Made by a program: the position numbers and the translations under genes. 45,031 nt of DNA, taken from assembly GCF_000213975.1 (NCBI RefSeq), contig NZ_GL892076.1, positions 548,219-593,249 on the forward strand, in the 5' to 3' direction. This stretch comes from Centipeda periodontii DSM 2778. GTDB lineage: Bacteria > Bacillota > Negativicutes > Selenomonadales > Selenomonadaceae. Positions 1-45,031 of the stretch are shown here, in pieces (the stretch's first letter is position 1; each line of letters opens with the position of its first letter). The notes beneath the pieces are model-generated. The model did not search any database and had not been told where the DNA came from. It worked only from the letters and a program-made list of their open reading frames with translations.

Positions 1-21
1 GCAACCGCCCTTTTTGTTTGC

Positions 22-1905
22 TCAAGATTGTGTGCGCCGCTCCTTCTCAAGATACACGAGGAGGACGGAGATATCGGCGGGCGAGACGCCGCTGATGCGT
101 GCTGCCTGTCCGATGGAGCGCGGGCGGATCGCGGCAAGTTTCTCCGCCGCCTCAAGACGCAGGCTCGTGATCGCTGCATAGTCGAGGGTCTTTGGGATAC
201 GGCGGCTCTCAAGGCGCTCCATGCGTGCGATCTGCTCCTGTTGCTTCTTTATATATCCATCATAACGCGCCATGATCTCGACTTCTTCCCTAACGTCGTC
301 GGGGATGTCAGGCAGATCAAAGAGCGGGGCGAGCACGTCATAGTTCCCCTCGCGCGAGAGGAGGGCAAAGAGGCTCATCGGTACGCGCAGGGGCTGAATA
401 CCCGCCCCCGCGAGGCGTGCCTCCGTCTCTGCGCTCGGGCTGAGCTTTGTGCTTTCAAGGAGATGCAGGGTCTCCTCGATGGCGTCCCGTTTTGCGGTAA
501 AACGCGCCCACCGCTCGTCGCTGACGAGTCCGATGGAGCGTCCCATCGGTGTGAGGCGCAGGTCGGCATTGTCCTGCCGGAGGATCAGGCGGTACTCGGC
601 GCGGCTCGTCATCATGCGATAGGGTTCGTCCGTGCCCTTCGTCACGAGATCGTCGATGAGGACGCCGATGTAGCCGTCGCTGCGGCGGAGCACGAGCGGT
701 TCCTCCCCTGCAATCTCCCGCACGGCATTCACTCCTGCGACAAGGCCCTGCGCCGCCGCCTCCTCATAGCCGCTCGTACCGTTCGCCTGTCCCGCCGAGT
801 AGAGTCCCACAATGTGCTTTACGGCAAGTGTCGCTTCCAGTTGGAGCGGGTCGAGGCAGTCGTACTCGATCGCATAGCCCGGGCGCATGATACGGGCGTG
901 CTCAAGTCCCGGGATCGTGGTGAGAAACGCCTCCTGCACATCCGTCGGCAGACTCGTGGACATGCCCTGCACGTAGATTTCGTTCGTGTGCAGTCCCTCG
1001 GGTTCGAGGAAGAGCTGATGACGGTCCTTGTCGGGAAAGCGCGCGATCTTCGTCTCGACGGACGGGCAGTAGCGCGGCCCGATGCCCTCGATGACACCGT
1101 TTGCCATCGGTGCACGGTGGAGATTCGCGCGGATGACTTCGTGCGTCGCCGCATTCGTATAGGTGAGATAGCAGGGCGTCTGCTCTCTTGGCATTTCCGT
1201 GGTCAAAAAGGAGAAGGCGGGCGCCGTCGGATCGCCCTTCTGTATGGATGTCTTTTCGAAGTCAATCGTGCGACGGTCCACGCGCGCGGGCGTCCCCGTC
1301 TTAAAACGCATCAGTTTCAGCCCAAGTGACTTGAGTGAATCCGAGAGCGCCATCGCGGGGCGCTGTCCGTTCGGGCCGCTGTCGTAGATGGTCTCACCGA
1401 GGATGATACGCCCGCGCAGATACGTCCCCGTGGCGAGGATGACGGCGCGCGCGGCAATCCGTTCGCCCGTTTCGCAGAGAACGCCCGTCACGCGCCTTGC
1501 GCCGCTGTCGCCCTCGGTGAGGAGCTCCGTCACAAGCAGCTGACGCACGTCGAGGTTTTCCGTGTTCTCAACCGTTTCCTTCATGATGCGCTGGTAGAGG
1601 AATTTGTCTGCCTGCATGCGCAGGGAGTGGACGGCAGGCCCCTTGCCCGTGTTCAGCAGTCGGCGCTGAATGCTCGCACGGTCCGCTGCGATGCCCATCT
1701 CTCCGCCAAGCGCGTCGATCTCGCGCACGAGGTGGCTCTTCCCGGGACCGCCGACGGACGGGTTGCACGGCATCATGGCAATGTTGTCGAGCGAGAGCGT
1801 GACGATGAGGGTACGGCGTCCCATGCGTGCCGCCGCAAGTGCCGCCTCGACGCCGGCATGTCCCGCACCGATCACAATGATATCATAGTTTGTAGTGTCG
1901 CTCAC
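22..1905 (-). CDS. mnmG: tRNA uridine-5-carboxymethylaminomethyl(34) synthesis enzyme MnmG
   Basis: The product works with MnmE to add a (carboxymethyl)aminomethyl group to U34 of tRNAs in the cytoplasm. The 627-residue length is normal for the family. The N-terminus carries the FAD dinucleotide motif [17 protein letters not shown] (about residues 13-29), followed by the family signature [17 protein letters not shown], and the C-terminus has the helical tRNA-binding part. The start is GTG at 1905, preceded by AAAGGAA. In most relatives mnmG lies directly behind mnmE; here mnmE is about 40 kb away at the other end of the window. Identification is secure. Confidence 0.97.
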
Positions 1906-1966
1906 GTAATGATTTCCTTTGTTTTTATCACATGAATCATGTTATCGTTTTGATATAATCGCAGGT

Positions 1967-2449
1967 CTAAGACCGATCGTCAACGCTAAAGTCTACAGGC
2001 ACGGCGCTGAGGTCGGTTTCCATACGCCGCCATTTGACCCCCGCGGAGTCAAACATGCGCTTGGAGATCTTTATCGCATCCAGAGCCGCATATTTGTCCG
2101 AAAGGTAGACGACCTCGCGGATGCCGCTCTGGATGATCGCCTTGCAGCATTCGTTGCACGGGAAGAGCGAGACGTAGATGCGGCAGCCCTTGAGCGAGGT
2201 GCTCGCGTTGAGAATGGCGTTGAGTTCTGCGTGCACGACGTAGGGATATTTCTGCTCTGCAAAGTCGCCCGTCCGCCCCCACGGGTACTCGCGGTCGTCG
2301 CAGCCGTTCGGCATACCGTTGTACCCGACGCCGACGATGTGCTTGTCCTCGTTGACGATGCACGCGCCGACCTGCGTGTGCGGATCCTTGCTGCGGTAGG
2401 CGGAGAAGATCGCCACGCCCATGAAGTATTCGTCCCATGAGATGATCAT
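1967..2449 (-). CDS. dCMP deaminase (ComEB-like)
   Basis: Deoxycytidylate deaminase converts dCMP to dUMP, feeding thymidylate synthesis in the cytosol. The 160-residue product has the zinc-dependent deaminase signature: HAELNAI (catalytic Glu and first zinc ligand, about residue 74) and PCNECC (remaining zinc ligands, about residue 98). The N-terminal WDEYFM start is typical of the family. It lies just upstream of mnmG on the same strand with a 61-bp gap, so co-transcription is possible. The family also includes the ComEB proteins of competence operons, but no comEA/comEC neighbour is present. Confidence 0.9.
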   Translation of the reverse strand: MIISWDEYFMGVAIFSAYRSKDPHTQVGACIVNEDKHIVGVGYNGMPNGCDDREYPWGRTGDFAEQKYPYVVHAELNAILNASTSLKGCRIYVSLFPCNECCKAIIQSGIREVVYLSDKYAALDAIKISKRMFDSAGVKWRRMETDLSAVPVDFSVDDRS

Positions 2450-2465
2450 ACGTATTCCTCAATCC

Positions 2466-2494
2466 TTGCATAACATATGTTCGTTTGTTATAAT
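2466..2494 (+). promoter_or_regulatory. Promoter of type I toxin copy 1
   Basis: TTGCAT and a perfect TATAAT are separated by 17 bases. The transcript would start near 2501 and carry a roughly 50-nt leader ending in a hairpin that contains the ribosome binding site. Confidence 0.7.
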
Positions 2495-2550
2495 AGCAAA
2501 AGGCACTGATAGGCGCAGTGGTAACTCAGCCCCCGAAAGGGGGGATCGGT

Positions 2551-2619
2551 ATGGGAATCTACGAGTTTTTAGCATTTCTTGTAGTGTTTACCATATTAGT
2601 CTTATCCGTTAAACGATAA
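2551..2619 (+). CDS. Small hydrophobic type I-like toxin, copy 1
   Basis: A 22-residue peptide beginning MGIYEFLAFLVVF, with one hydrophobic stretch and a basic C-terminus (VKR), the layout of short holin-like/TxpA-like membrane toxins of Firmicutes. The G-rich ribosome binding site lies in the 3' arm of a C5-GAAA-G5 hairpin (about 2530-2544) and would be masked when the hairpin forms. The stop codon lies beside a strong hairpin (about 2625-2662) that also ends a convergent RNA. Three more copies in the window (2838, 11038, 29864) keep the same length and the YEFL motif while differing at other positions, which supports real coding. Toxicity is inferred from architecture. Confidence 0.72.
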   Translation: MGIYEFLAFLVVFTILVLSVKR

Positions 2620-2714
2620 ATGAGAAAGCCCCGCCTTGCGTCCTCAAAACAATAGGCGGGGTAATCTCTGCTTTAGCATTGGGGGCAACCGCTGAGCGGC
2701 AGTGCCCTTTTTCT
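2618..2714 (-). ncRNA. Antisense RNA antitoxin candidate, copy 1
   Basis: A convergent promoter, read on the minus strand as TTGACG, 17 bases, TAAAAT (2744-2749 and 2721-2726), would start an RNA near 2714. It runs through the hairpin at 2625-2662 and stops in the T-rich stretch just inside the toxin 3' end. This is the 3'-overlap layout of TxpA/RatA-type modules. Its ends are estimates. Confidence 0.65.
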
Positions 2715-2752
2715 ATGCTTATTTTACTGCAATTCCGATCGTTCGTCAAGCA

Positions 2753-2781
2753 TTGCGCGACATACACTTGTTTGCTATAAT
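2753..2781 (+). promoter_or_regulatory. Promoter of type I toxin copy 2
   Basis: TTGCGC and TATAAT are separated by 17 bases. Its -35 lies 3 bp from the -35 of the copy-1 antisense promoter on the other strand, so the two modules have back-to-back promoters. Confidence 0.7.
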
Positions 2782-2837
2782 GAGAAAAGGCACTGATAGG
2801 CACAGTGGTGACTCAGCCCCCGAAAGGGGGGATCTGT

Positions 2838-2906
2838 ATGGAGACCTACGAGTTCTTGACGTTTCTTGTAGTGTTTACCATCTTAGTCTTATCCGTTAAA
2901 CGATAA
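2838..2906 (+). CDS. Small hydrophobic type I-like toxin, copy 2
   Basis: A 22-residue peptide starting METYEFLTFLVVF, nearly identical to copy 1 except near the N-terminus. It has the same C5-GAAA-G5 hairpin overlapping its ribosome binding site, the same 3' hairpin, and its own promoter. The tandem arrangement with copy 1 (287-bp period) shows a local duplication. Function is inferred from layout and from conservation of the peptide among four copies. Confidence 0.72.
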   Translation: METYEFLTFLVVFTILVLSVKR

Positions 2907-2907
2907 A

Positions 2908-2998
2908 TGAGAAAACCCCGCCTTGCGTCCCTAAAACAATAGGCGGGGAATCTCGTCATATGTCAGGGGCAACCGCTGAGCGGCAGTGCCCTTTTTCT
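2908..2998 (-). ncRNA. Antisense RNA antitoxin candidate, copy 2
   Basis: A minus-strand promoter TTGACG (3028-3033), 17 bases, TAAAAT (3005-3010) would start an RNA near 2998. The RNA begins with a G/C-rich hairpin and ends in the CCCCGCC...GGCGGGG hairpin next to the copy-2 stop codon. Confidence 0.65.
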
Positions 2999-3042
2999 AT
3001 GCTTATTTTACTTCAATTCGCGCAGTTCGTCAAGCGTTGCGC

Positions 3043-4173
3043 TCACTTCACGAAGATTCCGCGATAGAGGCGCGGGCTGCGCACGCCCGGCTTGATCTCG
3101 CCGCTGATGGAGTAGAGTGCGCCCTTTGCCATGACGAGTGCCTCACCGCAGGGTGCGGGGAACGGCAGCTGTCCGACGGTGCGCCATGCGTCGGTCTTGG
3201 CGTTGTAGACGAGGATGTCGCGATTCCAATGGTAGTCCTCGGGGGACATGGTGAAGTAGTGGGCGCGGAATGCGTCCTTTTCCTCGCCTTGCAGGGTGTT
3301 TAGATTGGAAACTGCCCAGTTGTAGATCTCATGGTTAAAGCCGCCGACGACCAGCATTTCGTCCGCATTGAGACGCACAGAACGCGCACCGAGGAGCGAG
3401 ACGGGCGTGCCGTCCACGTTCGGCCCCTTGACCTCTGTCCACGCGCGCGTCTTCGGATCGTAGGCATAGCCGTCCGTGTACGCTACGTTCGCGCCGCCGC
3501 TGAATACATAGAGCCGCCCACCGAGGAACTCCGCAACGGACTGCTCGCGTGCCTCGCCGGGGAAGTCGGGCAGTGCGGTGAGCGCTCCCGTCCGTACATC
3601 GTAGGTGTAGAACTTCTTGCTGAGTGTGCCGTCCTGCTTGCCGCCGCCGAGGTACACTGTGCCTTTGTCATAGGCGGCGACACCGTTCTGGAGGGCAAAG
3701 GGCAGGGCGGGCAGCGTCTCTGTGTGGAGTTTCCCGTTCGGCGCGGTGAGGCGTGTCACTGCACGCGCCCCCGTCTCGTCGGTACTGCCGCCGAAGTAGA
3801 GCACGCCGTCCGGTGTCGTCACGGATACGCCGTAGCCGACGGGGTACGGCATCTGCGCGTGATCTGCCTCGGTGAGCCCTGCTGCCGTGGCGCGCAGGAC
3901 GTAGATGTCGGGATAGGTCACCTTTGCCCCGCCCGTGAGCGGCCCGCCATCGGGGAAGTTCGCGCCGCCTCCGACGATGATGCAGTCGCCGAACGTCCCC
4001 TGTACGAGACCCGCAACGCCGATGTTCTCCGCGTATCCTGCGGCGGGTGAGAGTGTGCCGACCGACTGCCACGCGATCGCCGGTGTGCCGACCTCGGCGG
4101 GCGCGGCTGCAGCCGTGAGCGGGGCAAGGGCGATGAGTGCCGCGAGCGCGGCGTGACGGAATGAACGAGTCAT
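3043..4173 (-). CDS. Exported cyclically permuted mutarotase, NanM-like
   Basis: A 376-residue Kelch-type beta-propeller protein of the cyclically permuted mutarotase/N-acetylneuraminate epimerase group. NanM speeds alpha/beta anomer conversion of sialic acid outside the cytoplasm. The N-terminus from MTRSFRHAALAAL is a signal peptide (basic start, Ala/Leu core, AAAA region at about residues 20-24). Kelch-like segments with GG turns follow (IIVGGGANF, LYFGGSTDE, VYLGGGK, LYVFSGGAN, MLVVGGFNH). The start was chosen for the AAAGGAGG site upstream of 4173; a longer frame to 4275 runs into a repeat element. It stands alone, about 14 kb from the sialate cluster, which makes a role in that pathway likely but not certain. 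Confidence 0.85.
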   Translation of the reverse strand: MTRSFRHAALAALIALAPLTAAAAPAEVGTPAIAWQSVGTLSPAAGYAENIGVAGLVQGTFGDCIIVGGGANFPDGGPLTGGAKVTYPDIYVLRATAAGLTEADHAQMPYPVGYGVSVTTPDGVLYFGGSTDETGARAVTRLTAPNGKLHTETLPALPFALQNGVAAYDKGTVYLGGGKQDGTLSKKFYTYDVRTGALTALPDFPGEAREQSVAEFLGGRLYVFSGGANVAYTDGYAYDPKTRAWTEVKGPNVDGTPVSLLGARSVRLNADEMLVVGGFNHEIYNWAVSNLNTLQGEEKDAFRAHYFTMSPEDYHWNRDILVYNAKTDAWRTVGQLPFPAPCGEALVMAKGALYSISGEIKPGVRSPRLYRGIFVK

Positions 4174-4200
4174 ATCATTTCCTCCTTTTGTATCGGGGCA

Positions 4201-4361
4201 TAGGAAGCGCGGATACACGCAGTCCCCATCATCTTGGCGCATATTTTCACCTGTGCTGCGCTGTCGATCCATCACATAGCCCTCGCTATGCGCCCGACCG
4301 ATCTCTCTGACGGGAAAAATCTACGCCAATCTGACGGACTTCATGTTATCGGTAATTCCTA
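4201..4361. mobile_element. MITE-like element, copy A
   Basis: A 161-bp element bounded by TAGGAA...TTCCTA, related to the copy at 17877-18041. Both share the blocks GAAGTCCGTCAGATTGGCG and a small CATAGC...GCTATG hairpin. This copy is in opposite orientation to the other and forms most of the 5' leader of the NanM-like gene. Its terminal inverted repeats have decayed compared with the second copy. Confidence 0.6.
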
Positions 4362-4387
4362 AAAATATTTTCTATTTTTACAAGGAA

Positions 4388-4416
4388 ATGATAGCATATT
4401 TGATGATAAAATTCAA
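4388..4416 (-). promoter_or_regulatory. Promoter of the NanM-like gene
   Basis: On the minus strand TTGAAT, 17 bases, then TATCAT preceded by TGC (extended -10). Transcription would start near 4381, giving a leader of about 200 nt that contains the MITE-like element. Confidence 0.6.
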
Positions 4417-4432
4417 ATATTTTTCATATTAG

Positions 4433-4650
4433 GTTCTATGATAAATGTTACGGGAAAATGAGGACAGCGATGCTCCTAAGCAAACCCTAGTGGAGTAAGC
4501 GGGAAAAGGGTGCGGTACGCCCCGTCGGACTTCTTTCGTTCAAGCGTAGCGCGTTTAAGAAGTCCGGCGGTATTTGAGCGTACAAGCACACGAACGCTTG
4601 CGCAACTAAGTGTTTGCGTGGAGCATGCATGTTCGTGACATTTGACAAAG
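4433..4650. repeat. Dispersed hairpin repeat, copy 1
   Basis: A roughly 215-bp sequence sharing long blocks with 13030-13375 and, inverted, 20195-20380: AAGCAAACCCTAGTGGAG, a long stem whose arms here are GTCGGACTTCTT and AAGAAGTCCGGC, and GTTTGCGTGGAGCAT. It fills most of the gap between the flavoprotein gene end and the NanM promoter. No open frame is credible here. Confidence 0.7.
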
Positions 4651-4659
4651 ACCCTCATA

Positions 4660-6354
4660 TTATTCATGCGTGCGTTCTTCGGAACTTTCGTGCCGCGCCG
4701 TGATCGCGCCGTCCGTTTCGGTAACGATGATCCTCTTTTCCTCCGATTTCAGTGTGTCAGGGTGATCCGTGCGGTAGTGTGCGCCTCTGCTTTCCCGTCG
4801 GAGCAGAGCTGCTGTCAGAACTGCCGTCGCCGTCCGCAGCTGAGCGGACAAGCGGAGGGCTGCGGCGACATCCGCTGCAGCTGTCGCGGGGGCATTACGC
4901 TCCATTTCCTCCCGTGCGTCCGTGCAGAAGCGAATCGCCCGTATCAGCCCCTCTTCGCTGCGTGCGATCATGGCGTTCTCTGTCATCAGGCTGCGGAGAC
5001 GGCTGCGTATGGCGTGTGCGTCGGGGATGCTACGCGCGCGCAGGAGGATCTCATCGTCCGCAGCCATCGTGCCGCCCGCCTCTGTAGCGGCGGATTTGCC
5101 CGCGATCTCTCCGAACACCAGCCCGTTTGCACTGGACAGCCCGCCGATCCGATCCGCCCCGTGCATCCCGCCGGTCACTTCGCCGCAGGCATACAGGCCG
5201 GGGACATCCGTTGCGGCATCGCTGTCGATCACGATGCCGCCGTTCGCTGCATGGGCGTACATCCCAATTCGCACGGGATCGTTCGGGGTCAGCCCCTTTT
5301 TCTCGTGCAGCCAGTCGAAATAGGTCGCGATAAACTCAGGCGGATTTTGCTTCATCTCGTCCGAATAGCTCACATACGCCCCGCCGCTTTGCTCCGCGCG
5401 TGCAATGGCGAAGTCGACCGCGCGATCCGCGCCCGCAGAGGTAAACGGGCCGTGCGTGGATCGCTGCGCCAGCAGTGCGGCGCGGTTCGGCAGATGCGCC
5501 AAGATGTCGTTCCCGTCCGCGTCGCGGAACGTGGCAAAACGAAAGGTCTTTTCATTGAATACGGTCTTTGGCGCAGGGGAGAGGAAGCCGGGCATCATCT
5601 GCATGAACTCCATATTGATGAGCCGCGCCCCCGCCCGCAGTGCCAAGGCATGTCCCGTCCCCGTGACATCGGCGGTCGTGAGGCAGTTCTGAAACAGCCC
5701 GCTGTAGCCGCCCGTGGCGAGGACGACCGCCTTGCTGCGGATGGCGAGGAGGCGGTTCTTCGCCGCGAACACTGCGCCGCACACGCGTCCGCTGTGCTGA
5801 ACGAGTTCCAACGCCTCGTGATGGGGGCAGAGCCGCACCCCGTATTTCGCCAGCTCCTTTTGGAAGACGGCACGCATACGGGCGGCTTCCAGACCGTTCC
5901 AATTTCGCCGCTTGTGGTCAAAACAGGGGATAAACTCTTTTTCATCGGATTTTTCCGCCGTCCTCAGCCGGATGCCGCGTGCTTTCAGCGCGTTGATCGC
6001 GGGATTGATCTTGTGTACGAAGGTTTTGACGAGCGCGGGTGTCGTCATCCCCGCCCCGACCCGTGCAATGCTTGCGGCAAGGTCGTCCTCGTCCGCCGCG
6101 TCCACAGGACCGATCAGCCCCAGTCCCCATGTCCCCGGGAAAAAGCTGGAGCCGGAAAAGATCTCCGTACTGCTCGTGAGCACGACGGCGCAGCCCTCTT
6201 TTGCCGCCGCAATCGCCGCACAGATCCCGGCGATGCCCGCGCCGATCACCAGCACGTCGCAGTGGTCTTGGGATGGAACAATCATGTGGTCTTTCTCCTT
6301 CTTGTTCTCACGTCTACAGGAATCGTTAAGGTGGTCTTGGGATGGAACAATCAT
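4660..6354 (-). CDS. FAD-dependent oxidoreductase, fumarate reductase/aspartate oxidase family
   Basis: A 564-residue flavoprotein. The FAD-binding motif GAGIAG follows CDVLVI, and HGADRIGGLSSANGLVFGE plus RRESRGAHYRTD near the C-terminus are hallmarks of the succinate dehydrogenase/fumarate reductase flavoprotein and L-aspartate oxidase (NadB) superfamily. No iron-sulfur or membrane partner is adjacent, and no nadA or nadC, so the substrate cannot be assigned. The 5' end is odd: a 69-bp duplication gives two in-frame starts, 6354 and 6285, each with the same ribosome binding site and both reading MIVPSQDH. The second start gives a normal N-terminus just before the FAD fold. Confidence 0.82.
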   Translation of the reverse strand: MIVPSQDHLNDSCRRENKKEKDHMIVPSQDHCDVLVIGAGIAGICAAIAAAKEGCAVVLTSSTEIFSGSSFFPGTWGLGLIGPVDAADEDDLAASIARVGAGMTTPALVKTFVHKINPAINALKARGIRLRTAEKSDEKEFIPCFDHKRRNWNGLEAARMRAVFQKELAKYGVRLCPHHEALELVQHSGRVCGAVFAAKNRLLAIRSKAVVLATGGYSGLFQNCLTTADVTGTGHALALRAGARLINMEFMQMMPGFLSPAPKTVFNEKTFRFATFRDADGNDILAHLPNRAALLAQRSTHGPFTSAGADRAVDFAIARAEQSGGAYVSYSDEMKQNPPEFIATYFDWLHEKKGLTPNDPVRIGMYAHAANGGIVIDSDAATDVPGLYACGEVTGGMHGADRIGGLSSANGLVFGEIAGKSAATEAGGTMAADDEILLRARSIPDAHAIRSRLRSLMTENAMIARSEEGLIRAIRFCTDAREEMERNAPATAAADVAAALRLSAQLRTATAVLTAALLRRESRGAHYRTDHPDTLKSEEKRIIVTETDGAITARHESSEERTHE

Positions 6355-6368
6355 GTGGTCTTTCTCCT
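6262..6368. repeat. Direct repeat duplicating a translation start
   Basis: A 38-bp block occurs at 6262-6299 and again at 6331-6368, with a 69-bp period. Each copy holds ribosome binding site, ATG and the codons for MIVPSQDH. The spacing preserves frame, so both starts can be used. Confidence 0.9.
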
Positions 6369-6431
6369 CATTAGGACAGGCGCTCGGTCAGAGGGACGAC
6401 ACGCCCCCGCAGTTCGGCGTATGCTTTGCGT

Positions 6432-7109
6432 TTACACGAGGTCCACGCGCAGCACGCCGTCGATCTGGCGCAGGGTATCTACAATAAATGTAGGTTTCAG
6501 ATGCTCACCGTTATACACCTCGAAGTTGAGGTACACGCGCCGCTCGCCGACGGTCTCCGCCTCGTCCTCATCCGTCTTTACCTTGACGCCGCGCGAGCGC
6601 AGGTGGAGATCCTCGATGCAGGCGCTGATGCGCATGATCTGCCCCGGTCGATCGACGGTGTGGATGGAGAGCGAGAGCATGTGATCGTGGTCGACCCATG
6701 CGTCGAGGCGCGAGAGGTTGCCGAGGATCAAAAAGACGATCGCCGTCGTCACGCCCGCACTCAGATAAAAGCCCGCACCGACCGCGAGTCCCACACCTGC
6801 GACCACCCAGAGCGTCGCCGCCGTCGTGAGACCCGTGACCGTGAGCCCCTCCTTCATGATCGCGCCCGCGCCGAGAAAGCCGATGCCGCTTACCACCTGT
6901 GCCGCAAGCCGCGCAGGATCCGCATTCGTCTTCCCCTCGACGTGATCGTAGAGCGCCTGCGACATGAGCATGATCAGACACGATCCGAGCGCGACCAACA
7001 TATTCGTCCTGAGACCTGCCGACTTGTGTCGCATCTGACGCTCGTAGCCGATGATGCCGCCCATCGCGCAGGAAAGCACAAGACGCAGGCAGATTTCCCA
7101 TTCTTCCAT
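6432..7109 (-). CDS. MgtC/SapB family inner-membrane protein
   Basis: A 225-residue membrane protein. The first 140 residues hold hydrophobic helices with the family motifs GGIIGYERQ and GIGFLGAGAIMKEG. The last 85 residues form a soluble ACT-like regulatory domain. MgtC proteins are linked to growth at low magnesium and to membrane potential control; other members are simple membrane proteins of unknown role. The start at 7109 (MEEWEICL) has GAAGGGA upstream. A longer frame to 7175 would run into the DnaA-box cluster and is not preferred. Confidence 0.88.
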   Translation of the reverse strand: MEEWEICLRLVLSCAMGGIIGYERQMRHKSAGLRTNMLVALGSCLIMLMSQALYDHVEGKTNADPARLAAQVVSGIGFLGAGAIMKEGLTVTGLTTAATLWVVAGVGLAVGAGFYLSAGVTTAIVFLILGNLSRLDAWVDHDHMLSLSIHTVDRPGQIMRISACIEDLHLRSRGVKVKTDEDEAETVGERRVYLNFEVYNGEHLKPTFIVDTLRQIDGVLRVDLV

Positions 7110-7165
7110 CGGTAAAAATTCCCTTCTGTCTTTTATAATTTGATGAAATCCACAACCTGAGAAAG

Positions 7166-7434
7166 TTATCCACACCTGTGCAGAACTCTGTGGATAAAAT
7201 TGTTCAAAAGGCTGAAATCACCTTTATCCACATAGTTTTACACAGTGTGCATAATTTTTCCGAACGCTCTTCCATTTTCTGTGGATAATGTGGATAAAAC
7301 AGTGGATAACACCATATATTGAATAAAAAAATGCTCTGCATTCCATATTTTGTACTGTGGAGAAGTGTATTTATCCACAGTTTTGCAGGAAAGCACAGGG
7401 ATTATTTTGCACTGGATCGGTGCATTTATCCACA
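7166..7434. other. DnaA-box cluster distant from dnaA
   Basis: Seven exact 9-mer boxes (TTATCCACA or its complement) lie at 7166-7174, 7189-7197, 7224-7232, 7280-7288, 7289-7297, 7371-7379 and 7426-7434. TTTTACACA (7236-7244) and TGTGCATAA (7246-7254) also fit TTWTNCACA, and 7301-7309 has one mismatch. The 353-bp gap between the MgtC start and the CYTH stop contains nothing else I can name. Most leftward genes lie to the left and most rightward genes to the right. No DnaA-trio run was seen, so this looks like a DnaA-binding, titration or relict origin site. Confidence 0.85.
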
Positions 7435-7462
7435 ATATAAACCGATCGAAAATCGACTCCGT

Positions 7463-7936
7463 TCAGCACTCATCCGCTGTCCATGTATTGTAAGGACGTG
7501 CGATCAGAGCTGCGTTGTAGTACCGTTCCTCTCCCGTCACCTCCGCGCCAACCCATGTGGGACACACAAATTCCTCCGTCTCGGAGATCAGCTCAATTTC
7601 CGCAACAACGAGCCCTTTGTTCGCCCCGTGAAAAACATCCACCTCCCAGCGCTTTCCGGCAAACGGCTCCACATAGCGCGTCTTTTCCACAAGCGGAGGA
7701 TCGCAGAGCGCGAGCAGCTCGCGCGCCTCCTCCACGGGGATCTCGTACTCGTACTCAAGCCGTTTGGCGCCGCGCGTTTCCCCCTTGATCGTCAGGAATC
7801 CCTGTATACCTGCTATTCGGATTCGTACGATTCGCTTCGGATCACGTGAGAGATAGCCCTGAGCTATTTCAATACCGACGCCTGTCGGTCGAAAATCTTC
7901 CTTTACCTTGAATTTTCGTTCGATTTCCACGCCCAT
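7463..7936 (-). CDS. CYTH domain protein
   Basis: A 157-residue protein whose N-terminus MGVEIERKFKV carries the ExExK-type signature of the CYTH fold (adenylate cyclase CyaB/thiamine triphosphatase). Alternating charged strands follow, with RIRI, LTIKG and EYEYEIP, as expected for the tunnel that binds organic phosphates and divalent metals. Bacterial members often hydrolyse inorganic tripolyphosphate; the substrate here is unknown. Its transcript would run into the DnaA-box cluster. Confidence 0.87.
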   Translation of the reverse strand: MGVEIERKFKVKEDFRPTGVGIEIAQGYLSRDPKRIVRIRIAGIQGFLTIKGETRGAKRLEYEYEIPVEEARELLALCDPPLVEKTRYVEPFAGKRWEVDVFHGANKGLVVAEIELISETEEFVCPTWVGAEVTGEERYYNAALIARPYNTWTADEC

Positions 7937-7973
7937 GAAATCGCGTCCTTTCTAGATTCTATTGAAGAATATC

Positions 7974-8002
7974 TTGCATATTCCGTGCGTTTGCTATATA
8001 TT
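7974..8002 (+). promoter_or_regulatory. Promoter of the LCP gene
   Basis: TTGCAT, 17 bases, TATATT. The transcript would start near 8009 with a roughly 120-nt leader before the LCP start. Confidence 0.5.
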
Positions 8003-8129
8003 ATGTGATACTAGACGGATGGACTTATTCTATCAGTGCTCGTGCCCGAACGCAAGCCGGCGGCACTGAATACACGTCCGGCGGTAGGGAGCCTGTCTAA
8101 CACTAAGGGAGGAAAGGATCGATCCCACT

Positions 8130-9476
8130 TTGACAACATTACCACCCAAGAGACGACCAACAAAAAAGAAACGAATCTGGCCATACGTCCTCTTTGGCGT
8201 CATTCTCATCTTCGTACTCGCTGCCATTGCGGGCGCATTCTTCGCCCAGAGCAGTCTGCTCGACCGCGCGAAGAGAGAGCACAAGGAGGATCTGCTCGTC
8301 GCCACGGACAAGGCGACCATTATGATCATGGGCGTCGACGAGCGCAGCGATGATGTGGGACGCAGCGATACGCTCATGGTCGCGACCATCGACCCCGTGA
8401 AAAACGAGACCTCTCTCCTCTCCATCCCGCGCGACACGCGCGTCGCCATCCCGCGCTACGGCTACGACAAGATCAACGCCGCCTACGCCTACGGAGGAGA
8501 GAATCTCACCCAGCGCACCGTCGAGGACTTCCTCGGCATCCGCATCGACCACTACATCATCATCAACACCCACGCCTTTCAAAAGATCGTCGATGCCATC
8601 GGCGGCATCGACATCGATGTTGAAAAGCGTATGTACTATGAGGATCCGTGGGACGATGACGGCGGGCTCATCATCAATCTGCGCCCGGGGCTCCAGCACA
8701 TGGACGGCAAGACCGCCGTCACCTACGTCCGCTACCGCGACGAGGACGGCGACATTGGCCGCGTCAAGCGCCAGCAGAAATTCATGCGCGCCATCGTCGA
8801 CGCCGTCACCACCCCCGCCATCCTGCCGCGCCTGCCCGGGATCATATCGAGTGTCATCGACAGTGTCAAGACTGACCTCAGCGTCCGTCAGATGCTCGAG
8901 TTCATCGGCACGCTCAAGGAGTCGCAGGCAAAGGGTCTCAGAACCGAGATGGTGCCCGGCCGCCCGCTCTACATCGACGAGGTGAGCTACTGGATCCCCG
9001 ACATGGCACAGCTGCGGCGCGGTATGGTAAACTCCCTCGGCGTCACCCTCACGAACACGGAACGCAGCCGCATGGAGCGCGACGTGCGCGAGTACGAGGA
9101 CTCCATCCCCGCAAACGCCACCGAGGTGCCCGCGGGCGAGAACGGTATCGGACGCGCCGTCGGTGCCGATGAGGCACTGGATACGCGCAGCCGAAAAAAA
9201 TCCTCCGACAAGGACGCAAAAGAGGACAGGGGTACGCGCAAAGATACCTCCGCCGACCGCACGCGCACAAATGATCGCGATGATGCGGAGGAGCGCCCGT
9301 CGCGTCCCGGCCGCTCCTCCGAAACCGTCCCCTCCTCCGACAGCGGCCGACATGCAAGCACACGGCAGAGCGCGGACGTCCCCGCCGAGCAACCCACAGA
9401 GCGCACACAGCGCACCGCGCCAAGCAATGACGGCGCGCCCACGCGCGGCAGTGCTGATATGGGCAAGGAAGAGTGA
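8130..9476 (+). CDS. LytR-CpsA-Psr family cell-wall glycopolymer transferase
   Basis: A 448-residue membrane-anchored protein. A basic N-terminus (KRRPTKKKR) is followed by one transmembrane helix (about residues 17-38). The LCP domain lies at about residues 65-240, with SIPRDTRV, HYIIINTHAFQKIVDAIGG and YVRYRDEDGDIGRVKRQQ, including the conserved Arg residues that bind pyrophosphate-lipid. LCP enzymes attach glycopolymers to peptidoglycan or related carriers outside the membrane. The final 120 or so residues are low-complexity and rich in Arg, Asp, Ser and Thr, an unusually long disordered tail. The TTG start at 8130 is chosen because the next ATG would remove the membrane anchor. Confidence 0.88.
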   Translation: MTTLPPKRRPTKKKRIWPYVLFGVILIFVLAAIAGAFFAQSSLLDRAKREHKEDLLVATDKATIMIMGVDERSDDVGRSDTLMVATIDPVKNETSLLSIPRDTRVAIPRYGYDKINAAYAYGGENLTQRTVEDFLGIRIDHYIIINTHAFQKIVDAIGGIDIDVEKRMYYEDPWDDDGGLIINLRPGLQHMDGKTAVTYVRYRDEDGDIGRVKRQQKFMRAIVDAVTTPAILPRLPGIISSVIDSVKTDLSVRQMLEFIGTLKESQAKGLRTEMVPGRPLYIDEVSYWIPDMAQLRRGMVNSLGVTLTNTERSRMERDVREYEDSIPANATEVPAGENGIGRAVGADEALDTRSRKKSSDKDAKEDRGTRKDTSADRTRTNDRDDAEERPSRPGRSSETVPSSDSGRHASTRQSADVPAEQPTERTQRTAPSNDGAPTRGSADMGKEE

Positions 9477-9622
9477 CAACGCAGCAATTGTGATGACCAA
9501 AAGCAAACCTTAGGGAGGCAAGTGATTCCTTAGGAGAACGAGCACGCGATCCCTTGCGGAGCGAGGTGTTGGCGTTGGACATCACACTTTGCGGGAGCAT
9601 CCCGCAGAAAGGAAGATTCATC

Positions 9623-10867
9623 ATGGCAAGCAAATTTGACGCAGAGGCACTCGAACTTCACCGGAGCCATCATGGCAAACTCGCGGTCACCCCGACCGTC
9701 CCCATCGCCACGCGCGACGACCTCAGCCGCGCCTACACACCCGGCGTTGCGGCACCGTGCCTGGCGATCAAGGAGAATCCCGCGAAGATCTACGACTACA
9801 CGACCAAGGGCAACATGGTCGCCGTCGTCACAAACGGCACCGCCGTCCTCGGCCTCGGCAACATCGGTGCGGGCGCAGGCCTGCCCGTCATGGAGGGCAA
9901 GTCCATCCTCTTCAAGGGCTTTGCGGGCGTCGACTCCGTTCCTGTCTGCGTGAACAGTCCGAAGGTCGAAGACGTGGTGAAGGTCTGCCAGCTGATCGCC
10001 CCCACGTACGGCGGCATCAACCTTGAGGACATCAAGGCACCCCAGTGCTTTGACATCGAGAATGAGCTCAAAAAGACCCTCGACATCCCCGTCTTCCACG
10101 ACGACCAGCACGGCACTGCCATCGTCGTCGTCTCCGCCCTCCTCAACGCATACAAGTACCTCGACCGTGACCTGCGCACGGCGAAGATCGTCATCAACGG
10201 CGCAGGTGCGGCGGGACAGGCGATCGCACGCCTCCTCTTTGCCTACGGCATCAAGACCGTCGTCCTCTGCGACACCACCGGTGCCGTCTACGAGGGGCGC
10301 ACGGAGAACATGAACCCGTACAAGGAGAGCCTCGCAAAAGTCTCCAACCGCCAAAAGGAAAAGGGCGGCCTCGCCCAGATCATCAAGGGCAAGGACATCT
10401 TCATCGGCGTCTCCGCACCCGGCAGCCTCACACAGGAAATGATCAAGAGCATGAGCAAGGATCCCGTCATCATGGCGATGGCGAACCCCGTTCCCGAGAT
10501 CCTGCCCGACGAGGCAAAGGCAGCGGGCGCACGCATCGTCTGCACGGGGCGCTCCGACTTCCCGAATCAGGTCAACAACCTCCTCGCCTTCCCGGGCATC
10601 TTCCGTGGCGCACTCGACGTACGTGCCAAGGAGATCAACGATGAGATGAAGATTGCCGCTGCGAACGCGATCGCCTCCCTCGTCGCCGAGAGCGAGCTGA
10701 ACGAGACCAACATCATCGCGAGCCCGCTCGACCCGCGCGTCGCACCGACCGTCGCCGCCGCCGTCGCAAAAGCAGCGCTTGAGACCGGCGTCGCGCGCCT
10801 GACGGACATCACCCCCGAGGCCGTCGCCGCTCATACGCGCGAACTGCTGGGGCATACGGTTGCCTGA
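9623..10867 (+). CDS. Malic enzyme (oxaloacetate-decarboxylating malate dehydrogenase)
   Basis: A 414-residue short-form bacterial malic enzyme that oxidises and decarboxylates malate to pyruvate with NAD(P)+. The N-terminal catalytic part has YTPGVAAPC and the metal-site HDDQHGTAIV; the Rossmann nucleotide motif is INGAGAAGQAIARLL. It lacks the phosphotransacetylase-like C-terminal extension of MaeB. The start at 9623 (MASKFDAEA) has GAAAGGAAG upstream. A hairpin follows the stop. The 5' gap (9477-9622) contains a partial copy of the dispersed hairpin repeat. Confidence 0.93.
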   Translation: MASKFDAEALELHRSHHGKLAVTPTVPIATRDDLSRAYTPGVAAPCLAIKENPAKIYDYTTKGNMVAVVTNGTAVLGLGNIGAGAGLPVMEGKSILFKGFAGVDSVPVCVNSPKVEDVVKVCQLIAPTYGGINLEDIKAPQCFDIENELKKTLDIPVFHDDQHGTAIVVVSALLNAYKYLDRDLRTAKIVINGAGAAGQAIARLLFAYGIKTVVLCDTTGAVYEGRTENMNPYKESLAKVSNRQKEKGGLAQIIKGKDIFIGVSAPGSLTQEMIKSMSKDPVIMAMANPVPEILPDEAKAAGARIVCTGRSDFPNQVNNLLAFPGIFRGALDVRAKEINDEMKIAAANAIASLVAESELNETNIIASPLDPRVAPTVAAAVAKAALETGVARLTDITPEAVAAHTRELLGHTVA

Positions 10868-10884
10868 GGAAGTCAACATAAATG

Positions 10885-10925
10885 AAACTGCCGCTGGGGG
10901 ATTGCTCCTTCAGCGGCGGTTTTCA
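10885..10925 (+). terminator. Rho-independent terminator after malic enzyme
   Basis: The stem CCGCTG...CAGCGG has A-rich sequence before it and TTTT after it. Confidence 0.7.
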
Positions 10926-10944
10926 TATCATCCGGAAAATATTT

Positions 10945-10973
10945 TTGTAAAAAGAAAACATTTATGCTATCAT
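10945..10973 (+). promoter_or_regulatory. Promoter of type I toxin copy 3
   Basis: TTGTAA, 17 bases, TATCAT with TGC before the -10. Confidence 0.65.
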
Positions 10974-11037
10974 CATCCTAGGCGTTGCCGTGCGGTAGGC
11001 GGTCATTCTCAGCCCCCTTTGCGAGGGGGTGATGCTT

Positions 11038-11106
11038 ATGGGACCATACGAGTTTCTTTCGTTGGTTTTCCTCGTTACGATCTGCATCGTAATATCCAAG
11101 GCATAA
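11038..11106 (+). CDS. Small hydrophobic type I-like toxin, copy 3
   Basis: A divergent 22-residue member starting MGPYEFLSLVFLV and ending ISKA. It keeps YEFL, the hydrophobic core and the basic end, although about half of the other residues differ. The 5' hairpin is preserved in structure but not in loop sequence (CCCCCT, TTGCG, AGGGGG), and again holds the ribosome binding site. Retained design under sequence divergence argues for selection. Confidence 0.7.
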   Translation: MGPYEFLSLVFLVTICIVISKA

Positions 11107-11199
11107 GAATACCCCGCCTCTAGCACCCAAACTTTAGGCGGGGTTTCTTACTCTGCATAAACTCTTGGGGGCTGACCGTTTACCGGCAGCGCCTTTCCT
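11105..11199 (-). ncRNA. Antisense RNA antitoxin candidate, copy 3
   Basis: The minus-strand promoter is close to consensus: TTGACG (11229-11234), 17 bases, TATAAT (11206-11211). The RNA would start near 11199, cross the CCCCGCC...GGCGGGG hairpin at about 11112-11142 and end beside the toxin stop codon. Confidence 0.7.
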
Positions 11200-11230
11200 A
11201 TGTTTATTATACGACCCTGTCCCGCATTCG

Positions 11231-12940
11231 TCAAGTATGCACAAAGCGCTCCCAGATCTCCGCATATGCCGCCTCCACGTCATGAACATACGTGCGCGCA
11301 TCGGTCAACGGCGCGTGCGCAAGGATCGTGCGCAGATTCGCCCGCAGGGTGCGCAGGGTCTCGGGTGAGGATGCAAGTGTCGCCGCGATCTGCACATAGT
11401 CCGCAGGAGTATCGGCGATCAGTTCCGCGAGGTCTGCATTTGTCAGAAGACTCTCCCCGAATCGTGCGCCGTGGCTCTCCCCGCGCAGGGTAATGACGGG
11501 CACGCCCATCGCAAGCGCCTCGCAGGTGGTGATGCCGCCCGTGTAGGGGAAGGTGTCGAGCGCGATGTCCATATCTGCATACTCCATGAGATAACCGCGG
11601 CTGAATTCGCGCATCTCCACGCGTTCCGTCGGAATGCCGCTGCGTACGAAGCGCTCCGCTGCGATCGCCCGCCCCTCCGCACGATCAAAGAGCTTGCTCT
11701 TGACGATGAGGCGTGAACGAGGTACATTGTCTAGCAGCCATCTCCATAAAAGAAGCACATCGTCCGTCACCTTGCTGAAATTGTTGAAGCTGCCGAACGT
11801 CACATATCCGTTGCGTTCCATTGGCGGCGGGGCAACGGGGGGGAGATCCTCGGGCAGCGTGTAGCAGAAATGGCTGTGCGGCAGGCGTATGATCTCCTCG
11901 GTAAAGGCAGGGTCTGTTGTCCCTGCGGGGTCAACGTGCACATCCGAAAGCATATAGTCAATGGCGGGCAGCCCCGTCGTGTTGAAATAGCCGATGCCCG
12001 TCACCTGCACGGGTGCAGGTTTGTACGCGAGCACGGACAGGCAGTTGTTCTGCGTGTGCCCCGCGAGATCGACGAGAATGTCGATCTCGTCCGTGCGTAC
12101 GAGCGCCGCGACCTCTGCCGCCGGCATTCCCTGTATGTTGCGCCACACATCTGCGGATGCACGCAGCGCGTGTGAGAGCGCATCCTCCATGCAGTTCGCA
12201 TAGCAGCAGACGGCAAAACGCATGCGGTCATGGAGCGCGAGGAGCGGGCGGATCAGCTTCCCAACGGGGTGCGTGCGCAGGTCGGGCGAGATATAGCCGA
12301 TGCGGATGCGGTCGTGTCCGCGCACAGCATCCGCACGAGACGCGAGCGGCGTGACATCCGCATAGAGCGCCCCGTAGCCGTGTGCGAGGTCTGTGTACGA
12401 GGAGCGCAGGCGCGCGGGCAGATAGTTCGCGGCAAAGAGCGCGTTGCTGTACTCCTCCGCCCTCTGCGTGGGGCGCGTCTCATGACGGCTGGATGCGAGG
12501 AACGCATCGATCGCCGCCGCGCTCTCGCCCGTGAGCGTCAGTGCCTCACCGAGCATACTGTAGGCACTTGCGAGAAAGACCGTATGATAGGCGATGTCAT
12601 TCCCTGCAGCAATGCGCTGTTCCAGATCGGCAATGAAGGTACGCAGATGTGCGATCTGCGTACGGATCTTGCCCTCCGCACGGTCAATGTAGATCTCCTG
12701 CCGCGCTGCACCCGGATGATCGGGGCGCACTGCACGAATCTGAGCAATATCCGCGCGTGCCTCCTCATATCTCTCCAGCTCCGTCAGTGCCGCCGCACGG
12801 ATGTAGCGCATCTCTGCATCCCCGGGCAGAGCCGCGAGCAGCTCCGTCGCGACCTCTGCCGCGCGTGCGTACTCCTTCGCCTCGTACAGCGCGTTCGCCC
12901 GCAGGAGCATCTCCTGCCGTCGCGCCTGCATATTCTTCAC
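11231..12940 (-). CDS. TPR-containing SPINDLY/OGT-like glycosyltransferase
   Basis: A protein of about 570 residues with N-terminal tetratricopeptide-like helices (about residues 1-150) followed by a GT41-type glycosyltransferase region. Motifs typical of the O-GlcNAc transferase superfamily are visible: RIGYISPDLRTHPVGKL, DILVDLAGHTQNN, PVQVTGIGYFNTTG and DIALDTFPYTGGITTCEAL. Such enzymes glycosylate proteins in the cytoplasm; in selenomonads surface or flagellar proteins are possible targets, but no substrate gene is adjacent. A GTG start at 12940 is preferred because GAGGAGG lies six bases upstream; a frame to 12958 is also open. Confidence 0.82.
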   Translation of the reverse strand: MKNMQARRQEMLLRANALYEAKEYARAAEVATELLAALPGDAEMRYIRAAALTELERYEEARADIAQIRAVRPDHPGAARQEIYIDRAEGKIRTQIAHLRTFIADLEQRIAAGNDIAYHTVFLASAYSMLGEALTLTGESAAAIDAFLASSRHETRPTQRAEEYSNALFAANYLPARLRSSYTDLAHGYGALYADVTPLASRADAVRGHDRIRIGYISPDLRTHPVGKLIRPLLALHDRMRFAVCCYANCMEDALSHALRASADVWRNIQGMPAAEVAALVRTDEIDILVDLAGHTQNNCLSVLAYKPAPVQVTGIGYFNTTGLPAIDYMLSDVHVDPAGTTDPAFTEEIIRLPHSHFCYTLPEDLPPVAPPPMERNGYVTFGSFNNFSKVTDDVLLLWRWLLDNVPRSRLIVKSKLFDRAEGRAIAAERFVRSGIPTERVEMREFSRGYLMEYADMDIALDTFPYTGGITTCEALAMGVPVITLRGESHGARFGESLLTNADLAELIADTPADYVQIAATLASSPETLRTLRANLRTILAHAPLTDARTYVHDVEAAYAEIWERFVHT

Positions 12941-13029
12941 AACATCCCTCCTCACCAATTCAGATTCTTATTCGACAAACATGCAGTGAATTCCTTTCAG
13001 CACAGCCATGCATACCCCTCGCGGAACCT

Positions 13030-13375
13030 CTCCGGTTCTATGATAATTGTTACGGAAGAATGCGGATGCGATGTTCCAAAGCAAACCCTAGTGGAGCAAG
13101 CGGGAAAATACTGACCTGTCCAAGAAGCAAGTCCGTAGGACGAAGCTGATTGGGTAACAGGTCGCATGGGAAAACGTCCCAAGAACACGAGCGTTAGCGA
13201 AGTGTGATTGGATGACGTTGACCGCTTGCGCGGTACGCCCCGGCGGATTTCGTCGTTCAACCGAAGGGCGTTTAGAAATTCGCCGGTATTTAAGCGTACA
13301 AGCGCACGAACGCTTGCGAACGAGGCGTTTGCGTGGAGCATCGCAGTCCGTAACACTTGACATAGACCCCCTCAT
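13030..13375. repeat. Dispersed hairpin repeat, copy 2, with internal insertion
   Basis: This fills most of the 500-bp gap between the glycosyltransferase and gyrA. It aligns with 4433-4650 at both ends but has about 130 extra bases (about 13108-13232) in the middle. The long stem is present with changed bases on both arms (CCGGCGGATTTC and GAAATTCGCCGG). It ends just before the gyrA promoter. Confidence 0.7.
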
Positions 13376-13397
13376 AGACTTTTCCCCGCGAAAATGC

Positions 13398-13403
13398 TAT
13401 AAT
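13398..13403 (+). promoter_or_regulatory. gyrA promoter (-10 element)
   Basis: TATAAT preceded by TGC forms an extended -10. No good -35 lies 17 bases upstream; a TTGACA at 13367 is too far away. Confidence 0.5.
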
Positions 13404-13444
13404 CACTGTGGATACTTATGGAACGAACACGGAGAGGTGACATT

Positions 13445-15892
<2,448 letters not shown>

Positions 15893-15961
15893 GCACGGGT
15901 CTTTCGCCTCTCCTGCCACAGCGGGGAAGCAAATGGAGAATGATCCCGCGTTGGGCTTCCC

Positions 15962-16807
15962 TTACGATCGTTTCGCATTCCGCACGGCTTCGGTCGTGCG
16001 GATTTTCTTTTCCATCGCGCTCGGCGGGAGGATCTTGAGCACCTCGGTATACACGAGATCGACGAGGAAGAACTGCGCCGTCTTGGAGGCGATGGAGCCG
16101 GTCTCAAGCGGCGTCTCCTCCGCAATGTAGGTAAGGCTGACATCGGAGGCGGCACGCAGGCTTGAGGTGTGATCCTCCGTGAGCGAGATCACCTTGATCC
16201 CGCGCACGCGCGCGATCGCAACCGTCTCCAAGATCTCTGCCGTTTCACCCGAGTGCGAGATGGCAAAGACGACATCATTCGGCTCAAGGAGAACGGCGAT
16301 CATGCGCATGGTATGGTTGTCGCGCGGGGCAACACAGTTCATGCCGATCCGCATGAACTTGAAATACGAGTCCAGCGCGATGATGCCGGAGTAGCCGAGA
16401 CCGATGAAGACGATCCGCTGTGCCGCAATGAGGAGGTCCGCACACGCGTCGATGACCTCATCGCGGATGATGTCCTGCGTCTTCTCAAGGGCGATCATGT
16501 TCGCGGAGAGGAGCTTGCGCGCCGTCTCGCGCGCCGTCTCGTTATTTCGGATGTTCCCGCGATCCATGTAGCGCCCGAGCCCCGCGCCCTCCTCGGCGAG
16601 CGCCGCCTTGAAATCCGCGAGACTTGCGAATCCCATCTTGCGGACAAAGCGCGTGCAGGTTGCCTCCGCCGTACCGCTCGCGAGCGCGATTTCAGAGATG
16701 GTCATGCGCGGGATATCCGTCAGATGCGTACGGATGCAGTCAATGATCTTGCGGTCGCCCTTGGAGACGCGGAACGGCGGATCGTCGAGTCGGCTGAGTA
16801 TCTTCAT
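15962..16807 (-). CDS. RpiR family transcriptional regulator of the sialate cluster
   Basis: A 281-residue RpiR-type regulator. Residues 1-80 form the helix-turn-helix (MTISEIALASGTAEATCTRFVRKMGF) and residues 120-260 the SIS sugar-phosphate domain (RIVFIGLGYSGIIALD, VFAISHSGETAEI). RpiR proteins in sialate operons sense amino-sugar phosphates such as N-acetylmannosamine-6-phosphate. It is the last gene of the cluster and has its own upstream gap with a terminator, so it may be transcribed separately. Its stop faces that of gyrA. Confidence 0.87.
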   Translation of the reverse strand: MKILSRLDDPPFRVSKGDRKIIDCIRTHLTDIPRMTISEIALASGTAEATCTRFVRKMGFASLADFKAALAEEGAGLGRYMDRGNIRNNETARETARKLLSANMIALEKTQDIIRDEVIDACADLLIAAQRIVFIGLGYSGIIALDSYFKFMRIGMNCVAPRDNHTMRMIAVLLEPNDVVFAISHSGETAEILETVAIARVRGIKVISLTEDHTSSLRAASDVSLTYIAEETPLETGSIASKTAQFFLVDLVYTEVLKILPPSAMEKKIRTTEAVRNAKRS

Positions 16808-16861
16808 TGGTTCACCTCGTTCAGTTCTTATTTCTCATCATAGCAGATTTTTGTGAAAAAG

Positions 16862-16908
16862 AAAGGGGCTGCCCTACGAAGCTAAAACTTCGTAGGGCAG
16901 CCCTTTTG
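16862..16908. terminator. Long palindromic terminator downstream of nanK
   Basis: A 16-bp stem (GGGCTGCCCTACGAAG and its complement) with a short A-rich loop, flanked by A and T runs on both sides, so it can work on both strands. Almost the same palindrome occurs at 44851-44890. Confidence 0.8.
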
Positions 16909-16948
16909 TTCGATCTTTCTCGCCATGCGTACTTTGCTTTGGAGCAAC

Positions 16949-17857
16949 CTACATTTCTTTTCTATCGGGACGTTCCCCATGCTCCTGCAAAAAGTGATAG
17001 AGCGCACCGATCATGCCCGCATCGTTCTGCGTGGCGGCGAAAGCGATCTCGGTCGCCTCGCAGATGAGGGGAGGGAGGCGGTCACGCAGCGCCGCCTCAA
17101 GCGGAGGGCGCAGCGCCTCCTCCTGCGCCATGATGCCGCCGCCGAGCACAATGCGCTCGGGATTCGCGACACAGACGACATTCGTGATCGCATCAGCAAG
17201 TGCGTCGATGAGTTCCGCAACCTCCTCGGCAACGGCGAGATCCCCCTTCGCAAGGAGGTCGAAGACTGCGTGCCCGTCGATGCTGCCGGCAGGCAGCCCC
17301 TTCGTCCGACAGACGGAGGCGACGAGGCTGGTCGCGGAACAGCGCTCGTGCAGCCGCCCGCCCGGCACGCGCATGTAGGCAATCTCACCCGCGCTCATGG
17401 ACGCACCGTGCACGACCTGTCCGTTGACGATGAGGCATCCGCCGATGCTCGTACCGACGGTCATGGCAAAGAGGGAGGAGCAGCCCCGCCCCGCGCCCTT
17501 CCAAAGCTCACCGAGCGCCGCGCAGTTGACATCGTTCAGGGCGGAGGCCGGGAGGTCAAACTGCTCGCGCATCAGGGCTTTCCAGTTCGTTCCCGTGTAG
17601 TCCGGAATGGCGTCCGGCAGAGAGTAGACAATGCACCCCGCCGCCGCATCGACCATCCCCGCCGTCGAGATGGCGACACCCTCGATGACGTACGCATCGC
17701 ACGCCTCACGCACGATGCGCGAAACCTTCTGAACGATACCCGCACCGCCGTGTTCCCGCGCCTCGGTCGGCACGGAGCCGTGCGTGAGGAAGTGCCCGTC
17801 TGTATCCGCGACACCGTATTTAATGGCAGTACCTCCGATATCGATGCAGATATACAT
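16949..17857 (-). CDS. nanK: ROK family kinase, probable N-acetylmannosamine kinase
   Basis: A 302-residue sugar kinase with the ATP motif DIGGTAIKYG at the N-terminus, the ROK segment LNDVNCAALGE and TVGTSIGGCLIVNG. Placement with nanA and nanE supports N-acetylmannosamine as substrate. The usual ROK zinc motif CxCGxxGCxE is not intact: the matching region reads GGRLHERCSATSLVAS. The start at 17857 (MYICIDIGG) has GGAGGGACC upstream; the longer frame reads into a MITE inserted between this gene and yhcH. Confidence 0.85.
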   Translation of the reverse strand: MYICIDIGGTAIKYGVADTDGHFLTHGSVPTEAREHGGAGIVQKVSRIVREACDAYVIEGVAISTAGMVDAAAGCIVYSLPDAIPDYTGTNWKALMREQFDLPASALNDVNCAALGELWKGAGRGCSSLFAMTVGTSIGGCLIVNGQVVHGASMSAGEIAYMRVPGGRLHERCSATSLVASVCRTKGLPAGSIDGHAVFDLLAKGDLAVAEEVAELIDALADAITNVVCVANPERIVLGGGIMAQEEALRPPLEAALRDRLPPLICEATEIAFAATQNDAGMIGALYHFLQEHGERPDRKEM

Positions 17858-17876
17858 TCGGTCCCTCCGTTCTATA

Positions 17877-18041
17877 TAGGAATCGCTGATAAAATGAAGT
17901 CCGTCAGATTGGCGTAGATTTTTCGTCCTGTCAAGGAGACAAACCGGACGCATAGCCAAAGCTATGTGGAGGATTTGTCGACAAAGAGAGGGCGAAAAAG
18001 ATGCGTCAAGATGGCGGTGCTGAATTTATCAGTGCTTCCTA
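17877..18041. mobile_element. MITE, copy B
   Basis: A 165-bp non-coding element with near-perfect terminal inverted repeats (TAGGAATCGCTGATAAA at the left, complement of TAGGAAGCACTGATAAA at the right), flanked by TA dinucleotides as expected for a Tc1/mariner or IS630-type target. It sits inside the sialate cluster between nanK and yhcH. A related element is at 4201-4361 and a single end at about 36829-36852. Confidence 0.75.
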
Positions 18042-18085
18042 TAGTGTTCTGTCCATTCAAAGCACCGGCATCTCAGGGAATACAC

Positions 18086-18538
18086 CTACTCCACCTTGAC
18101 CTTAAAGATTCCCTTCTTGAGCGGGGCGGGCGCGTCCACCTTCACACCGGAGCGGTGCACATCCACCGGGAAGCAGATGAGGAAGTCCCCGGGACGCATG
18201 ATCGTCGAGGAGGTCACATCGCCCTCTGCGGGAACAAAGTCCTTGTCTTCCTCGTAGGCGCCCATTTCCATGCGCTCCATATGGCTCACATCGATGCGCT
18301 CCGTCCCCGTGGCAAGAACGTGGATGTCGATGTAGGCGCGGTGCGCCTCCCAGATCTTCTCACTGCGCTCGCCCGTCGTATAGTGCGCGATGTTGACATA
18401 GAGATCATCGCCTGCGATCTCATTGCGCCCCTTGGGAAGCTCCCCGAGGTCATGCGACCGCGCAAAGGCAAGCGCCTCCTGAATACGCGGCGGAAGAAAT
18501 GCGTAGGTCTTTTCGTGATAAATGTTACCGTAAATCAT
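18086..18538 (-). CDS. YhcH/YjgK/YiaL family protein (NanQ-like anomerase)
   Basis: A 150-residue cupin-type protein of the family found in sialate operons; E. coli NanQ (YhcH) promotes anomer conversion of intracellular sialic acid. Conserved pieces include MIYGNIYHEKTYAFLP, GRNEIAGDDLYVNI, AHRAYIDIHVLATG, and DFLICFPVDVHRSG with the metal-ligand His. The start at 18538 has AAGGAGG upstream. It follows the symporter gene by 69 bp, consistent with one operon. Confidence 0.88.
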   Translation of the reverse strand: MIYGNIYHEKTYAFLPPRIQEALAFARSHDLGELPKGRNEIAGDDLYVNIAHYTTGERSEKIWEAHRAYIDIHVLATGTERIDVSHMERMEMGAYEEDKDFVPAEGDVTSSTIMRPGDFLICFPVDVHRSGVKVDAPAPLKKGIFKVKVE

Positions 18539-18607
18539 AGAAACCTCCTTCGTCTCTTCTCCTATCTTACCAGTCCCGCGTCCGCCGCGCAACTCATTTG
18601 ACAAAAA

Positions 18608-20143
18608 TCATCCGGCAGCGGCATTCGACGAAGCAGACCGCTCCTCTTCTTTTCGTGTCGTGTAGACCGTCGTACCCGCAGGTGCCGTATAGCCGGGTGC
18701 TGTGAGGCGGCTGACGATCGTACCGACCCCAAGCGTGAGAGCGATGGTGATGAGGGTATACGACCAGAACGAAACGGAGGGGACGAAGTACTTCAGGTAG
18801 ATGACCACTGCCGTCGATACGAGGAAGCCTGCGACAGCACCTGCCGCATTGGCATGGCGGCTGAATGCACCGAGAACGAAGACGCCTGCGAGTGCACCGA
18901 GTGCAAGCCCGATGAAGCTGTTGAACCACTGATACGCCGAGCGGATGTCGCTGCCTGCCATGATGATGGCAACGACGATGGAGAGGATACCGATGCCGAG
19001 CGAGATGAACTGCGCGATGCGCGTCTGCTTTTTCATCGGCATCTCAGGATGAAGCACGGACTGGATATCGAGCACCCAGCTTGTCGCCACGGAGTTGATG
19101 CCCGTGGAGAGCGTGGACTGCGCGGCGGCAAAGAGCGCGGCCAGCAGGATGCCCGTCAGACCCGTGGGCAGCTCGTATGTGATGTACGCCGCCAGCACGA
19201 GATCGCGCCGGTCGGTCATGAGAAGGCCGGGGTTCTGCTGATAGAACACGAAGAGTGCGGTACCGACGAGGAAGAACACCGTCGCGGCAAAGATGGAAAT
19301 GACTCCATTGCCGAGTGTCATCTTGCGCAGCTGGTTCATGTCGGTCGTCGTGGTGAACCGCTGGACGATGTCCTGACTGGATACATAGGATGCGAACGTG
19401 ACGAGACCGCCGCCGATAAAGGTAATAAAGACGCTGCTTGACACGATATCGGGGCTGAACCAGACCTCGTTTTCGAGCAGGAACTTATGTCCTGTGGTGA
19501 GTGTATCCCAGACTGTTCCCCAGCCGCCGTGGATGCTGCCGATCATGACGACGAGCGAGAGGGCGATGCCGACAATCAAAACCGTTCCTTGGATAAAGTC
19601 GGTGTAGAGCACCGCCTTGAGTCCGCCGGAGTAGGAATAAATGATGGCGATGACACCCATGACGACGATCAGCATATTGACATCGATCCCCGTAACTTCC
19701 GCGAGTGCAACGGACGGCAGATACATGATGATGGACATGCGTCCGAGCTGAAAGACGATGAACATGAGCGCGCCGAGGATACGGAGTTTGCCGCTCTCAA
19801 AACGCTTCTGGAGGTAGTGATACGCCGTATCGATCTCCAGGCGGCTGTAGATCGGCAGGAAGTAGCGGATCGTCAGCGGGATGGCGAACAGCATACCGAG
19901 CTGCGCCCACCAGAAGATCCACGAGCCGTGATACGAGTTGCCCGGGATGGCGAGAAAGGAAATGGGGCTGAGCAGGGTTGCAAAGATGGAGACACAGGTG
20001 ACGTACCACGGTATCGTACCGTCGCCCTTGAAGAACTCCTTGCCCTGCATCTCTTTCTTCGAGTAGTAGAGACCTGCGAGCAGGACGCCGAGCAGGTAGA
20101 TAACGAGGACTGCCGTGTCAATCCAGGTAAATCCCTCATGCAT
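18608..20143 (-). CDS. Sodium:solute symporter (SSS family), probable sialic acid transporter
   Basis: An integral membrane protein of 511 residues with about 13 hydrophobic helices. The Na+-site helix reads AAQSTLSTGINSVATSW, very like that of SiaT-type sialic acid symporters, and the N-terminal YYSKKEMQGKEFFKGDG is typical for the family. Position between nanA and yhcH makes N-acetylneuraminate the likely substrate. The start at 20143 (MHEGFTW) follows AGGAGGAG. No TRAP or ABC sialate transporter is present in the window. Confidence 0.87.
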   Translation of the reverse strand: MHEGFTWIDTAVLVIYLLGVLLAGLYYSKKEMQGKEFFKGDGTIPWYVTCVSIFATLLSPISFLAIPGNSYHGSWIFWWAQLGMLFAIPLTIRYFLPIYSRLEIDTAYHYLQKRFESGKLRILGALMFIVFQLGRMSIIMYLPSVALAEVTGIDVNMLIVVMGVIAIIYSYSGGLKAVLYTDFIQGTVLIVGIALSLVVMIGSIHGGWGTVWDTLTTGHKFLLENEVWFSPDIVSSSVFITFIGGGLVTFASYVSSQDIVQRFTTTTDMNQLRKMTLGNGVISIFAATVFFLVGTALFVFYQQNPGLLMTDRRDLVLAAYITYELPTGLTGILLAALFAAAQSTLSTGINSVATSWVLDIQSVLHPEMPMKKQTRIAQFISLGIGILSIVVAIIMAGSDIRSAYQWFNSFIGLALGALAGVFVLGAFSRHANAAGAVAGFLVSTAVVIYLKYFVPSVSFWSYTLITIALTLGVGTIVSRLTAPGYTAPAGTTVYTTRKEEERSASSNAAAG

Positions 20144-20194
20144 GAGAATCTCCTCCTGAGATGATTTCAAAAGGTATTATGTAATGGGATATTC

Positions 20195-20380
20195 GGATGG
20201 TGTCCCACGCGAACGCCTCGTTACGCAAGTGATCGTGTGCTTATCCGCCTAAATACCGACGGACTTCTTAAACGCGCTTCGCTTGAACGAAAGAAATCCG
20301 TCGGGGGCGAAACGCACACTTTACTCACTTGCTCCACTAGGGTTCGCTTTGGGACACCAATCCTCATATCAAGATATCCT
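20195..20380. repeat. Dispersed hairpin repeat, copy 3, inverted
   Basis: The reverse-oriented relative of the 4433 and 13030 copies, filling the 259-bp gap between nanA and the symporter. The arms CCGACGGACTTCTT and AAGAAATCCGTCGG pair despite differing from the other copies. The CTCCACTAGGGTT block marks its other end. It could influence operon mRNA processing. Confidence 0.7.
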
Positions 20381-20402
20381 ACAGCAACCACAATACTGCG
20401 AC

Positions 20403-21278
20403 TCAGAAATACTTCTTATAGATCTCCTTGGCGCGCGTACGCATCTCGGGCGTATACGGCTTCATCGGCTCGCGGCAGCAGCCCGCCTCGATGCCCTGTT
20501 CCTCCAAGAGCAGCTTGATCGTGCCGTAGAGCCCGTTGTCCAGAATGTCCGTGATAAGGTCGTTTGTGACGTGCTGGATCGCGCGCGCCTCGCTGATCTT
20601 CTCCGCGCGCGCGAGGTCGTAAATCTGACGGGCGCGCTCCGCGTTGACGTTGTAGGTCGAGCCGATCGCGCCGTCGATGCCGAGGACGGTCGCAGGCAGG
20701 AGCATCTCGTCGAATCCCGCAAAGATGAGCTTGTCGGGGAATGTCTTGCGCATGCGCTCGAGCAGGTAAAAGTCGCCCTGCGTGAATTTGACGCCGACGA
20801 TCTTCTTGTTCTCAAAGAGTGTTTTGAACTGCTCGATGCTGAAGTTCACCCCCGTGAGGAACGGAATGAAGTAGATGACCATGCGCATATCGACACCCTC
20901 GAGGATGCGCTCGTAGTAGTGGTGCACCTCGTCAAAGTCGAACTTGTAGTAGAACGGCGTGACGGCGCTGATGGCGTCGTAGCCGAGGTCCTCGACGAAC
21001 TTCGCGAGCTCGATGGACTCCTTGAGGTTGACTGAGCCGACCTGCGCCATGAGGGTGATGTCGTCCTTCGCCTCGTCCTTCGCGATCTCGAAGATGCGCT
21101 TCTTCTCATCGGTCGAGAGCATGAAATTCTCGCCCGTGCTGCCGCCGACGTAGAGTCCGTCCATCTTGTTGTGGTCGATGTTGTGGCGGATGATCTGGCG
21201 CAGCCCCTTCTCGCTGACGCTGCCGTCCTCGTTGAAGGAGCCGAGCAGTGCGGAATACAGACCTCTGAGATCTCTCAT
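20403..21278 (-). CDS. nanA: N-acetylneuraminate lyase
   Basis: A 291-residue class I aldolase of the NanA/DapA family that splits sialic acid into N-acetylmannosamine and pyruvate. Visible family marks are GGSTGENFMLS (pyruvate carboxylate site), the Tyr in TPFYYKFDF, and the Schiff-base Lys in GVKFTQGDF. The start at 21278 (MRDLRGLYSAL) follows AAGGAGGAAATC; the longer open frame is not used. nanE lies 37 bp upstream. Confidence 0.95.
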   Translation of the reverse strand: MRDLRGLYSALLGSFNEDGSVSEKGLRQIIRHNIDHNKMDGLYVGGSTGENFMLSTDEKKRIFEIAKDEAKDDITLMAQVGSVNLKESIELAKFVEDLGYDAISAVTPFYYKFDFDEVHHYYERILEGVDMRMVIYFIPFLTGVNFSIEQFKTLFENKKIVGVKFTQGDFYLLERMRKTFPDKLIFAGFDEMLLPATVLGIDGAIGSTYNVNAERARQIYDLARAEKISEARAIQHVTNDLITDILDNGLYGTIKLLLEEQGIEAGCCREPMKPYTPEMRTRAKEIYKKYF

Positions 21279-21315
21279 GATGATTTCCTCCTTAAATATA
21301 GGATGATTGAAATTC

Positions 21316-21987
21316 CTATGCAATCGCGTCGGTGAAGCGGCGCGCGATAAGCTGCGGACGCGTGATGGCAGAGCCGACGATCGCGCCGAAGACGCCCGTC
21401 TGCATCGCCTCCACCAGTTCCTCCGGCGTATTGATGCGCCCCTCGGCAAAGACGGGGATGGGCGCGTCCTGCGCGAGGCGGCGCATCAGCTCGAAGTCCG
21501 GACCCGCGATCTGCGGGCTGTACGGAGTGTAGCCCGACATCGTGGTTGAGATCGCATCGACGCCAAGCTCCGCCGCCCTCATGCCCTCCTCATAGGTCGA
21601 GATATCGGCAAGGATAAGGCGATGTGCGGCATGGATGCGCGCGACGAGATCGCGCACGTCCGTCTGCTGCGGGCGCTCACGCGCTGTCATGTCCAGCGCA
21701 ATCATCTCGCAGCCCGTCCCGATCAGCGCCTCCACCTCGCGCATGGTCGGTGTAATAAAGATGGGGGAGTCCGCGTAGTTCTGCTTGATAAGACCGATCA
21801 CGGGCAGCTGCGCCTCGCTGCGGATCTCCTCAATGTCCGCGACACTCTGCGCACGGATCGCGACCGCGCCGCCCTCCTTTGCCGCACGCGCCATACGCCC
21901 CATGATGAACGGGCTGTGCAGCGGCTCGTCCGGCAGTGCCTGACAGGAAATGATGAGTTTTCCCTTCACCTTCTCAAAGAAATCCAT
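21316..21987 (-). CDS. nanE: N-acetylmannosamine-6-phosphate 2-epimerase
   Basis: A 223-residue TIM-barrel enzyme converting ManNAc-6-P to GlcNAc-6-P. It has the catalytic Lys segment GLIKQNYADSPIFITPT, the Glu in MREVEALI, DISTYEEG, and the C-terminal phosphate site VFAEGRINTPE with GAIVGSAITRP. The ribosome binding site is TTGGAGGGC. The 124-bp gap to nagA upstream is very AT-rich and carries GAAAT and ATTTC half-sites, so an internal promoter is possible but not proven. Confidence 0.95.
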   Translation of the reverse strand: MDFFEKVKGKLIISCQALPDEPLHSPFIMGRMARAAKEGGAVAIRAQSVADIEEIRSEAQLPVIGLIKQNYADSPIFITPTMREVEALIGTGCEMIALDMTARERPQQTDVRDLVARIHAAHRLILADISTYEEGMRAAELGVDAISTTMSGYTPYSPQIAGPDFELMRRLAQDAPIPVFAEGRINTPEELVEAMQTGVFGAIVGSAITRPQLIARRFTDAIA

Positions 21988-22111
21988 CCAAAGCCCTCCA
22001 ATTAATTCTTATTTATTATGATTTATAATATAATATTTTATAGTGAAATATATTGTTTTGATTTCGATATATGATACCCAATGCGATCACTTACTCCACT
22101 AGGGAATCATC

Positions 22112-23275
22112 CTATTTTTCCCCTTCGACAAAACAATCCCGCCCGCCAACAATCGTGCGCCGTATCCGAAACTCCTCATCGAAGATCGCAATATCCGCGT
22201 ATTTTCCAACCGTGAGCGAGCCGAGTCGATCATATACGTTCAGTTCCTCGGCAGGGGTGCGCGTCGCCATCTCCACAACGGCAGGAATCTCTGCGCCCGT
22301 ATTCGCGCGCAGGATCGAGAGCCCGTCGTTCATGCGGAGCACACTGCCCGCGATCGTGCCGTCTGCGAGGGTTGCGCGCGTTCCCTTGACGTAGACCCTC
22401 TGCCCGCCGAGCTCCGAGACGCCGTCCGAGAGTCCGCAGGCGCGCAGCGAGTCCGTGATGGGGATGATGTGCCTGCCGCGCTTCGCCGCGTAGATGATGC
22501 GCTGCATGGCGGGGTGGACGTGCACATTGTCCACGATCAGCTCGCAGTTCGCGTCCGTGTCGAGCGCCGCGCCGAGCACGCCGGGATGGCGGTGGTTCAG
22601 CCCCGTCATGGCATTGCAGAGATGCGTGATATGTGACGCCCCTCGTGCGATTACCGCCATTGCCATCTCGTAGTCCGCCGCCGTATGCCCAATCGAGACG
22701 ACGATGCCATTTTTGCGACAGCTCTCGATGAAGTTCTCCTCCGCGATCATCTCGGGGGCGACCGTGATGATCTTGATCACATCTGCATACGGTGCAATCT
22801 TTGCAAACATCGGCGGCAGGATGTACTGCTCGTCCTGCGCCCCCTTCTTCGCGGGGCTGATGAACGGTCCCTCCATATGCGCCCCGAGGATGCGCGCGCC
22901 GTGGATGCGCCGATGCAGCGCACGGCGGATGCGGACGAGTGCACGCTCCACCGCGTCAAACGCGCAGGTCATCGTCGTCGGCAGGAAGGAGGTCACGCCC
23001 GTTCGCGCCTGAAACGCGGCGAGGCGGGGCAGGGCATCCGCGTCCTCATCCATCGTATCCGCACCGTCGCAGCCGTGGATGTGCACGTTCAGGAAACCGG
23101 GGGCGACATACGCACCCGCCGCGTCGATCACCTCATCCGCATCCGCTGCCGAGAACTCCGACACAGGGACGATCCGCGCGATCCGCTCCTCATAGCAAAG
23201 AACAAGTTCTGTTCTTGCCGTAAAATTCCCGTGCTCGTTCGGCAGGATGAGAATGCCGTTTCTGATCGCCTTCAT
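22112..23275 (-). CDS. nagA: N-acetylglucosamine-6-phosphate deacetylase
   Basis: A 387-residue amidohydrolase producing glucosamine-6-phosphate and acetate. Metal and substrate motifs are present: HIHGCDGADTMD, HMEGPFISPAKKGAQ, VSIGHTAADY, HLCNAMTGLNHRHPG and ITDSLRACG with the catalytic Asp. Its ATG overlaps the nagB stop (ATGA), indicating translational coupling. Confidence 0.95.
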   Translation of the reverse strand: MKAIRNGILILPNEHGNFTARTELVLCYEERIARIVPVSEFSAADADEVIDAAGAYVAPGFLNVHIHGCDGADTMDEDADALPRLAAFQARTGVTSFLPTTMTCAFDAVERALVRIRRALHRRIHGARILGAHMEGPFISPAKKGAQDEQYILPPMFAKIAPYADVIKIITVAPEMIAEENFIESCRKNGIVVSIGHTAADYEMAMAVIARGASHITHLCNAMTGLNHRHPGVLGAALDTDANCELIVDNVHVHPAMQRIIYAAKRGRHIIPITDSLRACGLSDGVSELGGQRVYVKGTRATLADGTIAGSVLRMNDGLSILRANTGAEIPAVVEMATRTPAEELNVYDRLGSLTVGKYADIAIFDEEFRIRRTIVGGRDCFVEGEK

Positions 23276-24021
23276 CGGGATCCGTCCTCTTTCCGAGAGA
23301 GGAGCGCGCCTGCCGCATGATCGACGATCAGCGTCACATTCGGGTGCAGCTGGAGAATGGAGGCGGGTACCGACGGCGTGATCGTCCCCTCCACCGCATC
23401 GCGCACCGCCTCCGCCTTCTCCGCACCGCTCGCGAGCAGGACAATGTGACGTGCGTGGAAGATCGTACCGATCCCCATACTCATCGCCTCGCGCGGCACC
23501 TCCGCCGCCGATGCGAAGAAACGCGCATTTGCCTCGATCGTGCTCTCCTTCAGTGCAACCTTGTGCGTCGCTTTTGCGAACGCCTCGCCCGGCTCGTTGA
23601 AGCCGATATGTGCATTCCGCCCAATGCCGAGCAGCTGCATGTCGATGCCGCCCGCCGCCGCAATCCGCGCCTCATAGTCCTCTGCCTCGCGCTCCGCATC
23701 CTCTGCCATACCGTTCGGAAAGAAGATGTGGTCCCTTCGCATATTCACATGGTCGAAGAGATTTTCGTACATAAAATGATGATAGCTCTGGGGATCCTCC
23801 ACCGTGAGCCCGACATACTCGTCCAGATTGAACGAGGTCGCCTGAGAGAAGTCGAGCCCCACCGTCTGATACAGCCAGACCAGATTCTGATACAGCTCGA
23901 CCGGCGTGCTGCCCGTTGCAAGCCCGAGCACAGAGTCCGGCTTCACCCAGAGCTGCCCCGCGATGATCTTCGCCGCCTCCTCGCTCATCTTCTTATAGGT
24001 ATCCGTAAAAATAATACGCAT
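23272..24021 (-). CDS. nagB: Glucosamine-6-phosphate deaminase
   Basis: A 249-residue deaminase/isomerase producing fructose-6-phosphate and ammonia. It shows LATGSTPVELY (phosphate site), FNLDEYVGL with the catalytic Asp, GIGRNAHIGFNEPG, and a C-terminal HAAGALLS. The start at 24021 (MRIIFTDTYK) follows GAGGGGAG. It is the first gene of the sialate/amino-sugar cluster. Confidence 0.96.
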   Translation of the reverse strand: MRIIFTDTYKKMSEEAAKIIAGQLWVKPDSVLGLATGSTPVELYQNLVWLYQTVGLDFSQATSFNLDEYVGLTVEDPQSYHHFMYENLFDHVNMRRDHIFFPNGMAEDAEREAEDYEARIAAAGGIDMQLLGIGRNAHIGFNEPGEAFAKATHKVALKESTIEANARFFASAAEVPREAMSMGIGTIFHARHIVLLASGAEKAEAVRDAVEGTITPSVPASILQLHPNVTLIVDHAAGALLSRKEDGSR

Positions 24022-24062
24022 CGCGATACTCCCCTCTATGTATCTGTTCTGAATTCTCCTAT

Positions 24063-24091
24063 AATATAACACACTTCAAACTAAAATGCAA
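24063..24091 (-). promoter_or_regulatory. Promoter of the nagB-nagA-nan cluster
   Basis: On the minus strand TTGCAT, 17 bases, TATATT, with a start near 24056 and a leader of about 35 nt. The upstream AT-rich stretch (24090-24150) has a near-palindrome around TATCTAAGATA that could be an operator; that part is a guess. Confidence 0.6.
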
Positions 24092-24209
24092 TTATTTTTC
24101 ATAATATCTTAGATAATTTTTTATTTCACATGATATAGGAAAATATTTTTCGTTTTATATAATGAATGGAATGAAAGGGGCTGTTGCACGAACGCCCCCA
24201 AAAACGTCA

Positions 24210-24238
24210 TTGAAAAAGAACGAAGCGTGTGCTATGAT
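24210..24238 (+). promoter_or_regulatory. CRISPR leader promoter, copy 1
   Basis: TTGAAA, 17 bases, TATGAT with TGC before the -10. The same promoter block (ACGTCATTGAAAAAGAACGA onward) recurs at 25181, 26545 and 29136. Here the rest of the leader is missing and the first repeat starts only 8 bp after the -10. Confidence 0.7.
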
Positions 24239-24245
24239 GAAGTAG

Positions 24246-24354
24246 ATCTCGATACACACATTGCCGCGTGCGGCATTGAAACAAACCTGCGCCGAAGTTA
24301 CGGATGTTCACATTGATGTCCAGACACACATCATGCTGCGTGCGGCATTGACAA
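24246..24354 (+). CRISPR. Remnant CRISPR array 1 (one spacer)
   Basis: Two degenerate 37-nt repeats (24246-24282 and 24318-24354) around one 35-nt spacer. The repeat core GCCGCGTGCGGCATTGAAAC is intact in the first; the second ends in ATTGACAAC, as the last repeat does in array 2. The array is followed by the same hairpin and TTGACG element as the larger arrays. No cas gene is near. Confidence 0.85.
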
Positions 24355-24423
24355 CAAAACGGCTCTACGTGTCCACATCGGTCACACAGAGTCGCTTTCG
24401 TATGCAAAAAGCGCACAGCAATC

Positions 24424-24429
24424 TTGACG
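24424..24429 (+). promoter_or_regulatory. Orphan -35 of the antitoxin-type promoter after array 1
   Basis: TTGACG in the same context as at 25723 and 29743 (followed by ATGCGG), but the -10 region is replaced by ATTTCG. The element is broken at about 24446. Confidence 0.6.
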
Positions 24430-24442
24430 ATGCGGTGCACAG

Positions 24443-24604
24443 GATGATTTCGCAGTGTTTGCGGCGCGCCATAACCTCACCCACGCAGAGGTGGAGGTTA
24501 TGCGGTACTGCTTCTTTCTGCCTCCTGAAGAACGCGCCGCCCTCCTTGCCGAAAAAGAGGCTGTCGCAGCCTCCTCCTCTACCGCCGCCGCAAAACGGGT
24601 ATAA
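24443..24604 (+). pseudogene. 3' fragment of an unidentified gene
   Basis: An open frame without a proper start reads HNLTHAEVEVMRYCFFLPPE and then an Ala/Ser-rich end to a TAA at 24602. It has protein-like composition, and the 5' part appears to have been replaced by the array-1 3' flank. An internal ATG (about 24500) could give a 34-residue peptide. I do not recognise the family. Confidence 0.4.
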
Positions 24605-24639
24605 AAAAGCCGCCATCGTAGGCGGCAGGAAGGACACCT

Positions 24640-24882
24640 ATGGACATAAAATATGCCAAAACCGCTGTGAAAACCATCGGGAGCATAGATAAGGCGATGA
24701 AACAACGCCTCAAAAAAGCGATTGAGGATTTGCCAAAAGGCGACGTAAAACGACTCAAGGGAAGCGATTCACTATATCGGCTGCGCGTCGGCGGTTGGCG
24801 CATTGTGTTCTCTCTTCCTGATACAAATACGATTCTGATTGAGAAAATCGCCCCACGCGGGGATGTCTACAAAGGAGGCTGA
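24640..24882 (+). CDS. RelE/ParE-superfamily toxin
   Basis: An 80-residue toxin of the RelE/ParE fold. The fold-typical C-terminal half is LYRLRVGGWRIVFSLPDTN followed by IEKIAPRGDVYKGG, with basic residues where mRNA interferases bind RNA. The ribosome binding site is AGGAAGG, and a GCCGCC...GGCGGC hairpin lies just upstream. It precedes its antitoxin gene by 5 bp: the toxin-first order also seen in HigBA-type pairs. Whether it cuts mRNA or poisons gyrase cannot be told from sequence alone. Confidence 0.85.
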   Translation: MDIKYAKTAVKTIGSIDKAMKQRLKKAIEDLPKGDVKRLKGSDSLYRLRVGGWRIVFSLPDTNTILIEKIAPRGDVYKGG

Positions 24883-24887
24883 TTGAT

Positions 24888-25091
24888 ATGACTGTAAAAG
24901 CACAGATTGTGGAGATGATTGATTTTGTTCCCGCCCGTGAACTTCCCATTATTTTGGAGGTTGTCAAGCGTTTCATACCAAACGATGCCGATGACCGTAT
25001 GACGGAGGATGACTTGAATGCCCATCGCCGCGCCATGCAGGAGTATAAGAACGGGGAAACGGTTTCTCATGATGAAATTAACTGGGATTGA
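24888..25091 (+). CDS. Antitoxin partner of the RelE/ParE toxin
   Basis: A small acidic protein of 67 residues, starting MTVKAQIVEMIDFVPARELP and ending EYKNGETVSHDEINWD. The last part resembles the C-terminal toxin-binding tails of antitoxins paired with RelE/ParE toxins (GETxSHDEI). No DNA-binding domain is obvious. Start and operon position leave little doubt about pairing. Confidence 0.75.
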   Translation: MTVKAQIVEMIDFVPARELPIILEVVKRFIPNDADDRMTEDDLNAHRRAMQEYKNGETVSHDEINWD

Positions 25092-25180
25092 CGACTCATC
25101 GGACGAAACTACCGCCTCCTAGTCCAATCAAAAAATCCGCCATCGTAGGCAGCAGAAAGGAGAACGCATGGACAATATCA

Positions 25181-25323
25181 TTGAAAAAGAACGAAGCGTG
25201 TGCTATCATAGAGGAGAAGGAAATGGAAAGTGCTCTGGCGTTGGCGTAAAGCCGCATTCCGCCGTTTCGTCTTTCCAAAACGCCTTCTCAGCCCGCGCGG
25301 GACAAGGGCTGCGGGACACAGGA
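25181..25323 (+). promoter_or_regulatory. CRISPR leader and promoter, array 2
   Basis: The promoter TTGAAA (25181-25186), 17 bases, TATCAT (25204-25209) with extended -10 is followed by a leader of about 110 nt, closely related to that of array 3. The leader includes AGAGGAGAAGGAAATGG and a CAGCCC...GGGCTG hairpin. The left border is joined to a second, truncated copy of the sequence upstream of the RelE/ParE toxin gene (about 25131-25176). Confidence 0.75.
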
Positions 25324-25652
25324 ATCCCGACACACACAATGCTGCGTGCGGCATTGAAACACAGTTGGCAGATAAAGTATCTGCGATTCGTATTGATATC
25401 CCGACACACACAATGCTGCGTGCGGCATTGAAACGCGTCTTTCATGATTGTTTCCTCCTATAGTTATAGATGTCCCGACACACATAATGCCGCGTGCGGC
25501 ATTGAAACCCTCGGCGAGGTCACGATCGAAATCAGGTTTGCTGTCCCGACACACACAATGCTGCGTGCGGCATTGAAACATCATGCATATAATCATGACG
25601 TGATTAGCTGTTTTGGTCCTGACACATACAATGCTGCGTGCGGTATTGACAA
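25324..25652 (+). CRISPR. CRISPR array 2 (5 repeats, 4 spacers)
   Basis: Repeats of 37 nt start at 25324, 25398, 25472, 25543 and 25616. They begin GTCCCGACACACA (first two with A), have a central palindrome AATGCYGCGTGCGGCATT and end ATTGAAAC, the usual crRNA 5' handle. The spacers are 37, 37, 34 and 36 nt. The last repeat is degenerate (GTCCTGAC..., ...GGTATTGACAAC), which with the leader fixes transcription on the plus strand. No cas gene is in the window, and the subtype cannot be assigned. Confidence 0.97.
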
Positions 25653-25653
25653 C

Positions 25654-25696
25654 AAAACGGCTCTGCGTGTCCACATCGGTCACACAGAGCCGTTTT
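25654..25696 (+). terminator. Array 2 hairpin terminator
   Basis: AAAACGGCTCTG pairs with CAGAGCCGTTTT around a 19-base centre. It directly follows the last repeat and is conserved after all three arrays. Confidence 0.75.
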
Positions 25697-25722
25697 CGTA
25701 TGCGAAAAGCGCACAGCAATCC

Positions 25723-25751
25723 TTGACGATGCGGCGCACAGATGGTAGTAT
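25723..25751 (+). promoter_or_regulatory. Antitoxin-type promoter after array 2
   Basis: TTGACG, 17 bases, TAGTAT with TGG before the -10. It matches the promoter at 29743, which drives the antitoxin RNA of toxin copy 4. Confidence 0.7.
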
Positions 25752-25757
25752 AGAGAT

Positions 25758-25845
25758 ACAAAAAGGGCACTGCCGTAGTCGGCTCCCCAATAATAGGATG
25801 AAATTTCCGCCTACTGTTTGGAAGCTGAAGGCGGATTTTTCTTAT
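25758..25845 (+). ncRNA. Orphan antitoxin-like RNA
   Basis: An RNA of about 88 nt would start with AAAAAGGGCACTGCCG, the same 5' block as the antitoxin RNAs of copies 1 and 2, and end in the hairpin TCCGCCT...AGGCGGA plus T run at about 25805-25840. Downstream only the last few codons of a toxin gene survive on the opposite strand, so the RNA has no local target. Confidence 0.6.
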
Positions 25846-25924
25846 TTATCGTCGAACGACGATCATCAATAATGAAATACTTCTATATGCTTCAAATATA
25901 TTATTGTTTTAAGGAGGTTTTCAA

Positions 25925-26203
25925 ATGACGAAGGATATTGTCATATCAATGGACGAGGAATTGAAGTCGAACTTTGAAGAAGTCTGTGCAGATATTGGAA
26001 TTTCTGTCCCTTCTGCCATTATGATTTTCGCCCGCCGTGTAGCAAGAGATCGTAAAATTCCATTCGAGCTTACGGCATCCCCGCGCCTCTCTGATCCGTT
26101 CTATTCGGAAAGCAATATGGCTCACCTGCGCCGCGGGATCGAAGATTTTAAGGCAGGGAAATTTCAGCGGCATGACTTGATTGAGGTTGCAGACGATGAA
26201 TAA
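25925..26203 (+). CDS. RelB/DinJ family antitoxin
   Basis: A 92-residue antitoxin. The N-terminal ribbon-helix-helix has VISMDEELKSNFEEVCADIG; the C-terminal part IEDFKAGKFQRHDL is the usual toxin-wrapping tail. A strong site AAGGAGG precedes the ATG. Its stop overlaps the start of the YoeB gene. RelB-type proteins bind their own promoter; the AT-rich gap upstream (25846-25920) would be the operator region. Confidence 0.88.
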   Translation: MTKDIVISMDEELKSNFEEVCADIGISVPSAIMIFARRVARDRKIPFELTASPRLSDPFYSESNMAHLRRGIEDFKAGKFQRHDLIEVADDE

Positions 26204-26453
26204 GAACTGGTTTGATGAAGCGTGGGAAGATTATCTGTACTGGCAAATCCAGGATAAAAAAACCCTGAAGCGCATCAACGCCATTCTCAAAGACATCGAA
26301 AGATCCCCTTTCGAGGGAATCGGAAAACCGGAACCCCTGCGGGGAAATTTCAGTGGCTTATGGAGCAGACGGATTGATGAAAAAAACCGTCTCGTTTATT
26401 TTATCAGCGATGGCTCCATACAGATTTTCTCCTGCAAAGGACATTATGAATAG
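26196..26453 (+). CDS. YoeB/Txe family mRNA interferase toxin
   Basis: An 85-residue YoeB-type toxin that cuts mRNA on the ribosome. Family residues are visible: WEDYLYW near the N-terminus, the catalytic Glu in DIERSPFEGIGKPEPL, SRRIDEKNRLVY, and the terminal catalytic His-Tyr in KGHYE. The start at 26196 overlaps the antitoxin gene by 8 bp. A longer in-frame start at 26181 lies inside the antitoxin gene and is unlikely. Confidence 0.92.
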   Translation: MNKNWFDEAWEDYLYWQIQDKKTLKRINAILKDIERSPFEGIGKPEPLRGNFSGLWSRRIDEKNRLVYFISDGSIQIFSCKGHYE

Positions 26454-26544
26454 GAAGTGGATAGATGTACTTAATAGGATAAATGGTAGCATATAGACTT
26501 TGGGGAAAGCATCTGCCCGCCCACGCACCGGCGTAAAAACGTCA

Positions 26545-26660
26545 TTGAAAAAGAACGAAGCGTGTGCTATCATAACCAACCTCCCCCTTCCCGGGGGCAA
26601 GATTCGACCGCCCTTTCGACAGTGCTTGCCTTGCGTATATCATAAGAACATATGTAGCAC
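26545..26660. other. Collapsed CRISPR/toxin unit
   Basis: The CRISPR leader promoter (TTGAAA 26545-26550, TATCAT 26568-26573) is followed immediately by the reverse complement of a type I toxin 5' region: a C5/G5 hairpin with ribosome binding site (about 26581-26596), GACCGCCCTTTCGACAGTGC as upstream of toxin copy 4, and a degraded toxin promoter. Leader, array, antitoxin and toxin coding region are all missing. Confidence 0.7.
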
Positions 26661-26663
26661 AAT

Positions 26664-26689
26664 AAAAAGCTGCCGATTGGCAGCTTTTT
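26664..26689. terminator. Bidirectional terminator after the sirtuin gene
   Basis: AAAAAGCTGCC and GGCAGCTTTTT form a perfect 11-bp stem with a 4-base loop, ending beside the sirtuin stop codon. Confidence 0.85.
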
Positions 26690-26690
26690 C

Positions 26691-27580
26691 TTATGCGATA
26701 TCGCGCAGCACCTCCGCGATATCCCCGTCGATCACAATACTGCGCTCCGCGATTTCATCCGGCACATACGCCCTCCCCAGATTGATCGAGACGAGCGTCA
26801 CATCCGTGCGCTCCGCCGTCATGCGCCAAAACGGATACTTGATGATCCCCGGCGTATTCATCCCGACGCCGAGCTCGATGAGGAGTGTCCGCTTCCCCTC
26901 CGTGTGATGGAGGAAATCCGTATATCGCTCCGCTGCCGCATGCCAGCCCGCATCCTCGACAAAGCGTTCATCCGCACGCAGGTTCGTTGTCATCTCCGCG
27001 CCGTCGTCGGGGCAGTAGGGGATGAGATCGGTCGGTATTGCCATCCGAGGCGCACCGCTCTCGGGTAGAAGGAGCTCCCCATCCTCCGCAAAGGCAAAGC
27101 CCTGCGCTGCGAGCATGGCACGTATACTCTCCTCGTTGTCGTATGTCCTTCCTGCCGATGCTCCCGCAGGTTTGCTGCTCTGAAAGAGCCCGTAATCTCC
27201 CTGCGTATAGAAGAGACGCTCCTTATCAAAGCCCGCCCGCTGAAAGGCGTGATCCACATTCGTCGTCAGCACGAAATAGTCGCGCCCCCGTACGAGTCGC
27301 AGGAGATCTGCGTATACATCTCCCGGCAGCGGCGCGTAGCGGTTGATGTAGATGCTCCTGCTCCACCACGCCCAGAACATCTCACGCGCGGGAAACGGAT
27401 GGAAGCCGCCGCTGTAGATATCCTCGATCCCGAAGCGTTCGTGAAAATCCGAAAAATATTTAAGAAAGCGTGCGCCCGCATAGTCATAGCCCGCCGCCGC
27501 CGACAGCCCCCCCCCGCGCCGATCAGAATGCAGTCGGCAGAGGAGAGGGCGTTTTTGAATTGTGCGATGGATTTCTTCAT
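26691..27580 (-). CDS. Class M sirtuin-like protein ADP-ribosyltransferase (frameshifted)
   Basis: Related to SirTM, sirtuins that ADP-ribosylate proteins and are linked to macrodomain genes. The start (MKKSIAQFKNAL, 27580) overlaps the macrodomain stop by ATGA. The NAD-site Gly-rich motif follows ILIGAGGG, then a frameshift in a run of nine G residues (plus strand about 27507-27515); one more G would restore GLSAAAGYDYAG. The remainder has FVLTTNVDHAFQRAGF and YTQGDYGLFQ, the SirTM replacements for the classical catalytic His region. It lacks the usual partners GcvH-L and LplA in this window. The frameshift may be real, phase-variable or a sequencing error. Confidence 0.8.
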
Positions 27581-28359
27581 TGTAACAGTCCTTCGTAGAG
27601 CACGCGGTCCTCATCCTTGAACACATTGAAAATGACGCGCTCAATCGTGGAATCGTGCGCGAGAAAGCTACGCACCTCACGCACGGCGATCTCTGCCGCC
27701 GCCGCGTTCGGGAAATGGAACTCGCCCGTAGAGATGCAGCAGAACGCAACGGACTTCAGCCCATGCTCCGCCGCAAGATGCAGACACGAACGATAGCAGG
27801 AGGCAAGAAGCTCCCTGTGCTCATCGGTCAATGTGCCGCTGACGATCGGACCCACCGTATGAATCACATGACGCGCGGGGAGATGATACCCCTGCGTGAT
27901 CTTTGCTCTGCCCGTTTCCTCCGGATGCCCCTGCCGCTCCATGATCTCTGCGCATTCCGCACGCAGCTGAAGTCCTGCCGCCGAGTGAATCGCGTTGTCG
28001 ATGCAGCGATGACAGGGGATGAAGCAGCCGAGCAGAGCGGAGTTCGCCGCATTCACGATCGCATCGGCGTTCAGGCGCGTGATATCTCCCTGCCAAAGGA
28101 TGATACGCGCATCCGAGGACACCGATGGGAGCGTCATCACATCCACCACACCGCGCTGCTCCCGCTCCTTGGACAGCAGTTCACCTTCGAGACGCAGATA
28201 CGCCTCGGACAGGGGACGCGGCGGGCGCACATTCATCAGCGCACGCAAGAGAGTGCGCTGCGCCGCCGCATCCGCCGCGACCTGTGTCGCCTGCACGCGA
28301 TACTCCGGCATCTCGGCAAGGAGCATCGCATTCAGCTTTTGAATGAGAGCAAGGGACAT
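27577..28359 (-). CDS. Zinc-type macrodomain protein (ADP-ribosyl hydrolase)
   Basis: A 260-residue protein. Residues 1-75 form a helical N-terminal extension; the macrodomain follows with ILWQGDITRLNADAIVNAAN, the zinc-site segment CFIPCHRCIDNAIH, KITQGYHLPARHVIHTVGP and CCISTGEFHFPN. This is the SirTM-associated macrodomain type, which removes ADP-ribose from modified protein. It is the middle gene of a three-gene operon and is translationally coupled to the sirtuin gene. Opposing writer and eraser functions are the natural reading. Confidence 0.9.
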   Translation of the reverse strand: MSLALIQKLNAMLLAEMPEYRVQATQVAADAAAQRTLLRALMNVRPPRPLSEAYLRLEGELLSKEREQRGVVDVMTLPSVSSDARIILWQGDITRLNADAIVNAANSALLGCFIPCHRCIDNAIHSAAGLQLRAECAEIMERQGHPEETGRAKITQGYHLPARHVIHTVGPIVSGTLTDEHRELLASCYRSCLHLAAEHGLKSVAFCCISTGEFHFPNAAAAEIAVREVRSFLAHDSTIERVIFNVFKDEDRVLYEGLLQ

Positions 28360-28376
28360 GGGAACACTTCCTTTGT

Positions 28377-29006
28377 TTACGCCTGTACCAGCGATACGCG
28401 CTCACCCACATGTGCGCCGCTCTCGATCAGATCGACCATGCCGAGCACATAGTCTGCATAGCTGATGACACTCTCGCCCACCGCGCTCAGCGTCATCTCC
28501 TCGCCGCCGAGGATGTACTTGCCCGTCTTTGCCCCATCCGCACGGAAATCCGCCGCAGGGCTGACGAACACCCACCTTGCATCCGTACGAGAGCGCAGCG
28601 CCGCCAGCTCCTCCGTCTGTGCCTTCGCGAGCGGATAGAACTCTGCCGGGAACTCCGGCGTATCGAGCAGCTGCACCGTATGTGCCGGATCGACATAGAG
28701 ACTGCCCGCACCGCCGACGATATAGAGACGCGTATCCGTCCCCGCCACGAGATCGGCGAGATGCTGACTCGTCTGCGTGTGCAGCGGCAGCGTCTCCGGC
28801 GTATACGCGCCGAACCCGTCCACCACTGCGTCGAATCCCGCAAGATCCTCCTTCGTGAGCGCCATAATGTCCTTCTGCACAAACTCCTTTGCCGCGCTCT
28901 GATTTGCGCCCCGCGCAAATGCCGTCACCGCATGACCGCGCGCGATCAGCTCCGCAATGATTGACTTGCTTGCCTTTCCGTTCGATGCCACAACTGCGAT
29001 TTTCAT
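28377..29006 (-). CDS. NAD(P)-binding Rossmann protein (NmrA/YwnB-like)
   Basis: A 209-residue atypical short-chain dehydrogenase-like protein. The N-terminal dinucleotide motif reads MKIAVVASNGKASKSIIAEL, followed by VTAFARGANQ, DAVVDGFGAY and WVFVSPAADF. Such proteins act as redox sensors or quinone/flavin reductases; the role here is unknown. The start at 29006 has GGAGG upstream; a start 5 codons earlier is weaker. It leads the operon with the macrodomain (17-bp gap) and sirtuin genes. Confidence 0.82.
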   Translation of the reverse strand: MKIAVVASNGKASKSIIAELIARGHAVTAFARGANQSAAKEFVQKDIMALTKEDLAGFDAVVDGFGAYTPETLPLHTQTSQHLADLVAGTDTRLYIVGGAGSLYVDPAHTVQLLDTPEFPAEFYPLAKAQTEELAALRSRTDARWVFVSPAADFRADGAKTGKYILGGEEMTLSAVGESVISYADYVLGMVDLIESGAHVGERVSLVQA

Positions 29007-29032
29007 ATGAAATACCTCCATAAAATAATTTT

Positions 29033-29084
29033 GTAATTAAATCAGTTACGTATGGAGTATAACACAGATAAAAAAGAACGTCAA
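29033..29084 (-). promoter_or_regulatory. Promoter and candidate operator of the macrodomain operon
   Basis: On the minus strand TTGACG (29079-29084), 17 bases, TATACT (29056-29061). Immediately downstream is an inverted repeat GTAAC, seven bases, ATTAC (29033-29049), the size and position expected for a HxlR/MarR-type repressor site. No such regulator gene is adjacent. Confidence 0.6.
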
Positions 29085-29135
29085 CAGATACAATATATTT
29101 TTTACCGACCTCTCTGCATCGACGCAAAAACGTCA

Positions 29136-29274
29136 TTGAAAAAGAACGAAGCGTATGCTATCATAGAGGAGAAGGAAATGGAGAGTGCTCCGGCACGGGC
29201 GCAAAGCCGCATACCGCCGTTTCGACTTTCCAAAACGGTGCAGCCCGCGCGGGACAAGGGCTGAGGGACACAGA
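29136..29274 (+). promoter_or_regulatory. CRISPR leader and promoter, array 3
   Basis: TTGAAA (29136-29141), 17 bases, TATCAT (29159-29164), then a leader of about 105 nt. It includes a possible 28-codon reading frame (29178-29264) with an Shine-Dalgarno-like GGAGAAGG. In array 2 the same frame has a stop after 8 codons. Confidence 0.75.
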
Positions 29275-29674
29275 GTCCCGACACACACAATGCTGCGTGC
29301 GGCATTGAAACTGACCTCTTCGATGAAACTTTGCATTAAGATGCGGTCCCGACACACACAATGCTGCGTGCGGCATTGAAACAGTGGGTCACTTTCCCAC
29401 CGCGAGCCTGAACGATGAAGTCCCGACACACACAATGCCGCGTGCGGCATTGAAACGTTCATCCCCTTGAGGATGTCCGCCGCCTTATAGAGGTCCCGAC
29501 ACACATAATGCCGCGTGCGGCATTGAAACAAGTGCTCCATGTACTCACTGGTGACGACCGATGCGGTCCCGACACACATAATGCCGCGTGCGGCATTGAA
29601 ACAACGTCGCATCGAAGAACGTCGCTCCACAAGCGTTGTCCCGACACACACAATGCTGCGTGCGGTATTGACAG
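29275..29674 (+). CRISPR. CRISPR array 3 (6 repeats, 5 spacers)
   Basis: Repeats of 37 nt start at 29275, 29346, 29420, 29493, 29566 and 29638; the last has a degenerate 3' end (GGTATTGACAGC). Spacers are 34, 37, 36, 36 and 35 nt. Two repeat variants alternate: AATGCTGCG and AATGCCGCG, with CACACACAA or CACACATAA before them. The CCG form makes the palindrome perfect. The same repeat family is used by arrays 1 and 2, so one cas set elsewhere should serve all three. Confidence 0.97.
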
Positions 29675-29675
29675 C

Positions 29676-29717
29676 AAAACGGCTCTGCGTGTCCTTTCGG
29701 TCACACAGAGCCGTTTT
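29676..29717 (+). terminator. Array 3 hairpin terminator
   Basis: AAAACGGCTCTG and CAGAGCCGTTTT around a short centre, directly after the last repeat. Confidence 0.75.
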
Positions 29718-29742
29718 CGTATGCAAAAAGCGCACAGCAATC

Positions 29743-29771
29743 TTGACGATGCGGCGCACAGATGTTAGAAT
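29743..29771 (+). promoter_or_regulatory. Promoter of antitoxin RNA copy 4
   Basis: TTGACG, 17 bases, TAGAAT. It starts 26 bp after the array-3 hairpin. Confidence 0.7.
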
Positions 29772-29777
29772 AGAGAT

Positions 29778-29862
29778 ACAAAAGGGCATTGCCTAGCGGT
29801 CGCCCCCATTATTAGCAGAGATTCCCCCGCCAAGGTTTGCAGCGCAAGGCGGGGATTTCTCA
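29778..29862 (+). ncRNA. Antisense RNA antitoxin candidate, copy 4
   Basis: An RNA of about 85 nt, starting near AAAAGGGCATTGCC and ending in the CCCCGCC...GGCGGGG hairpin (29825-29854). It converges on the 3' end of toxin copy 4, so the two transcripts share the terminator region. Confidence 0.68.
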
Positions 29863-29863
29863 T

Positions 29864-29932
29864 TTACCGTTGAACCGATATGACCAGTATGGTGAACACT
29901 ACAAGAAACGTAAGAAACTCATAGCTCTCCAT
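29864..29932 (-). CDS. Small hydrophobic type I-like toxin, copy 4
   Basis: A 22-residue peptide starting MESYEFLTFLVVF and ending VQR, almost identical to copy 2. The 5' leader carries the C5-GAAA-G5 hairpin with the ribosome binding site in its 3' arm. The promoter on the minus strand is TTGTCA (30011-30016), 17 bases, TATACT (29988-29993). This is the only toxin copy that stands next to a CRISPR array, tail to tail with the antitoxin RNA that follows array 3. Confidence 0.73.
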   Translation of the reverse strand: MESYEFLTFLVVFTILVISVQR

Positions 29933-30017
29933 CTGAATCCCCCCTTTCGGGGGCTGAGTGACCGCCCTTTCGACAGTGCTTATCGTGAGTATACCACAAG
30001 AACATACGTATGACAAG

Positions 30018-30053
30018 AAAATCCACTTGACACGCCTATGTCAAGTGGATTTT
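30018..30053. terminator. Perfect bidirectional terminator
   Basis: AAAATCCACTTGACA pairs perfectly with TGTCAAGTGGATTTT (15 bp, 6-base loop). It ends the hypothetical gene at 30070 and separates it from the toxin promoter. Confidence 0.85.
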
Positions 30054-30069
30054 CCTATGCAGAATGCAA

Positions 30070-30768
30070 TTACAGCGTCGCAATCGAAGCGATACGCAGA
30101 TCATCATCCGCGCGTTCAAACTCGATGCGTAAGTCCTGCGCAAAATGTGCAATCAGCGCATCGCCGTCTGCCTCATACGGCGTTCGATTCCAAAGGAGGA
30201 ATGCCTCCGCGAAGATACGGTGATCCAGCGCAAATTGCTCAATACACTGCGTGACCACAGATACAAAGCGCGGCAGATCAACGGGTGCAAAGACCTCGTC
30301 CGGCACGTCCGAAATCCCGACAAAGAACGCCCCGACTTCATGCGGACAGCGATAATAGCAGTACCCGTCTGCCAGCCCGCAGGCAACAATGGAGAGATTA
30401 TGCCCGTTGAATATATCATTCAGTTCGAACTCATCCACCGTCAGCGCCTCCAGCTGCCACACCTCTCCGCACTTCCTTGTATCGCCCGCGAGACGAATGA
30501 GCGAATCGGGAAATTGATTGATATTCTCCCATCCCCAGAGCCATGTACCACTCGATTTGGACTCGCTACCGATGAATTGGATGGGGTACTCCCGCGTATC
30601 AAATAGAATCACGCCCCGCTCGAGGTCGACATTCCAGTCCTCATTTCGCACGACGCGCTCCGCGCAGGCATTCTGAACGCACATCATCTTGCCGAGGCAC
30701 GCAGAAAAAACATCACGCCAGTTGCTCCGATCCACCGAGAGCCGATCAAAAAATTCCTTCATATCCAT
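30070..30768 (-). CDS. Hypothetical protein with WLWGW motif
   Basis: A 232-residue soluble protein with a central SESKSSGTWLWGWENINQFP, which recalls bacterial DUF6882-type proteins of unknown function; that link is from memory and uncertain. No signal peptide, membrane segment or catalytic motif is evident. It lies between gyrB and the CRISPR/toxin island, with terminators on both sides, so it is probably transcribed alone. A start at the second ATG (two codons later) is equally possible. Confidence 0.7.
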   Translation of the reverse strand: MDMKEFFDRLSVDRSNWRDVFSACLGKMMCVQNACAERVVRNEDWNVDLERGVILFDTREYPIQFIGSESKSSGTWLWGWENINQFPDSLIRLAGDTRKCGEVWQLEALTVDEFELNDIFNGHNLSIVACGLADGYCYYRCPHEVGAFFVGISDVPDEVFAPVDLPRFVSVVTQCIEQFALDHRIFAEAFLLWNRTPYEADGDALIAHFAQDLRIEFERADDDLRIASIATL

Positions 30769-30776
30769 TTTCCTTC

Positions 30777-30812
30777 AAAAAAGGGAATCTGTCATGCCAA
30801 CAAATTCCCTTA
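30777..30812 (-). terminator. gyrB terminator
   Basis: On the minus strand AAGGGAAT...ATTCCCTT followed by a T run, directly after the gyrB stop. Confidence 0.85.
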
Positions 30813-30815
30813 TCT

Positions 30816-32927
<2,112 letters not shown>

Positions 32928-33019
32928 TTATTTGCTTTCAACTTTATATTTCTCGCAGATGGGGCGGATTTTATCGCGGATTTCGTCAATACTGAGGATC
33001 AGCGGAAACGCCCCTTTCG

Positions 33020-33937
33020 TTATAATTTCTTCTTCGAGCCCTTACGTTTCTTCATCTCTTCCCAGAATTCGCGCGTGGTGATGAGTTCGTTCCGCAGCTC
33101 CCAAAAGGTGCTCTGAATCTTCTTCGGTGTGACTTCCTCCGGGGGGAGTCCGCGGTGGAGCATGGTGAGGAGACGGGCGTTTTCGCTGTCCTGCGCGGTA
33201 TAGTCGGTTTCGCCCGCGATGCGGCGCACGAGATCGGCGCGTTCACTGCCGAGCAGGAGGGCGTCGCAGGAGGGAACGCGGCGCACGATGTCCGCGAGCT
33301 TTGCCCACGGCTCTCGTTGCAGGATGGCACGCACTTCGCGGCGCACGCGGCGCTCCTCGCTGCGGCGGCAGTCGTGACAGACACCATTGACCATACGTCC
33401 GCAGATCGGGCAGGGCAGAAAACCGCGCTGCTCCTTGAGGCGCTTTGCCTTGCGCGTCGTCTGATAGGCACGGCGGATCTTGACGGCAAGTTTCTCATCG
33501 CTGACGGATTCTGCGAGCTGCGCACCTGCTGCGATCTCCGCATCGCTGAGTCCGGTGCGAATGAGGGCGCGGGCGTAGGCGAAAGGTGTCTCCGCATCGC
33601 CGTCCTCCTCTGCGTCCATCGGAACAGGGCGCATCGTACGCGCAAAGGCGATTTCCTTCACGAGCCGCCCGCCCGCATAGTTGTTGACGCGCTGGATGAT
33701 CTCGGGGGCACTCATGCGCATCTCGTTCTTCCATGTGGCATCGGGCGCATAGAGGAAGAGTTTGCCGTCCCGAACGGCAACGGCGCGCACGCGGCGTGCG
33801 ATCATATCGCCCACGATGTCTGCCCAGTGGGAGAGTGTTGTATGTGCGATGTAGTCGCGCTCGAACTTTGGACCGAGGCGATGGATCGCGGCGCGCACGT
33901 CATCGCCCGCGTTCGCCGTTCCGAGTGTGGTGCGCAT
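33020..33937 (-). CDS. DUF721 (DciA-like) protein with zinc-ribbon segment
   Basis: A 305-residue protein. The first 110 residues match the DUF721/DciA type (AAIHRLGPKFERDY, WADIVGDMIARRVRAV, KLFLYAPDATWKNEMRM); DciA-like proteins help load or stimulate the replicative helicase. A CPICGRMVNGVCHDC zinc-binding cluster lies at about residue 182, and a basic C-terminus ends KKRKGSKKKL. Its place between recF and gyrB supports a DNA-replication role. The start at 33937 follows GGAGGTGG. Confidence 0.82.
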   Translation of the reverse strand: MRTTLGTANAGDDVRAAIHRLGPKFERDYIAHTTLSHWADIVGDMIARRVRAVAVRDGKLFLYAPDATWKNEMRMSAPEIIQRVNNYAGGRLVKEIAFARTMRPVPMDAEEDGDAETPFAYARALIRTGLSDAEIAAGAQLAESVSDEKLAVKIRRAYQTTRKAKRLKEQRGFLPCPICGRMVNGVCHDCRRSEERRVRREVRAILQREPWAKLADIVRRVPSCDALLLGSERADLVRRIAGETDYTAQDSENARLLTMLHRGLPPEEVTPKKIQSTFWELRNELITTREFWEEMKKRKGSKKKL

Positions 33938-34070
33938 AAATCCACCTCCATTCCTGCGCCGCGTGTGCTCCACGCGAACGCCTCGTTATGCAAGCGGTTG
34001 GCTACGGATCTGCGAGAGCATCTCTGAGCCGATAGAAGTGCCCCCGCTGTGGCGGGGAGGCTTTTCCCTG

Positions 34071-35192
34071 CTACATCTCCCGTATCTGCCCCGCCTCCAC
34101 AGAGCGATACGTCCCCATGCGTTCGACGGGGAAATACGCCGCATCCGTCGCGGTGATAAAGGTCTGGATCTCCTCGCTCCGGATAAAGGAGAGGAGGGCG
34201 CTGCGGCGCTCTGCATCCAGCTCGCTCATCACGTCGTCGAGCAGGAGGATGGGCGCCTCGCCGACGTTCTCGCGCAGGTAGAAGAGCTCGGCGAGTTTCA
34301 GCGCGAGTGCGCCCGTGCGCTGCTGTCCCTGCGAGCCGTAGCTCCTGAGATTCATGCCGTCAACCGCGAGCACGAGATCGTCGAGATGGGGGCCTGTTCC
34401 CGTTGTCGCACGCGCAATGTCGCGCGCGCGTTCGTCCGTGAATACCTCATTATACCACAGTTCGAGGCGCTGTGTCATGCCATCTTTGTCGCTCGTCAGC
34501 CCCTCCGGCGCATGTGCGATGCAATAGGAGATCGTGAGCTCCTCGCCTGCGGCAAGCACTGCCTGCACGCGTGCCGAGAGCGCCCCGAGCTGCGCGGTCG
34601 CCGCGATCCGCCGCGCAACGATGTATGCCGCACTGCGCGCAAGCTGCGCATCCCACGGCAGGAGCGCGTCAATCGGGGCAAGGCGCTCACGGATGTCCTT
34701 CAAAAGAGCATTCCGCTGGCGCAAGATGTGCGTATAGCGCAGCAGCTCTCCGTAGTAGGCGGGACTTGCCTGCGAGAGCTCCGCGTCCAGATAGCGGCGT
34801 CTGAGTGCCGGCGCGCCCTTGACGAGAAAGAGATCCTCGGGGGAGAAGAGCACCATCGGCAGGATGCCGACGAGATCGCGCTGCCGGAGATGCTCTCCGC
34901 CGCGCTCGATGCGCCGCCGCGCCCCGCGCGCAAAGGTAAAGGAAAGCTCCCCCGGTACGTCGTGCCGCAGAAAGCGGAGCGCGATGTGCGCCCCCGGATC
35001 GCCCATGCGAATAAGCTCCGCATCGCTCGATGTGCGATGGGAGCGTCCGAACGCGGCATAGTAAAGTGCCTCAATGATGTTTGTCTTGCCCTGTGCGTTC
35101 GCCCCGAGAAAGATCTGCACCCCCGCATCGAAGGCAAGACTCAGTTCTTCATAGTTGCGGTAGGAACGCAGTACAAGTGATGTAATCTGCAT
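34071..35192 (-). CDS. recF: DNA replication and repair protein RecF
   Basis: A 373-residue SMC-like ATPase that helps RecOR load RecA at gapped DNA. The Walker A is FLGANAQGKTNIIEAL (about residue 30), the signature SQGQQRTGALALKL, and the Walker B ILLLDDVMSELDAERR. It follows the S4-domain gene with a 2-bp gap, forming the usual dnaN-yaaA-recF string. Confidence 0.97.
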   Translation of the reverse strand: MQITSLVLRSYRNYEELSLAFDAGVQIFLGANAQGKTNIIEALYYAAFGRSHRTSSDAELIRMGDPGAHIALRFLRHDVPGELSFTFARGARRRIERGGEHLRQRDLVGILPMVLFSPEDLFLVKGAPALRRRYLDAELSQASPAYYGELLRYTHILRQRNALLKDIRERLAPIDALLPWDAQLARSAAYIVARRIAATAQLGALSARVQAVLAAGEELTISYCIAHAPEGLTSDKDGMTQRLELWYNEVFTDERARDIARATTGTGPHLDDLVLAVDGMNLRSYGSQGQQRTGALALKLAELFYLRENVGEAPILLLDDVMSELDAERRSALLSFIRSEEIQTFITATDAAYFPVERMGTYRSVEAGQIREM

Positions 35193-35194
35193 AA

Positions 35195-35410
35195 TTACGA
35201 ACGAACGACACAGTATGTATCTTCGCCCTCGATTGTAATGACATCGCCGACCAAGAGTTTGCGGCGGCGTGCCGTCTCGACCGCCCCGTTGCGGAGGATC
35301 GCTCCGGCTGCGATCAGTTCCTTCACCATACCGCCGCTCGGAACCGCACCGGCGAGCTTCAGGAACTGATCGAGCTGAATCGTGTCCGTATGAATCTCTA
35401 CTTCTGTCAA
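35195..35410 (-). CDS. yaaA: S4 domain RNA-binding protein YaaA
   Basis: A 71-residue protein consisting of one S4 RNA-binding domain: IQLDQFLKLAGAVPSGGMVK, then GAILRNGAVETARRRKLLVG and a short end. It overlaps the dnaN stop by 4 bp and is followed directly by recF. The exact role is unknown, though the gene position is highly conserved in Firmicutes; ribosome or RNA association is inferred from the domain. Confidence 0.9.
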   Translation of the reverse strand: MTEVEIHTDTIQLDQFLKLAGAVPSGGMVKELIAAGAILRNGAVETARRRKLLVGDVITIEGEDTYCVVRS

Positions 35411-36549
35411 TGTGTCCTCACAGGCGTTACAACATAGATATAGTTCGGGTCAACGTCCTCACAGATCGTGATGGGTGAGAGGTTCATGCCCTGCGCGTTT
35501 GGGCCCTGCAGGGAGAGGATGAGGGTATCGCTGTCCAGCGATTTCACCGCATCCATGAGATAGGAGGCATTGAACGCGATCTTGGCATCATCGCCCGTCA
35601 CCTCTGCGGGAATCGTCTCCTCCGCCTCACCGATCTCGGGGCTGTTCGAGGAGATGCGCATGAGTCCCTGCGCAAAGGCGAGCTTGACGATGTTGTACTG
35701 ATCCGTGCGTGCGATGAGGGAGGCGCGCTCGACGGCGGAGGCAAAGGTCGCGGCATCTAGTACGACGCGCGTCTTGATGCTCTCCTCTGTCGGTATGACG
35801 CTGCGATAGTCCGGGAACGCCCCCTCGATGAGGCGCGAGGTCATATAGATACTGCCCGAGGACATGCTGATTTGGTTGTAGGAGCAGGCGATGTGAATAT
35901 CGGACGGCACCTCGCCCGTGATCGTGCGCGTGACCTCCTCAAGGAAGCGTGCGGGAATGATGATGCGGATCTGTCCGGCATCCTCTTCGAGCATCTCACT
36001 CTTGACGGCTAGGCGGTGGATATTCGTCGCGGCGAATGTGACCTCCCTGCCCTCGACCTCAAGCTGACAGCCTGTGAAGATGGGACGGCGATCACGCTGT
36101 TCCTCGCGCAGACAGGCAAATGCCGATTTCTTGACAAGACGTGCGAGTGTACGGTCTTTCATAGTAAATTGCAGTGTTCCCTCCATACGGTGCAGGACCG
36201 GGAAGTCTGCGACTTCCATTGTACGCAGGGTGAATCGTGCCGTACCGGACTTGATGATGGCGAGACCGTCGGAACTTTCCGTGTCGATGGAGACCTCTTC
36301 GGCAGGCAGCTTGCGTGTAAATTCCGTGAGGTATTTCCCTGGGAGAACTGACGTTCCTGTCATGTGAATCTCTGCGGGAATTGTGAGGATGAAGCCGAGC
36401 TCGTAGTTGGTGGATTGGAGTTCGAGCTGTCCTTCTTTTGCCGTCATGTAGATGCCCGAGAGGATGGGAGTCTGCGGTTTGGTGGAGAGTCCTTTGCTGA
36501 CGATTTGCAGCGCGGAAATGAGATCCGATTTTCCGAGTGTGATGTTCAT
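35407..36549 (-). CDS. dnaN: DNA polymerase III beta sliding clamp
   Basis: A 380-residue clamp with three repeated domains, ending in the usual YVVTPVRTH. It holds polymerase III on DNA as a ring dimer. It starts ATG at 36549 with GGAAAGGAA upstream. The 300-bp gap to dnaA carries the DnaA-trio region and DnaA boxes. Confidence 0.97.
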   Translation of the reverse strand: MNITLGKSDLISALQIVSKGLSTKPQTPILSGIYMTAKEGQLELQSTNYELGFILTIPAEIHMTGTSVLPGKYLTEFTRKLPAEEVSIDTESSDGLAIIKSGTARFTLRTMEVADFPVLHRMEGTLQFTMKDRTLARLVKKSAFACLREEQRDRRPIFTGCQLEVEGREVTFAATNIHRLAVKSEMLEEDAGQIRIIIPARFLEEVTRTITGEVPSDIHIACSYNQISMSSGSIYMTSRLIEGAFPDYRSVIPTEESIKTRVVLDAATFASAVERASLIARTDQYNIVKLAFAQGLMRISSNSPEIGEAEETIPAEVTGDDAKIAFNASYLMDAVKSLDSDTLILSLQGPNAQGMNLSPITICEDVDPNYIYVVTPVRTH

Positions 36550-36604
36550 ATGCGTTCCTTTCCGGAGTTTTCTGGGGGCAGGCTCCCGTTTTCTATGGGT
36601 ACTG

Positions 36605-36769
36605 TGTTATATATAAATATAGTAGTCGTAGTAGTAGGGGCTGTGGATTTGTGGAAAAGTGGAAAAACGCCTGAAAAATCAAAGAGCTGGTTGTGGATAA
36701 ATTAGGGGAAGTTATTTCTTAGTTATCCACAGTTTACACAGATGAGGAGTGGATGAAATGTTATCCACA
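36605..36769. other. Origin unwinding region (DnaA-trio) in the dnaA-dnaN gap
   Basis: An AT-rich stretch ATATATAAATA is followed by TAG repeats (36620-36637, five TAG and one TCG), a GGGGC block and adjoining DnaA-box-like sites (TGTGGATTT 36642, TGTGGAAAA 36650-36658). This matches the known order unwinding element, DnaA-trios, GC spacer, boxes. Further exact boxes lie at 36692-36700, 36723-36731 and 36761-36769. A solo MITE end (36829-36852) lies beside the dnaA stop. Confidence 0.75.
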
Positions 36770-36853
36770 AAACGTCCACATGAAATGAGGTGGGAAATGA
36801 ACAGGGATATGCACAGGTTAAGGAAGCACTGATAAATTCAGCAGCATCATCTC

Positions 36854-38317
36854 TTAGATCCCCTTGATCTGGATCGTCAGCGACTCGATGAGTGCCTTGG
36901 TTGCGGCATCGCTGTCCGTGAGGTTTTGGATCTTCTTGTGCGCGTGAATGACCGTCGAGTGGTCGCGGTTGAAGAAGCCGCCGATCGTCGGCCATGAGAC
37001 CTCCGTCAGCTCGTGACAGAGGAACATGGCAATCTGGCGCGGATAGGCGATGTCGTTGCTACGCTTCGTGGAGCGGATGTCATCGCTTGTCACCTTGAAG
37101 TGGGTGCAGACAATGCGCTCGATCATCTCCATCGTGATGCGCCGTCCCTTTTCGCCGCGCAGATAGTTGCCGAGTGCCGCGATGCAGGTCGTCTCGTCGA
37201 TCGGCATGCGCATCATCGAGGCGTACTTGATGAGGCGCATCAGTGCGCCCTCAAGCTCGCGGATGTTGCTGTCGACGCGGCTTGCGATGTAGGTCACGAC
37301 ATCCTCGGGGATGTCTACCTCCTCGGATTGTGCTTTCTTCTGTAGGATTGCGACGCGCGTCTCAAACTCCGGCGGTTGGATATCGACGACCACGCCGCCG
37401 GCGAAGCGCGAGATCAGACGATCCTCCAGATCCTTGACATCCTGCGGCTGGCGGTCGGAGGTCAGGATGATCTGACTGCCGTTGTCGCGCAGCTTGTTGA
37501 ACGTCTGAAAGAACTCCGTCTGTGTCTGCTCCTGCCCCGCAAAGAATTGGATATCGTCGATCAGCAGCACGTCGATGCTGTAGTACTTCTTGCGAAATGC
37601 GTCCATGCTCTTCTCGCGGATGGAGCGGATGAATTCGTTCGTAAAATCCGTGCTCGCAATGTAGAGCACGCGTTTTTCGGGGTGATTGGCAAGGATCTTG
37701 TGCCCCGCCGCATGCATGAGATGAGTCTTGCCGAGTCCCACGCCCCCGTAGATGAAGAGCGGGTTGTGCGAGGGCAGCCCCGGCGCGTCCGCGACCGCCT
37801 TTGCCATCGAATACGAGAACTGATTCGAGCGGCCCATGACGAAGGCATCGAAGGTGTACTTCGGGTTCAGTGTCGTGATATCATCCGGCGCTGTCGCGTG
37901 CGTATCATCGCTTGGTGCAAGCGGGAGACTGCCCTGCGTTGGATATTCGACGGTTTCCGCTGCCGTCATTTCTCCGGCGGAAGGATTTTCCACCGTGTTT
38001 TTTTCTGTCGGCGGGACTTTTTCTTTCTTCGCGGGTTTTTTCTTTACCGCTGCCTCGGGATCGACGATGACGCGGAACGTGAAGTCCGGACCGAGCGCCT
38101 GCTGCACGATATCGCCGAGAAGCGCACCGAGGCGCGACTCGATGTACTGCTTTCTGCCGGGCAGATCGACGGCGAGAACGAGTTCATTTCCTTCGAGAGA
38201 AACGGGAACGCTGGGGGCAATCCATGCATTCACAACGTCCTCGTGGATGATACCGTCGGTTTTTTCCAATACCTTTTGCCATTGACTCTCGATGGATGAT
38301 GACTTTTTTTCGGACAT
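36854..38317 (-). CDS. dnaA: Chromosomal replication initiator DnaA
   Basis: A 487-residue initiator. Domain I is at residues 1-80, followed by a variable linker rich in Lys, Glu and Thr. The AAA+ domain has YGGVGLGKTHLMHAAG and VLLIDDIQFF; domain IV has PRQIAMFLCHELTEVSWPTI and GGFFNRDHSTVIHA for box binding. A start at 38317 (MSEKKSSS) with GAAGGGA is preferred over 38353, which lacks a spaced site. DnaA boxes lie in the 5' leader, suggesting autoregulation. Confidence 0.97.
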   Translation of the reverse strand: MSEKKSSSIESQWQKVLEKTDGIIHEDVVNAWIAPSVPVSLEGNELVLAVDLPGRKQYIESRLGALLGDIVQQALGPDFTFRVIVDPEAAVKKKPAKKEKVPPTEKNTVENPSAGEMTAAETVEYPTQGSLPLAPSDDTHATAPDDITTLNPKYTFDAFVMGRSNQFSYSMAKAVADAPGLPSHNPLFIYGGVGLGKTHLMHAAGHKILANHPEKRVLYIASTDFTNEFIRSIREKSMDAFRKKYYSIDVLLIDDIQFFAGQEQTQTEFFQTFNKLRDNGSQIILTSDRQPQDVKDLEDRLISRFAGGVVVDIQPPEFETRVAILQKKAQSEEVDIPEDVVTYIASRVDSNIRELEGALMRLIKYASMMRMPIDETTCIAALGNYLRGEKGRRITMEMIERIVCTHFKVTSDDIRSTKRSNDIAYPRQIAMFLCHELTEVSWPTIGGFFNRDHSTVIHAHKKIQNLTDSDAATKALIESLTIQIKGI

Positions 38318-38362
38318 ACCGTTGCGTCCCTTCAAAAATTTTTTGGCCTGCACATGTTCCTG

Positions 38363-38468
38363 TTATCCACAGAGTTATTCACAGCTGTGGATAACATTGT
38401 CGATGAAAAGGATTCGATTCTATGCACAGATGTGAAATTATACACCTTTTTTTCACAGGTTTTCCACA
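38363..38468. other. Origin DnaA boxes upstream of dnaA
   Basis: Exact boxes lie at 38363-38371 and 38386-38394, with TTATTCACA at 38375-38383, TTTTTCACA at 38449-38457 and TTTTCCACA at 38460-38468. A dnaA -10 (TATAAT on the minus strand, 38437-38442) lies among them. Genes diverge here, dnaA leftward and rpmH rightward, as is typical of bacterial origins. Confidence 0.85.
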
Positions 38469-38565
38469 ATAACAACGGGGATATTTTAGCAAAAAAAAAT
38501 GGACTTATCAACAGGGGCTTTTGCCTCATCTCCTGAAAAAAAGGTGCAAATAGAGTGCTTTCGCC

Positions 38566-38595
38566 TTGACAGTGCCGCTTTTTTTCGTCTATAAT
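38566..38595 (+). promoter_or_regulatory. rpmH promoter
   Basis: TTGACA, 18 bases, TATAAT; the strongest consensus promoter in the window. The start would be near 38602, 70 bases before rpmH. Confidence 0.8.
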
Positions 38596-38673
38596 GACGC
38601 CTAGTAATACATATGATGATTGCCGTAGATGGCACATGCCGTATGAAATCGGCAGCAAAGGAGGTGACGAGAG

Positions 38674-38808
38674 GTGAAGAGAACATTTCAGCCCAACAAT
38701 CATTGGAGAAAAAAGACACATGGATTCCGTGAGCGCATGAAGACGAAAGGCGGCCGCCTCGTATTGAAGAGAAGGCGTCAGCGCGGACGAAAGAAGCTGT
38801 CGGCGTAA
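38674..38808 (+). CDS. rpmH: 50S ribosomal protein L34
   Basis: A 44-residue, very basic protein reading [20 protein letters not shown], then [14 protein letters not shown] and RGRKKLSA. The start is GTG at 38674 with AAAGGAGGTG seven bases upstream. It heads the rpmH-rnpA-yidD-yidC-jag-mnmE run. Confidence 0.97.
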
Positions 38809-38822
38809 GCCGAAGCCGATCA

Positions 38823-38849
38823 GAGGTCACCGCGGGTGACCTCTTTTTT
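38823..38849 (+). terminator. rpmH terminator
   Basis: GAGGTCACC and GGTGACCTC form a perfect stem with a three-base loop and six T. It lies between rpmH and rnpA, so it may partly uncouple the two. Confidence 0.88.
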
Positions 38850-38970
38850 CACATTATGAGAGATGCTCCGGTCGAGCGCGGGGGGCGGAGTGAAACGGTA
38901 TCCCCTCACCCACAGGCAGTCCATCCCCCGTCGTACCTCTGAAAATACCGACGTGGATTGAAAAAGCGAT

Positions 38971-39354
38971 ATGGAAAAAAAATACACATTGCCGCGTGCA
39001 AAGATGATCAAGCGTCGCAGCGACTTTCAACACGTCTATCAAAAGGGGACCGCTGTCGCAGGACGCGGCATGGTCCTGTATGTTCTGCGGGAGCAGCGCG
39101 TTGCGGGCAAGGTCGGCTTTGCCGCCGGGAAAAAACTGGGCTGTGCCGCCGTGCGCAGCCGCACGAAGCGCCTTCTGCGCGAGGCGTATCGCCATATGCA
39201 GCACGAATTGCGTACGGATGTGGGGATCCTCCTCATCGGACGCGCGGGACTTGCTGCGGGCAAAATGCAGGATGCCGCCACAGAGCTCCGGCGGCTGGCA
39301 CGCCGCGCGAACATCTTTGCAAGCGGTGCCGCGCGTGCGGAGGAGCGGCGATGA
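38971..39354 (+). CDS. rnpA: Ribonuclease P protein component
   Basis: A 127-residue basic protein that assists the RNase P RNA in tRNA 5' processing. It has [12 protein letters not shown] at the N-terminus and the RNR-like core in [16 protein letters not shown]. The stop overlaps the yidD start (ATGA), showing coupled translation. Confidence 0.95.
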
Positions 39355-39560
39355 AGTGCCTGCTCCTTCTTCTCATACGATTTTATCAGAGCGCCATCTC
39401 GCCGCTCACCCTGCCCAGCTGCCGCTACTATCCGACGTGTTCCGCGTACGCAGTCGAGGCAATCGAGCGCTATGGTGCATGGCACGGCGGATGGATGGCA
39501 TTTCGCCGCATCCTGCGCTGTCATCCGTTTCACGCGGGCGGCTACGATCCCGTACCATAG
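39351..39560 (+). CDS. yidD: Membrane protein insertion efficiency factor YidD
   Basis: A 69-residue protein with the family pattern [32 protein letters not shown] (three Cys) and [13 protein letters not shown]. It is thought to assist YidC-dependent insertion at the inner membrane. Confidence 0.95.
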
Positions 39561-39673
39561 GATGACGTAACGATGTGTTCGCGTTGGGCATCGTATCACG
39601 AACACGAAAACAAAGAGAAACCATACAATCGAAATTTTACGCACATACTTCCAAAAAGTAGGAGGAAATACCG

Positions 39674-40348
39674 TTGATCGAATTTTTTAGCAACCTCTTT
39701 GCACCCATCATTCATCTCCTGCAGCTGATCCTCGGCGCATTCTACACCGTTACCAGCGCCGCCGGACTCGTCAGCTACGGCTTTCCCATCATTCTCCTCA
39801 CCATCCTCATCAAGGTCGTGACCTACCCGCTCACCGTCAAACAGATCAAATCCATGAAGGCGATGCAGGAAATCCAGCCGAAGATGAAAAAGATCCAAGA
39901 AAAGTACAAGAACAATCCGCAGATGCTCCAGCAGAAGACGGGCGAGCTCTTCCGTGAGGCGGGCGTCAACCCGCTCGCCGGCTGTCTGCCGCTCCTCGTG
40001 CAGATGCCCATTCTCATGGGCATGTACTACGCCCTCTTTAACTTTACCTTCCCGAGTCCGGAGGCGGCGGCGTTCTTCTGGCTACCGAATATGAGCGAGC
40101 CTGACCCGCTCTATATCCTGCCCGTTCTCTCCGCTGCGACGACCTACCTCCAGCAGAAGATGACCTCCACCGAGATGAACGCGCAGATGAAGATCATGAT
40201 GACCGTCATGCCGCTCTTCATCGGATGGATCAGCCTCACCTTTCCCTCGGGGCTCGTACTCTACTGGGTAACGATGAACGTCGTCCAGATCACCCAGCAG
40301 TGGTGGATGTATCGGGGCGAGAATGCACCGGTGAAGGAGGCGCACTGA
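39674..40348 (+). CDS. yidC: Membrane protein insertase YidC
   Basis: A 224-residue short-type YidC/Oxa1 insertase with about five membrane helices. It lacks the large periplasmic domain of proteobacterial YidC and also the lipobox seen in many Gram-positive forms. TYPLTVKQIKSMKAM and the helical hairpin KMKKIQEKYKNNPQ are typical, as is NPLAGCLPLLVQMPI. The start is TTG at 39674 after AGGAGG. Confidence 0.95.
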   Translation: MIEFFSNLFAPIIHLLQLILGAFYTVTSAAGLVSYGFPIILLTILIKVVTYPLTVKQIKSMKAMQEIQPKMKKIQEKYKNNPQMLQQKTGELFREAGVNPLAGCLPLLVQMPILMGMYYALFNFTFPSPEAAAFFWLPNMSEPDPLYILPVLSAATTYLQQKMTSTEMNAQMKIMMTVMPLFIGWISLTFPSGLVLYWVTMNVVQITQQWWMYRGENAPVKEAH

Positions 40349-40349
40349 T

Positions 40350-41495
40350 ATGGCAGAGATCATCGAGACCACCGGAAATACCGTCGAGGAAGCGCTTGGA
40401 GCCGCCCTTGATAAACTTGGCTGCGGGAGAGCCGAGGTCACCTACGAGGTCATTCAGGAGCCGTCCGGCGGATTCCTCGGATTATGGGGCAAACGCGAGG
40501 CACGCATCCGCGTCACGACACGCCCCGTGATCCTGCCGCAGCGTACAGAGATACAGACCCCGCCGCCGCCGACCGTCCTCGCGCCGCCGCCCGTGCCGGC
40601 AGCGTCGCCGACCGAGGAAGCGCGCACAGAGGACGACGGCTTTGGCGTGCGTCCGAAGCGATTTCACACCGATCTGCGTTCCTCCGCGCGCAAAAATGCT
40701 GCGGAGAACGCACCGCGCCGCACCTTCGGCGAGAGCCGTGAGAACGTTGGGCGCGGCTCCTATGAAGAAGCGCGCACGCCGCGCGAAAACAGCCGCGGCG
40801 GCTACGGTGAACCGCGGCGGGACTATCCTGCGCGCAGCTATGGAGAGAGCCGCGCACCGCGCGACTACCGTGCGCGCAGCGGTGCAGACGAGCATCGTAC
40901 GTACCATACACGCTCCGGCATCGACGAGAGGCAGGATGATTTTCGTCCGCAGCGTCGTGAGCGTACCGACAGTCTGCTCATCCCACTCACGGACGAGATG
41001 GTGGCTGCTGCCGAGAAATTCCTCAGCGAGATCTTTGCCTCCATGCATCTCACCGTCGCACTGCGCCGAACGGATACCCCGTCAGGCACGATCTTCAACA
41101 TGCGGGGCGAAAATCTCGGCATCCTCATCGGCAAGCACGGCTCGACTCTCGACGCACTGCAGTACCTCACGAACCTCGTCGTAAACAGGATTCCGGAGAC
41201 CGGCTATGGGCGCATCATCCTCGACGTGGAGGACTACCGTGCGCGCCGTGAGGAGACCCTTACGCGGCTCGCGGGACATCTCGCGGACAAGGCGTGCCGC
41301 ATCGGCGAGGAGATCCACCTTGAGCCGATGAGCCGCCACGAGCGCAAGATCATCCACATGGCGCTGCAGGACAATCGCCGCGTCACCACCTACAGTGCGG
41401 GCGACAACCCGCGCCGCTACGTCGTCATCGTCCCGAAGCGCAGACGCTACGCGCGGGACTATGAGGAGAGCAGCTACGACCGCTACGAGCGGTGA
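40350..41495 (+). CDS. jag: Jag (KhpB/EloR-type) RNA-binding protein
   Basis: A 381-residue RNA-binding protein. The Jag_N domain covers residues 1-50 (EALGAALDKLGCG, GGFLGLWGKREA). A long Arg-, Glu- and Ser-rich linker (about 55-205) has repeated SYGE/R-rich blocks. The KH domain has LGILIGKHGSTLDALQYL and the R3H domain MSRHERKIIHMAL. KhpB-like proteins pair with KhpA and affect cell elongation and RNA stability. The linker is longer than in many relatives. Confidence 0.93.
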   Translation: MAEIIETTGNTVEEALGAALDKLGCGRAEVTYEVIQEPSGGFLGLWGKREARIRVTTRPVILPQRTEIQTPPPPTVLAPPPVPAASPTEEARTEDDGFGVRPKRFHTDLRSSARKNAAENAPRRTFGESRENVGRGSYEEARTPRENSRGGYGEPRRDYPARSYGESRAPRDYRARSGADEHRTYHTRSGIDERQDDFRPQRRERTDSLLIPLTDEMVAAAEKFLSEIFASMHLTVALRRTDTPSGTIFNMRGENLGILIGKHGSTLDALQYLTNLVVNRIPETGYGRIILDVEDYRARREETLTRLAGHLADKACRIGEEIHLEPMSRHERKIIHMALQDNRRVTTYSAGDNPRRYVVIVPKRRRYARDYEESSYDRYER

Positions 41496-41657
41496 GGGAG
41501 CACCCCGATGAGGGTACTTTGGATGATACGGGAAAATCATACAAAATACCTGCAATATGGAAACACGGATCAATAAAATGAGGTGTGTTGTACGGAGCAG
41601 AACGCTTCATACAGCACACCTCTTTCCGACATTTTTGAGAAACGGGAAAGGGAAAGC

Positions 41658-43034
41658 ATGACCGAGGAAACCATCAGCCAGATTGCCACCCCGCAGGGAA
41701 CGGGCGGCATCGGCATCATTCGTGTGAGCGGGGCAGACGCTCTGCGCATTGCGCGTACGGTTTTTCGTCCCATACGCGGGACGCTTGGGGAGATTGCGCC
41801 GTACACCGCACGCTACGGGAATATCGTTGCGGCAGACGGCACCATCATCGACGAGGGGATTCTCCTCTACATGCGTGCGCCGCACTCGTATACGGGCGAG
41901 GATACCGTCGAGCTGCAGTGCCACGGCGGCACGATCGTCCTGCGCGAGGTGCTGCTGCGCACATGGGAAACAGGGGCGCGTCCGGCAGAGGCGGGCGAAT
42001 TCACCAAGCGTGCCTTTCTCAATGGACGGCTGGACCTTGCGCGCGCCGACGGTGTCATGGAACTCATCGCGGCAAAGAGCGCCCGCGCCGCGCATGCCGC
42101 ACGCGAGCGCATGGCGGGCGCACTCTCGGAGAAGATCACAGCGATCCGCAGGCGTCTCCTCGGCGCGATCGCACGCATTGAGGCGGGGATCGACTTCCCC
42201 GAGGACGACATTCCTGCCGTGCAAAATGCCGCACTCAGAGAGGACATTATTGCTGCTGCGGACGCCGTTCGCCGCCTCCTCATGGGCGCGGAGGCGGGGC
42301 GCATCCTGCGTGAGGGCGTCAAGACCGTCATCGTCGGCCGCCCGAACGTCGGCAAGTCCAGCCTCCTCAACGCACTGGTCGGCACGGAGCGCGCCATCGT
42401 CACCGATGTCCCCGGCACCACGCGGGATGTGATCGAGGAGGAGATCAGCGTCGAAGGGATTCCGCTCAGACTCCTCGATACCGCAGGACTGCGTGTGGCT
42501 GAGGACGCAGTCGAGCGGATCGGCGTCGCACGCACGAAGCAGCATCTCGCGGATGCAGAGCTCGTCCTCGCCGTCTTTGACAGCTCGAGCGCACTCACCG
42601 ACGAGGACAGGGAAATCCTCAAACGCCTGCGTACGATGAACGCCGACACCATCATCCTCTGCAACAAGGAAGACTGTGCCTCCGTTCTCAGAGCCACCGA
42701 CTTCGACGGCATGAACGCCCCCGTCCTGATGATCTCCGCGCACGCCGGCACCGGGATGGACGTCCTGCGCGAGACCATCGCTGCGCGCGTCCGGATGATG
42801 GAGGGCGACCTCAGCGACGGCGCGCTGCCGAACAAGGAACGCGAGGTACAGACACTGCGCCGTGCCCTCGGTCACCTCGATGAAGCGGAGCGGACGCTCG
42901 CGGCGGACATGGGCAGCGACTTCGTCTCCATCGATCTGCGCGCCGCCTACGACATCCTCGGCGAAATCCTCGGTGAGACCTTGGACACCGACCTCATCGA
43001 TCGCATCTTCAGCGAGTTCTGCATCGGAAAGTAG
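41658..43034 (+). CDS. mnmE: tRNA modification GTPase MnmE
   Basis: A 458-residue partner of MnmG. The N-terminal formyl-THF domain begins MTEETISQIATPQGTGG; the G domain has GRPNVGKSSLLN, DTAGLR and NKED; the C-terminal CIGK is the conserved catalytic Cys motif. The start at 41658 has GGGAAAGGGAAAG upstream; the longer frame to 41583 is unlikely. Confidence 0.96.
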   Translation: MTEETISQIATPQGTGGIGIIRVSGADALRIARTVFRPIRGTLGEIAPYTARYGNIVAADGTIIDEGILLYMRAPHSYTGEDTVELQCHGGTIVLREVLLRTWETGARPAEAGEFTKRAFLNGRLDLARADGVMELIAAKSARAAHAARERMAGALSEKITAIRRRLLGAIARIEAGIDFPEDDIPAVQNAALREDIIAAADAVRRLLMGAEAGRILREGVKTVIVGRPNVGKSSLLNALVGTERAIVTDVPGTTRDVIEEEISVEGIPLRLLDTAGLRVAEDAVERIGVARTKQHLADAELVLAVFDSSSALTDEDREILKRLRTMNADTIILCNKEDCASVLRATDFDGMNAPVLMISAHAGTGMDVLRETIAARVRMMEGDLSDGALPNKEREVQTLRRALGHLDEAERTLAADMGSDFVSIDLRAAYDILGEILGETLDTDLIDRIFSEFCIGK

Positions 43035-43078
43035 GTATGGGATGCGGCATTACGGCGAAATATCATGGGCAGCGCGGA

Positions 43079-43519
43079 TCATTCTGCTTCAACCTGCTCC
43101 CGCGCCTCGGCAATCACATCCGCGAGCGTGACCGACTCCATCGCGCGCTCCATTGCGCGCTGGATGGCATCGAGGCGGCGGTCGAGGATCGCGTGGATGC
43201 TCCGTCCGACGGGGCACGCAGGATTCGGATTCTCGTGGAAGCTGAAGAGCGTGTCGTCCCCGATGCTCTCCACGGCACGAAAAATGTCCGCGAGGGTGGT
43301 GTCACTGAGAGGACGCGCGATGTGGGCACCGCCCTCCCTGCCGCGTGCAACGGTAATCAGTCCCGCACGGCGCAGCTGCCCGAGAATGCGGCGGATGACG
43401 ACGGGATGTACGCCGATGCTGCCCGCAAGCGTTTCGCTCGTCGCGGGCGCCTGCTCTCCGTAGAGCTCGACGCAGATGAGGATGTGGATGGCGATGGTGA
43501 AACGGCTCGAAATCTGCAT
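43079..43519 (-). CDS. Rrf2 family transcriptional regulator
   Basis: A 146-residue winged-helix regulator. It starts MQISSRFTIAIHILIC and has the Rrf2 pattern ETLAGSIGVHPVVIRRIL and GLITVARGREGGAHIARP. Only one Cys remains in the region where IscR/NsrR carry three (NPACPVG), so an iron-sulfur cluster of the IscR type is unlikely; it looks more like the YwnA/CymR group. The start at 43519 has GGAGGG upstream. Confidence 0.87.
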   Translation of the reverse strand: MQISSRFTIAIHILICVELYGEQAPATSETLAGSIGVHPVVIRRILGQLRRAGLITVARGREGGAHIARPLSDTTLADIFRAVESIGDDTLFSFHENPNPACPVGRSIHAILDRRLDAIQRAMERAMESVTLADVIAEAREQVEAE

Positions 43520-43605
43520 ATTGTACCCTCCATTGTTCTGTATCTGTATGATACAACGAACAGCGAAAAAATACAAGTCTGATATCATATCGTCAACTGT
43601 CGCGC

Positions 43606-44127
43606 CTACGCGTATTCTGCTGCGCTGTCGAGCTGCCGCTTGACATCGAGGAGCAGCTTGTAGTGGACGGCGCGTCCTTCTTGCATGAGTTTCCTGACGG
43701 TGGGCGGCTGCCAGAGCGTATGGATGACCGTGCCGCTTTGCAGAGCCACGTCCGTGCCGTGTGCACTGCGTGCGATGAGGGGCGTGCGCGCGATGTTGAT
43801 GTAGCCGAGCCTGCCGAGGCGCTTCTGCACGTGCCGCACCATGATGGGGGCAAGGACGCAGCCGTGCAGGATGGGGAGGATGATGTTGCGCCGTCGCGCG
43901 AGCTGCCGTGCCGCATTGCGGCGGATGAGCCGCAGCTCCTTGTCCTCACGTCCCGCGAGACAGGAGAGGACGTATTCTGTGGCGGCGTGCAGTGTCAGAC
44001 AGTCGCCTGCGGCGGTGTGAATCACGGTCTCATTGCCGCCGCCCGCGCCGGTGATGGGTACGAGTGCGAGAATATCCGCTGCCTCAGGCAGACCCTGCAT
44101 GAGCATTTCTCTCTTCGTCCAGTTCAT
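43606..44127 (-). CDS. Hypothetical protein, possibly distantly ComK-like
   Basis: A 173-residue soluble protein. It has no signal peptide; the middle is rich in Arg (LIRRNAARQLARRRN) and followed by LAPIMVRHVQKRLGRLGYINI. The overall pattern of short strands (GTDVALQSGTVIHTLWQPP) loosely recalls ComK-type competence regulators, but I do not regard this as a family assignment. The start at 44127 has AAAGGAG. A G/C hairpin lies in its 5' leader at about 44147-44165. The gene follows the same direction as the Rrf2 gene (86-bp gap). Confidence 0.6.
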   Translation of the reverse strand: MNWTKREMLMQGLPEAADILALVPITGAGGGNETVIHTAAGDCLTLHAATEYVLSCLAGREDKELRLIRRNAARQLARRRNIILPILHGCVLAPIMVRHVQKRLGRLGYINIARTPLIARSAHGTDVALQSGTVIHTLWQPPTVRKLMQEGRAVHYKLLLDVKRQLDSAAEYA

Positions 44128-44353
44128 TTCGGATCTCCTTTCCTATGGGCGGGCATGCCGCCCCTCCTGTCTGCCGTTGGCGAGACGCACAGACACGAGA
44201 AAATAATCACCTGTTCCTTTCTGATCTGTATTATATAGAAAATGTGTTCGCATGTAAAGAAATTTTTCAAATGGACTCCTCCTTTTCTCATTTGTGGCAG
44301 GTATTCCTGTGTAAAGCGCTTACGGATATCAAAAGAGAAAGGAGTTGATCCAC

Positions 44354-44569
44354 ATGGCACGCAAAGATGCAGCGAGCAAGATCACGCTCAGGGTCATCAC
44401 CGGCGTCGGTACGGATGGGAAGAACATCTACAAGAACCGTACGATCAGCGCCATTGCGCCGACGCTCACAGATGCGGATGCGCTTGCGGTCGGCAAGGGC
44501 TTCGCGGATCTCCAGCGCCACGGTCTGAGTATGGTGACGCGCACGGACTCTGCCGTCCTCGAGGACTGA
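44354..44569 (+). CDS. DUF1659 domain protein
   Basis: A 71-residue protein beginning MARKDAASKITLRVITGVG, with YKNRTISAIAPTLTDADALA in the middle. This matches the small DUF1659 proteins that occur with DUF2922 proteins in Firmicutes; function unknown. AAAGGAG precedes the ATG. Confidence 0.82.
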   Translation: MARKDAASKITLRVITGVGTDGKNIYKNRTISAIAPTLTDADALAVGKGFADLQRHGLSMVTRTDSAVLED

Positions 44570-44608
44570 GGAGGGCGCTGAGAATACGGAGGAAAGGAGG
44601 TAAGCACA

Positions 44609-44827
44609 ATGTCGACGAAGAAACAGCTGCGCATGACGATGAAGATGTCCAGCGGCAAGGAGCTGACGGTAAACCTGATGGATCCGGAGGACGGACTCAC
44701 GAAGGCGGAGGTCGCGACCTGTCTGCAGAACGTCATTGACAAGAAGGCGATTGTCGCAGGAGAGGCATATCCGGTCTCCATCAAGGACATTGCCATCCAG
44801 ACGGTCGATACGGAGAAGCTCGCCTGA
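44609..44827 (+). CDS. DUF2922 domain protein
   Basis: A 72-residue protein with LRMTMKMSSGKELTVNLMDP and LTKAEVATCLQNVID, as in DUF2922. It follows the DUF1659 gene by 39 bp and has GGAAAGGAGG upstream, so they form a two-gene operon of unknown function. Confidence 0.82.
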   Translation: MSTKKQLRMTMKMSSGKELTVNLMDPEDGLTKAEVATCLQNVIDKKAIVAGEAYPVSIKDIAIQTVDTEKLA

Positions 44828-44850
44828 GGGCGCACTTCCCGAGAGAGAAA

Positions 44851-44890
44851 GGGCTGCCCTACGAAGCTAGAAAACTTCGTAGGACAGTCC
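44851..44890 (+). terminator. Terminator after DUF2922, relative of the nanK terminator
   Basis: GGGCTGCCCTACGAAG and its imperfect complement; nearly the palindrome found at 16862-16908. Confidence 0.75.
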
Positions 44891-44934
44891 TTGTCATTAT
44901 ATCAGCGGTATCGTTAGAAGCGCCCCTTCCACCG

Positions 44935-45031
44935 CTTACGCGGTCCCCCTCCCCCGTACCGACGGGGGAGGCTAGGATTATGGCATCTTAGCTTCCCCCG
45001 CCAGAGCGGGGGAAGTGGCGAGCGTAGCGAG
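44935..45031. repeat. REP-like palindromes at the window end
   Basis: Two G/C hairpins (CCTCCCCCGTACCGACGGGGG and CTTCCCCCGCCAGAGCGGGGG) separated by an AT-richer spacer and followed by GTGGCGAGCGTAGCGAG. A related hairpin with GCCCCCGCTGTGGCGGGGAG lies at about 34039-34065 between recF and the DUF721 gene. They look like REP elements; the unit continues beyond the window. Confidence 0.6.

Follow-up and report, generated by a model that had tools for sequence, protein, structure and literature searches.

A conserved DnaA-box cluster near oriC of Centipeda periodontii that carries an NrdR-type box pair, and its possible role as a DnaA-titrating control locus

The DnaA-box clusters of Bacillus subtilis are said to be called oriC-proximal in the title of a 2012 paper by Okumura et al. 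Deletion of all six clusters leads to early initiation, according to the text available from two sources (PMC5295017, PMC13220808), and the available part of a review assigns the clusters no significant role in initiation (PMC5295017). In Escherichia coli, the site datA is reported to require IHF, and DARS2 to require both IHF and Fis, in the sections available (PMC5742627, PMC10380432). NrdR sites are described, in excerpts of the literature, as two 16-bp palindromes that lie 31-32 bp apart (PMC2892513, PMC12176259), and E. coli NrdR reportedly binds only when it is loaded with dATP plus ATP or ADP (PMC12176259). Within the accessible portions of the open-licence literature, no NrdR site is described at a DnaA-box cluster outside of ribonucleotide reductase (RNR) promoters; little is said about DnaA control in Negativicutes or Selenomonas, and no paper is about such a site as judged from titles and the beginnings of abstracts.

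The locus described here occupies positions 7166-7434 of a 45,031-nucleotide stretch of DNA, which is referred to as the window (C1:548219-593249 of G000, the 2.76-Mb genome of C. periodontii DSM 2778, in 8 contigs). A sequence-only reading of the window had listed seven exact and two consensus-variant DnaA boxes in 270 bp, and all nine were found as stated: the exact boxes (TTATCCACA) start at 7166, 7189, 7224, 7280, 7289, 7371, and 7426, and the variants are TTTTACACA at 7236 and TTATGCACA at 7246. Weaker boxes at 7177, 7201, and 7301, which that reading overlooked, complete regular arrays. The features of the cluster and its two neighbors are as follows:

7166-7209, both strands: module A, with boxes 7166-7174 (+, exact), 7177-7185 (-, TTCTGCACA, weak), 7189-7197 (-, exact), and 7201-7209 (-, TTTTGAACA, weak)
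7224-7254, both strands: three DnaA boxes, 7224-7232 (+, exact), 7236-7244 (+, TTTTACACA), and 7246-7254 (-, TTATGCACA)
7280-7309, minus strand: module B, head-to-tail, with boxes 7280-7288 and 7289-7297 (exact, abutting) and 7301-7309 (TTATCCACT)
7309-7324, no strand assigned: NrdR-type box 1, ACACCATATATTGAAT, which has base 7309 in common with the third module B box
7340-7355, no strand assigned: NrdR-type box 2, ATTCCATATTTTGTAC, which begins 31 bp after the start of NrdR-type box 1
7371-7434, plus strand: outer DnaA boxes, 7371-7379 and 7426-7434, both exact in G000
6432-7112, minus strand: mgtC, the left neighbor (Pfam PF02308), directed away from the cluster, with its start taken at 7112
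7463-7936, minus strand: gene of a CYTH-domain protein, the right neighbor (Pfam PF01928), with its 3' end toward the cluster

The window holds 12 exact boxes versus 0.14 expected from shuffled sequence, and none of 100 shuffles reached 12. The whole genome of G000 contains 34 exact boxes (5 for the reversed control), seven of which sit in the single gap of approximately 350 bp between mgtC and the CYTH gene. The dnaA-dnaN gap has three exact boxes and the gap upstream of dnaA has two, so the cluster is, as had been claimed, denser than either side of dnaA. Seven exact boxes in 269 bp, all in one gap outside of oriC, is also the arrangement expected of a B. subtilis-type cluster. The cluster is a weakly paired duplex that falls in the top 0.7 percent of window positions among the least stable 60-bp stretches; instability was rejected as its telling feature, as ranks 1-7 of the window fall elsewhere. 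A search of the cluster for RNA families returned three matches only, with E-values of 0.29-0.91, all far under the gathering scores.

Conservation between strains had been set beforehand as a test, and the cluster gap was matched in all 14 genomes of the genus. When the 14 gaps were aligned, columns of the consensus boxes were 0.90 identical to G000 and the other columns 0.55, and none of 352 shifted masks equaled the identity of the box columns. Box 7166 is exact in four of the 14 genomes and reads TTATCCCCA in seven, boxes 7189, 7224, and 7280 are each exact in 11, and TTATGCACA at 7246 is present in 10. The second box of module B, at 7289, is exact in 10 genomes, and the third has the same letters in 13. 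The outer boxes vary more freely: 7371 reads TTATCCACA in eight genomes and TTGTCCACA in six, and 7426 is exact in G000 only and absent in five. The sequence-only reading had entertained a relict of the origin before rearrangement. The boxes do sit between genes, some 5 kb from mnmG (gidA), a gene which adjoins oriC in E. coli according to the review text available (PMC5295017), but they are under strong constraint with free spacers across many genera, and this conservation contradicts a relict with no present function and makes it exceedingly improbable.

The cluster was also followed beyond the genus by means of its neighbors. Among the best 80 of 311 mgtC loci in named genomes, the closest relatives of the G000 gene are from oral Selenomonas (96-97 percent). 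Twenty-six of these 80 loci carry 2-6 exact boxes within 700 bp upstream; the 54 with no exact box within 700 bp upstream (three of which have less than 700 bp upstream) are remoter homologues (63-68 percent), mostly from rumen MAGs and some from genomes named Selenomonas. With the LCP gene as an anchor, at least three boxes were found within 400 bp upstream in 32 of 67 genomes and 15 of 30 genera; this survey comprised 70 loci from 67 of 71 genomes (without G051, G052, G057, and G072), two of the loci being short (103 and 474 bp). Ten further genera were sampled through a two-box pattern in 20 genomes, and 11 of the resulting places were examined. Boxes are present in a gap without LCP in genera g3, g7, and g23, where either cdd or mgtC and CYTH, or cdd alone, flank them, and weakly in g6; in g30 a box cluster lies at another place, 8 kb from dnaA. 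Altogether, clusters of this kind occur in 20 of the 30 genera sampled (one weak, one elsewhere), and the other 10 were without one at the places looked at, five of them (g2, g13, g18, g20, and g28) having been sampled only upstream of LCP.

The g30 group consists of 4-5 DnaA boxes approximately 8 kb from dnaA (L278:3380-3546 in G063 and L279:3221-3398 in G042), two genes from an rsmG-like gene, and is perhaps a replacement cluster; an NrdR pair was not detected in the g30 genome G042. In two genera that lack the cluster, box groups at other places were likewise seen: in L268 (G031, g19), with an NrdR pair of 30.4 bits, and in L285 (G021, g9).

In the window, the cluster lies 29-31 kb from dnaA. 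The distance is 15-61 kb in all 11 of the 14 genus genomes that have both on one contig; in G012 it would be about 32 kb if the contig closes to a circle, and in G008 and G010 cluster and dnaA are on different contigs. Measured from the start of LCP, dnaA is 15.0-57.3 kb away in the 18 genomes (five of them from the genus) where one contig holds both dnaA and a cluster anchored at LCP, and the distance from cluster to dnaA is 11 kb in G044 and 22 kb in G064. Across genera, the one-contig cases mostly place the cluster 8-61 kb from dnaA. The exceptions to this oriC-proximal position, which in the genus is as in B. subtilis-type clusters, both come from outside the genus: the cluster of G022 is on another contig, at least ~361 kb from dnaA as estimated from the lengths of the contigs, and a weak cluster in G046 is 207 kb away. 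One candidate generalization, that the cluster is lost when LCP leaves the origin region (cluster present in 18 of 21 genomes with LCP near and in none of six with LCP far, p 0.0003, or 0.0014 when G022 is included), was dropped as proof because it is confounded, the cluster staying without LCP in g3, g7, and g23. G035, scored in that test as near with no cluster, carries the cluster on another contig.

Two features of the window mark the dnaA region itself:

36550-36853, no strand assigned: dnaA-dnaN gap, the oriC core, with boxes at 36650, 36692, 36723, and 36761 and a DnaA-trio at 36620-36637 (TAGTAGTCGTAGTAGTAG)
38363-38394, both strands: three-box module upstream of dnaA, with boxes at 38363 (+), 38375 (+), and 38386 (-), the geometry of module A in the other orientation

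The dnaA-dnaN gap is ordered boxes, DnaA-trio, AT-rich stretch, as is the oriC of B. subtilis. A trio run of at least 3 is present in this gap in 14 of 14 genus genomes, and the run is 2 or less in 31 of 31 distal clusters (14 from the genus and 17 sequences from the S. ruminantium group), in agreement with the earlier remark that the cluster has no trio; this comparison used the dnaA-dnaN gaps, and whole 3.5-kb dnaA loci, about 10 times the cluster length, gave the same result. The GC-skew check that had been proposed for an origin at the cluster came out against it: across 240 kb that include the window, the cumulative skew is lowest at window position 30,959 and shows no minimum at the cluster, but it stays almost level between about -30 and 31 kb. 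The claim that gene direction changes roughly at the cluster is only loosely true. The genes mnmG, nanM, a flavoprotein gene, mgtC, and CYTH are on the minus strand, and LCP, malic enzyme, and gyrA are on the plus strand, but a minus-strand gene (glycosyltransferase 41 family) stands between malic enzyme and gyrA, and the clean switch of gene direction is between dnaA (minus) and yidC (plus). The cluster is not a second origin, and the boxes and trio of a Bacillus-type oriC are those of the dnaA-dnaN gap.

Two box arrangements of the cluster were searched for in other genomes. Module A is an inverted box pair whose starts are 23 bp apart, with a weaker box in between (starts of all four boxes at 0, 11, 23, and 35). 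Its outer pair, TTATCCACA-N14-TGTGGATAA, was found in 83 of 151 family genomes with a reversed control of zero, in one or two copies per genome and three in G034; the pattern is palindromic, hence each place appears on both strands in the pattern scan. The copies whose surroundings were read, a subset of the total, are located upstream of dnaA or in the distal cluster. Outside the family, module A with the middle box occurs in four f15 genomes, where it adjoins dnaA in all cases. Module B comprises two abutting boxes and a third 12 bp further. In a scan of 250 genomes of the class, 21 had its strict pattern: 19 family members, each at one place, and, outside the family, G181 and G211. Genomes of the S. 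ruminantium group also have a near-exact abutting box pair in the dnaA-dnaN gap. The cluster thus shares box arrangements with each half of oriC but lacks the part that unwinds. An extra conserved element, TTTCCTACTATAATATATA, lies between modules A and B in clusters of the S. ruminantium group (L030-L043) and was not found in the gap alignment of the oral genus.

These repeated arrangements could be taken to mean that the cluster is a third part of oriC that loops to the dnaA region, all the more as the inverted triple is present upstream of dnaA, a near-exact abutting pair is found between dnaA and dnaN in S. ruminantium-group genomes, the cluster ranks with the least stable 60-bp stretches in the window, and the oriC of B. 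subtilis is reported to form loops in the review text available (PMC5295017). A third oriC part, which the sequence-only reading had also put forward, is unsupported by the features tested and quite improbable: the cluster has no trio, the skew minimum is at 30,959, the AT-rich part is 5' of the module B boxes, on the opposite side compared to the dnaA-dnaN gap, and the distance to dnaA varies from 11 to over 60 kb.

Module A also resembles the DARS sites of E. coli. The cores of K-12 DARS1 and DARS2, as computed here, have boxes at 0 (+), 14 (-), and 26 (-), which agrees with the layout of the DARS core in the literature available (PMC5742627). In module A of the window, as in both DARS, box I is opposed to boxes II and III, and the II-III distance is 12 (DARS literature in the parts available: PMC5742627, PMC10380432); all 17 sequences of the S. 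ruminantium group, moreover, retain the exact outer pair. The I-II distance, on the other hand, is 11 in module A and 14 in DARS (0, 11, 23 versus 0, 14, 26), and because of this 3-bp difference module A was not filed as a DARS. The likeness to DARS therefore holds for order and orientation, but not for one spacing, nor for the first box (7166), which is exact in only four of the 14 genomes of the oral genus. Furthermore, the weak middle box of the S. ruminantium group is oriented oppositely relative to its flanks, and thus the module is turned there; the same module geometry upstream of dnaA means that it is not special to the cluster; and there appears to be no clear Hda (one Bac_DnaA match in G000), whose product a DARS would undo. 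A DARS-like site, at which the inverted three-box module would make DnaA release ADP, is therefore improbable.

Next to module B, a conserved pair of AT elements approximately 31 bp apart, overlooked in the sequence-only reading, corresponds to an NrdR-type pair. A matrix was built from the E. coli nrdH, nrdD, and nrdA promoters, whose six boxes form pairs exactly 31 apart, and 240 kb were scanned with this E. coli-derived matrix for pairs 31 apart. The highest score (31.0 bits) belongs to a pair immediately upstream of an nrdD gene (Pfam NRDD) and the second (25.4 bits) to window 7309-7355; the third is 15.3 bits. A matrix was used instead of a strict pattern because cores and spacing vary: a strict NrdR-core pattern at fixed spacing, which was rejected, matches only two of 14 genus genomes. 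Across 52 clusters, the boxes are 31 bp apart in 35, 30 bp in 13, and 32 bp in 4, so that the spacing, 31 bp in the window and 30-32 overall, is that of an NrdR operator; as to the other mark of such an operator, a place in the promoter of an RNR operon, no RNR gene was among the neighbors identified. The pair shares exactly one base with the end of the third module B box in 42 of the 52 clusters.

In the genus alignment, identity is 0.912 in the 10-bp NrdR cores, 0.906 in the DnaA boxes, 0.500 in the rest, and 0.292 in the 15-bp spacer between the NrdR boxes, and of 73 ways to place two such blocks clear of the boxes, the NrdR one comes first. When spacings of 30-32 are allowed, the best pair has p < 0.05 against Markov shuffles in 57 of 61 clusters given and in 16 of 20 genus groups, with p values that are mutually dependent and some significant scores that are low (6-10 bits); p was not below 0.05 in g6, g11, g27, and g30. 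The 61 clusters do not include G063, nor G028, G054, and G070 (genus-16), for which the named S. ruminantium group stands. At spacing 31 alone, 46 of 49 clusters given have p < 0.05, the best pair in several of these being other than the conserved pair, which has spacing 30 or 32. The nrdR gene was found in 14 of 14 genus genomes.

An NrdR pair raises the question of transcription control, in which DnaA and NrdR would repress or time the mgtC-cdd operon or another neighbor, as at RNR promoters. NrdR is a known repressor at promoters, in the text available (PMC12176259), the cluster is upstream of mgtC or cdd in many genera with the gene directed away from it, and cdd acts in nucleotide salvage. 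In addition, the other group of three exact boxes outside of oriC precedes an nrd operon with an NrdR pair. The neighbors of the cluster are not constant, however, and the cluster is kept where they differ: mgtC was not found beside it in several genera, nor CYTH in others, nor LCP in g3, g7, and g23. In three genomes from two genera (G022, G050, and G034; g10 and g22), a fructose-type PTS gene on the left has its 3' end toward the cluster, the 3' end of CYTH points at it from the right, and the boxes and the NrdR pair are retained between these convergent gene ends. Between the PTS gene and the boxes of L129 (G022) stands a terminator-like stem-loop with a T run, recognized by eye. Given the convergent ends, the cluster is no ordinary promoter.

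In G000, some 197 bp and ten boxes, weak ones counted, separate the NrdR pair of the cluster from the mgtC start, whereas the pair at nrdD of G000 ends 13 bp before the start codon. Two candidate promoters lie between the boxes versus 1.1 expected, which is not above chance, and a TTGACA-like stretch (by eye) is present in some relatives and not in all. A role as the promoter of one particular gene does not account for the locus, and transcription control as its general role is rather unlikely; the locus may be a promoter in some genera, as it is still upstream of mgtC or a cytidine deaminase gene in many.

The second box group of G000, at C1:96901-97100 (L101 6901-7100), is the sole other place outside of oriC with three exact DnaA boxes within 150 bp. 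Its NrdR pair is 32 bp apart and lies ahead of an nrd operon; DnaA and NrdR sites thus recur together in G000. The anaerobic ribonucleotide reductase of this genome looks split: L113:8417-10681 encodes a 754-aa NrdD that covers Pfam positions 1-532 of 562, and approximately 580 kb from it L101:7173-7457 encodes a 94-aa protein that covers Pfam positions 532-562 only (the glycyl-radical end) and adjoins a radical-SAM frame. Both parts have NrdR pairs upstream.

With respect to other regulators of DnaA, YabA was not matched in any of the 14 genus genomes by a search that did find it in the controls, B. subtilis and Lactococcus. Bac_DnaA had one match in G000 and nine others, and a second, weak match (38-44 bits) in four of 14, which suggests that the genus has no clear Hda. 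Control of DnaA through DNA sites would consequently weigh more in these genomes. Two further observations concern other DNA. L283:2830-2903 (G044:C19) has five exact DnaA boxes in one direction beside a plasmid-replication-like gene (by eye), and is perhaps the origin of a mobile element. Window positions 24001-26000, between gyrA and gyrB, have a G+C content of 0.46-0.47 versus ~0.6 around them and may be acquired DNA.

Of the roles that the sequence-only reading had offered, titration or a datA/DARS-like function is best supported, by conservation, the usual nearness to oriC, absence of a trio, and independence of the neighbors. From the sequence, its conservation, its fixed geometry and position, and the presence of nrdR, we propose, with a probability of roughly 55%, that 7166-7434 is a conserved DnaA-binding control locus near oriC that titrates DnaA and has a built-in dATP-sensor site. 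DnaA would assemble on the box arrays, above all on head-to-tail module B, which would leave less free DnaA in the cell. Because the locus is close to oriC, it would be copied soon after initiation, and the doubled DnaA sink would delay re-initiation, a mechanism that has been proposed for the clusters of B. subtilis. The predicted NrdR pair would alter the binding of DnaA on module B according to the dATP level, either by competing with DnaA for the shared base or by altering the shape of the DNA, as IHF and Fis do at E. coli datA and DARS2; this putative role is suggested by the binding of E. coli NrdR to its pairs only with dATP plus ATP or ADP. NrdR could thereby do the work that IHF does at datA and that IHF and Fis do at DARS2. 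A nucleotide checkpoint of initiation, in which dATP-loaded NrdR beside and partly over the DnaA triple box, at a non-promoter locus close to oriC, would set the amount of DnaA held there, is a tentative extension of this proposal and, on balance, doubtful.

The locus bears on how bacteria adjust replication initiation to their supply of DNA precursors. It joins the site type of a dATP-responsive regulator to a DnaA-box array in a near-fixed register, in many genera and with no promoter role required, and adds an origin-side DnaA site in Negativicutes. If such a checkpoint exists, it would tie DnaA availability directly to the dNTP pool in a lineage in which neither YabA nor a clear Hda was found, and the cell may in this manner link the supply of building blocks to the start of replication.

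Among known systems, the RNR promoters of E. coli (nrdHIEF, nrdDG, and nrdAB) share with this locus two NrdR boxes 31 bp apart, and Salmonella nrdAB also carries DnaA boxes, according to the text available (PMC2892513). They differ in that no RNR gene was found adjoining the cluster, and its NrdR pair is distant from start codons and, in three genomes, between convergent gene ends. E. coli datA is likewise a DnaA-box cluster outside of oriC with a second DNA-binding protein, which at this locus is predicted; datA has an IHF site where the locus has an NrdR-type pair, and the arrangement of the boxes is different. To our knowledge, E. coli has no locus of this kind, and its own sites differ. 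Loss of nrdR there left initiation synchrony undisturbed, in the portion of the report available (PMC12075136). The clusters of B. subtilis, in which early initiation upon deletion has been read as sensitivity to free DnaA in the accessible text, are similar as DnaA-box clusters that are outside of a bipartite oriC and oriC-proximal. B. subtilis, however, has YabA, for which the genus studied here gave no match, and unlike its clusters the boxes described here form one composite locus with a fixed inner geometry and an attached NrdR-type pair.
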